Assembly (NCBI RefSeq): GCF_000313135.1
Contig: NW_004457431.1
Location: 1-64,000, forward strand
Length of the DNA: 64,000 nt
Direction: 5' to 3'
From: Acanthamoeba castellanii str. Neff
Taxonomy: Eukaryota; Discosea; Longamoebia; Acanthamoebidae
Shown here: positions 1 to 64,000 of the stretch, piece by piece
Position numbering within the stretch: position 1 is the stretch's first letter
How the letters are laid out: every line of letters begins with the position of its first letter
Position numbers and translations under genes: made by a program
Notes under the pieces: model-generated
Seen by the model: the letters and a program-made list of their open reading frames with translations, nothing else
Database searches by the model: none
What the model was told of the DNA's origin: nothing

Positions 1-104
1 GAGGCGGCCGAAGAAGCCCTGCCTCTTGACGGGCGTTGACACGGTCGTGTTGTCGCTACGCCGAGCGGGACTGCGGGGGTGGTGGCTGCAACTGGTGTCG
101 ACAT
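1..104 (-). pseudogene. 5' end of a YccF-domain membrane protein gene, frameshifted, cut by the window edge
   Basis: Read on the minus strand from an ATG at 104, this is a near-copy of the first exon region of the intact gene at 10724-11350: both begin MSTP, share the Thr/Pro/Val-rich leader and then run into the same stretch TPVKRQGFFGRL. Relative to the intact copy one base is missing near position 51, so the frame breaks inside the leader. The rest of the gene lies outside the window. A TTTTTAA stretch at 202-208 sits where a TATA-like element would be for this strand. It could be a young pseudogene, or a functional gene with a sequence error. The identity to the 10.7 kb gene is seen directly; the pseudogene status is inferred. 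Confidence 0.6.
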
Positions 105-807
105 TTTGTGGAGTGTTGGTAGTGGGTGGCGGATAGGGTGGAGTGGGGCTGGGTTTGGGTGTGTTGGGCTGAGATGAACTGGTGTAAGTGAGTGAGGCCT
201 CTTTTTAAGGGGAATGGGATCAATCTGGAATTGGGTGGGTTATCAAGAACAGAGAAATTCAGCAGGAATTTGTGTTCACACTGTCCTCGTGGTCACATGA
301 GTTCCTGTCAGAATTCCTGCCATTGATCCCCTGGCACAGCGCTGCACTCCAGGAGCCGGCAGGGCGCCGTGAAATTGTCGCCTTCCTTGCTGTTTGCTTC
401 CCTCAATTACAGAGGGGTTGTACAAGTCCGCAAGGTTGGCTGCTGTTGCCTAGGTGGTTAGAGGAGACCAGCCGGGCACCTGCACCATCATGTTGTAGTG
501 GTTATCATGCAGGAGCTCTGTAAGCCAGCATTCACCCTTCGGCAAGACGCATTGCCATCCCTTTTCTGCACAACTCTACAACTTCGTCATCTTCCACGGA
601 CGCCAACTGGCGCCTGTTTTAGTGGGCTGGCATGCGTGGCCGCGGTGAGTTCACGCAGCTCCTCTTCGAGGAGGTACCAAGAGCGTGTGTGGTCGCTTGT
701 AAGCCCCAAAGACTTATGAAGCAAAATAAATCGCTGCTATCAAACATGTGAATAATAAACGACAGCTATCTATCGTGGATCTTTATGTTGGACGACAGAC
801 AGGATAC
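105..807. other. intergenic, no gene seen
   Basis: Holds the putative upstream region of the minus-strand YccF fragment and the 3' flank of the small secreted gene. Short open frames here have no recognisable content, and I see no RNA gene. Confidence 0.4.
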
Positions 808-1047
808 TTAGAAGAGGGCGGAGAAGAGGAAGAGGGGAGCGAGGCTCGAGGCGGCGGAGGTGTCGAGGTAGAACTCGTCCACGATGGCGCCGTTGGTGTT
901 GCCCACGAGGATGGGCGTCGGCGAGGGCACGCTCACGCTCTCGTCTCCGGCCAGCGCATTGGCGTTGTTGGCCGTGGTGACGGTCTGGGCGAAGGCGAGC
1001 GAGAGGCCGAGGAGGAAGAAGGCGATGGCGACGATCTGCTTGTTCAT
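808..1047 (-). CDS. 79-residue secreted, possibly GPI-anchored protein, copy 1
   Basis: Single exon. Residues 1-20 form a signal peptide (hydrophobic core AIAFFLLGLSLAFA, cleavage likely before QTV). A short Thr/Asn/Ser/Pro-rich central part follows, and the protein ends in a hydrophobic stretch (SSLAPLFLFSALF) with no charged tail, which resembles a GPI-attachment signal preceded by small residues. The gene at 9921-10160 on the other strand encodes the same protein with only three substitutions (S/W at 16, A/V near 29, I/N near 54). The two genes also share the bases just upstream of the ATG. Family unknown. A short surface or cyst-wall peptide is possible, but nothing proves it. Confidence 0.7.
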   Translation of the reverse strand: MNKQIVAIAFFLLGLSLAFAQTVTTANNANALAGDESVSVPSPTPILVGNTNGAIVDEFYLDTSAASSLAPLFLFSALF

Positions 1048-1339
1048 CTTGTTAAAGTTGGTGTTGGAGTAGGTTGTTGGTGGGAGTATGCTAGATGAGA
1101 AGCAAACTCAACTTGTTTCCGCTTTTGTAGTGACCGCAAGCAACTGGGATGCGGGCTGATTCCTGGCGGAGCGCCGGAAATCCTGGCGAGATATCACACC
1201 CAACACTCTTGATATTCTCCGTGGCAAGCGCTGGTCAACAAGCGCAAGCGTTGGCCATCGACGAAGTTGCGCCAAGTCAGATCACCACCACTCCAAATTT
1301 GACAGCCAACAGACGGAAAAAAAGTCTAAGGTCGGGATG

Positions 1340-1690
1340 GCCGCGGGAAGCGTGTGTCGGGCATCGCACCCTCCTCGCCCAGCTCTTCCCACACCCCTGT
1401 CCCACCGGTCATCCACGAGCGCCGGCGGAAGTGTGCCCCCCAGTCTCCACGAGGAGGTCGAACACATCGGCCTCACCAGTCTTGGCCGAGCACTCACTGA
1501 ACAAAGCTCCCCATTCCTCCGCCAGTCACTGCGTGGGCAGCCACGCTCGCGCTCACCACCGGCAAGTTTATGGCCGCGGCGTATCTGTGCCTCCAGTGCG
1601 GCGAAGCTCGCTCTGTTGCCGACGCTGTAGACCACCACAATGCCGCGGGCATCGCCGCACCAAAACGTGATCACTTTCTGTGCCGCACAA
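1340..1690 (-). pseudogene. relic of an F-box/GTPase family gene (GTPase part)
   Basis: On the minus strand two blocks of the GTPase domain remain recognisable. One matches the stretch after switch II (GIVVVYSVGNRASF, compare [13 protein letters not shown] in the intact copies). The other matches the last exon around the SAK motif, but its reading frame is displaced. The NKxD region between them is missing, and the frame is interrupted. The orientation matches the truncated copy at 5828-7590. It is the oldest-looking remnant of the family in the window. Confidence 0.6.
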
Positions 1691-2051
1691 CACAACGCAC
1701 AGGCGGCTCACGCTCAACTTGAGCGCTCTCTCTTCCGGTGGCAAGGGCACCAGTCTGGCCATAGACGCTGGTGTATTATCACAACACGCTTGATTTTATT
1801 TTTCACTTCATGCTGGTCAATTTTTTTCTGAGAGGCACACGGGGATTTTTGGAACGTGATTGACAGCTTATCCTCGAGGCTAATATCCGACATCATACCT
1901 GGTTGGTCGACCCTGAACGAATGGGCAGCCTGCGATCCGTTGCGCAAGTGCGGCTATTGGTCAGCCAACGGTAGCGGCAATATCGGCAACACAACAAAAC
2001 CAACTTCACTCCGCTCCGGAGACCTTTGCTCCTCTTCACCAGCTCCAGAAG
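1691..2051. other. intergenic, upstream of the GH5 gene
   Basis: Contains an A/T-rich stretch near 1790-1835 and no credible coding exon. It presumably carries the promoter and 5' leader of the plus-strand gene starting at 2052. Confidence 0.35.
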
Positions 2052-5000
2052 ATGAAGCTAATCCTCTGCCTGCTGACACTGTCCCTCATCGGTACCTCAC
2101 TTTTTCCTAAGAAAGCCTGCTTTCAACATATATAGACGACTCCCAACTCATGTATGTACATATATATATTACCCGTTGATCGCAGGCGTGATGGGCCAGC
2201 AGTACTTTGGTGTGAACGAGCCGGCCCTTGGCTTTTCGGCCGACAAGATTCCCGGCCAGCTGTGGTTCGACTTCCCGCTCATTCCGAACGAGTCCATCGA
2301 CTACTTCGCCGCCAAGGGCATGAACACCATCCGCGTGGGCCTCATCTGGGAGCGAGCCCAGCCCACCCTCTTCGGCGCCCTTGACTCCACCTACATCCAA
2401 TACCTGGTACTCCTCCACCGTTTTATTTGATGTATCTGATTGTATCTTAATTTCGGCTATTGCATGTTCATTGTTTCCGCAACATACTAAAAAAATGCAA
2501 ACAAAAACAAACAGACGGACAGTGTAAACTACGTGACCAACACGAAGGGCATGTACTGTCTGCTGGACCTGCACAACTACCACCGCTATCGCGACCAGGT
2601 GATCGGCTCGACCGCCGTGCCCTACACGGCGCTCACCGACGTGTGGCAGCGCCTGGCCACGCTCTACAAGGACAACCCGCGCATGATATGGGGCACCATG
2701 AACGAGCCCTACGGTATCACCTACCTCGCCGCCAAGCTCGGCGCCAACGCCGCCATCAAGGGCATCCGTGACGCCGGCGCCACTGTACGTCCCAACTATC
2801 CCTGTGCGGTGGTGAGTGTGCGTGTGGTCGCACACCATCAGGCTGACCACACAACATCAAAACAGCAACTGATCACGATCAGCGGCAATGACTACTCGAG
2901 CGTGTCCGGGTGGGTGGGCACCAACAGCGTGTGGATGGGTCCCTCCAACATCACCGATCCGCTCAACAACTGGTATGGATAGAGTGAAGATGAGATATAG
3001 AAGTTCTCATATCATTTTACTGATCAAGATGCCAATCAGGATGTACGAGATGCATCAGTACTTTGACAACCAGGGCGGCAGCACCGTCTGCGTGCCCACC
3101 TGGGACGTCGAGGGCAACTTTGCCGCTACCACCACCTGGGCTCGTAATAATGGAGTGTACGTTCTCCTCGTTCTGCTCTGAATCAGACTTCTGTTCCTCA
3201 CCCATGTGTGCTTCTCATCACGCAGTAAGATCTTCCTGGGCGAGTTCGGCCTCAACGACTCAGACCAGTGCATCGCCCTTCTCAACCGCATCATGACATT
3301 CCTTAAGGTGCCTCTTGAAATATTGTATTCACATTCTTGGAATTCCTGCTGATATACAGCAAACACTTGCGACCAGGCCAACAAAGATGTGTGGAACGGG
3401 TGGACCTGGTGGTCGGCCGGCCCGTGGTGGCCCGAGGACTACGTGAACCTCATCGAACCCATGACCGACGGCACTGACCGCAACCGCATCATGGGCATCC
3501 TCCAGGGCTACTTCCCCGCGGCGACCACGCCGAGCCCGACCAGCACCCGCACGCCGACGCCGTCGACCAGCCGCAGCCCGAGCCGCACGCCGACGCCGTC
3601 GACCACCCGCAGCCCGAGCCGTACGCCGACGCCGTCGACCACCCGCAGCCCGAGCCGTACGCCGACTCCCTCGACCAGCCGCGTGCCGAGCAGCGCCACG
3701 CCGTCAGTCAGCCGTGCTGCGAGCCCGTCGGCCTCCCGCGCTCCCGTCGTGACGGGCCGTCCGCAGTACTTTGGAGTGAACGAGGCCGCTTTGGGCCTCA
3801 CGCCCGACGTCCTGCCCGGCCAAGCGTGGGTCAACTACCCGCTCATCAGCGAGGCCTCGCTGGACTACTTCGCGTCCAAGCGCATGAACACCATCCGCGT
3901 GCCCATCACCTGGGAACGCCTTCAGCCCACCCTCAACGGCGCCCTCGACACCACCTACCTCGGCTACCTCGTACGTGTCATCGTTGTGCGTGTGCGTGTG
4001 CGGTGGTGCATGTGCGTGTGCGGTGGTGCATGTGCGTTTGCTTGTGCGGTGGTTGTGCGGTAGCCTGATGATGTGCTATATTTGTTGCAGACGTCGAGTG
4101 TGAACTACATCACGAACACGAAGGGCATGTACTGCGTGATCGACATCCACAACTACCACCGCTATCGGGGCCAGCTGCTCGGCTCGGCGGCCGTGCCGTA
4201 CAACACCATCACCAACCTGTGGTACCGCCTGGCCGGCCTCTTCAAGACCAACCCTCGCGTAATCTTCGGCACCATGAACCAGCCCTACGGCGTGTCCTAC
4301 CTGGACGCCCTGCTGGGCGCCAACGCCGCCATCGCCGGCGTCCGCGGTGCCGGCGCCACTGTACACCTCCCCTCTCTTTACTCAGCACATCAGAACACTT
4401 GCTAACCGCACTCGCACATGACAGCAACCCGTCACGATCAGTGGCAGCGACTACTCGGCGGTGAGCTCGTGGGTGGGCACCAACAGTCTGTGGCTGGGTC
4501 CGGGCAACATCACCGACCCGCTCAACAACTTCATGTACGCCAAGCCGCATCATTACCAACTCGCCGCCTACATGAAGTTTAACCTTTCACCTACATCCAG
4601 GTACGAGATGCACCAGTTCTTCGACGGCCAGGGCGGCACCACCGTGTGCCAGCCGGACATCAACGTCGACGCCCTGTTCGGCGGCGTGACCCAATGGGCG
4701 CGCTCGCTCGGCGTGTACGCCCCCTCACACCACCACATCATTGTACATAGTGTTAGTTGTCTCATGCAACTGTGTGCAGTAAGGTGTTCTTGGGTTCGTT
4801 CGGCATCAACGACTCGGATCAATGCCTGCCGCTGCTCAACCGGCTCATGACTTACATCAATGTACGTGGACGACGATAGTCGCCTTGTGCGTGTAGCCCA
4901 GATCTTGATACTCACTCCTTTACCTTCATGTGCGACAGGCCAACAAGGACGTGTGGAACGGCTGGACCTGGTGGGCGGCTGGTCCCTGGTGGGGCAACTA

Positions 5001-5076
5001 CATCTACCTCCTCGAACCCAACTCCGATGGGACCGACCCCAACCGCCTCATGGCCAACCTCCAGAACTACTTCTGA
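2052..5076 (+). CDS. secreted bimodular GH5 endoglucanase-like protein; second module lacks both catalytic Glu
   Basis: Twelve exons (2052-2091, 2186-2406, 2515-2784, 2866-2972, 3040-3156, 3226-3307, 3377-3970, 4091-4360, 4425-4534, 4601-4714, 4780-4861, 4939-5076) give 714 residues. A signal peptide ([13 protein letters not shown]) leads into two GH5 (beta/alpha)8 modules joined by a Ser/Thr/Pro-rich linker. The two modules share intron positions, so the gene arose by internal duplication. Module 1 keeps the acid/base Glu151 in TMNEPYG and the nucleophile Glu258 in LGEFG. In module 2 these become Gln541 (TMNQPYG) and Ser648 (LGSFG). Substrate-side aromatics such as WNGWTWW are kept in both. 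Module 1 probably cleaves beta-1,4-glucan, from bacterial or plant food or the amoeba's own cyst wall. Module 2 is probably a non-catalytic glucan-binding pseudo-domain. The exact substrate is inferred. Confidence 0.92.
3528..3690 (+). repeat. 36-bp tandem repeat encoding the Pro/Ser/Thr linker between GH5 modules
   Basis: About four head-to-tail units of 36 bp encode the repeating peptide [12 protein letters not shown]. The repeat is coding and in frame, so gain or loss of units only changes linker length. Such linkers are usually O-glycosylated in secreted cellulases. Confidence 0.8.
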
Positions 5077-5139
5077 TGACCTTCTTTCGGCATGAACAAC
5101 ATTGAATAACAATTTTGAATATGTTGAGTATCCAGGTTG

Positions 5140-5480
5140 GCATTCCTCCGTTGTGTTTTTTTCGTGGTGGTGCTGGTGTGTGGGAAGAGCTGGGCGAGGA
5201 GGACCTCGCTGAGCACGTGTGCCAGCGTTGCCATGTGCGCCATCTAGTTGTACCTGAGGCCTTGAGCTCAGTCACAGCACATCTGGCCAAGGCCAAGTCA
5301 ATCTTGTTGCCCACCAGCACCACATACCTTCCTGAGCGGGTGGCATTATACCTTTTAATTGAGACACATGGCCCAAGGTGTGCATGCTATCAATCAGCAC
5401 CATGTATCCGTCAGACTCACCAACATCCTCTACATTCCAGTTGCATAAGAACCTCGTCTCACCCAACTGCACTTTGCTGG
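5140..5480 (-). pseudogene. second relic of an F-box/GTPase family gene
   Basis: Minus-strand remnants are in family order: VQLGETRF (degenerate switch II region), GYMVLIDS (beta strand after switch II), VLVGNKIDLA (NKxD guanine-specificity motif), then the tail block MAHMATLAHVLSEVLLAQLF. The SAK exon is missing and the frames do not join. It lies directly downstream of the truncated copy A and in the same orientation, as expected for a decayed tandem duplicate. Confidence 0.7.
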
Positions 5481-5827
5481 GTTAAGGCTCTCTTGGTCTC
5501 CTGCACCAAGACTCTATAGTGACAATCAGTGTGCAATAACCCTGGCCTGCATTCCATCCACACACCAAGCATTTCAAAGTTAAGGCCACTTGTGCAAGAC
5601 CACCCCCAGCAGCATAGCCAATGGCATCTACTGCCCAACCCAGCAGATGATCACCAACCTGCTGACAAAGGCACAGTGATCATCAACTGACCAACTCCCA
5701 GCAACCAAAAACAGACAGAAACACACAAACACACAAACACATCTTCTGTCACAAATACATCTCTCTTCACACAGCCACCACCGCCTGCAACAGTTTGACG
5801 TCTCTGTTGAGCTGGAGAGTAAAATCA
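5481..5827. other. intergenic spacer
   Basis: Lies between the relic and the stop codon of copy A. A/C-rich, with CACAAACA-type simple sequence near 5710-5750. No gene seen. Confidence 0.4.
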
Positions 5828-7590
5828 CTACTGGAGGGCACATCTTTGTGTCTGCTGGGCGCTGGCTCCTGCGGTGGTGCTGGTGGCTGGGTCTGGAAAG
5901 AGCTGGGCGAGGAGGGCCTCGCTGGGCACGTGTGCCGGAGTGGCCATGTGCGCCACGCGCTGCCAGCCGCGCATGAGGCAATCCACAAGGAGGTCGAACG
6001 CCTCGGCCACGCCCTCGCCCGTCTTGGCCGAGCACTCGCAGAACAACACACCCAACTCCTCCGCCTTCTGCCTGCCATTGCGCATACCATGTGCCCAAAC
6101 CACAAGCAAGTTCACTTCTTAGTGAAGGAAATCAGAACAAACAAGCAAATAAATGACAAGAGAACTTTCAGGACTTTACCTGGCCTCGAGCTCGGTCACG
6201 GCGCGCTTCGTCGAGGCCAGGTCGGTCTTGTTGCCCACCAGTATCGCATGTGTATCATCCGGCGCGTACCTGCGGCGGTGGCCATGCATGGCGATATGAG
6301 CCTGAGGATATGGATCAAGGTGTCATTGTACCTGGCTAGTTCTGCCATCCACATCGTGACATTGTCGAAGCTCGGCCTGTCGGCGATGTCGTAGACCACC
6401 ACTGCACCGTGCGCCTGGCGGAAGTACATCGGCGGCGTCGCTCTGAATCGATCGGATCCGCCTGTGTCCCACAATTGCACCTGGACATTCCAACGTGTAA
6501 GACAACATGCCATCAACTCGCGCCATTCCACGTCCATTTAAATGGAGCATCGCTACCCACCTGGATATGAAGGTCATGCCACTTCACACAGCGGCACTCT
6601 AATGTCGCGCCGATGGTGGGGGTATGATCAGTATAACGGTCACCAACATAACGGCGCAGGAATGCCGTTTTTCCTACCCCGCTGTTGTGTGGCGTGTGGC
6701 GTGCGACGTGCGTCAGAGATGTTGTCCAGGAGGAGGTGGAAAAGCAACGTAGGCCGTACCACTCGCCCAGCATGATCACTCTAGCCGAGTAGTCGTACTG
6801 GCTATCCGCTCCCATGGCGGGTGGGAGAGAAGGCGCTCTGTCGCGTCTCCCCTGTCTGTGAACACCAACAGACATGGGTGTGAGGTAAGCGCGTGAGTGT
6901 CGGTTGGTTGATTGGCGTACTACTTTCTGCAACATGTTAGAACGTGCCTGAACTGTGAGACGGCGGCGCGCAGCCACCGCATGTAGGCGCCCTTCCATCC
7001 GCCCCTGATTCGTGTTGTGTTTCGACATGTCAACGGTCATGTCGTGTGGTGTGCGAAAAAGAAAGAGCCAACCAACCTGATGGCGGGGTGGTCGGCCCAC
7101 GATGGGTGGCCAAGCGGCCTCCACAGGACGTCGTCCCGGCTCACCGCCGCCAACGCTCGGCTTGCCTGTTTTCTTTAGTTTGGCCATACGTTTGGTATCA
7201 CCTCCCGTTGTCAATGGTGCGTCGAGTACCAAGGAGATGGAGCAGAGGTCGCGCGCGTTGGCCACGAACGACAGCATGTGCACCACCACTTCCTGTCAAG
7301 CAGCAGCCAGTGTTGTCAATATTTGCACTTTTTGGCTCTTCGACATGGCAATCAAGGAGTGGGGCACGCACCGGAGGCAGACTCCAGAGACCCGCCTGTT
7401 GTTCGTCCCCCGTCCTGGCCATCAAACATTAACACCCACTTCATAGTGGAATTCAAAAAAATGGGGGGGTGCACCAGCCAAGGTGTAAGTGGGGTGGGCT
7501 ATTGCCCCAAAGCTGCCTTACACGCTGCACCCCAGCAGCCACCGCCCTCAGCAAAGTCGAAGGGGGCCTTCTTCCTCCTGCTCCATGCAG
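5828..7590 (-). pseudogene. family copy A: F-box/GTPase with CaaX, ankyrin exons mostly lost
   Basis: From the 5' side (high coordinates), the first-exon block ending in the LGWC region is degraded at about 7480-7590. Ankyrin exons 2-4 are missing, and only the last few codons of the final ankyrin exon (SLPP) remain near 7390-7425. The F-box exons (VVVHMLSFVANARDLC, then the SRDD/LW block) and all GTPase motifs follow: P-loop GECGVGKT, switch I TPTIG, G3 WDTGGSD, NKTD near 6215-6235, SAKTG, and a C-terminal CALQ CaaX box ending at 5828. The GTPase half is open across normal introns, so a shortened F-box/GTPase protein might still be made, but no clear start codon is visible. Called a pseudogene with reservation. 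Confidence 0.65.
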
Positions 7591-7774
7591 CCCTTCGCTT
7601 TCTTTTTTGGCTCTCTTTTTTAATTTACTATTTTGATAATTAAACTGCGCATTTTCATTGGCCGGGTGAAATGGGTTGGGGTGGGGTCCTGCGCCGCAAC
7701 AGACTCTCCGAACAAGAGTCTTAACTACGATTGTCGCTCTCACTACTGTATTACAAGATCTTTGTTGTTAGTTA
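7591..7774. other. short spacer between copy A and the glycoside hydrolase gene
   Basis: A/T-rich around 7615-7640. It should hold the 3' end of the leftward gene at 7775-9405. No gene seen. Confidence 0.35.
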
Positions 7775-9405
7775 CTACAAAGACATGTGCCACCATGCGC
7801 TTGACACGAGGCTCGCTCCGCCGGACGTGTCTGTCTCTTCCACCTCGAGCACCAACACGTGGTCAGGCACCATGAGCGAGATGCGGCTCTCGTGGGTGAA
7901 GGTCGACCGGCCGTCGACCGAGTAGGCGCCGCTCAGGCCCGGTCCGTCGTGGGGCGCATACACGCGCACGGTGTAGCGGTCCGGCGGCAGGCTCAGCACG
8001 GTGGGCATGCGCGGGGGGTAGATCTGTCGGTGCGGCTGAGTCTTGGTGTCTTCATCAGAGATCTCGTGCCACAGAAGAAGAAGGAGCAGGCCATCGGGCT
8101 TCTGGAGCAGGAGGTGGTGCACGTAGTCGGTCCGGTCCCAGCTGCCGACGGCGCTGACGTTGAGGCTGAAGTCGAGCGAGCCCAGCTCGTAGGTAGGGGG
8201 CCGCAGCTGACCGGCAGAGGGCGCCCACGCGCTGCGGAGGAGGGTCATCATGTTCTTCAGGGCCGTGTAGCTGGGCTTGGCCGAGTAGTTGGAGTAGAGG
8301 AGGCCGAAGTTGGACTCGTGGGCGGTCGGTTGGTCGTGCTGGTCCACCAGCTCGTAGACGCAGGTGCGTCGGATGCCCAGGCGGAAGTACTCGGTGAAGA
8401 TGCGGTTGGTGTAGAGGCCTTGGGCGCGGATCGAGGTGCCCATGCCGCCCTGCTCGGTCGAGTAGCCGGTCTCCGTGGCGAACCAGGGCCGATTGGGGTA
8501 GTAGGCCTTGGCCTGATTCCAGTTGGTGGGGAACTGGTCCAAGTTGGTCGATGGCTGATCGATGGAGGGGGATAAGAAGGGTAATCGACTGACATTCTGT
8601 ACATAAATGCAGAAGTATGTGGAATATGGTACCTGGTTGCTGTTGTAGAAGTAGCGGGTGATGTTGCCATAGGACTGGAAGGTATCTGTGAGCCAGTTGC
8701 CGTTGAAGGGGTAGGGGTGCATGTCACCAAAGTCGACCCACTGGCTGCAGCAGTTGGCCGGCAGGACGGCCCAGATCGCCAGCGGCGCGCCGATGATCCA
8801 CCTGTCCTTGAAGAAGGAGTCCTGGCGCAGGAGCGTGTACATGTCCCTCATGTACTCCATCGTCCCGTTAGGGAAGCCCTTGCCATTGTAGGTCTGGCGT
8901 TGATGTCAGGTTAGCCAATGCCTGACAATGCAACCCCAAGAATGTGTGGAATGTCATCATTTGGACAACGTACGATGTTCTTCTGAGGCCACGTGCCATC
9001 GGGCTCGTTAATGCCCATGATGGCGTCGACCAGCAGTCCGTCGTTGATGGCCGTTTTGATCTTTTGGACCACCTGGCGGGTGCTGTTGATGTTGCTGTCC
9101 GTGTTCCACGCCAGTTCGAAGACGCCGTAGTTCATCTTGATGCCCTTGGCCGCGAGCTGGAGCGCCACGCCGGGCGAGTCGTCGCGCACGTTGTGGATGC
9201 CGGCGTCGGCCAGCAGCTGGATCAGTTGGGTCTGGTTCGTCGTGTAGGCGGTGCCAGCAAAGCGGAAGTGGGTGTTGACGCAGACGCTGTCGACAAACAG
9301 GTCGGCGGACTGCGCCTTCTGTACGAGCGCCCCGCAGCGTGGGGAGATGAAGAAGACGAAGCACAACGCAGCGACAAGGCAGCCCCTCTTCGAGAGCTGC
9401 GGCAT
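7775..9405 (-). CDS. secreted clan-A-like glycoside hydrolase
   Basis: Exon 1 is 9405-8974; exon 2 starts at 8893 and runs to the stop at 7775. A 78-bp segment (8632-8555) has intron-like ends but stays in frame, so it may be a retained or absent intron. The N-terminal signal peptide has the core LVAALCFVFFI. The body has the order expected of a (beta/alpha)8 hydrolase: HNVRDDSPG early, GINEPDG (candidate acid/base Glu), FGDMHPYPF, ATETGYST (candidate nucleophile Glu), RRTCVYELVDQ and SYTALKNMM. A beta-rich C-terminal part follows. It resembles bacterial-type putative cellulases/calcium-binding hydrolases; the family number and substrate cannot be fixed by eye. It neighbours the GH5 gene, suggesting a shared role in polysaccharide digestion or cyst-wall turnover. 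Confidence 0.8.
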
Positions 9406-9920
9406 GTTGTGATGGTGCGGCTAGCAACTAAATCAATTTCTTTCCCGATCATTTATTGGCCCCCGTAGCTCCAGTGAGAAGATCGGAATGTGTGTTATTC
9501 GCCACATGGCGCTGATTGGGCAATTGGGGCACCAACCTCGGGGGAGGGGTTGAGCGCAAAAAACAGTACGTAGTTGTTCACCTCTTCGAAGGTCGGCGAT
9601 GTAGTCGACCAGCGCTGCAAGTCAGCAGCCACAGCCCCAGGACCCCCACTCCGCCACGGTGTCTCCTTTGCTCTTTGTGAATTTTCAAGCTTCAGGCCCG
9701 GTACCGCAGACCCCTGCGTTTTGCGTTTCGGCATGGTAGGCATGAAGGCAACATGGAAATTTAGGTGTGAGGTTTCACCAGTATATCCAGATCTTGTACC
9801 AGGTTTGGCTCGCTTTCACGTTCCTGGCCCTGCAATAAAAGCCTCAGCGTGGCTTCACTTTGAGTTCACACTACAATCGCATTATTCAACAAACTTCACA
9901 CCAACACCAACTTTAACAAG
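9406..9920. other. intergenic between divergent secreted-protein genes
   Basis: Separates the start of the leftward hydrolase gene and the rightward 79-residue secreted protein gene. A GCAATAAAAG stretch at about 9832-9841 lies some 80 bp before the ATG at 9921 and is a TATA-like candidate. No coding exon recognised. Confidence 0.4.
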
Positions 9921-10160
9921 ATGAACAAGCAGATCGTCGCCATCGCCTTCTTCCTCCTCGGCCTCTGGCTCGCCTTCGCCCAGACCGTCACCACGGCCAA
10001 CAACGTCAATGCGCTGGCCGGAGACGAGAGCGTGAGCGTGCCCTCGCCGACGCCCATCCTCGTGGGCAACACCAACGGCGCCAACGTGGACGAGTTCTAC
10101 CTCGACACCTCCGCCGCCTCGAGCCTCGCTCCCCTCTTCCTCTTCTCCGCCCTCTTCTAA
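9921..10160 (+). CDS. 79-residue secreted, possibly GPI-anchored protein, copy 2
   Basis: Single-exon twin of 808-1047 on the opposite strand, 76 of 79 residues identical. It has a signal peptide, a central Thr/Asn-rich stretch with PSPTPILVGNTNGA, an acidic VDEFYLD segment and a hydrophobic C-terminus (SLAPLFLFSALF) that could direct GPI attachment. The start codon is preceded by the same CACCAACTTTAACAAG leader as copy 1. It sits upstream of the YccF gene in the same order as copy 1, so the two genes were duplicated as a unit. Function unknown. Confidence 0.72.
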   Translation: MNKQIVAIAFFLLGLWLAFAQTVTTANNVNALAGDESVSVPSPTPILVGNTNGANVDEFYLDTSAASSLAPLFLFSALF

Positions 10161-10610
10161 ACATGAAGGCAAACCTTGTGTCCTCCGCTCTTTGAAACAA
10201 ATGAACAGCGCCTAATTAAATTCCTTCTTTGGTGGTACCCAACTTTGTTCGCCAGCGATCAAGAGTGAAGAAGGGGAATGGCATCGCCTGGTCATTTTAA
10301 CTAAGAGTCCTTCTCATGTAAATGAAAAGCATCACACAGTCCTTGTTCGCGCCCCGGTTTCCGTCGATCCACCGTTGATGGTTTCCGCGTACTTCACCTC
10401 TCCAGAACCAGTTCTTCGCCGCACCCTAAACTACGGCAAGTGCGGGACCACACCACTACACGAGGAGTTCTGGGGTACTGTTTGGGGTAGGTTCTTTCGC
10501 GAGCGACCTCAGAGGCTGGATGTCAGTTTTAGCCTGAAATTTCGCTAGCATTTCTCCCATTCAGTGGTCCACCTGGTCAAGCTCACACCTCGGACCTCAG
10601 ATTGATCCTC

Positions 10611-10619
10611 TTTATAAAG
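10611..10619 (+). promoter_or_regulatory. TATA box of the YccF gene
   Basis: TTTATAAAG lies about 105 bp before the ATG at 10724. A purine-poor, A/C-rich leader follows, typical of a 5' untranslated region. It is the clearest TATA element in the window. Confidence 0.6.
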
Positions 10620-10723
10620 TCCCACTACCAACGCCAATAATCATTATACCTTTACAATCCACTACCAACAACCAGCCCTCTGCTCCTTCCTCTTCCCACT
10701 TCGCTGACTCCTTCCCACACAAA

Positions 10724-11350
10724 ATGTCGACTCCGATTGCTACCACTGCCGTCCCACCCGTGGCGACCAACACGACCGTGTCGACACCCGTCAAGAGGCA
10801 GGGCTTCTTCGGCCGCCTCAAGGCCCGCATGAACCACGGACCGATCCTCGCCATCCGCCGCGTGGTGTGGATCCTGCTCTCGGGCATCCCGCTCGCCCTG
10901 CTCTTCGTCATGTCGGCCATCGCCTTCGCCGTGACCATCATCGGCCTCCCGGTGGCGTGGGAGCTGCTCAAGGTGGCGCGCTACGCCTTCTGCCCGATCG
11001 GATACAAGGCCGTGCCGGCGTCGGGCCGCGGCAAGAACCCGCTGCGCAACCCCAAGTCGCCGCTCACCGTGGCGGCCAACGTGATCTGGGCGCTCTTCTT
11101 CGGCATCCCGATCTCGGTCATGCTGCTGGGCATGTGCATCGTGCAGGCCCTCACCATCATCGGCATCCCGTCGGCGCTCAACTTCCCCAAGATGGCCATC
11201 TTCGCCCTGTGGCCCATCGGCAAGAAGATCGTGAGCGCCGAGAAGTACAAGGCCGCCAAGACCGCCCGCCGCGACCTCGCCACCGCCGAGGCCGTGAGGA
11301 GGAACGAGGCAGCCGCCGTCGCCGCCACCACTCCCGTCGAGATGGTGTAA
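10724..11350 (+). CDS. YccF-domain integral membrane protein
   Basis: Single exon, 208 residues. A hydrophilic Thr/Pro-rich leader is followed by two tandem YccF (inner membrane component) units. Unit 1 spans about residues 46-98 (VVWILLSGIPLALL, then ITIIGLPVAW and CPIGYKAV). Unit 2 spans about residues 122-174 (VIWALFFGIPIS, LTIIGIPSALNF, LWPIGKKIV). Each unit has two hydrophobic helices and the ALTIIGIP-type signature. The C-terminus is basic and Ala-rich. In bacteria YccF proteins are inner-membrane proteins of unknown activity, so this eukaryotic copy may come from an old transfer or a shared ancestral family. The intronless structure contrasts with its multi-exon neighbours. A partial second copy is at 1-104. 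Confidence 0.85.
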   Translation: MSTPIATTAVPPVATNTTVSTPVKRQGFFGRLKARMNHGPILAIRRVVWILLSGIPLALLFVMSAIAFAVTIIGLPVAWELLKVARYAFCPIGYKAVPASGRGKNPLRNPKSPLTVAANVIWALFFGIPISVMLLGMCIVQALTIIGIPSALNFPKMAIFALWPIGKKIVSAEKYKAAKTARRDLATAEAVRRNEAAAVAATTPVEMV

Positions 11351-11512
11351 AGTCACAGACCTCAGTACCATTTTTAGAACATATGTTCTCTTTTCAATAT
11401 AGATATTCTGTCCTTCACACCACAACACAAGTTTCGAATGTTGGCTTCTCTTCCCTTTGAAAAGTGAATCACTAATACAAAAATAATTTGTATTTCCTCA
11501 CCGCGTGGGAAG

Positions 11513-13560
11513 ATGTTGGAGGCAGCATTTCGCACAAAGAACTTGAACAAGACTCCTCCATCCAACTTGGAGGGGCAGCACGGTGAAGAGCAGGAACCGG
11601 ACGGAGCTGTCCTCTACCAGCGCCTCTGCCGCCTCCTCCAACGACACCAAAATCTGTAACCGCCCCCCCCCCCGCTTTACACTTTATCTTTTATTTTACG
11701 TATTTTCTGGAGTGGCACTCACGTTTCAATTTTTAAATAATAACCAATAATTTGATATTAATAATTGCAGTAAAGAGCTCGGGTTCGTGCCGTATGCCGA
11801 CGCCGGAGCCTACGGTGGCAGTACGGACAATGGCGACGATGAGCCATCCGACGGCGAGCTGGGCCGTCCGTTCTTCGCGTGGGAGGGAAGCCTGGGCATG
11901 GCCTTCTGGGCTCTTCCCCCGCTCTACCAATACGCATGGACCACCCTCATTCCTCTCCTCCGCATTCCTCAGCCACAGCAACAGCTGGTGCGTGGCTGTT
12001 GTTTTGCGTGTGCCGTGCGTGCGTGTGTGTATGTCGTGCGTGTGTCGTGCGTGAAGGCTGACCTATTGGAACCATCCACCTAGGATTGGGGCCAGCAAGT
12101 GAACGACCTTTCAAGGGTGGTGCTGCTCATCAACGCCGACAACTACACGGCGTGGAATGTGCGCAAGCGGCTCATCACAGAGACACACTCGTCCATTGAG
12201 CAGGAATTTAAGTGCGTTTGACCAGACCACGCCACCGACACGTTGTAATCACACGCTTACTTATGGTGTGGCGTCGCCATGTTGATTACCAGGTTGGTGA
12301 ACCTCGTTATGTCTAAACATCCTAAGAGCGGAGAGACCTGGGCGCACCGTCGGTGGCTTCTGCATAATCTCGCCAGCCACACCGACGGGCCTATGTCGCA
12401 GGTTCGGCGGTCTGTTCTTTACGCACATGCACACCGCACACGATACACGCACGACACACCACACACACACCGCTAACCACCACACGCACACACGCTTCCG
12501 CGTCTGATGTCTGCTTTTTGCCATTTGCCAGGAGGTGATTCAGGGCGACCTGGATGCTTGTCTTTCCGTGGCGCAACAATACCCCAAGAACTACCACGCG
12601 TGGACGCACCGCCTGTTGCTCACCCACACGTGCGCACCTCCTATCTTGCCCTAATCCTATCGCCCGCATCCAACTGACGGCTCTGTCTGGTGCTCCGGTA
12701 CCGCCAGCATGGGCCTGGAGCAGGTGACCAAGGAGCTGCGACACCTGGAGACCTGGGGGAGGCGCTATGTGGGCGACCACTCCGGGTGGCACCACCGACA
12801 GGTACTCTACACTACTACTACGGGCGTTCACTCTTCTCGGTAGTTGCCCTGACTGGTCGCCGCATTGCGACACACATCGCGTCGCGTGGCACAGGCGCTT
12901 CTTCTGCGAGCTCTGCATGTGAGCGGATTTGTGGATGCGACTTCATCGGTCTATCGACCCGACCCGCAGCTCTACGCCAAACCCGACACACCCGCTCCAC
13001 ATTCATCGTACACTCCTCCTTCCCGCTGCTGTGTGCGGTCGTTGGTACTTTGATCAAGAATGAGCTCACCCTGCAAGTGACTACTGCGCAGGAGGGAGGA
13101 GGTGATCGGCCTGTGGCGCCGAGAGTTCTGGCTGTGCCGAAAGCTGATCGTGGTCTACCCGGGCCATGAGGCCCTTTGGTTCCACCGCCGCTTCGTCATG
13201 GACCACTGGATCAAGTACCTCCTGCCCCACTCGTCGGCCCTGACCGCCACCTTCTACGATCATCATCAACATCAAGAAGATGGTGACGGAGACGAAGAGG
13301 ATGAGATCGGGTTCAGACCCGACGAGCGGGGCGAAGACGAGGAGGTGGTGTTGAGCCGCGAGGCGCGGTTCATCGAGCGGTGCTGCACAGACGACACACA
13401 GGAGCGATTCGAGGCACAGCGCGAGGCCGGCCGGGCCTATCTCGCCTGGCTGCTACACTTTGTGCTGCCCCACGATCGCCGCCTGGTGGTGGCGGGGCAC
13501 GAAGAAGAAGCCCTGGACCCCACGCTCGGCCCGCGTCGTCGACATGCCTCGAATTCCTAG
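11513..13560 (+). CDS. protein prenyltransferase alpha-subunit repeat protein, PTAR1-like
   Basis: Eight exons (11513-11655, 11771-11987, 12084-12211, 12293-12401, 12532-12629, 12708-12801, 12895-13007, 13092-13560) give 456 residues. PPTA repeats are clear: YTAWNVRKRL, WAHRRWLLHNL, YHAWTHRLLL, GWHHRQALLLRAL and ALWFHRRFVMDHW, the W-x-x-R pattern of the superhelical alpha subunits of prenyltransferases. The long N-terminus before the first repeat and the acidic insert near residues 360-400 are typical of PTAR1 rather than of FTase/GGTase-I alpha or Rab-GGTase alpha. PTAR1 pairs with Rab-GGTase beta to form GGTase-III in animals; that role here is inferred. The exon 7 donor at 13008 is my best fit; another choice would alter a few residues. 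Confidence 0.85.
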
Positions 13561-14291
13561 GAATAGGCCAAGTTTTCAGCATTCCTTGCTTTCCTTGCTG
13601 TCCCTTGCAGTGCCGCTTGGCCTTCCACAAGAGAACAAAAGGAGGGGTCAGGGTGAGAGTAGTCTGAATTGAGTTGCCTGTCGATGACGGCTTTGTGTAT
13701 TGAACTGATAGTTGCTAGCCACCCGGGTCGTTTCACCAGGCGCGGGGCGGAGTGTGTGGTGTGGGCATCGCGCAGGTCGCCCTGCGGTCGTGTGCCAGCT
13801 CTCCGGTCCCTAAAGCGCGCGAGTGTCGTTTCTGGTCCCCGAGCTCCCTCTTGAGAGGGACTCCCGCTTAGAGATTGTCGGCTTCCTCAGACCTTCCCAA
13901 GTGCACTGATTGAGGTACCACCGCCGCTCTTGAAGAGGACGGTGGGCGTATGTTTGCACCTAACACAAGCTTCACCCTGACCCCGAACCACAACCCTGTC
14001 GTTGGCGCCTTTTTCTTCACCTCGCGCAGCCCGCACATACTATTGTGGGACACAGTCTGGATATCAATATAATATTATATTGTTGTGGTGAATAAGTTTC
14101 ATCAACTTCACATTGGCATGTAGTGTGCCGTGAGGAACAGGTTGGAGCGACCACCAGCACCTCGTGGTGGCCATAGTAGAAAGAATTTCTTCATGATTTC
14201 TTGTGCCGCTGGAAAAAGAAATGAACGGAGAAAATGAACAATAAACGGCGCAGCTCCGCGTGAGTTCTTGTCTGCACGCACGACTGAAGAG
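13561..14291. other. intergenic, no gene seen
   Basis: 3' flank of the PTAR1-like gene, then the presumed promoter of the NOM1-like gene. The A/T-rich palindrome-like ATATAATATTATATT at 14069-14083 resembles one at 14582-14605. No coding exon or RNA gene recognised. Confidence 0.4.
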
Positions 14292-17200
14292 ATGGAGAGA
14301 CGAGGCGGCCGTGGTGGCAGTCGAGGCGGTGGCAGAGGTGGGAGGGGCGGCGGTAGAGGTGGTCGAGGTGGGTTTGGTGGTCGAGGCGGAGGCAGAGGCG
14401 GCCGTGGCGGAGGCAGGGGAGGCGCGTACCGGCAGCGGATGGAGCGGCTGGAGAAGAACAAGGAGAGCCTGCAGCTGCCGGAGTCCCTTCAAAACGAGAT
14501 CCAAAGAAAGGATGAAGATAAAGAAGGACAATTCAACGGTACGCAGATTTAATCTCATCTAATTCCGGAAATGTAAATTAAATATATAATATTATATTAT
14601 ATATGATGATTTAATGCAACATTATTTCTTCGTTCTCGTAATCTCTTCCTTTTCTAAATGTTATTTGTTTTGTTTTTATTTTTATGTGGCGTGCAGATGG
14701 CAAGCCCAAGATGGCCAGGCGGCGACCGGGGCTGCCGCGCAAAGAGCAGCGGAAGAAGGAAAGGGAGGCCCAGAAGCGCCAGCGCATCGAACTCCACGAG
14801 CGCAAGGTCACCGTACGGTGCTCCTCCTCCTCTTTCTTTTGTCCTCAACTCGTGGTGCGTGCTTCTCACCACACACACGCACACACACACACACAACGTA
14901 GATGAAGAAGGAGGCGCAGCTCAAGCGGGACGATACCAGCAATAGCAACGCCAACAAGAAGCGCAAGCGCGACGATTCGTCGGCGCGTGAAGCTCCTGCG
15001 GCGAACCGGCAGAGCCCGAGTGCCAAGAAGCAAAAGTCCAATGGCGGCGACAAGCAGGCCCAGCCGAGCAGCAAGAAGAAGACGCCGCAGAGGGAACCGA
15101 AGGCGAAGGTCAAGGAAGCGGCGACGCAGAAGAAGAAGGAGGTGACGAAGAAGAAGAAGGAGGCGGAGGTGTTGCCCTTCACGATGAAGCGTGACCAGGA
15201 GGATGAGGATCTGGCCTATCTCGAGGCCAAGCTGGGTCTCACCAAGAGCGGCGCCAAGAAGCGTCTCGTAAGCGAACTTGCCGACGATGGACTGGGCGGT
15301 ACGCTTTTCGTGCTGCGTGTGCGGGCGTGCGTGTGCGATGACGTGTGTATGCGGTCGTGTGCGTGCGGTGGGCGGTGACTAACGTTCGTTCGATGGACGC
15401 CATTGCCTGCAGAGCTGCTGGAGGGCCTTTCCGATATGGACTCTGACGATTTCAGCGAGGACGACATGGCCATGTACAGGGACAAGGACATGGACGCCAG
15501 TGGCGACGACGACGATGTTGATGACGAGGACGAAGATGAAGAAGATGAAAACGAGGACGGCATTGAAGATGATGAGGATGATGATATTGAAGAGGACGGC
15601 GATGAGGGTGATGATAATGTTGATGAAGACGGCCAAGGTGAAGAGGAAGAGGAGGAGGCCGAGGAGCTTGATGAGGAGATCGACGAGCTGCAGGCCAAGC
15701 TCGAAGCGCTCAAGCAAAAGAAGGCCCAGCAGGCCGAGGAAAAAAAGAAGCTCGAGAAGCAGGTGGCCCAGCAGGACGGTAAGAAGCAGAAGGAAAAGGT
15801 CAAGGAAAATGGTCAGAATGCTGACATCACCACTGCCAAGACCGACGTCCAGCCCGCCACAGGTGCGCTGCCTCTCTCCATCACCGAGCTGTGTGCATCG
15901 GAGCTGACACGACACGACACCGTACACATGGACCGCACACATGGCACGCACCGCGCACACCGCACACGCACATGGACAGCTGCGGGCAAGTATGTGCCGC
16001 CGTCAATGCGCCAATCGAGCGAGGAGGAACGACTCAACCGGCAGGTGCGCGGTCTGCTCAACCGATTGACCCAGTCCAACCTCCACTCCGTCGGGACGCA
16101 GCTCCTCACCATCTACGACGACAACTCTGACATTCGTGCGCTCCTCCTTGTCTCGACGACACCGCACACACGACATGACGTCTCACTTTTCTCATCGTGA
16201 ATGGTGTCGACAGTGGTGAACGAGGCGCTGTGTGCGACTCTGTTGAGCGACCTGGAGGGAATGCGGAAGGGCAGCTCGGCGTTTGTGCTCACCTACGCCG
16301 GCCTCGTGCTCTTCTTGCACGCCCAGCTCGGCACACAGATCGGTACGCGTCCCATTCTCAGCGCCCATGGGCACACACACACACACACACGACTCACTCC
16401 ACATCGCACGTCAAGGTGGTTTCGTGGTGGAACGCGTTGCCAAGGCCTTCGAGGAGAGCCACGAGGACAGCAACTCCGAGGCTTGCTCCAACCACGTACG
16501 CTCTTCGATGCACAACAACGTTCATGTCGACATGCCGCCTATTCGCTGCGACTGAATCTTCTTCGTCCCAGGTGCTAATGCTGTGCCACCTGTGCGGCTT
16601 CGGCGTGGTGAGCGTGGGCCTCATTTTCGATTTAATGAAGCGCCTCCTCGACTCCTTCACTCCGCTCGACATCGAACTCCTCCTCGCCATTCTCACTCGT
16701 ACGCTCTCACTCTTCTCTTGGCACACACCGCACACGCACTCATATGAATGAATGCTATGAATGTGGTGACAGACTGTGGGTCGCAGCTGCGACATGATGA
16801 TCCGGCGGCGCTGAAGGAGGTGATCATGAAGGTGCAGACGAACGCTCTCCAGCTGAAGACCGCCGACGCCGGGGACGCCGACAAGGACGCGTCGAGCGGC
16901 TCGGCCAAGGCGGCCAAGACCACGACCGCAACGGCCGCCCAGAACAAGAGCCTCGAGGGCCTCCCGCCTCGCGTGCGCTTCATGCTCGAGACCATCTACG
17001 ACCTCAAGAACAACAAAACCAAGTAATTAGTTCCTTCCTCATTTTTATATTTACATTTTACTACAAAAACTAACTAATTTCTTATCTAGGCAGGCGAGCG
17101 ACGCCAACACGGCGCAGGTGAGCCAGATGAAGACGATGGTGAAGAAGCTTCTCAAGGGCAAGAACGAGGGCCAGGAGCTGCGTACGACGTGGAACGCGCT

Positions 17201-18226
17201 CCTCACTGGCAAGGGCCGCTGGTGGCTCGTCGGCTCGGCCTTTGCCGAGGTCCACTTTGACAAGCGGCCCATGAAGGGCGGCAGCAGCAGCGCCGGCGAT
17301 GGCGACGGCGACGAGGTCGACGAGGCGCTCGAGGGCTACGACAGCGAGATCGTGAAGCTGGCGAGCCAGCAGCGCATGACGACGCCCGTCAAGAAGGCCG
17401 TCTTCTGCATCCTCATGTCGTCGGAGGACTACCTCGACGCCTTCGAGAAGCTTCTCCGCCTCAACCTCAAGAACAAGCAGGACCGCGAGATCATCCACGT
17501 TCTCGTACATCATTTCCTTCTTTTTCTTTCTTTCTTTCTCACACACACGCACACACCGCACACGCTAATCGCACACACCGCACACGTACAGATGCATTGC
17601 TGCGCGCAGGAGAGGGTGTTTAATCCGTTCTACGCGCATCTGGCGGCCAAGCTGTGCTCGTTCGACTACAACTACAAGTTCACCCTCCAGTACGCGTTCT
17701 GGGACAAGTTCAAGCAGCTGCCCAGCCTCCCCGTCCGCACCATCTCCAACCTCGGCATCCTCCTCGCCCACCTCATCGCCAACTTCTCCCTCTCCCTCTC
17801 CGTTCTCAAGGTACGCGACCGCACACGCACCACCGTACACGCACCACCGCACGCACCACCGCACACGCCTACACGCACACGTACGAACACGACCGCACAC
17901 GCTAACGCACACGCGTGATGAAGGCGGTGGAGTTCTCGGAGCAGATGGAGGCGCATACGACGCTGTTCCTGACGTTGGTGGTGAAGACGCTGCTGACGCA
18001 GTTCGGGGAGGAGGTGACGACGAAGCTGTTCGAGCGCATCACCGGCACCAAGGAGCTGTTCACCTTCCGCGAGCAGCTGCTCCTCTTCCTCCAGACCCTC
18101 TACGCGCGCGAGAAGAAGAAGAAGGACGCCAGCCCCGAGAGCCGCCAGGAGTGGCCGCTGCTGGCCGAGCGGCTCAAGGCCGCCAAGCAGCTCTTGAAAC
18201 GCAGCACTGACATTCTTTTCGAATAA
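14292..18226 (+). CDS. NOM1: nucleolar MIF4G/MA3 protein, NOM1 (yeast Sgd1) homologue
   Basis: Twelve exons (14292-14538, 14697-14812, 14902-15298, 15413-15862, 15980-16135, 16214-16342, 16416-16495, 16572-16698, 16773-17022, 17090-17504, 17592-17810, 17924-18226) give 962 residues. An RGG-rich N-terminus (about residues 1-55) is followed by basic RKEQRKKEREAQKRQ and a long Lys/acidic stretch ending at YVPPSMR. The MIF4G helical domain runs from about LNRQVRGLLNRL to the LPPRVRFMLE block. The MA3 domain begins around the SEDYLDAFEKLL segment and runs to the C-terminus. NOM1/Sgd1 works in 40S ribosome biogenesis and, in animals, binds PP1 and eIF4A-like helicases. Order, length and linkers all fit. 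The start at 14292 is the first ATG in frame with the RGG tract. Confidence 0.93.
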
Positions 18227-18417
18227 TGTTTTTTTCTTTTAAAAAATGAAGTTCAAAAAGGGGCAAGTGTGAGAAACCTGGGCCAGCGGCTGTTTGTTTT
18301 TCAGAGGCACACGTACAGGGCGATGGGCAAACTTCGCTGGGAGGCAAGCTGGAGAACATAAAAGCATAAAAAAGCGCAGTGGGAGGGCCAATCCTTCTTA
18401 CCACACGCACCAGCGAA

Positions 18418-19102
18418 ATGAAGTTTGCGGTTGGTGCCCTTCTTGTTTGCAGCCTTGTGGCGACCCTGGTCAACTCTCAGACGCCCACCTCGCCATCCAC
18501 AAGGTTCCTCCAGCCATCCTTTAGTTTCCTTCAGTTGAGGAACTCACTACTCCCTGGGAGTAGTGCGGTGAACGCCACGCAGTTGTGTGCTTCGTTCAGC
18601 AATGTGAGCAACACCCTCGATTCTCTGCTCTATGAGTCGGGCGGTCTAGGGGCCGTGCTGGACGCGGAGACCAGGATTGATTGGGCCGAAGTGCAGACCT
18701 TCTTAGCCCCAAACTTCCACTGGGAGGACTACAGCACGGTAAGCTCTTCCAACAACAGAATGGTTCTTTCTAGTTGCGAACCTGACCACTTGTTCGGTGG
18801 AACAGTTCCCGTCATTTGGCAACTACACCAGTTACCAGGAGTACTGGCGAGCCCTCAACCGCAACAACCAGACCTTCCCTTTGATCGAAGCAGCCACGCT
18901 CCAATGGCGCTCCTGCGATCCGGTCAACAGGCGCCAGATCTCACAGTGGCAGGAGCCCTACGCTTTGGCGAACGACACCAGCGTGAGAGAGAACAGCACG
19001 TCCCTCTACATCGTTGAATTCGCCAACGACAGCCTGGCCATCACCCGGCAGGCCTACTGGACCTCTGGCAACCTCGTCAACCTCACCTTGAGGGCCGTGT
19101 AA
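18418..19102 (+). CDS. secreted, heavily N-glycosylated protein of unknown function
   Basis: Two exons (18418-18738, 18806-19102), 205 residues. The signal peptide is MKFAVGALLVCSLVATLVNS. Eight N-glycosylation sequons (NAT, NVS, NYT, NQT, NDT, NST, NDS, NLT) are spread over the mature protein. The segment with FLAPNFHWEDYS and the aromatic-rich YTSYQEYWRAL resembles the layout of an NTF2/SnoaL-like fold, but I cannot confirm the family. AT-rich TATA-like ACATAAAAGCATAAAAAA lies at 18356-18373, about 50 bp before the ATG. Two cysteines remain in the mature chain. It is likely exported to the surface or medium. Confidence 0.75.
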
Positions 19103-19336
19103 AGAGGCACCTTTCAATGCACCACTCTCCCTGCGGCAAGAGGGTACAAGGTCGGGAAGGTGGTGCTCAAGTAGGAGGGGACAGTTGAAGGTCACCTTCG
19201 CCTCCAGTCAGTTCCGAGTAAGCTGAACAGCCCCCCCCCTTCGCACTTTTTCCCGTGTCTGTGGGCATCACGCCGGGTGTCCGCAGACCACTTGAGCCAC
19301 TGTGTCCCGCTATGCAAACCTCAACTCGAGTGGATA

Positions 19337-21951
19337 ATGCAGGAGCAGGCGGAGTGCACAACAACAGCAAAAGCGGCGGCTGGTGAGGCCTTCCTGGAGG
19401 CGGTGGCCGCTGGCGACGTGCTGCGCGTGCGGCAGCTCTTGCGCGAGCACCCGCCCAACCACGTGGTCGATGCTGTAGACCACCTTGGATGGTGCTCCCC
19501 CCCACTGCTCTATTCGAAACCACACCTCCCTTTTATTATAAAATAATTATTCTATATTGGGGGGGCAGGACGGGGCTGATGGTGGCGGTGGAGGCGCGCC
19601 ACGTGGAGATGGTGGAGCTGCTGCTGGCCAGCGGAGCCGACCCGCACCACCGGTCGAGCGTCGACGGCATGCACGCCCTCCACGTCCTCGCCGAACAGAG
19701 CCAACGCCGCGTCTGCCGCGTACCTACCCCTAACCCCCCCCCGCTTGACCCTGTTCGACGTCGGTCTAGTTCATGTCCTCACACACGTGGCACTTGGCGA
19801 AGGCCGCAGAAAGAGTGCTGCTGCAGGCCTTGCTCGACGCCGGCGTCGATCCCAACGTGCCCACCACATCCAGCGGCGAGGTACACGCTGCGCTGCTGCT
19901 CGATTGTGTCAACTCACTGTTTGCAGTCGGCTAACATTGCCTCCGCCAGACGGTGGTGCACCTGATGTGCCTGCGAGGCAACATCGAGGGCGTGCGCGAG
20001 CTGCTCGCCCGGCGCCTGGTGGTCGACATCGACGCGCGCAACGCCCACGGCGACACCGCCCTCCACTACGGTACCCCCCCCCCGCATCACACTCGCGGTC
20101 TTCCTGGCCGCAGCCATTCTCATGTTCGCGGCCTCTGCATTCTCGGCAGCGGCGCGCAGAGGCCACGACGAGGTGGCGCGGCTGCTGGTGGCCCACGGCG
20201 CGTCGCGCGCGGTCGAAGGTCGCTTTGGCACGTCGGCCCAGGCGGCGATCGAGTTCGGACAGCACCACATCGTCCAACGGCTCCGCGCACTGGCGCTCCG
20301 CAACGAAGACGCTCAACAACTGGTCCTCAGTCGTCTGCCACCAGTACGCGTTGTTGTTATCGCCACCACACCATCGTCAACATGTGTTCGTTAGTCGATG
20401 CACCATAGCGATTCTTGCTGCTGCTGATGATGATGATGATGACGATTGAGAACAGGAGGTGGTGGTGCACGTGCTGTCGTTCGTGGCCAACGCGGACGAT
20501 CTCTGTTCCCTTTCCATGGTGCCCGACGACATCCCATTACGCCCCTTAGCCAATGTTGGAAGTGTACACTTACTAACGGAAATGGTGCGGTGCTGTGGGG
20601 AACACTCGCGTCTCAGGCGAGCAGAGCGTTGGCTGCGGTGAGCCGGGACGACGCCCTGTGGAAGCCGCTCGGTCATCCATCGTGGGCCGACCACCACGCC
20701 CTCAGGTCGGTTGGCTCTTTTTACTCCCACGCATCGGTGGTGCTCACCGGTACCGGGTGCAGGGAGGGCAGCGCCTGGAAGGGTGCCTACATGCTGTGGC
20801 TACGCGCCGCCGTTTCGCAGTTCAGGCACGTGAATACACGCGACACGAGACACGCGACACGCGACACACACAGAGAGGCTTACCCACGCCCTTAGGAAAC
20901 GCAACACCCACTCTCTCCCACGCAATCCAGCAACAACTGGCGTATACTCTGCCCAAGTGCTCATGCAAGGGGACTTGTACGTTTCCCCAACCATGTGGTG
21001 GTGAGTGGTTGGTGGTGTGTGTGTGTGTGTGTGCTAGATAATAACCCCCCCACAAGTGGAGTGGGCAAATCGGCAATCCTACGCCGCTACGTCCAAGGAG
21101 CATTCGAAGTGGCGCGTACGCCTTCTGTCACGCAATTCGAGCGCCGCCATGTGGAGTGGCACGACAATCGAATTGAGGTGCGTCTGCGCAAAATATCCGC
21201 ATCGCATACGCTCACACCACACCACACTCACACCACACCACACTCACACCACATACTCACACTGGGCACTCACACCGCGTCCACGCGTATGATTAGTTGC
21301 ACTTGTGGGACCCGAGCGGGCGCGAGCGGTTCAGATCGATCTCGCCGATCGTTTTCCACAACGCGCACGGCGCGGTGGTAGTCTACGACATCGCCGACAG
21401 GTCGACCTTCGACTGCGTCACACTTTGGATGGAGGAGATACGCAGGTACCCACAGACACACACACACACACACACACACTCTTTACAACTCAACGCAACA
21501 CCAGGAAGGGCCCGGAAGGAATGGCCGTGGTGCTGGCGGGCAACAAGGCCGACCTGGCCTCCACAAAACGCGCCGTGACCGAACGCGAGGGCAGGTAGTG
21601 GCGCATAAGAACCATTTATTGATCTTTTTATACATTTATATATTATCTGTTGTTAATTAATTCTTGTTTCCTTTACTACGCAATGACATGACAGGCAGAA
21701 GGCGGAGGAGTTGAGCGTGGTTCTGCGAGTGCTCGGCCAAGACGGGCGAGGGCGTGGCCCACGTGTTCGACCTCCTCGCCGATCGCCTGCTGATGAGCGG
21801 CTGGCAGCGCGTGGCCCACATGGCCACACCGGCACACGTGCCCAGCGAATACATCCTCGCCCGGCTCTTCCCACACGTCGTCACGCCATCTGGTCCACCA
21901 GCACCACCCACCACCAGCAGCGATCCCAACCAAACACCAATAAAACAGTAA
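19337..21951 (+). pseudogene. family copy B: ankyrin/F-box/GTPase gene with a frameshift in the last exon
   Basis: Thirteen exons follow the family plan (19337-19491, 19569-19719, 19770-19880, 19950-20070, 20150-20343, 20456-20518, 20617-20705, 20763-20825, 20896-20976, 21057-21177, 21297-21445, 21505-21594, 21695-21951). Ankyrin repeats (LMVAVEARHVEMVELL, HLMCLRGNIEGVRELL, AARGHDEVARLLVAHGA) lead into the F-box (VVVHVLSFVANADDL, SRALAAVSRDDALW). The GTPase motifs are GVGKS (P-loop), WDPSGRE (G3) and AGNKAD (G4). In exon 13 two bases are missing at about 21719-21720 relative to copies A, C, D and E. This displaces the SAK motif and the tail. The original frame would end at 21951 without a CaaX box. 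The first P-loop glycine region reads GDFGVGKS after splicing. The exon 3 start is uncertain. It could be functional if the deletion is a sequence error. Confidence 0.75.
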
Positions 21952-21963
21952 AGAACGAAGAGG

Positions 21964-22000
21964 CCTTCTGTTTGGCCCCAATCGCCATTCAAGGAATTAT
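21964..22000 (+). promoter_or_regulatory. upstream element shared by family copies C, D and E
   Basis: The block CTTCTGTTTGGCC, then CCAATCGCC, then TTCAAGGAATTA lies about 65-100 bp before the copy C start codon. It recurs almost unchanged before copy D (25053-25088) and, inverted, before copy E (33663-33703). The CCAAT core and fixed spacing suggest a promoter element, although recent duplication alone would also conserve it. Confidence 0.5.
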
Positions 22001-22064
22001 TTTAGCATGCTGACGGACCAAACAGAACTGGCCAAGACGAAGGACAGCAGAAGACGAAGGCAGT

Positions 22065-24736
22065 ATGCAGGAGCAGGAGGAGTGCACAACAGCAGCAGAA
22101 GCGGCGGCGGCTGGTGAGGCCTTCGTGGAGGCGGTGGCCGCTGGCGACGTGCTACGCGTGCGGCAGCTCTTGCGCGAGCACCCGCCACACCACCACCACC
22201 ACCACACGATCAACGCTGTCGACCACCTTGGCTGGTGCCCCCCCGCCCGCGTTCCTTTTATTCATTTACTTATTTTTCTTTTTACTGTATTTCGAACAAA
22301 TATCCGAAATACATACGATTTTCTCAATTCATGGGGTGGGGGCAGGACGGGGCTGATGGTGGCGGTGGAGGCGCGTCACGTGGAGATGGTGGAGCTGCTG
22401 CTGGCCAGCGGAGCCGACCCGCACCACCGGTCGAGCGTCGATGGCATGCACGCCCTCCACGTGCTCGCCGAACAGGGCCAACGCGACTTCTGCCTGGTGC
22501 CAACCTACCCCTTTCACACCCCGCCCCGGCTCGTTCAGTTCGTGTCGTGTCGTGTCGTGTGTGGTGAACCTCGGCACACGCATTCATGAGTTACATTCCC
22601 CCCCCCCCAGGAGCAGAAGAAGCCGGCGGGCAGACTGCTGCTGCAAGTCCTGCTCGAGGCGGGCGTCGATCCCAACGTGCCCACCTCGTCCAGCGGCGAG
22701 GTGTGTGCTGCCACTCGCTTGTGTGGTGATCACTCACTCTGATTGCGCCCTGTTCAACTAATATTGTGGGGCATCACCAGACGGTGTTGCACCTGATGTG
22801 CCTGCGGGGCAACATCGAGGGCGTGCGCGAGCTCCTCGCCCGGCGCCTGGTGGTCGACATCGACGCGCGCAACGCCCACGGCGACACCGCCCTCCACTAC
22901 GGTACCCATCCCCCCGCACGGCAGTCTGGCTGCAGCCGTGAGGGAAATGAGCTCACGTTCTCGGCAGCGGCGCGCAAGGGTCACGACGAGATGGTGCGGC
23001 TGCTGGTGGCCCACGGCGCGTCGCCCGCGATCGAGGGTCGCTTCGGCACTCCGGCCCAGGCGGCAATCGAGTTCGGTCAGCACCACATCGCTGAACTGCT
23101 CCGGAGCCTGGCGCGCCCCACCGAAGACGGCGCTCAACGACTGGGCCTGCACAGTCTGCCTCCGGTACGCGTCGTTGTTGTTGTCAACCCCACCACCCCC
23201 CACCACACCATCGCCCCCACCGCGATACATACATGCTTGTTACAACAACAGGAGGTGGTGGTGTACATGCTGTCGTTCGTGGCCAACGCGCACGATCTCT
23301 GTTCCCTTTCCATGGTGCCCGACGATATCCCATCGCACCCATTGAACAATCGGGAGAAGTGCACACGGCTAACATTCCCCGACAGGTGAGCCGAGCGTTG
23401 GCGGCGGTGAGCCGGGACGATGTCCTGTGGAAGCCACTCGGTCACCCATCGTGGGCCGATCACCACATTCTCAGGTTGGTTGGCCCAGGCAATACCAAAC
23501 ATGATGTCCCACACACACCCTCAGGAAAGGATACCAAACAACACCAAGCAGCGAAGGGGACGGATGGAAGGCGGCGTACATGACGTGGCTGCGCGCTGCC
23601 GTCTCGCAGTTCAGGCACGTTCTAGGACACACGACGACACGACATGACACAAACGCCACACGCGAGTGAGCGCAGGCTCACCCACGACTACAGGAAACGC
23701 GATACCCACACTCTCCCACCCAATCCATCAGCACCTGGCGAATACCAGGTCAAAGTGGTCATGCAAGGCGACTCGTACGGCATTTTCCTCACTTCTACCC
23801 CATCTCCCGGCTAGCCACGACACACACACGCATCACCGCGCACCCCACTATCGCACACGCACACTCACACTCACATGCAACACTCAAACCGCACACGCAC
23901 AGTGGCACAGGAAAATCGGCAATCCTACGCCGCTACGCGCATGACCAGTTTGAAGTCTATCCTTCCCCAACCATCGGCGCGGAGTACGAGCGCCGCTGTG
24001 TGGAGTGGCAGGACAAGAGGATCCAGGTGTGCGTCTACGCACCACATTTGAATGACACGCGCTCACACACAACCGCTCACACCACCGCACACGCACGACC
24101 GATTGTGTGGTCAGTTGCAATTGTGGGACTCGAGCGGACCCGAGCGGTACAGGTCGCTGGCGTACCTCCGTGGCATGCATGGCGTGGTGGTGGTCTACGA
24201 CATCGCCAACAGGGCGACCTTTGACAACGTCACGGCTTGGGTGGAGGAAATGCAAAAGTACGCTCTCATCGCCAATGAAAATAGCAGGCGGGATTGGTGC
24301 AACACAAACACGCAACACCAGGTACGGACAGGAAGGCTTGGTCGTGGTGGTGGCGGGCAACAAGACCGACCTGGCCTCCTCGACCAGACGCGCTGTGACC
24401 AAGCTCGAGGGCAGGTACTACTTGACATGTCACCAAAAGGTTCCTTTCGTTCACACACACAGCACACGACTATGACACAGGCGGAAGGCGGAGGAGCTGG
24501 GCGTGCTGTTCTGCGAGTGCTCGGCCAAGACGGGCAAGGGCGTGGCTGATGTGTTCGACCTCCTCGTGGATGGCCTGATGGGCGGCTGGCAGCGCGTGGC
24601 CCACATGGCCACTCCGGCGCACGTGCCCAGCGAAGCCCTCCTCGCCCAGCTCTTTCCACACGCCACCGCCACCGCCACCAATAGCAGCGCAGGCGCCAGC
24701 GAGCAGCAGCAGCAACCAAGGTGTGCCCTCCAGTGA
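22065..24736 (+). CDS. family copy C: ankyrin - F-box - Ras/Rab-like GTPase with CaaX tail
   Basis: Thirteen exons give an uninterrupted 546-residue protein: 22065-22234, 22346-22496, 22611-22700, 22781-22901, 22968-23164, 23252-23314, 23386-23474, 23552-23614, 23694-23774, 23903-24026, 24115-24257, 24322-24414, 24481-24736. Residues about 10-230 are ankyrin-type repeats (LMVAVEARHVEMVELL, LLLEAGVDPN-like, HLMCLRGNIEGVRELL, AARKGHDEMVRLLVAHGA). An F-box follows at about 245-290 (EVVVHMLSFVANAHDL, SRDDVLWKPL). The GTPase part has GDSGTGKS (P-loop), SPTIG (switch I Thr), WDSSGPE (G3; Pro at the Ras Gln61 position), AGNKTD (G4), ECSAKTG (G5) and a C-terminal CALQ, a farnesylation-type CaaX box. 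Predicted role: membrane-anchored SCF ubiquitin-ligase receptor whose GTPase acts as a switch. The role is inferred; the domains are seen. Confidence 0.9.
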
Positions 24737-24869
24737 GTGCTTGGCCTGGAGACATGGCGTTGCGGGAGGGAAGGAGCGAGAGAACAAGAACGAAATCGAT
24801 CGGGAGATGTACAGCTTTCAGGTCGCCAGGTCTGGTGCTGATGTGTGGACCCGATCAGTTCAGATCGAG

Positions 24870-25040
24870 CAACGGCTACCGGTAGTCGCTCATGAGCGGC
24901 TGGCAGCGGGCCACACCGGAACACGTGCCCAGCGAATACCTCCTCGTCCGGCTCTTCCCACTCGTCCCCACGCCATCTGGTCCACCAGCACCACCCACCA
25001 CCAGCAGGGACCCAAACACCGTTATAAAAAAGTTCCGGAG
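24870..25040 (+). pseudogene. C-terminal fragment of a copy-B-like gene between copies C and D
   Basis: The stretch with CTCATGAGCGGCTGGCAGCG, CACGTGCCCAGCGAATACCT and CCACCAGCACCACCCACC matches the end of copy B (21788-21930), including its Tyr-containing PSEYLL tail and Pro/Thr-rich end without CaaX. No upstream exons accompany it. It marks an unequal recombination point within the array. Confidence 0.7.
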
Positions 25041-25052
25041 AAACTAAGGCGG

Positions 25053-25088
25053 GCTTCTGTTTGGCCCAATCGCCGTTCAAGGAATTAG
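25053..25088 (+). promoter_or_regulatory. shared upstream element before copy D
   Basis: Same CTTCTGTTTGGCCCAATCGC block as before copies C and E, about 60-95 bp upstream of the copy D ATG. A TTATAAAAAAG stretch at 25022-25032 lies just before it, inherited with the fragment of copy B. Confidence 0.5.
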
Positions 25089-25148
25089 TTTCTCTGCTCA
25101 GCCACACCAAGCAAAACCGGGCACGTCCGGCACAAGACGAAGGGCAAT

Positions 25149-27897
25149 ATGGAGGAGGAGCACTCAACAGCAGAAGCGGCGGCGGCTGGTGAGGCCTTCC
25201 TGGAGGCGGTGGCCGCTGGCGACGTGCCGCGTGTGCGGCAGCTCTTGCACGAGCACCCGCCACCCCACCACCACCACACGATCAACGCTGTCGACCACCT
25301 TGGCTGGTGCCCCCCGCGTTCATTTTATTCATTTATTTATTTTTCTTTTTACTGATTTCGAACAAATATCCGAAATAAATACGAATTATCTCAATTATNN
25401 NNNNNNNNNNNNNNNNNNNGGGCAGGACGGGTCTGATGGTGGCGGTGGAGGCGCGCCACGTGGAGATGGTGGAGCTGCTGCTGGCCAGCGGAGCCGACCC
25501 GCACCACCGGTCGAGCGTCGATGGCATGCACGCCCTCCACGTGCTCGCCGAACAGGGCCAACGCGACTTCTGCCTGGTGCCTACCCCCGCACCCCGCCCT
25601 GGCTCGTTCAGTTCGTGGTGTGTGTCGTGTGTCGTGTCGTGTCGTATGTGATGAATGTCCACACACGCATTCATGAGTCGCGTTTCCCCCCAAGGAGCAG
25701 GAGAAGCCGGCGGGCATACTTCTGCTGCAAGTGCTGCTCGAGGCCGGCGTCGATCCCAACGTGCCCACCTCGTCCAGCAGCGAGGTGTAACATTGCGTTG
25801 CTGCCGCTTGTGGTGATCACTCACTCTGATAGCGCCCTGTTCAACTAATATTGTGGGGCATCACCAGACGGTGTTGCATCTGATGTGCCTGCGGGGCAAT
25901 GTCGAGGGCGTGCGCGAGCTGCTCGCCCGGCGCCTGGTGGCCGACATCGACGCGCGCAACACCCACGGCGACACCACCCTCCACTACGGTACCCCCCCCC
26001 GCACCACACTCGCGGTCGGGCTGCAACCGTGAGGGGAATGAGCTCACGTTCTCAGCAGCGGCGCGCAAGGGCCACGACGAGATGGTGCGGCTGCTGGTGG
26101 CCCACGGCGCATCGCCAGCGGTCGAGGGTCGCTTCGGCACTCCGGCCCAGGCGGCAATCGAGTTCGGTCAGCACCACATCGCTGAACTGCTCCGGAGCCT
26201 GGCGCGCCCCACCGAAGACGGCGCTCAACGACTGGGCCTCCACAGTCTGCCTCCGGTACGCGTTGTTCTCACCGCCACCACCACACCATCGCCCCACCGC
26301 ACATATGTTTGTTATTACAATGCACCACAACGCACAAGGTCAGTACTCTGACTATTGCTGTCAGGAGGTGGTGGTGCACGTGCTGTCGTTCGTGGCCAAC
26401 GCGCACGACCTCTGCTCCCTTTCCATGGTGCCCGACGACAGCCCTCTCAGTTGAACATTATTTGGGGATTTTTTTTTCATACCAGAACCCAACAACAGGT
26501 GAGCCGAGCGTTGGCGGCGGTGAGCCGGGACGACGCCCTGTGGAAGCCGCTCGGTCACCCATCGTGGGCCGATCACCTCAGGTTGGTTGGCCCAGGCACC
26601 ACTAGACACAATCCACACGCACACGCACACGCACACGCACACGCACACGCACACGCACACGCACACGCACACGCACACGCACCTTCAATGATACTCAGGA
26701 ATGGAAAACGCAACACACACAACACACAACACCAAGCAGCGAAGGAGGATGGAAGGGCGCGTACATGAGGTGGCTGCGCGCTGCCGTCTCGCAGTTCAGG
26801 CACGTTCAATGACACACAACGTAAGACACACGATTGAGCATAGGCTAAGCCACGACCACAGGAAACGCGACACCCACACTCTCCCACTCAAGCCATCAAC
26901 ACCTGGCGACTACCTGGCCAAAGTGGTCATGCAAGGCGACTAGTACGGCACTTTCCTCATTTCTACCCCATCTCTAGATTTGGCTGTGACACGCACACCG
27001 CACACCGCACACCGCACACGCGTAGTGGCGCAGGAAAATCGGCAATCATCCGCCGCTACGCGCGTGACGAATTCGAAGCCCATCATTCTCCGACCTTCGG
27101 CGCGGCCTTCGAGCGCCGCTGTGTGGAGTGGCATGCCAACAGGATCCAGGTGTGCATCTACGCACCACATTCATAATATGACACGCGCTCACACACAACC
27201 GCACACACTACCGCACACGCACGTGATTGTGTGGTCAGTTGCAATTGTGGGACATGAGCGGGCAGGATCGGTACAGATCGCTCTCGCCGATGTACTTCCG
27301 TGGCGCGCACGGCGCGGTGGTGGTCTACGACATCGCCAACAGGTCGACCTTCGACAAGGTTGGGCGCTGGCTGGAGGAAACACGCACGTACGCTCTCTCT
27401 CTCTCTCTCTTTCATGTTGCCATTGGCAATCTGACCTCAATTCATTCAACGCGCACCACCAGGTACGGACAAGAAGGCTTGGTCGTGGTGGTGGCGGGCA
27501 ACAAGACCGACCTGGCCTCCTCGACCAGACGCGCTGTGACCGAGCTCGAGGGCAGGTAGGTACAACTTGTCAAGTCAAACATCATTTTTCTTTATTTTTT
27601 CTTGTGTGACATGGGCACACATGGCAACGTTGACAATGACACAGGCGGAAGGCGGAGGAGCTGGGCGCGCTGTTCTGCGAGTGCTCGGCCAAGACGGGAG
27701 ACGGCGTGGCTCACGTGTTCGACCTCCTCGTGGGTGGCCTGATGGGCGGCTGGCAGCGCGTGGCCCACATGGCGACGCCGGCACACGTGCCCAGCGAGGC
27801 CCTCCTCGCCCAGCTCTTCCCACACGCCACCGCCGTAACCAATAGCAGCGCAGGCGCCAGCACGCAGCAGCAGCCACCAAGGTGTGCCCTCCAGTGA
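25149..27897 (+). CDS. family copy D: ankyrin - F-box - Ras/Rab-like GTPase with CaaX tail
   Basis: Thirteen exons, 540 residues: 25149-25306, 25426-25576, 25695-25784, 25868-25988, 26059-26255, 26365-26427, 26499-26581, 26740-26799, 26862-26942, 27026-27149, 27239-27387, 27463-27555, 27645-27897. The order is as in copy C. P-loop is GDYGAGKS, switch I SPTFG, G3 WDMSGQD (keeps Gln at the Ras Gln61 position), G4 AGNKTD, G5 ECSAKTG, C-terminal CALQ. The F-box second exon is two residues shorter than in C (WADHL versus WADHHIL). Intron 8 (26582-26739) has expanded into a CACACG repeat, and intron 1 holds an assembly gap. The frame is open throughout, so the gene is probably functional. Confidence 0.88.
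25399..25419. other. assembly gap (21 N)
   Basis: Undetermined bases in intron 1 of copy D, next to a G-rich acceptor region that is also low-complexity in the sister copies. Confidence 0.99.
26614..26681 (+). repeat. (CACACG)n microsatellite in copy D intron 8
   Basis: About eleven uninterrupted hexamer units. Sister copies B, C and E have no such expansion in this intron, so it arose after duplication. Confidence 0.95.
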
Positions 27898-28099
27898 TTG
27901 GCCTGGAGACACGCCCAGAGGAGCAAGAGAATTCTGGAAAACGGAATACTGCAGGGACCTGAGCGGCTGCCCACCTTCTGTGTGTGGCTTGCAAATAGCA
28001 AGCCCAACAAAGATCAGGAAGGCCCAGCCACCTCACGTGGCTGTTATGGAGGGGACAAAAATTGTGGAAATCATGGGGCTGAGGAGGCAGAGGGTCTCA

Positions 28100-28690
28100 A
28101 TTCATGCTTTGGATCTGTGCAATAGCTGGCATTAAGCCAGTTCATTGCATAAGATGCGTCCATGTTGGCTTGGTGGAAATCGACGTCGTACTGGCCCGGC
28201 AGCTGATCGTACGCCACCGCTGCGGGCGTACCGCGGGTGCGCGCCCACACATCGTACTCCTGTCGCACCTGCGTGGCAGCCACCTCGGGATCCATCTTGC
28301 CCCACCCACAACACATCGCCGTACTCACAACGTGGTGGATGATGGGTGTCGCGGCGTTGATCTTGTCAACTAAGCGGTGCACAAAGGAAGTGGGCAGGTG
28401 GCAAGGCTCGCTACCTGTTCGTAGACGCAAACGATTTCCATGGTGTGTGTGGCGCCACTCCTTACGCAGATGGTCTGCGCCATGCCGTATGTCTTCATGG
28501 CAGGATCGGCGGCCTCCCACGTAATGGCTGTGCCCTCGTTGGTCACGTCAAAGGTCTAGGCCCGACAGGGGACCTCGGCGTTTGCGACTGCCAGCCTTGA
28601 TGGCTTTTTCCAGCATGCGGCCAAAAACAACGGTCCCGCCATTGTCAATGGCGCAGAGGACCTTGATGACGCAGGCCACCTTGTCTAGGA
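28100..28690 (-). pseudogene. degenerate fragment of an unrecognised gene
   Basis: On the minus strand coding-like blocks run in order: DFLDKVACVIKVLCAIDNGG, VVFGRMLEKAIKAGS, then after a frameshift and stop TFDVTNEGTAITWEAADP and VRSGATHTMEIVCVYEQ. After an intron-like segment come LVDKINAATPIIHHVV and the block with PEVAATQVRQEYDVW. Composition and strand continuity are those of a real gene, but a stop near 28558 and frame changes break it. It may be an SRPBCC/START-like domain; that is a guess. Confidence 0.45.
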
Positions 28691-28714
28691 AGTCTTGTTC
28701 TCACAAGTGAGACT

Positions 28715-28880
28715 GGTCTCGGCCGCGACGTCAAGGCGGACGTCTACTTGTTCGGCGTCATCCTGTGGGAGCTCCTCACGCGCAAGTGTCCCTACGCCGA
28801 CGACAACTTCATGAGCGTCATCACCGCCGTCATCGACGGCAAGCCTCGAACGTTGCGCGTGGTGTCGACAGGAAAAATTG
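28715..28880 (+). pseudogene. protein kinase fragment (subdomain IX-X)
   Basis: The open stretch reads DVKADVYLFGVILWELLTRK then PYADDNFMSVITAVIDGKP, the signature after the activation loop of tyrosine-kinase-like kinases (normally D-V-Y-S-F-G-V-I-L-W-E). No other kinase subdomain lies next to it, so it is an orphan fragment stranded between the family array and the protease gene. Confidence 0.75.
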
Positions 28881-28971
28881 GCGCCAATTTTCAATTAGCC
28901 CATTGGTTGTCCAATCGGCCACTTTTGCAGCACAAAAAAATTGAAAACTCCTTCTGTTGTTCTGTGTTGTC

Positions 28972-30031
28972 ATGATGCTGCGCCTCACCACCGCTCTCCT
29001 TCTTGCCCTCTCCGTGGCCGTCTTCCTCGTCGCCTCGGCCGCTGCAGACAAAGATGATGACCATGAGCCTATCCGGCGCAAGTTCCTCGACTGGATGACG
29101 ACCCACAACAAGTCCTACGCCAACCCGGAGTTGGCCCACCGGTGGAACGTGTGGCGCGAGAATTACCGCTTCATCGAGGAGCACAACCGCCAGAACCACA
29201 CCTACAGCCTGAGCATGAATCAGTTTGGTGACCTCACCTTTGACGACTACAGGGCACTCTACACCGTCACGATGCTACCGTTCAACGCTTCCAATTACGA
29301 CGTCCACAATGCCACCTCCTCCGGCCTCGCCCGTCGGAACGTCGACTGGAGGAGCCAGAACTGTGTACAGAGAGTCAAGAACCAGGGTACCATGCCCCCC
29401 AAAGAAAGCCCACTTTTTTCGCTGCCAATCTTACATGTAGCATTTCCAAGGTTCGTGCGGGTCGGATTATACGTTCGCCGCCATCGGCGCCCTTGAAACT
29501 GCCCACTGTCTCAAGCATCGTCAGCTCCTCGACATGTCCGAGCAGCATCTCGTTGACTGTGGCGGCCGGGGCTGCAGCGGCGGTTGGATGCAAGACATGT
29601 TCACCTACCTGCAAAAAAATGGGGGTGCTACAGCCCAGGCCGAGTATCCCTACACGGGAGCCGTCGCTCAGTGCCAGGCTCAGAGCAAAAGGAAGGTTGC
29701 GCAGGTTACGTCGCACAAGATGATACAGCGAGGTAATGAGAATGATCTCATGCAGGCACTCTCCACAGTCGGGACCATCGCCATCGCCTACAACGCTGGG
29801 ACCCAAGCGCACGCCTACTACCGAAGCGGAGTTCTAGACGTCCCTGGCTGCGGAAATACTCCCACCCACGCCGTGCTGCTCGTCGGCTACGGTAACGAGG
29901 GTGGCAAGGACTACTGGCTCCTCAAGAACTCGTGGGGCACAAGTTGGGGCGAAGCCGGCTACTTCAAGTTGGTACGCGGCAAAAACATGTGTGGCATCGC
30001 CGATTGGGCCTCCTATCCCATCATCGCCTAA
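28972..30031 (+). CDS. papain-family (C1A) protease homologue lacking the catalytic cysteine
   Basis: Two exons (28972-29386, 29451-30031), 331 residues. The signal peptide is LLLALSVAVFLVASAAA. The I29 inhibitor prodomain follows (about residues 30-90, with the ERFNIN-like spacing through WRENYRFIEEHN and the MNQFGDLTFDDY segment). The mature domain starts near VDWRSQN. The usual active-site block is altered: after the intron the codons read GSCGSDYTF, so the catalytic Cys is Asp and the next Trp is Tyr. The other active-site parts are kept: oxyanion Gln (KNQG), His (THAVLLVGYG) and Asn (LKNSWGTSWG). Disulfide cysteines such as DCGGRGCSGGW are intact. It is predicted to be a secreted or lysosomal pseudoprotease, perhaps a binding or decoy protein. 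Confidence 0.9.
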
Positions 30032-31116
30032 GGGACGCTCTCCTGTTATTATTGTTGGGAAAACACTCTGTGTACAATCCTTTTGCCGGCAGCGTTTGCA
30101 TCATCGGGAGGGTCGCAACGGACGCGGCCACCTCCGGCACCGGCGTGCTGTGCCAAAGACTGCGACTTGGCGGGGACCTCGAGGGGGCCGCGGGGAGCCA
30201 TCCCCTCTAGAAGAAGGTCGCCTGTCCGAATAGAGCAGAGCGAAGCGGGCCGCGTGCGCAGATGTCTGTCGTCCAAGGAGAATTCGAGGTTGATCTTGGA
30301 CGACAGCAGGATGGGTGGTTCGAGCGAACGTAGGCTTGAACGATGTTGAGTGCGGCGTGCACCTCCTTGCCGCTGTCGATATCGGTGAACCGGTGCGCGA
30401 GCAGCCTGTCGCAGTGCGCGAGCAGCCTGGCGCCAGCATGGCCCAAAAGGCGTTCGAGGTCTTGTCGACTGGTTGTGGCAGCAGCATCGTCGGCGCACAT
30501 ACGAGGAACTGCGAGAGCGACGGATTGGCCGACACCACGATAGCCGATCCGATGGGGAGAAAGGGTCGACCGATGAAGTCGCGGTGGCCCAACATTCCCA
30601 TGAGTTTTACACACTGGCTCTATGCCCGGCCCCATTTCGCGTCTGTAGGCACGGTCGATCCCGCCGTCGGACGGCGAGACAAAGGCCCTGTTGCGGGTGC
30701 ACCAGCGCAGGTCTTTGATGTCACTCACCGCTGATGCCGGTGCCGTTGAACTTGGCGTTGACGTACTCGATGAAGTCGCTGTCGAGCGCAACGAAGCTGA
30801 GGGTCGGCGTGAACATCGTCGAGATGGCGACACCTGTAGTTGTTCGGCGGTAGCCAAAACAACGCAGTTTGTTGCGACCCCAATAATTTTGAGGCTCTCA
30901 CACTCCTGTTAGCGTGTGCGTTTGGAGGAGCGTTTATTGGGGGAGCACCACAACGGCATTGATCGGGAATCGTCTGAAATCGGGAACCGCTCAGGTCCCC
31001 AAATCATCACACCAGCCCTGGCAGCCTGAAAGCTGTACATCTTACTCGTTTTCGTTCTTGTTTTCTCGGCTCCTTCCCGCCCGCAACGCCGTTGAGAGTG
31101 GCTCCAGGCCAATCAC
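30032..31116. other. intergenic with possible decayed coding blocks
   Basis: On the minus strand 30200-30850 holds G/C-rich codon-biased stretches in changing frames (for example TLSFVALDSDFIEYVNAKF and IKDLRWCTRNRAFVSPSDGG). They suggest another broken gene that I cannot name. From about 30930 on, the sequence is the 3' flank of copy E and resembles the 3' flank of copy C (24745-24870) in inverted orientation, so the duplicated unit extends beyond the coding region. Confidence 0.4.
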
Positions 31117-33601
31117 TCACTGGAGCGCACACCTTGGTGGCTGTTGCTGCTGCGTGCTGTCTCCTGCGCTGCTATTGTTGGCGGTGGTGACGTGTGGGAA
31201 GAGCTGGGCGAGGAGGGCCTCGCTGGGCACATGTGCCGGAGTGGCCATGTGGGCCACGCGCTGCCAGCCGCCCATCAGGCGATCCACGAGGAGGTCGAAC
31301 ACGTCAGCCACGCCCTCGCCCGTCTTGGCCGAGCACTCGCAGAACAGCGCGCCCAGCTCCTCCGCCTTCCGCCTGTCATGCCAACGATGTCGTGGCCGTG
31401 AATAAAAGAAAAATGATGATTGACTTGACAAGTTGTACCTACCTGCCCTCGAGCTCGGTCACAGCGCGTCTGGTCGAGGAGGCCAGGTCGGTCTTGTTGC
31501 CCGCCACCACCACGACCAAGCCTTCCAGCCCGTACCTGGTGTTGCGCGTTGAATGCAAGATCAAAAATCAGAATAAAACTGGCCAATTGGCTTGGAGAGA
31601 GCGTACTGGTCAATTTCCTCCAGCCAGCGCCCAACGTTGTCGAAGGTCGACCTGTTGGCGATGTCGTAGACCACCACCGCGCCGTGCGCGCCACGGAAGT
31701 ACATCGGCGAGATCGATCTGAAACGCTCGGGTCCGCTCGTGTCCCACAATTGCAACTAATGTGCGGTTATGTGTGAGCGCGTGTCATATGAATGTGGTGC
31801 GTAGATGCACACCTGGATCCTGTTGGCATGCCACTCCACACAGCGGCGCTCGAAGGCCGCGCCGATGGTCGGAGAATGACGGACTTCAAACTCGTCATGC
31901 ACGTAGCGGCGGAGGATTGCCGATTTTCCTGTGCCACTGTTGCGTGTGAGTGTGCGGTGTGCGATGGTGCGTGTGCGGTGATGCGTGTGCGTGTCATGGC
32001 CATTCAGGAGATGGGGTAGAAATGAGGAAAGTGCCGTACGAGTCGCCTTGCATGACCACTTTGGCCAGGTAGTCGCCAGGTGTTGAGGGCTTGAGTGGGA
32101 GAGTGTGGGTGTCGCGTTTCCTGTGGCCGTTGGTGAGCCTGCGCTCACGCGTGGGTGTCGTGTTGTCGTGTTGTCGTGTGTCATAGAACGTGCCTGAACT
32201 GCGAGACGGCAGAGCGCAGCCACGTCATGTAGGCGCCCTTCCATCCGCCCCCTTCGCTGCTTCGAGTTGTGTTTTGTGTTTTGTTTGTGTGGTCTGACGT
32301 GTGCCTACAACACGTGTGTAGTGGTGCCTGGTCCAACCAACCTGAGAATGTGGTGATCGGCCCACGACGGGTGACCGAGTGGCTTCCACAGGACATCGTC
32401 CCGGCTCACCGCCGCCAACGCTCGGCTCGCCTGTCAGAGAATGTTAGCCGTGTGCACTTCTCCCGATTGCTCAATGGGTGCGATGGGATGTCGTCGGGCA
32501 CCATGGAAAGGGAGCAGAGATCGCGCGCGTTGGCCACGAACGACAGCATGTACACCACCACCTCCTGTTGTAACAAGCACGTATGTATCGCGGTAGGCGA
32601 TGGTGTGGCGGGGTTGACAACAACAACGACGCGTACCGGAGGCAGACTGTGCAGGCCCAGTCGGTGAGTGCCGTCTTCGGTGGGGTGCGCCAGGCTTCGG
32701 AGCAGTTCAGCGGTGTGGTGCTGCCCGAACTCGATGGCCGCCTGGGCCGGAGTGCCGAAGCGACCCTCGGCCGCGGGCGATGCGCCGTGGGCCACCAGCA
32801 GCCGCACCATCTCGTCGTGGCCCTTGCGCGCCGCTGCCGAGAACATGAGAATGACTGCGGCCCAGGGCACACCGCGAGTGTGGTGCGGGGGATGGGTACC
32901 GTAGTGGAGGGCGGTGTCGCCGTGGGCGTTGCGCGCGTCGATGTCGACCACCAGGCGCCGGGCGAGCAGCTCGCGCACGCCCTCGATGTTGCCCCGCAGG
33001 CACATCAGATGCAACACCGTCTGGTGATGCCCCACAATAGCAACGAGCACAACAATTTAGTTATGCAGGGCGCAATCAGAGTCACCACACAAGCGAGCAG
33101 CAGCGCATATTATACCTCGCCGCTGGACGAGGTGGGCACGTTGGGATCGACGCCGGCCTCAGCAGGACTTGCAGCAGAAGTATGCCCGCCGGCTTCTCCT
33201 GCTCCTGGGGGGTGGAGTTGTGTATGTGTGGGCGCTGTTCGGCGAGCACGTGGAGGGCGTGCATGCCATCGACGCTCGACCGGTGGTGCGGGTCGGCTCC
33301 GCTGGCCAGCAGCAGCTCCACCATCTCCACGTGACGCGCCTCCACCGCCATCATCAGCCCCGTCCTGCCCCCCCCCCAAAATTGAGCTAATTGTGTTTGT
33401 TAGAAATAACTAAATAAATAAAAATGAACGCGGGGGGCACCAGCCAAGGTGGTCGACAGCGTTGATCGTGTGGTGGTGGTGGTGTGGCGGGTTCTCGTGC
33501 AAGAGCTGCCGCACGCGTAGCACGTCGCCAGCGGCCACCGCCTCCAGGAAGGCCTCACCAGCCACCGCCGCTTCTGCTGTTGTTGTGCACTCCTCCTCCA
33601 T
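31117..33601 (-). pseudogene. family copy E: inverted ankyrin/F-box/GTPase gene with a one-base deletion in the ankyrin region
   Basis: Minus-strand copy. From high to low coordinates: first ankyrin exon with start at 33601 (an in-frame ATG also at 33658), repeats, F-box (VVVYMLSFVANARDL, SRDDVLWKPL), and the GTPase with GDSGTGKS, SPTIG, WDTSGPE, AGNKTD, ECSAKTG and a C-terminal CALQ ending at 31117. Two defects separate it from C and D. The donor of intron 2 is deleted, so exons 2 and 3 read through in frame (LAEQRPHIHNSTPQEQ). One base is then lost at 33160/33161, breaking the repeat ending AGVDPN. Everything downstream is open and well kept. A sequence error at 33160 would make it a functional gene. 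Confidence 0.75.
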
Positions 33602-33662
33602 AATGGCTATTGCTTCGTCTTCTGCCGTCCAGGCCTGTTTTGTTTGGTCAGTCTGCACACTA

Positions 33663-33703
33663 AAATAATTCCTTGAATGGCGATTGGGCCAAACAGAAGC
33701 CCG
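33663..33703 (-). promoter_or_regulatory. shared upstream element before copy E
   Basis: Inverted match to the CCAAT-containing element before copies C and D, about 60-100 bp upstream of the start codon at 33601. Confidence 0.5.
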
Positions 33704-33823
33704 CCTCTTCGTTCTTTCTTCGTTCTTTACTGTTTTCGTTTTTGTACTGTTTTTTATGTGCGTGTGCGTGTGCGGTGTGAATGAGACGCGGGAATCGGAC
33801 GGAAACTCGATCCTAGTGGACGC

Positions 33824-35599
33824 CTAGCAGATCTGTTTGAGAAGGTAGTCGAACTGCCCCGGCCGTTTGAGGATGTTCTTGAGGTTGAGCGTGCCACGCC
33901 CAGCACCGACGTCACCGCTGGGGTTGAAGCAGAGCCGGCCGAGCAGGTCCTTCACGCAGTGGGCGTTCGTGAGGCGCCTGGGGCGTTTCTTGGACTTGAT
34001 CTCGAGGGAGCGGTCGTAGGCCAGCAACCACGCGATGACGCCCGCGATGAAGGGCGCCGCCATGGACGTGCCTGAGGCGTATTGGTACCAGCACTCAGGC
34101 TTCGCGCCGGCGATGCCGGGCAGCGTGGTCTGCCCAGACGGAGGCGAAGTCGGCATCGGTATGATCCAGGTCGAGAGTATGTCCTCGCCTGGCCCAGCGG
34201 CGTCGATGTGGGCGCCACCGATCGAGGTGAATGCAGAAGCGCGACCGTGAGCGTTGACGCTGCCGACGCGGATGACGCCGGGGATGGTGGCCGGGAAGCG
34301 GATGTTGAACTGGTGGTTGCTTCCCGCGTTGCCCGCGGCGCAGACCACGATGATGCCCGAATTGATGGCTTTCTGAATCGCGTTGTGGAGACCCTCGTGG
34401 TACTTGAAGCCGCCGAGGGACATGGAGATGAGGTCCACGCCCTGCGCGATGGCCCACTCGACACCTCGAGCAACGTCCTCCTGCTTGACGTTTTGATGCT
34501 GGTCGGCAACCTTGGCCACGTAGAGCTGCACTCCGCACGCGACGCCCGAGCGTGCGCCGGCGATGATGCCCGCGCAGTGCGTACCATGGCCGATCAGGTC
34601 GAGGCACGATATCTCTGAGTCCACAAAGATTGCCGTCGCTGCTATGGCCCCTGCGAGATCCGGGTGTGCCCAGTTCACCCCCGAGTCGAGAATTCCGATC
34701 TTGATCTGCTTGAGCGCGGCCAACCGCGCAGCGTTCGACGCGAAGAGCTTCGTGCAGGCCAGCTCCCGCAGTCGCTCCGCTTCTGGCTTGTGAGCGGTGT
34801 AGAGCCTGGTTGGTTCCCCGAGGCTGGAGGGTGAATAGCGACGTCAGCCGGCCGGAGGCCTTCTTGGCGGCGTAGGATCTACTTACGCGGCAACCCCCGC
34901 GACAGGGCAGTGAACGGATCGGTGTTGGTCTCGTCGATGTAGACAATCTTCACCTGCGGGTACGAGCTCCGAAACGACTTGAGTTCGTCAGGCCCCTCGA
35001 TGTGCACCTGCTCGAGCTTGGGCATGGGCGGCAGGTCCTTTGGCAAGACTGTCGCACGCGATCGATCAAGGTGTTATAGTATAGAGAGAGAGAGAGAACA
35101 AGAAGGTCTGTTTGATAGATGGTACCGTCGGTGATGAGCACGCGCAAGGCGTCCAAGGACACGTGGGGCACGTGCCGCAGGAAGACGTAGGGCATGGCCA
35201 GCACCTCGACGTGCGGGAAAACAGGGTCGGGCAACACGGCGCGCACGTACTCTACGTTTGACGCCGGCCACGCTCTCCGAGTTTGACAAGCGGGGCTCAA
35301 CAAGACCTTGACTGCTCTTGGAGACCAAAGGCGCAGCATCCGAATCTTCTCCAGATTTGAGGGCGTGGGTGGTTGCGGGTACCACTCGGTGTCGCTGAGC
35401 TTCCAATCCAGCAAGTCGAGGTGTGGTGCGAGGTGTAGTCCCCTTTAGGTCTGTGCCGCATAATCACGCGCCATTCGCCGAGGGTAAGACTGGTGATGGC
35501 ATTGGGCGCATTGTCGGCGTGCCGCGGGCTCGAGCGGTTCGTCTTCTCGTTGTCGAGATGCCCAACTTCCTCCTCGCCTTCGTCTTGTCTCCTCTTCAT
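33824..35599 (-). CDS. subtilisin-like serine protease (S8) with LRR-like N-terminal part
   Basis: The last exon (34823-33824) encodes the whole catalytic domain: Asp in GILDSGVNW, His in GHGTHCAG, oxyanion Asn in CAAGNAG and Ser in ASGTSMAAP, so it should be active. A middle exon (35048-34895) reads LPKDLPPMPKLEQVHIEG, joined by a GG|GTTG donor to the protease exon. The first exon region (35599 to about 35128) starts MKRRQDEGEEE. It then changes frame near 35440, where LHLAPHLDLLDWKLSD and the block ending SLDALRVLITDG look like leucine-rich repeats. The change is either a one-base error or a real lesion. No signal peptide is seen, suggesting a cytosolic or nuclear protease. The total is about 530 residues. 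Confidence 0.8.
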
Positions 35600-35722
35600 T
35601 GATTTGATTTGAGTTGCTTCCCCTTGCGTTCCGGAAGCTGTCGTTTTGCTGTTTCCTATTGGTTGCAATAATAGTAAGAAAAAATTCCTATTGGCCGCAA
35701 AATGTATGGGGAAGGCACTGCG

Positions 35723-36924
35723 TCAGGCAATGACACACTCTGCGCCGTCTTGTTGATGGTGTCCCTGTGCCGCCTGTCGGTCATTACGAGGTTTTGCTGA
35801 GGCCGACGACGAAGATGAAGCTTCACCGGCATCATGTGGTGGTGGCTGCTGGTTTTCATCTGTTGGCGAAGGAGAAGAGGAGGAGACGCGGGCGTTCATG
35901 CGTTCGAGCAGATCGCGCGCGGTGGCGCTCGCGGCCCTCTCCTCCTGCTCCCGCGCCTCTCGCTGGCGCAGGTCGGTCGGCAGCGGCAGAGGCAGCACTT
36001 GCTCCTTGTCGATGGCCAACAGCTTCGCTCCGAACGCGCTGATGCGACCTGGTGACTTCATCGCGTCCTCCTCCTGCACGCACGCGCGCGCACACGTACA
36101 CACACACGCACACACACGCACGCACACACACACCGCACACCACACACATCGCAAGCGGTTGAGCGGGACAGATCGCGACTGAGAGGGAGGTGGAAGGCGC
36201 GTACAAGTTGGAGCTGTACGCCGATGCTGTGCCGCAGGGCGTCGTCGACGGCCTCACCGCTCCGCTTCAGCACCGCGCACCTTCGCTCCAGCTCTGTGTT
36301 GTGTGTAGCGCCATGCGTCGATTGTTGGTGTGAGTGAGAGTTGAAACCAGCCAAGAAGAAGATGATGATTCGAACAAGATGAACCACGCCAGAGACCTGT
36401 GAGTGTCTCAAAGACCTGGTCCAGCTCGCGGTCGAGGTCCGCGCACCAGCCTCGCCCATCCATCAGGTCCGTCAGCGCCATTCTGTCCCACAACAAATAA
36501 AATAAATATGTAAATAAAATAAACAAATAGTTTAAATCAGTAAATAGCCACATAAAACAATTATTGTTAAATTTATAAATAAATAAGGGTACCCGCAGGC
36601 CTGGGCTTGCTCGGGGTTGGGGTGGTGGTCCAGCCACGCGTAGAGCTCCCCCTGCACTCGCTCCCCCGCGTCATCTTCCTCCTCCTCATCATCCAGCAGT
36701 GCCCCGTGTGGCTCGCCCGCCGCACAGAAGCTTTCCTTGCTCCTCGCCCCTTCATCTTGCGCCATCATGGGATTGATGAAACCCCCACTCGGGCTCGGCC
36801 CGTAGTGCTCGCCATGCAGCGCGAAGAGGCGGGCGACCACAGCGCCCTGGCGCGCGGTGAGCGGCGCGCCGTCGCCCCACCCCAACCCCACCTGCTGGCG
36901 CTGGTGCTGCCAAGGCTCCATCAT
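35723..36924 (-). CDS. unrecognised acidic/helical protein
   Basis: Four exons on the minus strand give about 290 residues. Start at 36924; exon 1 ends before 36591 at a GG|GTACCC donor; exon 2 carries ALTDLMDGRGWCADLDRE; exon 3 starts inside ELERRCAVLKRSGEAVDD; the last exon is AMKSPGRISAFGAKLL to the stop at 35723. The central part is heptad-like and could form a coiled coil. The N-terminus has an acidic run (LLDDEEEEDDAGE), and the C-terminus is Ser/Pro/Gln-rich and probably disordered. I do not recognise the family. It lies downstream of, and in line with, the TFIIA gene. Confidence 0.65.
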
Positions 36925-37287
36925 CTGTCAAGATCAACTCGTCGCGATCAGGACAGAAATAAAGAAATAAAACAAAAACAGATAAATAAATAAGGAAGAG
37001 ATAACAAACTTATTTGTTGTGTCTTCGTTCGCGGCGGAGAGTTTCCTCCGTACAAAAAGAAGAAGAGGCACTCGCACCTCTTCATCACCCTCCTCCCTTT
37101 CTCTTTTTTTTTGTGTCCTTTGTTCGCGTGTGTCGTGCCGTGTGCCGTGCTGAGTAGATTCCGTTGCGCATCGCAGCTTCCCTTCGTTCGCCTATCTATA
37201 CCCACTGCGCCCGCAGCCCTCGCTCGTTGCGACACGCGCGCGCGCGGCGGAGAGTGCGTGAGGAGATGATCGATCTTCTCCATCATA
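36925..37287. other. intergenic between two leftward genes
   Basis: 5' flank of the unrecognised gene and 3' flank of TFIIA. A/T-rich from 36955-37010, with a CG-repeat (GCGCGCGCG) near 37235. No gene seen. Confidence 0.4.
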
Positions 37288-38574
37288 TCACCACTCGAAC
37301 TCTCCGTTGGCCCGGTTGAAGAGGTAGTCCCGCCCGTTCAGGTGCATCACGCCCGCCTTTAGATTACACTTTCTCTTGTTCTTGATGCGCGTCACCTGCG
37401 CACGCGAAGTGTAGAGCAGCAGCGTTCAGAACTTGTGATGCAGCACGGCACACACGGCACACCCACGACACGACACGACACGTGTCATACCTTTTCGAAT
37501 TGGCAGAGGGCGATGTTGTCTGTGTCGGGCTCCTCTCCCTCTTCATCGTCCAAGTCCGATCCCAGATCCTCGTCGCCATCGTTCTCCTTCTTGATCTGAA
37601 GGTGGTCGTAGAAATTGAGCGTTGAGTCGCTAGAACTGAAATGAAGACACGGCAGGACGAATGTGTGTGTACCCCCAGGTCGTCGTCGCCATCGTCGTCA
37701 TCGTCGTCGTCGCCGCCATCGTACTGGGGAAGGTTGCTGGGGTGCTGGGGTGCGGGACGCCCTCGTGCCTGCGCAGCTGCGGCAGCGGATGTCGGCTGCC
37801 TTGCGGCCGAGTAGGCCGCGAGCGAGTTCGCGCTCCACTCCTGCGGCGGCTGTTTCCGTACAAACCACAACAAACAGAAACAAGAGAGTTACAGATCGGG
37901 TTGACTGGTATGTATGTAGGAAAGACGTGTAGTGCAAGTAGTACCATGTAGGGCTGCGGCCGACCGTACTGAGGTTCGACTGGTGGCTCTTGAGGCTGTG
38001 GGTGGGAGTAGCCAGCCGCCGCCCGCGCCATGTGCTGTGCGTACGAGGGATTGAGGAGGAGAGCGCTCTCTGGCGGCATCGACGCCGAGTCGAGGTTGTA
38101 GGCGTTGTTGCTGTAGAAGTAGGCCAGGTGCTGGTTCACGTCGGTTTCGGCCGCGGGAGCCGCTGGCTGCGCGGCAGTGTCCGACTGGGCCAGCTTTGCT
38201 TCCCACACCTGGGCAAAAAGAAGAAAAGAAAATAGGAGGAAATGTAAATATGTGCGGAATGCGCGAAAAAGTAGAAAAGGAGTTCGCGAGCCGCAGCACA
38301 ACACAAATCAATTTCATGCGATGATGGCAAATTTGCATTTGAATGATAGAGACTGGATTGGAAGGCCTTTAGTTGAGGCGCTACGCCGCGAGGCCTCGCG
38401 GTGTGCAAGAATTGATTGTGCGGGGTAGTTGCACAAAAGAGATCTGTGATCACAGCGTACCTGCTGCAGCTCTGCAAGGACTGATTCGGGGATGCCCTCG
38501 CTGAGAAACTCGTGCTTGATGTTCTTAATGACATCTTCCATCACATACTTGTAGACCGAGCTCGTGGAAGTCAT
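37288..38574 (-). CDS. GTF2A1: transcription factor IIA large (alpha/beta) subunit
   Basis: Five exons on the minus strand (38574-38461, 38208-37945, 37849-37673, 37635-37491, 37395-37288). The N-terminal four-helix-bundle segment is VYKYVMEDVIKNIKHEF followed by GIPESVLAELQQVWEAKL. The middle is Pro/Ala/Gln-rich and then acidic (poly-Asp). The C-terminal beta-barrel half ends with DNIALCQFEKVTRIKNKR and LNGRDYLFNRANGEFEW, near-invariant in TFIIA. It bridges TBP and DNA at promoters. The exon 3/exon 4 junction is two bases out of phase as written. One G fewer in the five-G run at 37673-37677 would join the acidic tract to SSDSTLNFYDHL, so a homopolymer error is likely. The start at 38574 is preferred over an in-frame ATG at 38598. 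Confidence 0.92.
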
Positions 38575-39100
38575 CTCTCTCTCCTCCTGTGCACGCAATC
38601 TCTCTTCCTAATGTTTCTTCTCCCTGGACGCCCCCTTTCGACCGTCTTGTGTGGCCTTTTGTTTGCCGAAACTGAGCGTAAATAAAGGCCCTGCGGTCTG
38701 TCCCACAATGGCTGCGCGCGCATTTTTATGTCGACACTTGCACACCTGCTTCGCATTCTTGAATTGTAAAGCCATTTCGAATCTGCTTTTTGCATTATTC
38801 GAGCTCGGCCTTCTTCCTGTCTGGAACGTCGCCAAACCCAAGATTCTCATAAGCGGGCGATAACAAGTTATCGACATCTCGCTTTCGAGGAGGTACCTCT
38901 TTGTCACCCGCCTGGCTCCTCTTCCCGCTCTCGCGCTTGGTACCCGATCAGATTCAAAGCGTTTTGAATCGGTTCCATCTCCATCATCTCCATCTTCCCC
39001 CGCCTGCAATCTCTACGCGAATCGATCCCCTTTGTGCACGCGTGGAGCTTCCTCCTCACCGTCAAAAACTCTACAGAAGATCCGGTAATAAAAAACAAAG
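38575..39100. promoter_or_regulatory. divergent intergenic region between TFIIA and a coiled-coil protein gene
   Basis: 526 bp between two start codons pointing away from each other. It probably holds both promoters. No unambiguous TATA box; a GTAATAAAAAAC stretch lies just before the ATG at 39101. Confidence 0.4.
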
Positions 39101-40183
39101 ATGGGCTCAAGACAACGCAACGGCGGATCTTGTGGGCGATGCTCGTGCATCCTCGTTGTGCTGGCGGTGGTCGTCACCGTCGGCCTCATCGGGTGGAATT
39201 GGGCCGGCCACACGCTCACCGCCAATGGCCAGCTCTCGGCCGGCTCTTTTAACCCCTACGCGGCCGAACGCGAGGCGCTGGCCATGGAGCGCGCCTCGCT
39301 GGAGCAGGAGCGCTCCTCGCTCGACCGCGAGCGCGAGGAGCTCGAGATCGAGGCCGATCGCAACCGCAAGGAGGCAATCAAGCTCGACCACGAGCGGTCC
39401 GACGTGGAGCGCCACCGCTCCGACGTGAAGCTGGCCACGGCCGACATCGAGAAGGACCAGGAGGAGCTGACGCTCGGCCAGGCCAAGCTCGAGAAGGACC
39501 GGTCCGAGCTGCAGAAGACCAAGCAGGCGCTCGAGGAGGAGACGGGCAGAGTGCAAGAGTTGCGCGAGAGCCTCGAGGAGATGCGCGAGCGGCTCTCGGC
39601 CGAGAGGGCTAAGGTAGACATCGACCGAGCCGCCGCCAAGGACCTCATCAACGCCGTCAAGAAGATGCAGGAATCGGGCTTCAGCAACGCCGAACAGGAG
39701 GAAGAAGAGGAGGAGTCCACAGATGCGGAAGCCACCGAAGACGAACCCGTCGAAGAGGAGACCGCCGAGGCAGAGGCAGAGGCAGAGGAGACCGCTGACG
39801 ATGTCGGCGATGCTGGCGCTGACGAGTCTGCTGAAGAGGTCGACGACCAGTCGGCTGCGGAGGTCGACGACGCACCGCAGCAGACCGATGACGACGCGAC
39901 GGGCGCTGAGGATGACGGCGACGCCGTCAACGAAGCTTCTGATGACGATGCGAACACCAACGCAGCGGTGGTCGACGACAACGACAATCTGGTGGAAGCC
40001 GCGACGCCCGCAAAGAGCGTCTTCGTTAAGAAACCGGTGCCTCCCTTGCGCGGCGGCTTGGGCGCCAAGCCCAACAAGATCTACGCCAAGCCCAAGGCCA
40101 AGGCGCAGCAGCCCGCGCCTCCTCCCGTGGTCCCGTCCAAGAAGAACACCAAGAGGAAGCCCACCAAGCAGCGCAGTGGCTGA
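39101..40183 (+). CDS. single-pass membrane protein with coiled coil and acidic tail
   Basis: Single exon, 360 residues. After a short Cys/Arg-rich N-terminus comes one transmembrane helix (about residues 15-35, CILVVLAVVVTVGLIGW). A continuous coiled coil spans about 55-195, with heptads rich in Glu/Arg (EREALAMERASLEQERSSL and similar). A very acidic region follows at about 205-310 (EEEEEESTDAEATEDE). The C-terminus is basic and Pro-rich (KPKAKAQQPAPPP). With no cleavable signal and a short N-terminal side it is likely type II. The family is unknown; the plan resembles membrane tethers or ER-shaping proteins. Intronless, which is unusual here. Confidence 0.75.
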   Translation: MGSRQRNGGSCGRCSCILVVLAVVVTVGLIGWNWAGHTLTANGQLSAGSFNPYAAEREALAMERASLEQERSSLDREREELEIEADRNRKEAIKLDHERSDVERHRSDVKLATADIEKDQEELTLGQAKLEKDRSELQKTKQALEEETGRVQELRESLEEMRERLSAERAKVDIDRAAAKDLINAVKKMQESGFSNAEQEEEEEESTDAEATEDEPVEEETAEAEAEAEETADDVGDAGADESAEEVDDQSAAEVDDAPQQTDDDATGAEDDGDAVNEASDDDANTNAAVVDDNDNLVEAATPAKSVFVKKPVPPLRGGLGAKPNKIYAKPKAKAQQPAPPPVVPSKKNTKRKPTKQRSG

Positions 40184-40642
40184 TCAATGCCGTCTGTGCG
40201 CACCACACACCAGCCCTCCACCCCGGCCTTGGTTTTTTTAAAACTTCAAATCAAAAAAATCAAAAAAAAATCAAACCTAACACGCCCACCACCTCTATGG
40301 TCTTTGGCCGCCTAACACTAGTGTAACACTACATCTAGTGACCACCTGATATACCATTTAGGGCACTGTATTGCTTTTTGGTATTTGCTTTCCTTTTCGG
40401 GCCTTGAGGCGCATGACAGGGTCGGTTCGCATGTCCACACGCCCAAACAGTGGTGGCACATGGGTCCCACACATGTCGGGATGGCGGCGAGGTGAGTCAG
40501 CTCTCTCGAAGGTCGTTGGCTTGTCCGTGTCTGGCTGAGCTTAGTCGGGCCTCCACGGTAAGGAGACAACAGAGGAAGACAGGCGAGGTGAAAGTTAGAG
40601 AGATAGGGAGGAAGAGAGAGAGAAAGAAAGAGGAAGAAGAAG
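40184..40642. other. intergenic, upstream of the peroxidase-kinase gene
   Basis: Poly-A-rich 3' flank (AAAAAATC repeats at 40245-40275), then a purine-rich leader (GAGAGAGAAAGAAAGAGG, 40610-40635) just before the ATG at 40643. No coding exon recognised. Confidence 0.4.
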
Positions 40643-43600
40643 ATGGAAGCGGCATCGTCGATCAGGGCGTCGATGGTGATGATGGCGGTGTGGGTGTGCC
40701 TGGTCCTGCTTCTGGGCACGGGCCGAGCAGCCTCGCAGAGCGTTGAATCGGTCGACCCAGGCTTGGACGCTCCCTACGCCTCCGACTACAGCCTGTCCGC
40801 CCCCAACTACACGCGCCTTGCTGGCGGTACCCCCTCCTTTGCGGCCTGGATCGCCTTTCTTTGTGGACCGCTGCTGATTCACCATCTTGCAAAAGGCTCG
40901 CGCAACAACCTCGCCAACACAGCGTGGAACGCAGGATCGACCGCTTACATTTCGAGTACGTCGCGATTAATCAAATCAATCTTACGAACCAATCTCTTGC
41001 AACACAGCATTAATCCTCATCTTTGATTTCACCCCCCATCATTCAATTAACAATCCGATTGATCGTCTGCAGCGCTGGTCCCCCACGCATATGATGATGG
41101 GATCAGCGCCCCAGCCAGGTACTCCTGCCCCCCCGGGGTCTCCTTGTCCTTCTTTCACTGACGACTTGTCTGTGGTGCAGGCCAGACGGCCCCAACGCGC
41201 GCCTGGTCAGCAACAAGCTCTTCTCGCGGCTCGCCAGTACGGACCTTGCCCCCCCCCGCCGCATTACAGCTAACTCTAACACCTCCTCTCCTTCTCTTGA
41301 ACAGAGTCCAACAAGCTGCTCACCAACGATCTGCAAACGATCTGGGGCCAGCTCATCGTGCTCGACGTCTGCAACACCCTGCGAGGTACCTCCACCCACC
41401 CTTCTTTTCTGGCCCAGGCCTGGCCCAACTGCCTTGTATCAACGTGACGCGTGTTGTGTCCGAACAAAGGGCCGAATTTGCTTGGTGCGCAGTACACCGC
41501 GTTGAGGGGAGGCCGCAACTACTCCATAGAACACTTTGGCGTCCCCATTCCCACCGGTACAGAACCTTCGCATCGGGGGCACATCGCTCGAGTACCAACA
41601 CACCGGCTGACGCTTCTGTTGATGTGGTGCGGCGTGATGTGGTCTGTGCCAGACGACGTGTTTCTGAACCCGTATGCCGAGGAAGACCTGGAGTGCGCGG
41701 TGGAGCGCTCGGCGCCCTACCCGCCCACCATGGACGTCGGGCAAGTCCGCCAGCAGATGATGGACATCACCGGCTGGATCGACGCCGGCTGGCTCTACGG
41801 GTACACACAGTAGTGTCGTTGGTCGTTGGTCGTTGGTCGTGTCGTGTTGTGTGACTCACACACGCGGCGATGACCACAGCACTTCTGGCAAGAACGGTGC
41901 TGGGCCATTCTCCTGGGCGCAGATCCGCGAAGACAGCGGCGTATCGTGCAAGCTGAACAACGCCAAGTGGATGGCGCCCTCTCTGGTGCGTCCAAACTTA
42001 TGCAACAATTGGTCGTTGTCGGCTTTCTCTGTCTGCCGAGCAGACGCGCCTGTGAGTGTGCGGTGTATCTGTCGCTGCTGACACACACACATCACACCCA
42101 CAACACCGCACAGTTCGGTCTGCATTTCACGCCCGATTCGGGAACGACGCCCATCTGGAAGATGAGAGGTGACCTGCGTACCAACAAAACGCCCGATCTC
42201 ATTTCACTTACCGAGGTTGGTTCATCCCTCTTCTCCACTCTGTGCGTGCGCGCGCGACGGTGTATGTTGCGGTGATGTGCCGTGTGCCCTTGCGTGCGCA
42301 ATGAAACACCAACCTTGGCGAGGGGCCAAAACAAAAGGTGTTTGGTCTCGAGCACAACCGCCTGTGCGACGAATTCGCCGCGGCCCACCCCGAATGGGAT
42401 CAGGAACGGCTCTTCCACGAATCTCGCAAATGGTACCCCCGCCTCTCCACCACGTTTCGCAATCTTCTCCACCAACCACCACCCACCACCCACCACCCAC
42501 CACCCACCACCCACCATCGTCGTCGTCGTCTACTCAACGACAATGCGGACACTCTTGGAAAAAACAGGGTCATCGCCTACCTGCAGAAGATTTCCACTCG
42601 CGAATGGCTGGCTGCGGAGATGGGCTCCCCCCTCAACTCCACCCACTACAGCTTGTGTATAGGCCTACAGATCCTACCACCCCTCTACTGGTTGTTTCCT
42701 CACCCCCTTCACATACTCACCAAACCTCACAGACGGCTACGACGCCACGGTCGACCCGAGGATAGAGAATTTCTTCTGCTCCGTCGCCTTCCGCTATGGA
42801 CACTCACAGGTGTCGTGCGTGTGTCGTGTGTGTGTGCGTGTATGTGTGTCGTGTCGTGTGATTAACCAAGTTGTATTTGCACACGTGCAGGTGAATTCCC
42901 ACATTCCTCTGCTCAACGATGACTACCAGGAAAGCGAACTGGGCAATGTCCTCGTGCGGGACTGGTATTTGTACGTCATTGCCCCATCCCATGCCTTGCC
43001 AATGTTGAATGTGAATGTGGGAGAGAGCTAATGTCAGAGCATTTTCACTGAATTCAATCAGCGCCACCAAGAAGATGATGGACCTGGACATGGCCCCGTC
43101 CCTCCTGCGCGGCCTTACGGTCACCCGCCAGGGCCTTGTCGACACCTCATTTGTCGATGATCTGTACGTTACTTTCCACTTAGCGTTGTGCACAATTCAG
43201 ATTAGATAGACTTATCATGTAGATATATGATAGATATATGATAGATATCTGTGAAATCTAATAGTAATGTTGTGCACACGTGTCCACAGCCGCAACTACA
43301 TGTTCTCGTCGGTGGCGTTCACCCAGTTCCAACAACAGGAAGCGTGCCCGGACTTGGCCGCAACCAACATTCAACGCGGCCGGTACGCCAACGCGCTCCT
43401 CTCATAGTGCTGCCCGCGGGGCGCCCTGGAGACACTCACTCGCACACACCCTCGCCGCGGCGCAGCGATCACGGCATGCCAAACTACAACGCGGCGCGTG
43501 AGGCGGTCGGCCTGGATCCCGTCGACGCCTGGAGCGATCTCATTTCCGACGCCGAACTCCTCGTACGCCCCCGCCTCCCCGCCCCGCCGTTCTATCGAAA

Positions 43601-45224
43601 AGAAAGTTCTCTACCTACCCACATACGAGACCCTGGAGAGGCTCACAAGCATTGTATCGCTCGAATTTCCTCTCTCTCACACTTTACACAGGCCCTCGTC
43701 GAGTCGCTCTACCCGGATGGCCCGGACTCGGCCGACCCGTATGTGGGCGGCCTCCTCGAAGGTATATCCCCAGGCCGCACCTCTCCTAACGCCCCTTTGG
43801 TTGCTGTTGTTGTCGTTGTCGTCGTGGTCGTCGTTGTTGTTCTCATTGCGGCATGTTCCACAGAGCACGTCCCCGGAGCGGCTGTTGGAGCTCTCTTCCG
43901 AGCAGTCGTCATGAACCAGGTACGCGTGCGTGTCGCGCCATTTGTTGGTGTTGGGGAGGTGTTGTGTCGTGTTGCGTGTCGTGTCGTGTCGTGTGTGCTA
44001 AGACGCACATTGCCCCAATGTGTTCAGTTCGAACGACTGCGCAACGGCGATCGTTTCTGGTACGAACGAAAGGGCATGTTCTCTGCCAACGAATTGACTC
44101 AGATCTACCAAACGGTGCGCTGTCCTTGCCCCCCACCACCACATTCCACAACGCATTCCACAACACAAGCCCTGTCTTTGCGCGCATTCCTGTTCTCACC
44201 GGGAATCGGCGATGTGGGTCGTGTGGCTGATCATTTAAACCACACCGTGCGGTGGACGACCAGACTCTCATGGACATCGTCAACCGCAACATGAACGTCA
44301 GCAAGTGGGGTACCGTGCCCGGCGACACCTTCTTCCTCCGGCAGCGCTACCTCGCCAACATCGGTACGTTGATCATGCGTGTGCGTGTGCGTGTGCGGTG
44401 GTGCGTGTGCGGTGGTGCGTGTGCGGTGGTGCGTGTGCGTGTGCCGAAGCTCAAATCGCCGGTGCGGTCTCGATGCAGGAGGCGACCAGTTCTTCTCGGG
44501 ACTGGGCGACTACGATCACTTTGTGGAGCTGTCCCCGGCCTACCGCCTGTCATGGACGCCCAGAGTGGCCAGCAACGAAATCGACCTCATGATCCAGGTA
44601 CCATTCATTTTTCATCGCACACGCACGCACGCGCACGCACACGCACACGCACGCACTGATCGTGTTCTCTGTGCAGTGCCGTACCAGCGGATGGGTCGGT
44701 GTGGGTTTCAGCCCGGACAACGGCACCATGAAGAATGGCGACATCGTCGTGTGCTACCGGTCGGAGGATTATGGCTGGCAATTCCTTGATGCCTACGCCC
44801 TCGACGTCGGTGTGCCCACGGCCGACTCCACTTTGCCCGGCGGCACCAGCGACTTGAGCCAAACCTCCGGCACCTACGCCGATGGTGTCGTTACCTGCAA
44901 GTTTACCCGGTGCGTAAGTGTGCGGTGATGTGTGCGGTGTGTGTGCGGTGTGTGTGCGCGCACGCGCGCGCCCGTGCAAAGCTTGTGGTCTGAACGTCTG
45001 TGATTGCAGAAAGATCAATTCAGGAGACCAGTGGGACAAGGTGATCGGCGAGGGCTTCGTGAAGGTCATCTTTGCGTTCCACCCGACGTCCAACGAGCTC
45101 ATCTACCACGGACCCACGCGTTCCTCCGCCGCGCGCCTCAACCTCCTCAACACCTGCATCGGCCCCAGCTGCCTGGTCACCACCTCCTCCAGCGACACCG
45201 GTACACTCCCGCCACACACTCCCG

Positions 45225-45306
<82 letters not shown>

Positions 45307-48071
45307 CCGCACACGCACACGCACACGCACACACACATTGCTGATGAGTTGTTTTGTTGTAGCGGCGGTGGTGGGCGGCGTGGTGGGCGGCGTGGGCGGC
45401 CTGCTGCTGCTTCTGCTGTTGGTGCTGGTGGCCATCTTCTTCCTGCTGCTGGCCCGCCGGAAGAAGAAGGAGGAGAAGCTGCGCCTGGCCGAGCAGTGGT
45501 CCGACGAGGAGACCGACACGGAGATGGACGAATTCTCGGGCTCGGAGTCGAGCATGCTCCATTCGTCGGCGGCGGGCATGGCCATCCGCCGGCTCTCCAT
45601 CACCGACCTCGAGACCTCCAACATCTCCTTCGAACCCCAGGTCAGTCGACTAGCCTGCGCCCCCACTATCGCACGCGTACGTCACAGTCTTGTCTGACAA
45701 CCGCACACGACACGACACGACACACGCGCACCGCACACACAACATCGCACTACACGACACGACACGCGACACGACACACGATACAGGTGCTGATGTTCGG
45801 TCTGGGCAACAACGACAAGTGTCCGGTGGACAAGGAGGTGAGCGATGAGTTTGTGATCACCAACCACGGACCGACGCGCAAGTTCACCTTCTTCGTGCCC
45901 GCCGAGAACGAGAAGTTCACCTGCCGCCTCTACCCCGGTTCCGGCGTCATCAAATCGGTACAGCACCAAACCGCACACACTACCGCACACACCACACACC
46001 GCACGCGCCACCGCACGACACACGCTGAAGCGACCAATGTTGATGTGCCACGCAGGGCAAGAGTGTGACGATCAACGTGCATGTGGTGCTGCTGATGACG
46101 ACGGACATCGAGCGCAAGATCCGATTCGATGTGGAGGGCCTCGGCTCCTACCTCATCTCCATCAAGCTCGTCGGCGAACTCTCCACCAAGCTCGACCCCG
46201 ACGACATCGACATGCTCCAGCCCCCCATCGGTTCGCACACACCGCACACGACACGACACGACACGACACGACACGACCAACGACACGACACGACCAACGA
46301 CACGACCAACGACCAACGACACGACCAACGACATGTGGCTGAAATTCTTCCGAAACGAAACCATCATAGGCCAGGGCTCGTTCGGCACGGTGTTCAAGGC
46401 CAACTACCGCGGACAGGAGGTGGCGGCCAAGCTGCTCAACTCCCAAATGGACAAGCGCCTCATCGCCGAGTTCCACCGGTGCGCCGCCGCCGCCACCTTA
46501 ATCAAAAGCGTGCCACACGTCGCCAGCCGCCTTAACTACTACTACGCCACCTTAACTCATGACTGGGAGACCACGACAGGGAGGTGGACATGATGACGCG
46601 GCTGCGGTGCCCGTGGGTGATCAACTTTGTCGGGGCGTCGTTCGTGCCCAACAAGATCTGCCTCGTGACCGAGCTCTGCACGCTGGGCTCGGTGGGCGAC
46701 GTCATCTTCTCGCAGCGCAACTTCAACTACCTCCTCGTCCTCAAGTTCGCCATGGACATGGCCAAGGCCATCTCCTTCCTCCACACGTACGTCTCCAACG
46801 CTGTGTGGCAGCCTCAGCTCAACACTGACACGTCATCGCGTGTCGTGCGTCGTGTGTCGTGTGTGTCGTGTGTGTCATGTGTGTCATGTGTGTCGTGTGT
46901 CGTAGGAACCGAGTGTTGCACAGGGACATTAAGCCGGACAATTTCCTGATTGTGGCGCTCTCTTCCAAGGCCCCCGTCTCGTGCAAGATCGCCGACTTTG
47001 GTACTTCCAGGTACGCACACACGACACTCGATGACGACACGACACGACACGACACGCACGGCTTACGATGTGTGCGGTGGTGCAGGTCGATCCAGCAGGC
47101 GCAGGAGTTCTTCAACCACACGGCCGCGCTGGGCACGCCCATCTACATGGCCCCCGAGATCCTGGACCACAAGCCCTACTCGGCCAAGGTCGACGTCTAC
47201 TCCTTTGCCATCGTCCTCTGGGTTCTCTACACCAGGCACGCCCACCCCACTCACCGCACACACCCAATCGCACACGCACACACTCTACCGCACACACCGC
47301 ACACGCGCGACCGCACACACCGCACACGCGCTCATGTGGGCGGTTGGTGTGCAGGAGGGAGCCGTACACGGAGATGAAGCGGGCGTGGGACATCCCGAAG
47401 GCGGTGCTCAAGGGCTCCCGGCCGCCCATCCCCGACCACTGTCCGCGGCCCTTCGCCGACCTCATCATCCAATGCTGGGCTCAGGACGCCGCCGACAGGT
47501 TCGCTTCACCGCACACGCACACACGACACGACACACGCACACATTGTAACACGACACGACACGACACGCGCAGGCCGGAGATGGCGGATGTGGTGACGCA
47601 GCTGGAGAAGCTGTTCGAGGAGGAGAAGGCGCTGAAGGGCGACCGCGACGAGGCGGGCGCGGGCAAGAAGGGCGCCGGCGCCAAGAAGCCGTCGGACCGG
47701 GCGCAGACGGCGCGCGGGCATGACGACGACGCGGCCGACGACTCGGACGAGCCCGCGGCCGAGGAGATCCGCACCGGCACCTGGGCCGGCGGCCGCAAGG
47801 GCATCGCCCTCGACGACTCCCCCGCCGTACGCCCGCCTGCGCGTGTCGCCTCGCGTGTCGTGTCGTGTCGTGTGCGGTGCTGAGGAATGTGAGAAATGTG
47901 TGTGAGTTGCAGGAGAGGGAGGAGAGTAGTTCGAGCGGGAGCAGCTCGAGCGATGAGGGGGAGTACGAGGAGGGGAGCGTCAAGGGCAAGGTGCAGAAGA
48001 AGCTGGCCTCGTCGATCAAGGGCAAGGGCAAGGAGAAGAAGGACAAGCGCAACTACACCGGCGGCTTCTAG
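40643..48071 (+). CDS. receptor kinase with haem-peroxidase and DOMON ectodomain
   Basis: I can join 33 exons without a stop into 1,369 residues. N-terminal signal peptide (VWVCLVLLLGTGRA). Animal-type haem peroxidase domain, about residues 60-560: SRNNLANTAWNAGS, WGQLIVLDVCN, DITGWIDAGWLYG, GLEHNRLCDE, AFRYGHSQ (proximal His), IQRGRDHGMPNYN, RLRNGDRFWYE. DOMON domain about 615-760 (SGWVGVGFSPDNGTM). One transmembrane helix about 787-817, then KKKEEK. Cytosolic MSP/ASH-like beta-sandwich about 880-990 (KCPVDKEVSDEFVITNHG). Kinase about 990-1260 with GQGSFGTVFKA, EVAAKLL, HRDIKPDN, DFGTSR and MAPEIL, all catalytic residues present; then a Ser/Asp/Glu and Lys-rich tail. The distal His is replaced by Leu. 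Key joins: TM exon 45363-45640, kinase entry 46230 to 46370. A type I receptor sensing haem, redox state or a ligand is inferred. Confidence 0.9.
45229..45304 (+). repeat. (CA)n microsatellite in an intron of the receptor kinase gene
   Basis: About 38 uninterrupted dinucleotide units within the intron 45201-45362, immediately before the exon that encodes the transmembrane helix. Confidence 0.97.
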
Positions 48072-48220
48072 AGGACACCGCACACGCACCGCACACGCCG
48101 CGCACACGCCGCGCATAGAGCATCTATGGCACACGACACGACACGATACCGCACGCACGACGCACGACACGCGCGATACCGCATCGCGAACGAAAGACAG
48201 AAAAAAGGAGTTCATTATTA

Positions 48221-50797
48221 TTATTGGCTGTTTTCGGGGACGCGCTCCATGTCCTGCGTCAGGAACGACCCGTGGTTCATCAGCGCACCGATCCAATCTT
48301 GCTTGTCTGCACACCGCACACGCACACACCGCACACACCGCACACACCGCACACACCGCACACACCGCACACACCGCACGACACACGCCCGCCGCACACG
48401 CAGAGTTTAGGAGGCGAGATGGTGAGAGGGGGGAGAGGGGGGGGCGTACCCTCTTCAGAGTCGGTGTAGAGGTACCACTCGCGGGCCGGGGTGGAGATGG
48501 TGAAGCTGGTCCGGGCCGCCGGGTCTTCGGTGACGGCGGAGAACTTGAGGTCGATCTTGCCCTTGGCCTTGGTGTCCTGCGTGGTGGTGTAGTAGTAGAG
48601 GGTCGAGTCCTTGAGCACGAACCACCGCGTGCGCCACGACATGGGCCCGGTCTGGCCCTTCTTCTGCATCCACCCCGTCTTGGTCGGCTTCGACACGCTC
48701 GCCACCGACTCGCTCTGCCACCACCGCCACCAGATGAGGGGGCGGGTTGGAGGGGGCGGGAGGGGGCGGGAGGGGCTGGAGGGGGCGGGCGGGGCTGGAG
48801 GGGCGTACTCGGCACAGCATTTGGGAGCGTTTGACCCAGGTGACGTTGAAGGTGGCCGGAAGCTCCTGCAGCCACGGCTCGCCGTCGATCTTACACGGCA
48901 GCGGCGGCGAGTCGGGCTTGTACGTAATCTCCACCGACTTGCCCTGCGCTATCCTGCATATCGCACACGCCCACCGCACACACCGCATGAACCGCACACG
49001 CCCACCGCACGCGCCGAACCGATGGTGAGAAATGGCGGCGTGTTGGGACGCGAGGGAGCGCGGACGTACCGCACGCCGGTGGCGAGGCCGGCGCCGATTT
49101 GGCTGAAATGGAACACGCTCCGGATGCCGATCAGCTCCAACTGCCCGTCGTTCATCGACACCACATCGAATCGCTGTGTGTCGTGTCGTGTCGTGTCGTG
49201 TCGTGTCGTGTCGTGTCGTGTCGTGTCGTGTCGTGTCGTGTCGTGTCGTGTCGTGCGGCGAATGTCAGAAAAAGGAGAAGACCGTGAGAGGGGGTGGGGT
49301 GCTGCGTACGTCCTCCTTGGTGGTGCCCCACAGGTTGAGGCCTCCGGCGTAGGAGGGCAGGTTGAGCAGAATGAGGCCCTCGATCTCCGGCAACGGCACC
49401 GGGATCCCGTCCACCTGCGCTCACCACGTCAGCCCGCGTTGAAGGGGGCTGAAGGGGGCGGGCGGGGGCGGGTGGGGGCTGGAGGGGGCGGGCGTACGGA
49501 GAGCTCGAGGATTTTGTCGAGGGTGGCGGAGGCGAAGAAGGGGGCGCTGATGGCGTCGGTGAGCATGGCCTTGGCGCCGAGGCCGGCGTACCACAGCTTG
49601 TTGATGCCCCGCGTGGCGAACAGGAACGGCGACCCCTCGCGCTTCTTGTGGAAGTCCAGCGCCACACGCGCGTCCGCGAACCCTGCGTGCGTGCGCACAC
49701 GCCCACCGCACACGGGTGAGCCGATGGGCGCGCACGGTATGTGCGGCGAGCGTGTGCAGTGGGCGTGTGCGGTGGGCGTGTGTTACCGAGGGAGAGGTAG
49801 TTGTTCATGCAGTGCTCCTGGGTCTCGGTGGTATCGCCGCTCTGCGGGTCCACCGTGTTGATCTGCACCTGCCATCTGTACTCCCGCAATCAGCGCGTGC
49901 GGTGTGCGCGTGTCGTGTCGTNNNNNNNNNNNNNNNNNNNNNCGTGTCGTGTCGTGCGGCGTGTGCGGTGGAGGAGTACCGGTCGAGGTCGTTGATCTTG
50001 CTCTGGCGCACCTCCTGCAGGATGGGAGGCACCTTCTCGCCGGCGTAGCCGCCGCCCCACCCCAGCACGCGCGCTGCCCAATCCCGCACCACACGACACG
50101 ACACGACACGACACGACACGACACGACACGACACGACACGACCAACGACACGACACGACCAACGACAGGCGCGTGTAAGAACAACCGCACACGACCGACC
50201 GCACACACGGTGAGGTACCGATGTCGTTGCCGGTGCCGAGCGGCAGGACGGCGACGGGCGGGTTGGGATCGAGTCCCATCTTGTCCATCGTTTCCTGCGT
50301 CACCAGTACTCTCAGCTTTGCAGCTCTCCGTGTGCGTGTGCGTGTGCGTGTGCGGTGGTGCGCGTGTGGCGTGTGCGGTGCGTGTGTGCGTACAAGGATC
50401 CATTTGCCGGTGCCGTCGCCGCCGCACGCCAATATCTTGAGGTTGGGCAGCTCCTTGAACTTTTCCAGCCTATTATTATTAAAATGATTAATAAATAACA
50501 TTTAAATAAAGTACATTTTCCCAAATATAGATAAAATAGAAATAATATAATAATAAAAACAAATAGATAATAAAAAGGGGCGTACGCGGGGCGGGGGCCT
50601 TGGTTGTCCTCGAGGAGGTCGATGACGTGGTCGTGGGGCAGGAGGGCGCGGAACTTGGGGAGCAGGGCCGCCCCCTGCCGCCCGCCGCTCTTGCTGTTCA
50701 CGAAGACCAGCAGCGGATCCTCATGATGCTGCTCGCCACTTTGCTGTGCGTCATCTTCACCGGACTTGCCCTTGCTCGACTTGCTCGACTTGAACAT
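48221..50797 (-). CDS. diacylglycerol kinase with C-terminal PH domain
   Basis: Multi-exon minus-strand gene, start at 50797, stop at 48221. The DGK catalytic part has [14 protein letters not shown], the ATP-binding [14 protein letters not shown] and [12 protein letters not shown]. The accessory domain has [40 protein letters not shown] and [14 protein letters not shown] domain closes the protein ([47 protein letters not shown]). The usual second Gly of GGDGTVGW is Lys here. The enzyme would phosphorylate diacylglycerol to phosphatidate at membranes, with the PH domain guiding localisation. DGKs without C1 domains but with PH are uncommon. Introns carry pentamer repeats and an assembly gap. 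It is tail-to-tail with the receptor kinase gene (149 bp apart). Confidence 0.9.
49177..49254 (+). repeat. (GTGTC)n pentamer repeat in a DGK intron
   Basis: About fifteen near-perfect pentamer units written GTGTC on the plus strand; the same pentamer recurs in many introns between 43 and 56 kb. Confidence 0.95.
49922..49942. other. assembly gap (21 N)
   Basis: Undetermined bases inside a GTGTC repeat tract in a DGK intron; the true repeat length is unknown. Confidence 0.99.
50089..50168 (+). repeat. (ACACG)n pentamer repeat in a DGK intron
   Basis: Reverse-complement orientation of the same pentamer as at 49177-49254, with CCAACG interruptions near 50140-50165. Confidence 0.93.
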
Positions 50798-51051
50798 GTA
50801 TTGTCTTGTCTTGATTATTTCTGATTTATAGATTATGGATTTATATGTTTGGTGCCTTGTGTGGGTAATGGGAAGTAAAAACCCAACACACTCTTGTTTT
50901 AGTTTAAAATTATAAAATAAATTAAAGGGTTGTAATTATTTGCAGTAAAAAGAGGGCAAATAAATGACCTTCGGCGGATTTCTCTTCGCCTTTGTCGAAT
51001 TTCTTTTCCATTTCTCCTTTTTTGTTTACCTTTTTATTTTTGTACCCAAAG
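50798..51051. promoter_or_regulatory. short divergent promoter region between DGK and EIPR1 genes
   Basis: 254 bp separate the two start codons. A/T-rich (ATTATAAAATAAATTAAAG near 50908-50927), so both promoters must share this segment. Confidence 0.5.
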
Positions 51052-53029
51052 ATGTCGAGCTTCGATCCGACCACAGATGAGGCGCTGGTCTACGGCCTGC
51101 CCCTCAAGGTGCACCTTCCCTTTTGGCTCGCTCACCACTACTTCTTGTATTTATTAGAAATTGATTTATTATTTAAATCCATTTTTTTTGTTGGGGGGTG
51201 GGCGCAGGCGCGGTGTCTCGTGGCCCAGGCGGGCGAGACGGAGAAGAACTGCTTCCTCGTAGGCTCGCTCAGCCTCCGCGAGGAGAACGAGGTAACCCAC
51301 CGCACACGCCGCACACACACACACACACTACCGCACACGCCGCACGCACTCGCACGTCGCTGGAGCGCCAACCAACAATGTGGTGCGTGCGTGCCCACAC
51401 AGTTGCACCTGATCGAAGTGAAGGAAGACACGGGCCGTGACCATCTCGACGTGGCCTGCACCGGCCACTTCAGCCACCCCAAGGTGGTGCCCAGACCGCT
51501 CGTGTGTGTCATGTGTCATGTGTGCGGTGCCACCCCGTGGCTGACTCGTCATCGTGTGCCGTGCCATGCGTGTCGTGTGTGTGTGTGTGTGTGTGTGTGG
51601 TGAGTGTAGGAGATATGGCACATCGCGCCGTCGCCCTCGGACCCGCTGCTCCTCTACACCTGCTACAACACCGGTATATATTCACCACGCTATTATATTA
51701 TTTAATATTATATCATACATATTAACTGTTTATTCTTTATATCGTTATTTGTGTTGGGACATGTGCAGGCCAGAACGAGTTCCGTGCGTCGCTGTGGCGG
51801 ATCGACGACCAGACCCTGGTCGAGACCTCCCAGCTCGCCCACAGCGAAACCATCAAATGGTGCATAGCACTGCACACGACACACGACACGACACGACACG
51901 ACACGACACGACACGCGGCTGATTGTGGTGCGATGGTTGGGGGGGGGAAGTGTCCTGTGGCACCCGGTGGAGGACGAGGAGGAGAGCCGGATGGTCCTGT
52001 CGCTCGACGACAACACCATCAAGCTGTGGGACATCGAAGCCGGCGGGTCGTCGGCCAAGGAGACCGGCACCATCACCCTCGGTACGTGTGCGGTCGTGCG
52101 ATGTGTCGTGTGCGGTCGTGTGCGTGTGCGTGTGCGGTGTGTGCGCTGACTGGAAAACGAACAGGTGAGCTGCAGAGACTGACCACGGGCTGCTGGAATC
52201 CGAACAATACCAATGAAGTCGTGGCCGCCAATGACACCCGTGTCCAGGGCTGGGACCTCCGCTCCCTCAAGTACGGCGCTCCTGTCCACGCACACGCACA
52301 CGCTAACGCCGCACACGCTAACGCCGCACGGCACACGGCACAACACTCACGCAGGGAGACGTTTTCGATACCGAAGGCGCACTCGCACTTTGTGCGGGAC
52401 CTGGACTACAACCCCAACAAGCTCTACCTCATCGCCACCGGCGGCGACGACTGCTACGTCAAGTTTTGGTACACACCGCACACGCACACGCACACGACAC
52501 GACACGACACACACACACACACCACCGCACACGCACACGCACACACCGCACGCTCATATGGGGGTGCAGGGACACACGGAAGAGTCAGGAACCGTTGAAG
52601 GTGGTGAAGGGCCACTCGCACTGGGTGTGGAACGTGGAGTACAACAAGTTCCGGGACCAGCTCGTGCTGTCGTCCTCCACCGACAGCTCCGTCAACCTCT
52701 GGAAGATCGCCACCCTCTCCTCCTCGTCGGAGCCTCTCGGCATCGACGACTACCGAGACCCGGCCGACACCGCGTACGTGCCGTGTGCGGTGTGTGCGTG
52801 TGTGGTGCGTGCGTGTGCGGTGTGTGCGGTGCTGATGTGTGTTGGGTGCAGAGGGAGGGAGGACTACCTGATCAAGAGTTACGATGTGCACGAGGAGAGC
52901 GTGTACTCGGTGGCGTGGGGCTGCTACGAGGCCTCGCCCTACGTCTTCGCCTCCCTCTCCTACGACGGCCGCGTCGTCATCAACCAGGTGCCCGAAGAGG
53001 AGATCGCCCGCATTCAAGACGAGATGTAA
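51052..53029 (+). CDS. EIPR1: WD-repeat protein, EIPR1 (TSSC1) homologue
   Basis: The plus-strand exons assemble into a WD40 propeller: start MSSFDPTTDEALVYGLPLK, then CLVAQAGETEKNCFLVGSL, EIWHIAPSPSDPLLLYTCY, LWHPVEDEEESRMVLSLDD, TGCWNPNNTNEVVAANDT, HSHFVRDLDYNPNKLYLIAT, GHSHWVWNVEYNKFRDQL and HEESVYSVAWGCYEASPYV, ending EEEIARIQDEM. The order of blocks and the internal SSSTDSSVNLWK motif match EIPR1, which binds the EARP and GARP tethering complexes and acts in endosomal recycling and dense-core vesicle traffic. The intron at 52469 splits a Trp codon (TG|G) and restores FWDTRKSQEP. Introns contain CACACG/CGACA repeats. Confidence 0.93.
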
Positions 53030-53193
53030 CTGTTGTGTGTGTGTTGTTTGTTGTGTGTGGCAATAATAACCTTACATACATACTTGAGATAATATAACCT
53101 TTAGAAGCAACAAACATTCTCTTCCATTACAGTGTACTGTGTGCTTCATGATGAGGTGAGACATTGATGTGTGAGTGAGAATGGAGAGGTAGC

Positions 53194-53200
53194 AAAAAAA
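53194..53200 (-). terminator. RNA polymerase III terminator of U6
   Basis: Seven T residues on the minus strand directly after the U6 3' end. Confidence 0.85.
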
Positions 53201-53245
53201 GTTGGGTATCTTCTCGATTTTGCGTGTCATCCTTGCGCAGGGGCC

Positions 53246-53277
<32 letters not shown>

Positions 53278-53306
53278 ACAGATGGAGCCTCCCTTTCGGG
53301 AGGTCC
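53201..53306 (-). ncRNA. RNU6: U6 spliceosomal snRNA
   Basis: On the minus strand, a perfect 5' hairpin (CCTCCC, GAAA loop, GGGAGG) is followed by the near-universal U6 core: AAAATTGGAACGATACAGAG with the ACAGAGA box, GATTAGCATGGCCCC with the AGC triad, and TGCGCAAGGATGACACGC of the internal stem-loop. It ends in a short tail and a T7 terminator. Length is about 106 nt. No TATA box is evident 25-30 bp upstream. The gene sits antisense in the 5' flank of the Bax-inhibitor-like gene. Ends are set from the hairpin and the T run and could move by a few bases. Confidence 0.95.
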
Positions 53307-53468
53307 GATCATGAAGTGCCTGCCTGGCGCCTTCTTGAACCACTCCTGGCCGGTCGTCTCCTTCGCTTGTGGGACGAAAAAGGAGCGGACCTTTCCTAAA
53401 ATAGAAAAAAGAAATGAATAGGAAATCAGAAACGGAAAAAGAAAGATAAAGCGAATAAGAAGAAGAAG

Positions 53469-54494
53469 ATGGAGAGCTTGCCACATGCGGTGACGAAGAT
53501 ATTTGGTGGGTCGCCGGGCTCGGGGGCTTCAACGCTGCACCTAGGGGGGAGGAACGAAGCTGTCCTGCAACACAAGCAGTCGGTCGACATGGAGGCGGCG
53601 GATGAGATGTACGGCCCCAGGAGCGATTGCTTCGTGTTTGAGGCCTACCCCGAGGTCAAGAAGGCCTTCATCAGGCGCGTCTACCAGATCCTTGTTGCCC
53701 AGTTGGTCCTCACCGCCGGCGTCATCTACGCCATCCGCAGCCTCTACAACATCGATAACACCATCTCCTTCTCTGGCGACCAAGATGCAACCCCCATCAG
53801 CTGGCAAAGATGGCGAAGCCGTGGGGCCGTCGATGGAGGCCCTCTCCAACCTCTTCTGGTCGGGCTTCCTGGGATCCATGGTCACCCTTACCATGCTCCA
53901 TTTCGTAGCGCGTCGCCATCCCCACAATCTCGCCGTCCTATTCGCATTCACCTTCTTCGAATCGCTCCTCCTCTCATCGGCCCTCGTGTTCGTCCCCGCG
54001 GGCCTCCTCTTCCGTGCGCTCCTCACCACCACAGCCGTCTTCATCGGTCTCATCCTCTACACGCTCGAATCCAAGGCCGATTACTCGTTCCTTCGATCGT
54101 ACCTCGGATCCGCGCTGTCGATCATCGTCGTGGCCGGCTTCTTCCAGCTGTTCTGGCCCATGGGCTCCGCCATGGACACCGTCTACACCTGGTTCGGCGC
54201 CCTCGTCTTCTGTGGTTTCATCATCTACGACACCTGGCGACTCCACTTTCAGGTATGGCTCTTCATCATCACTGCCTTCTTCTTCTTCTTCTTCACCAGC
54301 ACAACTGTGAGTTGAGAGTGTTGCTTACATTCGTGCGTGTGCGTGTGCGTGTGCGTGTGCGTGTCGCGCTGATGTGATGATGAATGACCACACAGCTCAA
54401 GCCCGATGAGTACGTGCTCGCGGCAGCCAGCCTGTACCTCGACTTCATCAACCTCTTCCTCCGCGTCCTCCACCTCCTCTCCAAGAAGAAGTGA
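53469..54494 (+). CDS. Bax inhibitor-1/lifeguard (TMBIM) family membrane protein, with an apparent frameshift
   Basis: Two exons joined at 54252/54396 (CAG|GTATGG donor). The N-terminus runs through EAYPEVKKAFIRRVYQIL and VLTAGVIYAIRSLYNI, the typical start of the first transmembrane helix. After about 53770-53830 the continuation lies in another frame: FWSGFLGSMVTLTMLHF, VLFAFTFFESLLLSSAL, LTTTAVFIGLILYTLESKAD, SIIVVAGFFQLFW, FGALVFCGFIIYDTW and the end YLDFINLFLRVLHLL. That is seven hydrophobic helices plus the family's YDTW and YLDFINLFLRVL signatures. No GT-AG intron explains the frame change, so an indel (sequence error or lesion) is likely. The family controls ER or Golgi calcium leak and cell-death sensitivity. 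Confidence 0.85.
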
Positions 54495-54632
54495 AGCCAC
54501 ACTTCTCTCTCTTTCATTCTCTCCTCCTTCAGCCGTGTACAGACCACACCAATTCAAATTTAAATATAAATACATATAAATATTTTATTTATCTTTGTTT
54601 TGTAAAATGCTTGATTATAAAAAGAGAAATAA

Positions 54633-56710
54633 ATGGAGGCGGAGCAAGCGGGAGGGCCGTGGGTGGGGGTGTCGCTCATGCCCCACCCGCAGTACCGTCG
54701 CGCCATCCAACCGCTGCTCGACCAGCACCTCATCGACGCCATCGAGTGGAGGTGCAAAATCGAATATAAATACATAAAACCGATATTTATATATAAATAT
54801 AAATATAGATAATATAAGAGAATATAATTAATTCAGAGTGGTGGGGTACAGCTGCGACATAGGGTGGGGCATGGGCGGGCGACTGCCGGCGTGGGTGGTC
54901 GACCTGCTCGACCAGTTCGGCCGGGCCGGGCGGCTGTTCGGCCACGGCGTCATGTACTCGCCCACCTCCGCCATCTGGGAACGACGCCAAGCCGCCGTAC
55001 GCACACTCCCTGCCACCCGTGTGTGCGGTCGTGTGCGGTGGTGGCTGAGTTCTGTGCGTGTGTGCGGTCGTGCGTGTGCGTGTGCGTGTGTAGTGGTTGA
55101 GGTGGCTCGAGCGAGAATGCGAGGAGCGGCGCTTCGGCCACATCACCGAACACTTTGGGTTCATGACCGCCGGCGGCGCACTCGAGGGCTGCCCCCTGCC
55201 CCTCCCCTTCACCCCCGGGTACGCTCCCTTCACCCATCGATGCTGACGTGGCACCACCTCACACACGACACGACACGACACGACACGACACGCGCAGGGC
55301 GGTCGAAGTGGGGGTGGATCGGCTGCGGCGCATGCACCGGGCGGCGGGCGGGGCCACGCCGGTCGGGCTGGAGAACCTGGCGCTGGCCATGGGGCCGGCC
55401 GACGCGGCGGACCAGGGGCCGTTCCTGGCCGCCGTGCTCGAGCGCCTGGGCGACCAGGGCGTGCTGCTGCTCGACCTCCACAACCTCCACTGCCAGATCG
55501 TCAACTTCTCCCTCTCCGCCCAAGACGCCATCAAACGGTGCATGTCGTGTCGTGTCGTGTCGTGTGTGCGGTTGTGCGTGTGCGCTGATGTGTGTGTGCG
55601 TGTGTCGTGTGTGCGTGTGTCGTGTGTGTGTGTGTGTGTGTGTGCGGTTACAGGTACCCACTGGAGCGGGTGCATGCGGTGCATATCTCGGGCGGGTCGT
55701 GGTGCAGGCTCGCGTGCGACCCGGAGGGCAGGCCCTTCCGCCGGGACACCCACGACGGCGACGTGCCGCCGGAGATCATCGACGAACTGCTGCCGCTCGC
55801 CCTTCGCCTGTGCCCCAACCTCCGCGTCGTGGTCCTCGAACGGTGCCCTCCCCTCTCCTCCACCTCCGCTCTCGCCCACAGGCCCATCTCACTCACTCTC
55901 GTGTGTCGTGTCGCGCTGTGTGTGTGTGTGTGTGTGTGGTGCGTGTCGTGCTGTGTGTCGTGTGTGGTGCGTGTCGTGTGTGGTGCGTGTCGTGTGTCGT
56001 GTATTGTGCGCGCAAGGCTGGGCGAGACGATTCGATCGGAGGCGGACGCCGAGCGGCTGCGCGAAGACTTTTGTCGCATTCGGTCGGTCGTTCGCGACTT
56101 CGCCTCGGCGCAGCGTGCTCAGAGCACGGCAGGAGCAGCAGCGGCCGCCGATGAGAGCGCAGGCGGCCGTGCCACCGCTGAAGCTGACCACCACAACAAC
56201 ATCAACGCCACCACCGCCACCGACGACGACGATGGTGGTGGTGATGAGGCCGCGTTGGAGTCTCCGCCGTTCGAAGATGAGGAGCTGGGGCGGTACCAGG
56301 CGGCGTTCTTGCGGCTGTTCGTGCGGGACCTCTCACCCGAGCAGCTCCTCCACCAACTTCGCGCCCAACCCGAATTCGCGCCATTCCAAAGTACGCTCCC
56401 CTCTCGTGCGTGTGCGGTGGCGCGTGTGCGTGTGCGTGTGCTGTCGTGCGTGTGTGCGACTGACGCGGCGGCAGAGTATGTGGAGGGGTTCGACGTGCGG
56501 TGTGTGGAGGTGGCCTCGGTCCTGGTGCGCAAGTGGGTGCGCTTCGCTCGGCCAAAGGCGTACGAGTCCCGATGGCGACGGCCGCGACCCGACAGCGAAG
56601 GCGAAGAAGACGAGGAGGAGGAAGAAGAGGAAGAATACGCAGAAGAAGACGGGGAAGGAGGCGATGGTGGCGAGTGCGATGTGTACGAGTCTTCAGAAGC
56701 TGATGAGTGA
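54633..56710 (+). CDS. DUF692 family (MbnB/TglH-type multinuclear iron enzyme) homologue
   Basis: Start at 54633; exon 1 ends at 54751, exon 2 starts 54837, and further exons run to the stop at 56710. Family landmarks are in order: GVSLMPHPQYRRAIQPLL and IDAIEW (first strand), GYSCDIGWGM, ERRFGHITEHFGFM (paired His), PLPLPFTP, PVGLENLALAMG (Glu), VLLLDLHNLHCQIVNF (Asp/His), VHAVHISGGSW (His), FRRDTHDGDVPPEIIDELL (Asp-x-His) and NLRVVVLER (Glu). These fit the metal ligands of the DUF692 TIM barrel, known from MbnB and TglH, which use multinuclear iron to modify peptide cysteines. An added C-terminal part with ELGRYQAAFLRLF and an acidic tail is not part of the core. The substrate here is unknown. 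The family is mainly bacterial. Confidence 0.82.
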
Positions 56711-56976
56711 CGTGGTGGGCTGGGCGTGGATATAACTTAGGTGGTTTATTTTGGGTATCTCTTGAGCGAGACGCGCTGCGTTGTGGCTGCACGGCAGTAC
56801 ATCAGCCCAACAAGACGACACCAAAACGATGGTGGTGGAAGGGCGGCGTAGGTTTGAACAGTTGAGAGAGAAGGAGAGAGAGAAGGACGTGGAGAGAGAT
56901 GTGTGTACTCCCGAGAGGCGTCGAAGGAGCGCGGCCAGAAGAGGAGAAGAGCGTAGGAGATGGATGGATGACCTGC
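56711..56976. other. convergent 3' flanks
   Basis: Lies between the stop codons of the DUF692 gene and the TRAP-beta gene. Contains a GAGAGAGAAGGAGAGAGAG purine run near 56865-56885. No gene seen. Confidence 0.4.
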
Positions 56977-57885
56977 TTACTTGGACTTCTTGTTGAGCTT
57001 CTTCCTCTTGAGGCCGTCCTCAAAGTTGAGCTGGATGAAGCCCCAGAAGCCGAAAGGCACGAGGAGCGAAGCAACGCTCAGGAATGAGAAGATGCCCCAG
57101 TGGGCCTGCATAGAAAGACGCCGCGCGTGGCAATCAATTAGACTCATAGATCCGCGTACGAATGAATGAATGGGGAATATTGGCGATTGTAGCCGAAGTG
57201 GACGTACGAGGTGGGAGCCAGAGCGGACCTCACCCTCGCTGGAGGAGAGGATGGGCAGCGAACCGACACCAGTGGAGATAGAGATCTACACAGAACAAAA
57301 TGATAAATGAGCAAAATGTACAGGGCCTCTCGAAATTGAATTCGGGAGGGGGGGATGGAGAGGCGTGCCTGGAGGGGACCCTTGGCAGTCTCGCGGTACT
57401 GGACGTAGCCAGGGAGAGCCCTCACAACGGTGTTGGCAACGCCAGCCTTAGGCTGGACCACGAAGTAGTGTGACACATTCTGGCCACTGCGAATGATCGG
57501 CAGATTAGGCCCCATTTTCAGTGTCCAAAGTTTGGTGATGTGGGGAAGCGTACGGGGCGATCTTGTCCCAGGTGGCGGTGGGAATACCGACCTTGACGTC
57601 GAAGTTCTTGAGCCAATCCTGATCGAAAAGCTCCACATCGTACGCGCTACTACAAAAGCGAAAAATTTCAATGAGAGGCTCAATCAAGAGCAGCTCTGCG
57701 CGGCTCTATCAAAGAGGAAGGGGGATGTACGTCTTGCCAGTGTTGAAGATGTTAATCTTCACCACAACAGCTCGCGAGGAGAGGATCTCGGTGTTGGTGA
57801 GGGTTTTCCGGACGAGGAGTTCAGCATTGCAGAGGGAGAGGAGGAACACCAAGCCCACCACGCAGAGCAGGATTCTGTGCAGCAT
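56977..57885 (-). CDS. SSR2: translocon-associated protein beta subunit (SSR2/TRAP-beta)
   Basis: Minus-strand gene, start at 57885, stop at 56977. The signal peptide is LLCVVGLVFLLSLCNA. The luminal Ig-like domain has ELLVRKTLTNTEILSSRAV, IFNTGKTSAYDVELFD, ATWDKIAPGQNVSHYFVV and VVRALPGYVQYRE. A C-terminal membrane helix (IFSFLSVASLLVPFGFWG) is followed by a basic KRKKLNKKSK tail. The NVS sequon in SHYFVV corresponds to the conserved glycosylation region. The protein sits next to Sec61 in the ER membrane. One intron has a GC donor: CTCCAG|GCACGC with its first base at 57368. Without it the frame does not continue. Confidence 0.9.
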
Positions 57886-58131
57886 TTTGGTTTCGCGAGA
57901 TCTCGGGAGGAAAGATGGCTGAGCGTGACCTCTCTTCTTTCAATCTTTGCTTCGTTGTGTCGCGGCAGTCTCGCTGACGACAAAGTCAACGCAGGTCGCG
58001 TATCACCACATACCTTACATTCTCGCTTAATATATTTGTTGAAAACGATTTCGTTTGCGAAGCAGATTTGAAAAATAGAACTGTTCATGAAGATGACGCG
58101 CGAGCTGTACAGAGGAAGAGGAGAAGAACGC

Positions 58132-61100
58132 TCAGGTGGGCCTGATGAAGTCGGAATGCTCGGCGAGGTAGAGCCGAAGCAGAAGGCACACAACCAGAAG
58201 CACCAACGAGCCCGTCACGAAGAAGCCCAGCACGCCGGCATCATCGGGTCCTTGTCGTTGGCTACCGCCGACCACAGCCGCGGCCACCACTTGACGCTTG
58301 CGAGCAAACAGGCCACGGCACAGCGCGAGCAGACCGTCGCGCTCCACCTCCAAGCTCTTCACCTGAAGCTGCAGCTCCTCCACCTCGGCCTTGCTCGGCC
58401 CGGCCGCCGCATCGAGCTCTAAAGAGTTGGCCGCCGCGGCGAGCTCGTGGGCGAGTCGCGACTCGGCGTCTCCTCGCAGACGGACCTGGGCGACCTCGAG
58501 CTGGTCCCTGATGGCCCGCTGCTGCTTCTCGCTCTCGGCGAGTGCGTGCTGGAGCCGCCTGGTCTCCTCGGCTTCGCGCTCGAGCCGCGCCTGGCTGGCC
58601 TTGAGCTGGTCGCCGATCGCGCGCCGCTGCTGTTCGCCGTCGGCCAAGGCGCGCTTCATCATCATCAACTCTTGCTCCTCCTTGTTGTCGGACATGGCCG
58701 GCCTGTGCTGCAACTCTGCGTTGACGCGCTCGAGGTCCGTGCACCTTTGCTCGCTGTCGGCCAGGGCGGCGGTCAGACGCTGCAGCTCGTCCGCTTCGCG
58801 CTGGCGCCGTGCCTGGGTGGCCTCGAGCTCCTCTCCAAGCTCCCTGCGCCGCGCGTCGCTCTCGGCCAGCGCGTGCTCCAGCCGTTGGCGTTCGCCTTCG
58901 GCGCGCGCGGCTCGCTGCTGGCTGGCCTCGAGCTCGTCGCTCTGTGCCTGCCTCGCCGTGCTCGCTTCGTCGAGCGAGCGACGCAGCCGATCAATCTCAG
59001 CCTGGAGCCGTCCCTCGCTCAGCGCAAACTCGCCGCGGAGGCGCTGGCCCAGCTCCTCCTCGCGCCTCGCCCGCTCCTGGCTGGCCTCGTCGAGCTGCGC
59101 CCCGGCCTCCCGGCACTGCCGCTCGCTTTCGGACAGGGCCTGGCTCAGCCGCTGCAGCTCCTCCTCGTTCGCCCGGACCAGCTCACCGCGCAGCTGCGCC
59201 TCACTTGCGGCCAGCGACTGCTTGAGCTGCTGGAGCTCGTCCTCGACGCGGGCGGCTCGGTCTCGGCTGGCCTCGAGCTCTCCGCTGAGCTGCTCGCACC
59301 TGGCCTCGCTCTCGGCCACGGCCTGCTTCAGCTGCTCGAGCTCCTCTCCGAGGGCTCTTCGCTCCCGACGCAACGCCGCCACCTCCTCCCCGTGGTCGTC
59401 ATCGACCCGATGAGGCAGAGCAGCAGCAGCAGCTCTCTCCGCCTCGGCCTCGTCCGCACGTTGAAGGGCTTGACGCGCCGCCTCCTGCGCGGCCTGGAGC
59501 TCCAGCCGCGCCTTGTGCAGCTCCTCCTCTACCTCCTCCACTCGGGTCCGTGCCTCCGCTCGCTGTTGCTGTTCCTGTAGAAGCTGCTCAGCGGCGCTCT
59601 GCCGAAGGGCAGCCAGCTCGTCACGCAGGGCTTCTGAGACGACGGCGTGCTCGAGGAGCTGGCTCTCGCTCGTGGCCTGGTTCCGCTCGCGCAGAGCGTC
59701 AGTCTCCTCGCGCCACCGGGCTTCCGCCTCGCCATAGGCTGCCTCGCTGCGCCTGAGGGCCTCGCCGACTCGCTCGAGCTCCTCGCGCTGCCGCTCGCAC
59801 TCGGCCAGGGACCGCTTCAACTCAGCTTCAGCGGCACTCTTAGAGTCGTGCAGCCTGGCGAGTTCGTCGCGCAAAGACACGATCTCCGCCGCGTGTGGGT
59901 GGTCCTCGCCGGCCTCCGTGTTCGGGGTCACCGACGCCGTGGCCGCGTCCGTGCGTAGTCGCTCCAGCTCGGCCTCCATGGCGCCCTGGGCGGTCCGCAA
60001 CTCAGTCAGCTCTTCGGCGTGCGCTCGTTCTCGGTCGCGCTCCCTCTCGCCCGCCTGCCGCAGCTCGGCCTCGACCTCGGCGAGCCGCGTCTCGCTGCCG
60101 GCCAGCGACCGCCGCAGCTCGACTTCGATGGCGTCTCTCTGCCGAAGCAGCTCGGCCAGCTCCTCGGAGTGTCGCTGCTCCTGGCTGCGCGCCTGCTGCT
60201 GCAGAGAGTCGAAGCTCTGCTGCAGGGCAGCGATCTCCTGCCGCTGCGCGTCGCTGTCGCCCGAGGCGTCCTTAAGCCGCTGTAGTTCGGTCTCGAGAGC
60301 GGCGTTGGCGTCGTGCAGCTTCGCGCGCTCGTCGTTGAGTCGCGCCTCCTCCTCGGCCGCCTTTTCCTCGGCCTGTCGCAGCTTCTCATCGAGCGCTCGC
60401 GCCGTCGCCTCGCTCTCGGCCAGGGCGTGGTTCAGTTCCGCCTCCGCGGCGCTCCGCTCCTCGGACAGTCGGGCCAGCTTGGCCGCCTCCTCGCCGTGCC
60501 GTCGCTCCCACTCCTCCGCGCGTTGACGTAAACCTTCGAGCTCGCCACTTCGCTGCTCGTCGCCTTCGGCCAGCGACTCTTTCAGGCACTGCAGTTCAGC
60601 TTCGACGGCGCGCTTGTTTTCGTTCAGCGTGGCGAGCTGGTCGCTGAGCCGGCGTTCCCGCTCACCGGCCTCCCGTAGCAGCTCTTCGACCGCCTGGCGC
60701 TTCGCTTCGCCCTCGGCCAGTGAGGCCCGCAGCTCAGCTTCGAGCGCCTCCCTCTCCTCGCGGAGCTTTGTGAGCGCCTCGCCGTGCCGCAGTTCATTCT
60801 CGGCCGTCGTCTGTTGCAGCCTCTCGTACTGGCTCTGCAGTGATTCGATCGTCTCACGCTGTTCTGCGCTCTGGCTCTCGGCCTGCGCCAGGCTTGCCTC
60901 GAGCGCGCGCTTCTCCTCGTTAAGCTTGTATATCTCCTGGGTGCCGAGAGCCTCGGTGCTGGCCTGCTGCTCGAGTTCATCGATCCTCCGGCGTTGCTCG
61001 ACGCTGTCGGCCGCGCTCTGTCGCAGTTCGGTCTCGATGGCACTCTTGTCCTCATGGAGTTTTTCTAGCTCCTCGCGGTGCTCACGTTCCCGTTCGCCCG

Positions 61101-63210
61101 CCTGCCGGCGCAGCTCGTCGATCTCCTCGCGCTTGGACTCGATCTCGCCCAGCGCGTGCTTCAGCTGCTCCTCGATGCCCTCCTTCTCTTCACGCAATCG
61201 GGCCACCTCCGAGTCGTGCTTGCGCGCCCATTCGCTTGCCTCCCCGCGCAGCTCTTCACAACTCTGCTCGAGGGTGCTGATTGCCTCGCGCAGCTTCGCC
61301 AGCTCCGAGTTGTGCTGCCGCTCCAGCTCCTGTTCGCGCTCGCCCGCCTGCGCGAGCAACTCCTCGCGTTGTCGATCGGCCTCGGCCTGTGTGATGGTGG
61401 GTCCCTTTCCACGCGACTCTTCATCCTCGGCCTTGACACCATCGCCGGAGACGACCATCAGCGATTCCACATCGCCATCGTCGTTCTCGCCGTCCATTGG
61501 TGTGCCTAGCTCAACAAGCTCATCCGAAAGCGACTGTGTGGCGCGAGTGCGTTCGCAACGATTAGTTTGGGCCTTTGTTTTGTGCGTACTAGAGGGACAA
61601 CAAGCAGGCCAAAGCGTACCTGAGCGTCCAGCAGGAGGGGCATAGAGTCCATCTGAGGGAGCGACGAGCGCTGGGCCAGGGCGTTAGCCTGTTCGAGGGC
61701 TCGAGTGAGATTCTGCCGCTCGAACTCCCACGCCTGCTGCCTGGCCTCGAGATCCCGCTGGAGCTCTGCCAGGCCGTCTTCGCTCGCTTTCAGGGCCTGC
61801 CGACTGAAGGTATGAGCAACATAACTCGGCATTAAAACGCGCCCACAAGTCACCCACACGAGCTTGTACCTCTTTGAGTTGGTTCGTTTCTTTGAGCTGG
61901 TTCCTCAGCGTTTTGATCTCCTGCTCCATGGTGTTGATCTTGGCTTCTTTTTCGGGCAGCAGCTCTTTCGCCTTCGTCAGTTCCTCTGTTTCCCCGCCGT
62001 GAGCGGTCGCGTGCGGTGTCAGTTTAGTGCCGCTACGGCCAATAGGCGTGCAGAACGTGTGCCAAGGTGTGCGTGGAGTCGCGTTGTGTAGAGGATATTC
62101 GTACTTCGCTCTTCAGTATGGATCTTGAGCTGTTTCTTTTGATAGGCAGTCGTTTTGGTCAAGACGTCGATCTTGTTCTCGAGCGCTGTCACATTGTCCT
62201 TGAGCTAGAGAGAGAGAGAGGAGGAGGAGGAGAAGAGGAGGAGAAGAGGAGGAAAAGTCGGGCCGAGTCGTTCGCTGGTTAGCGCGGGAGCTCAGGCGGT
62301 GAGGCGCACACGACAAATGCAATCATCAGGGGAAAGAGGGAGCAGACCTGGGCTTCCAGATCTTCTTTGTCCTCGTTCAGCTTGGCGACGCGCGTCTGCA
62401 GCCTGAGTATCTCCCTCTTGCTGGTGGCCCGCTCGCCCTTCAGTTTCTCCTCGAGCTTCTTGTTCTTGGCGTCCAGCTTCTTGCTCGCCTGCGCTCAGGG
62501 GTGGTTTAAGGTGAGACTGGCTGCTAGTTGCAGCAAGGGCGAGGAGATGAGGGCAGTACTTGAAGCAACGTATTGACTCGAAGCTGCAGCTCGGTCTCCC
62601 CGGCGTCCGCGGCCGGTGGGTCTTCGAGAGAGTGGTCGATGGAGCTATCGAGCTCCTCGCTCGTGTCTACGAGGTGATCGTACGGGTTGTTGCCTTGGAA
62701 GCTGTCGTCGCCATCCTCTAGACTTTCGCCATCATCGTTCGTCTCGTCCAGCTCGCCATCAGATTCGAGATTCTCGCCTCCCTCCTCACCGTACATCCCC
62801 AGGAACTGCTCAATCGCGGCTTGAGGAACGCTGTTGCAGTGCAAAAGAAATGCTATGAGGTGGTGGGCAGAATAATAAGAATGATGCTGGACTGCCGCGT
62901 ACCGTCCTTCTTCATCTGTAAAGTCATCGATGAGATCTGCCTGCTCATCTTTCATCCCCAGGTCACGCATGAGCGCCATAAACTGGGGCTTGGGCAAATA
63001 GCCATTGCCTGCCGTAAATGTGCGCAAGATGTGCGTGCGAGGCGATGGTGGTTCCTTTTCGATGACCTTCCCATTTCCACTGCTCCCATATCCAGGGAAA
63101 TCCTCGCCCTCATCTTGCTCCTCGCGTTGGTTCACGTGCGTGGCACCGAAGTCTGGTCGTGGCAGCCCCTCGTCTTCGTCCAGCTGCCCTTCCCCTCTTC
63201 CTTCGTCCAT
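58132..63210 (-). CDS. large tail-anchored coiled-coil protein with N-terminal EF-hand-like region (golgin-like)
   Basis: Minus-strand gene starting at 63210. Exons 1 and 2 (63210-62903, from 62830) encode an acidic N-terminus with an EF-hand-like pair (MALMRDLGMKDEQADLIDDF, then AAIEQFLGMYGEE). Further exons carry LDAKNKKLEEKLKGERAT, ALENKIDVLTKT and MEQEIKTLRNQLKETNQ. The last exon (61533-58132) alone encodes over 1,100 residues of nearly unbroken coiled coil, built of repeating L-x-(Q/E)-A-x-(S/E) heptads. A C-terminal hydrophobic anchor (FFVTGSLVLLVVCLLLRLYL) and a short luminal tail follow. Length, heptads and tail anchor match giantin/golgin-84-like Golgi tethers. The EF-hand-like head is reminiscent of Rab11-FIP3. 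Total is about 1,650 residues. Confidence 0.8.
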
Positions 63211-63472
63211 CTTCGATCTGCAGGCTACAACAGGTAAAACTGTAGTTTCGTGTCTTCCCGCCAAAAAAGTGTGTTGCCCTGGCACCTTCAAGGGGGTGGC
63301 TAGGAATGGCGAGCTTTTTGAAAGACACATGTCACACCACATAGCATTGCATCTCTCCTGTACAAGAGGCGTCTTCCTCTGCATCCATTCCTCCATCAGC
63401 GCGTTCGATCGTTTTCCTCTGTTCATCCGGTCATCTCGCTTTGCTAAAATTAAATCCGCTGATATCCCTCGA

Positions 63473-63816
63473 TTACTGCGGAGGCAGAGTCGGGAAGCAT
63501 TGGGCGAAGGTGTTCTTGGGGTGCTTGTTGTCCGCATGCTCCTTCAGGGTCTTAGGGTTCGACGTGCACAGGAATGTTTGCTAAATCGAGAAAGTAGGAA
63601 ATTAATCAGTTCAGATGCGACTTGCTCATCTCATGATCAAGCACGATCGTGCAATTAGACGAGGAGATGGAAAATAAATCTTACCTTGCAGACGTTACAG
63701 ATGATGCTGAGGGCCTTTTCGTTGGACTTGAGCTGGCTCGACGCCGTCGAGGTCGCGTTCTTCTTGGCATTGCGCTCGCGCTTCTGCGCGGCCTGCTGAG
63801 CATTACCCTTTCCCAT
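63473..63816 (-). CDS. small zinc-binding protein, At2g23090/ZNF706-like
   Basis: Two exons (63816-63685, 63580-63473), 79 residues. The N-terminus is basic and Gln/Ala/Arg-rich (GKGNAQQAAQKRERNAKKN). A single C2H2-like unit follows: CNVCK, QTFLCTS, LKEHADNKHPK, then the invariant-looking FAQCFPTL ending. Length and both blocks match the small eukaryotic family of plant At2g23090 and, more distantly, human ZNF706. Probably nuclear; molecular role not established. Confidence 0.88.
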
Positions 63817-64000
63817 GTTGTTGGTGGAAACGTCTCTTTTCGAATCGGTGAGAGATGGAAATAAAGGATGATGATGGAACCCAATTCGGTCTTTCTCGTT
63901 TCACCAAGGAAGGGAGCGGAAAAAATGAAGAACATCCGGAAATGAAAGAAAAAAAAGAAAAATAAATGGACCAGCACACAGTACCACTACGGAGGTGGTG
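63817..64000. other. 5' flank of the zinc-protein gene, window end
   Basis: A/T-rich purine stretch (GAAAGAAAAAAAAGAAAA, 63941-63958). No gene recognised before the window ends. Confidence 0.4.

Follow-up and report, generated by a model that had tools for sequence, protein, structure and literature searches.

A predicted Acanthamoeba castellanii receptor kinase with a degenerate animal-type peroxidase and a DOMON domain in its outer half

In DUOX, a degenerate peroxidase ectodomain is linked across the membrane to an effector, as in the protein described here, and a passage of PMC4654585 describes Drosophila Duox as lacking both peroxidase histidines. The peroxidase fold is also shared with Dictyostelium PoxA (6erc) and the TDX16 peroxidase (8s6c), whose solved chains differ in having no kinase; 8s6c reads WGQFLDHD where our protein reads WGQLIVLD. 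The words 'peroxidase' and 'DOMON' are both absent from the main text of the genome paper (PMC4053784), and a passage of PMC11237502, in which no proteins are named, lists peroxidase activity as an enriched term among vesicle proteins. Here we describe a gene of A. castellanii Neff, lying in a window of 64,000 nucleotides (contig NW_004457431.1, positions 1 to 64,000), that is predicted to encode a single-pass receptor kinase. It combines an animal-type peroxidase fold and a protein kinase in one protein, and looks like an enzyme turned sensor.

Gene model and domain architecture

An exon model of the locus (40643-48071) reproduced the single open frame claimed by the sequence-only reading, with 33 exons, 4,110 nt, 1,369 residues and zero internal stops. 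The model predates the comparison with homologues; it was not blind, as the earlier exon count and two joins were known, and its building also drew on known peroxidase and kinase motifs. Of its 32 introns, 31 are GT-AG and one is GC-AG (47236-47354). The principal features are as follows.

40643..48071, + strand: whole gene, 33 exons, 1,369-aa protein (exon model and guided alignments)
40643..40826, + strand: exon 1, encoding a hydrophobic N-terminal segment that is likely a signal peptide (mean hydropathy 2.19 in the peak beginning at residue 7)
40896..40955, + strand: exon 2, the least certain exon, skipped by the public model
40817..44305, + strand: animal haem peroxidase domain, residues 59-586 (Pfam PF03098 An_peroxidase, E=1.2e-110, 371 bits against a cut-off of 25)
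44538..45082, + strand: DOMON, residues 626-747 (Pfam PF03351, E=1.3e-22)
45365..45457, + strand: transmembrane helix, near residues 799-817 (hydropathy maximum of 3.34 at residue 799; the positively charged ARRKKKEEK after the helix marks the inner side)
45623..46202, + strand: putative Ig-like beta-sandwich, residues ~874-985 (PF22544, HYDIN-type Ig, 7e-4, weak and below cut-off; strands in the P0004 model)
46224..47604, + strand: TKL-type protein kinase, residues 993-1243 (Pfam PK_Tyr_Ser-Thr, 7e-53; motifs GQGSFGTV, VAAK, HRDIKPDN, DFG and APE)

As judged from the translated sequence, a signal-type N-terminus, a degenerate peroxidase, a DOMON, a transmembrane helix, an Ig-like domain and a kinase with intact motifs follow one another in one frame. 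The domain search returned the expected An_peroxidase, DOMON and kinase (the last as PK_Tyr_Ser-Thr), and hydropathy places the expected single transmembrane helix between ectodomain and kinase. The beta-sandwich predicted after the helix did find an Ig-like match, but a weak one. The catalytic motifs of the kinase were intact in 5/5 proteins checked, and the structure model of the public protein for this locus (P0121) matched the peroxidase structures 8s6c, 6erc and myeloperoxidase. None of the EF-hand, ferric reductase or NADPH domains of DUOX appears in the Pfam table of the window protein.

Relatives of the gene and its splice joins

Four such fusion genes were found in the Neff genome, namely the window gene and three paralogues (L009, L010 and L011). 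The strain assignment agrees with two public Neff proteins that the genome sequence reproduces without a mismatch. The same domain order is seen in a Stereomyxa transcriptome protein, P0004, which runs from a peroxidase C-terminus through DOMON and transmembrane helix to kinase, and two JGI proteins also have the peroxidase-kinase architecture. The proposal of a receptor kinase made as one protein is thus borne out by the paralogues and the Stereomyxa protein, and an assembly artefact was rejected in view of the four genes and a transcriptome protein from another amoebozoan. The architecture had been unfamiliar to the sequence-only reading, and no description of a peroxidase fold joined to a protein kinase was found in the literature searched; it is, however, not unique to this gene.

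Guided spliced alignment recovered 29 of the 33 model exons with the NCBI paralogue P0001 as guide, 26 of 33 with P0002 and 17 of 33 with the partial P0004. Exon 2 is the least certain because it was recovered with P0002 only. The joins 45200/45363 and 46230/46370, which had been questioned earlier, were recovered with all three guides and are supported by the paralogues and the Stereomyxa protein, while the join 44363/44479 was recovered with P0001 and P0004 and not with P0002. In paralogue gene models built with P0001 as guide, the intron at 44364 recurs with unchanged position and phase in each of the three paralogues; 13 of the 32 window-gene introns are missing from L010 or L011 and 10 from both, one of the 13 (47827-47912) lying in a divergent tail and being uninformative. 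A single exon encodes the end of the DOMON and the transmembrane helix in L010 and L011. The guided model of L009 is unreliable at its 5' end. Three introns deserve individual mention.

45201..45362, + strand: first doubtful join, an intron with CA microsatellite between DOMON and transmembrane helix; missing in L010 and L011, shared in position and phase with L009
46231..46369, + strand: second doubtful join, an intron located at the glycine-rich loop; shared in position and phase with L009, L010 and L011, bridged in P0002, P0003 and P0004
47236..47354, + strand: GC-AG intron; missing in L009, L010 and L011

The exons of L010 and L011 are 95-100% alike from the end of the peroxidase to the kinase, and the intervening introns share from 56/80 to 104/105 aligned bases; with intron similarity so uneven, simple gene conversion of this pair is not secure. 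Peroxidase dN/dS was 0.355, 0.343 and 0.273 in three pairs, and the domain is under purifying selection despite lacking the catalytic histidine. For the L010/L011 kinase, dN/dS was 0.54 (dS 0.07), above that of the peroxidase. Sequence C48 of this genome carries a transmembrane-Ig-kinase half like that of the window protein next to solute-binding-protein-like reading frames, as in a receptor family exchanging sensors.

Haem-site residues of the peroxidase and the DOMON

The positions that bear on haem binding were located by alignment.

41361..41363, + strand: codon CTC, encoding Leu135 where the distal histidine would lie (sequence and alignment columns)
42801..42803, + strand: codon CAC (His375), proximal haem histidine, kept (sequence and alignment columns)
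44728..44730, + strand: Met663, candidate DOMON haem ligand (7/7 kinase-fused proteins, 9/9 aligned DOMONs)
45107..45109, + strand: His756, candidate second DOMON haem ligand (7/7 kinase-fused proteins, 9/9 aligned DOMONs)

The distal histidine is missing in all five kinase-fused proteins that cover the site (L, L, L, T and A), four of them from one genome (the window gene and its paralogues) and the fifth, P0002, from elsewhere. Its loss through sequencing error was rejected in view of the four genomic genes and P0002, with three different residues. On the proximal side the histidine and the Arg333 position are each kept in 6/7 kinase-fused proteins and the Asn421 position (Asn464 in the window protein) in 7/7; the window protein retains the proximal His, Asn and Arg together with the distal Gln and Arg. 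The Asp94 position is Val134 in the window protein and the Glu242 position is Lys in 6/6 kinase-fused proteins (Lys281 here); we take these two positions to be the haem ester-linking residues of mammalian enzymes. P0004 has Asn aligned at the proximal-histidine column and is probably cut there, because its first residues fall at that column. The alignments thus show a peroxidase lacking the distal catalytic histidine and keeping proximal-side haem residues.

Among 104 comparators (the 115 proteins P0122-P0236 less 11 with two peroxidase motifs, which were set aside), 101 have the distal histidine and all 104 the proximal one; of the three exceptions, P0214 has Asn, and P0174 and P0190 look misaligned. 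Another alignment, of 116 comparators, has the distal histidine in 59, most of the remainder being DUOX; P0011 and P0013 look misaligned at this site. P0009 (b561 type), P0040, P0063 and P0105 lack the distal histidine and have the proximal one, so the pattern is not exclusive to the kinase-fused group.

Met663 and His756 may form a haem ligand pair, an assignment made by analogy with plant HYP1 as presented in a passage of PMC10784544, and not from structure. A PDB search with the single window DOMON gave zero matches, and one with a DOMON profile gave three rows, of which one, dopamine beta-hydroxylase, had E<0.1. In a Foldseek structure search with the P0004 model, the 50 matches listed are all kinases, and the result is uninformative on the DOMON.

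Function of the ectodomain and comparison with known systems

With the distal histidine lost, and the proximal histidine and the DOMON Met/His pair kept, the ectodomain most likely senses and is not an enzyme. We favour, as moderately probable, a haem-binding pseudo-peroxidase sensor that would still hold haem. The trigger would be a ligand or a redox change at the haem pocket, possibly with electrons exchanged with a b-type haem that Met and His would ligate in the DOMON. Altered receptor packing would then switch on trans-phosphorylation by the cytosolic kinase, which the HRDIKPDN motif suggests is of Ser/Thr type, either on the cell surface or inside the phagosome. A fuller version remains tentative: the receptor kinase would bind its ligand through extracellular haem. 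Its peroxidase, having lost the distal histidine, would have become a sensor that detects NO, O2, peroxide or some other small molecule at its haem, and would be read alongside a DOMON of cytochrome type. The gene would have duplicated in the amoeba with the peroxidase part diverging and the DOMON-to-kinase stretch nearly unchanged in the youngest pair.

We consider it unlikely that the domain is a haem-free scaffold which, as may hold for DUOX, serves in ligand binding, adhesion or dimerisation. Most DUOX rows in the alignment lack both histidines, the distal side is degenerate in the kinase-fused proteins too and P0004 has Asn at the proximal column; however, conservation of the proximal His and Arg333 positions (6/7) and of Asn421 (7/7) argues against this, as does a peroxidase dN/dS of about 0.3.

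Still less probable is the active receptor of the sequence-only reading, in which the kinase is driven by the product of peroxide turnover or by the oxidised ectodomain. The peroxidase domain is full-length and retains the proximal and distal residues listed above, but the distal histidine is missing in 5/5 with three different replacements, and the Asp94 and Glu242 positions are changed. The claim that haem peroxidase chemistry is coupled to phosphorylation is weakened by these losses, and an active peroxidase was rejected as first choice on the missing distal histidine, present in 101/104 comparators. A better fit is a pseudo-enzyme that binds haem or a ligand and acts by sensing. A domain with its proximal histidine may keep weak peroxidase chemistry.

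A split into two genes, with a kinase lying downstream of a 646-aa peroxidase (P0121), is scarcely credible and was rejected: the public NCBI/UniRef entry, labelled 'peroxidase', does stop after that domain with 646/646 residues from the window, and guide P0002 missed the join 44363/44479, but the P0121 model departs from the exon model (exon 2 skipped, a donor 4 nt downstream at 44367, frame lost at exon 20, end inside an intron), the intron at 44364 is common to the three P0001-guided paralogue models, no near-identical separate Neff kinase occurs among the 120 matches listed of 516, and the paralogue and Stereomyxa proteins carry the fusion. With the public Neff annotation showing a short 'peroxidase' here, peroxidase counts by label may be misled.

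The family comprises predicted cell-surface kinases of a free-living amoeba whose outer half is a peroxidase and a probable cytochrome domain, the DOMON. DUOX differs in carrying EF-hand, ferric-reductase and NADPH parts in place of kinase and DOMON, and most DUOX rows lack both histidines, whereas the proximal one is kept here, as it is in P0063 and P0105. On the output side, the TKL receptor kinase P0244 aligns over 79% of the transmembrane-Ig-kinase half and differs in its laminin-G-like ectodomain; the C48 gene of the same genome shares this half and has another ectodomain. On the input side, P0135, P0136, P0139 and P0150 share the peroxidase-DOMON ectodomain and the same large tree group (FastTree, 38 chosen sequences; DUOX placement poorly supported, 0.491); they differ in having a PF03188 membrane domain, which we take to be cytochrome b561, and a distal histidine, absent in P0009 of the same type. 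The branch nearest the kinase-fused clade (support 0.985) is P0007, a peroxidase-DOMON-7tm_3 fragment without the distal region, which has Lys at the Glu242 position and differs in its class C GPCR output. The peroxidase-DOMON unit occurs on a kinase, a GPCR-type domain and b561, and therefore one may directly address the origin of an extracellular haem module as a signalling input.

Gene model and continuity of the receptor kinase gene

The model of the window gene (40643-48071, forward strand) was put together manually, combining open reading frames with splice sites and known family motifs, and with the exon count and joins of the sequence-only reading known beforehand. The genome examined comprised 38.4 Mb in 250 contigs and is A. 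castellanii Neff or cannot be told apart from it by its proteins, the public Neff proteins P0001 and P0121 both being exact products of it. The hand-built model contains 33 exons encoding 1,369 amino acids, the same figures as in that reading, and its introns comprise 31 GT-AG and one GC-AG, with GTAC as the donor start in 20 of the 32. As a guide for spliced alignment, P0001, the public Neff protein of a paralogue, reproduces 29 of these 33 exons; the JGI homologue P0002, whose alignment predicts 35 exons, reproduces 26, and the partial Stereomyxa homologue P0004, whose alignment predicts 22, reproduces 17. Exon 2 was recovered with P0002 only. The joins 45200/45363 (DOMON to transmembrane helix) and 46230/46370 (kinase start) were recovered with all three guides; P0002 was the one guide that missed join 44363/44479.

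The same domain order was found in P0001, P0002, P0004 and a second JGI homologue, P0003, which is incomplete at both ends. P0004, labelled MMETSP0439 (MMETSP being a transcriptome project) and Stereomyxa, probably S. ramosa, begins inside the peroxidase and continues through DOMON, transmembrane helix and kinase; Stereomyxa is placed in Amoebozoa. Three further genes of this architecture are present in the same genome.

Paralogues of the window gene
L009: contig C134, reverse strand, paralogue of the window gene
L010: G000:C134:62578-68838, reverse strand, head-to-head with L011
L011: G000:C134:69463-76278, forward strand, head-to-head with L010

P0001 (1,346 aa) is the exact product of the L011 sequence. 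The public P0001 model is without the His-Arg of the kinase HRD, and the L011 genomic sequence encodes both in frame. Thirteen of the 32 window-gene introns are absent in L010 or L011, one of them lying in the divergent tail and uninformative. The intron at 45200/45363 is among those absent: the end of DOMON, the transmembrane helix and the juxtamembrane part form a single exon in both L010 and L011, which encodes both sides of the join. The intron at 46230/46370 is identical in position and phase in L009, L010 and L011, and P0002, P0003 and P0004 continue across it. Both doubtful joins are thereby supported, and the sequence shows the order of parts in the window gene. Division into two genes was rejected: single exons of L010 and L011 span the first join, and P0002, P0003 and P0004 run across the second. 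The best 120 of 516 matches contain no stand-alone Neff kinase with the sequence of the second half.

The public model of the window gene, P0121 (646 aa, named 'peroxidase'), matches the window sequence exactly. It leaves 18 exons of the hand-built model unchanged and skips exon 2; its donor at exon 20 lies 4 nt downstream, so that it runs out of frame, and it ends within the next intron. The intron corresponding to that after exon 20 keeps the hand-model position and phase in the L009, L010 and L011 models; P0001, the public L011 model, served as the guide for all three.

Neighbouring reading frames in the window
33827-34843, reverse strand: subtilase (Peptidase_S8)
48280-48948, reverse strand: PH domain, in convergent orientation to the receptor kinase gene

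Intact kinase motifs, a degenerate distal site and a retained proximal side

Pfam search of the spliced protein recovered the peroxidase, DOMON and kinase expected from the sequence, and the hydropathy maximum (3.34) lies at residue 799, followed by peaks of 2.19 at residue 7 and 1.58 inside the kinase.

Domains of the window protein (Pfam)
Residues 59-586: An_peroxidase, 1.2e-110
Residues 626-747: DOMON, 1.3e-22
Residues 874-973: HYDIN/CFA65-type Ig match, under the family cut-off
Residues 993-1243: kinase, PK_Tyr_Ser-Thr, 7e-53

The kinase motifs GQGSFGTV, VAAK, HRDIKPDN, DFG and APE are all present. In a structure search, the model predicted for P0121 (mean pLDDT 71.4, 22 sequences) resembled haem peroxidases, best 8s6c (TDX16) and Dictyostelium PoxA 6erc; the top matches of the P0004 model (mean pLDDT 66.9, pTM 0.44) were CTR1 and Raf kinases.

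The distal site reads WGQLIVLD in the window protein versus WGQFLDHD in 8s6c. Seven kinase-fused proteins were compared (window, L009, L010, L011, P0002, P0003 and P0004), with residue positions in myeloperoxidase numbering. The distal His is missing in all five covering the site (L, T, L, L, A); all five also carry V or I in place of Asp94, and the Glu242 position is K (6/6). Gln91 (5/5), Asp96 (5/5), Arg239 (6/6) and Asn421 (7/7) are retained, as are Arg333 and the proximal His in 6/7; the exception, P0004, has T and N there, at alignment positions of its first residues. Of the remaining 116 proteins from the first search, the distal His is present in 59; the rest are mostly DUOX, most also without the proximal His. 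The distal-lost, proximal-kept pattern is not exclusive to the kinase-fused group, because P0009, P0040, P0063 and P0105 share it. In the ectodomain search (115 proteins, 11 left out as doubled), the distal His is present in 101 and the proximal His in all of the 104 comparators.

The peroxidase domain is still under constraint: its dN/dS is 0.355, 0.343 and 0.273 across the three pairs of window gene, L010 and L011 (Nei-Gojobori; dS about 1 in two of the three). The L010/L011 kinase dN/dS is 0.54 at dS 0.07. The Met (TMKN) and His (YHGPT) of the window DOMON are invariant in 9/9 aligned DOMONs. For plant HYP1, M90 and H174 have been put forward as b-haem ligands on the basis of models set against cellobiose dehydrogenase (PMC10784544); by this parallel the window-protein DOMON may be a b-type cytochrome.

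A modular family and the divergence of L010 and L011

Peroxidase and DOMON are joined to PF03188 (b561) in P0009, P0020, P0022, P0135, P0136, P0139 and P0150, and to cytochrome b5 and FAD/NAD families in P0012; in the JGI protein P0007 their partner is 7tm_3, a class C GPCR domain. In a FastTree analysis of 38 chosen sequences, the six kinase-fused peroxidases group as a single clade (0.893), with P0007 as the nearest adjoining branch (0.985). On contig C48, L018 (about 3379-8700) carries a TM-Ig-kinase half 50-54% like that of the window family in the longest matches, and unspliced reading frames upstream hold two PBP_like_2 (solute-binding-protein-like) matches and one EGF-like match; L018 is likely a receptor kinase of TM-Ig-TKL type. 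Another TKL receptor kinase, P0244, has a laminin-G-like ectodomain. Elsewhere in the genome, G000:C207:1293773-1294999 encodes another An_peroxidase in a single open frame (703 aa; 21% identity to the window protein over a 288-residue aligned stretch), and L019 on C49 (about 4700-5280) contains a weak extra DOMON match, not in the peroxidase genes.

Between L010 and L011, the peroxidase and the tail have diverged to dS values of 0.51 and 0.59, against 0.02-0.07 for the stretch that runs from DOMON to the kinase. Exons from the last peroxidase part to the kinase are 95-100% alike, and the introns there are less alike (56/80 to 104/105 aligned bases); the near-identical stretch takes in the extracellular DOMON. 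A possible reading is partial gene conversion, with the peroxidase parts left to diverge.

Proposed mechanism and known systems

We propose that the ectodomain would bind haem and that, without distal acid-base catalysis, the haem pocket would signal ligand or redox state rather than turn over peroxide. The DOMON may transfer electrons or bind sugar, and ligand state would act through receptor packing on kinase activity. The main rival explanation takes the peroxidase domain as a haem-free scaffold; Drosophila Duox, described as without both histidines (PMC4654585), favours it; against it, the kinase-fused proteins, P0004 excepted, keep the proximal His. A peroxidase-DOMON-kinase architecture was not found described in the portion of the open literature consulted. 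Among known systems, DOMON and peroxidase-like modules on reductases are treated in a ferric-reductase study (PMC3591440).
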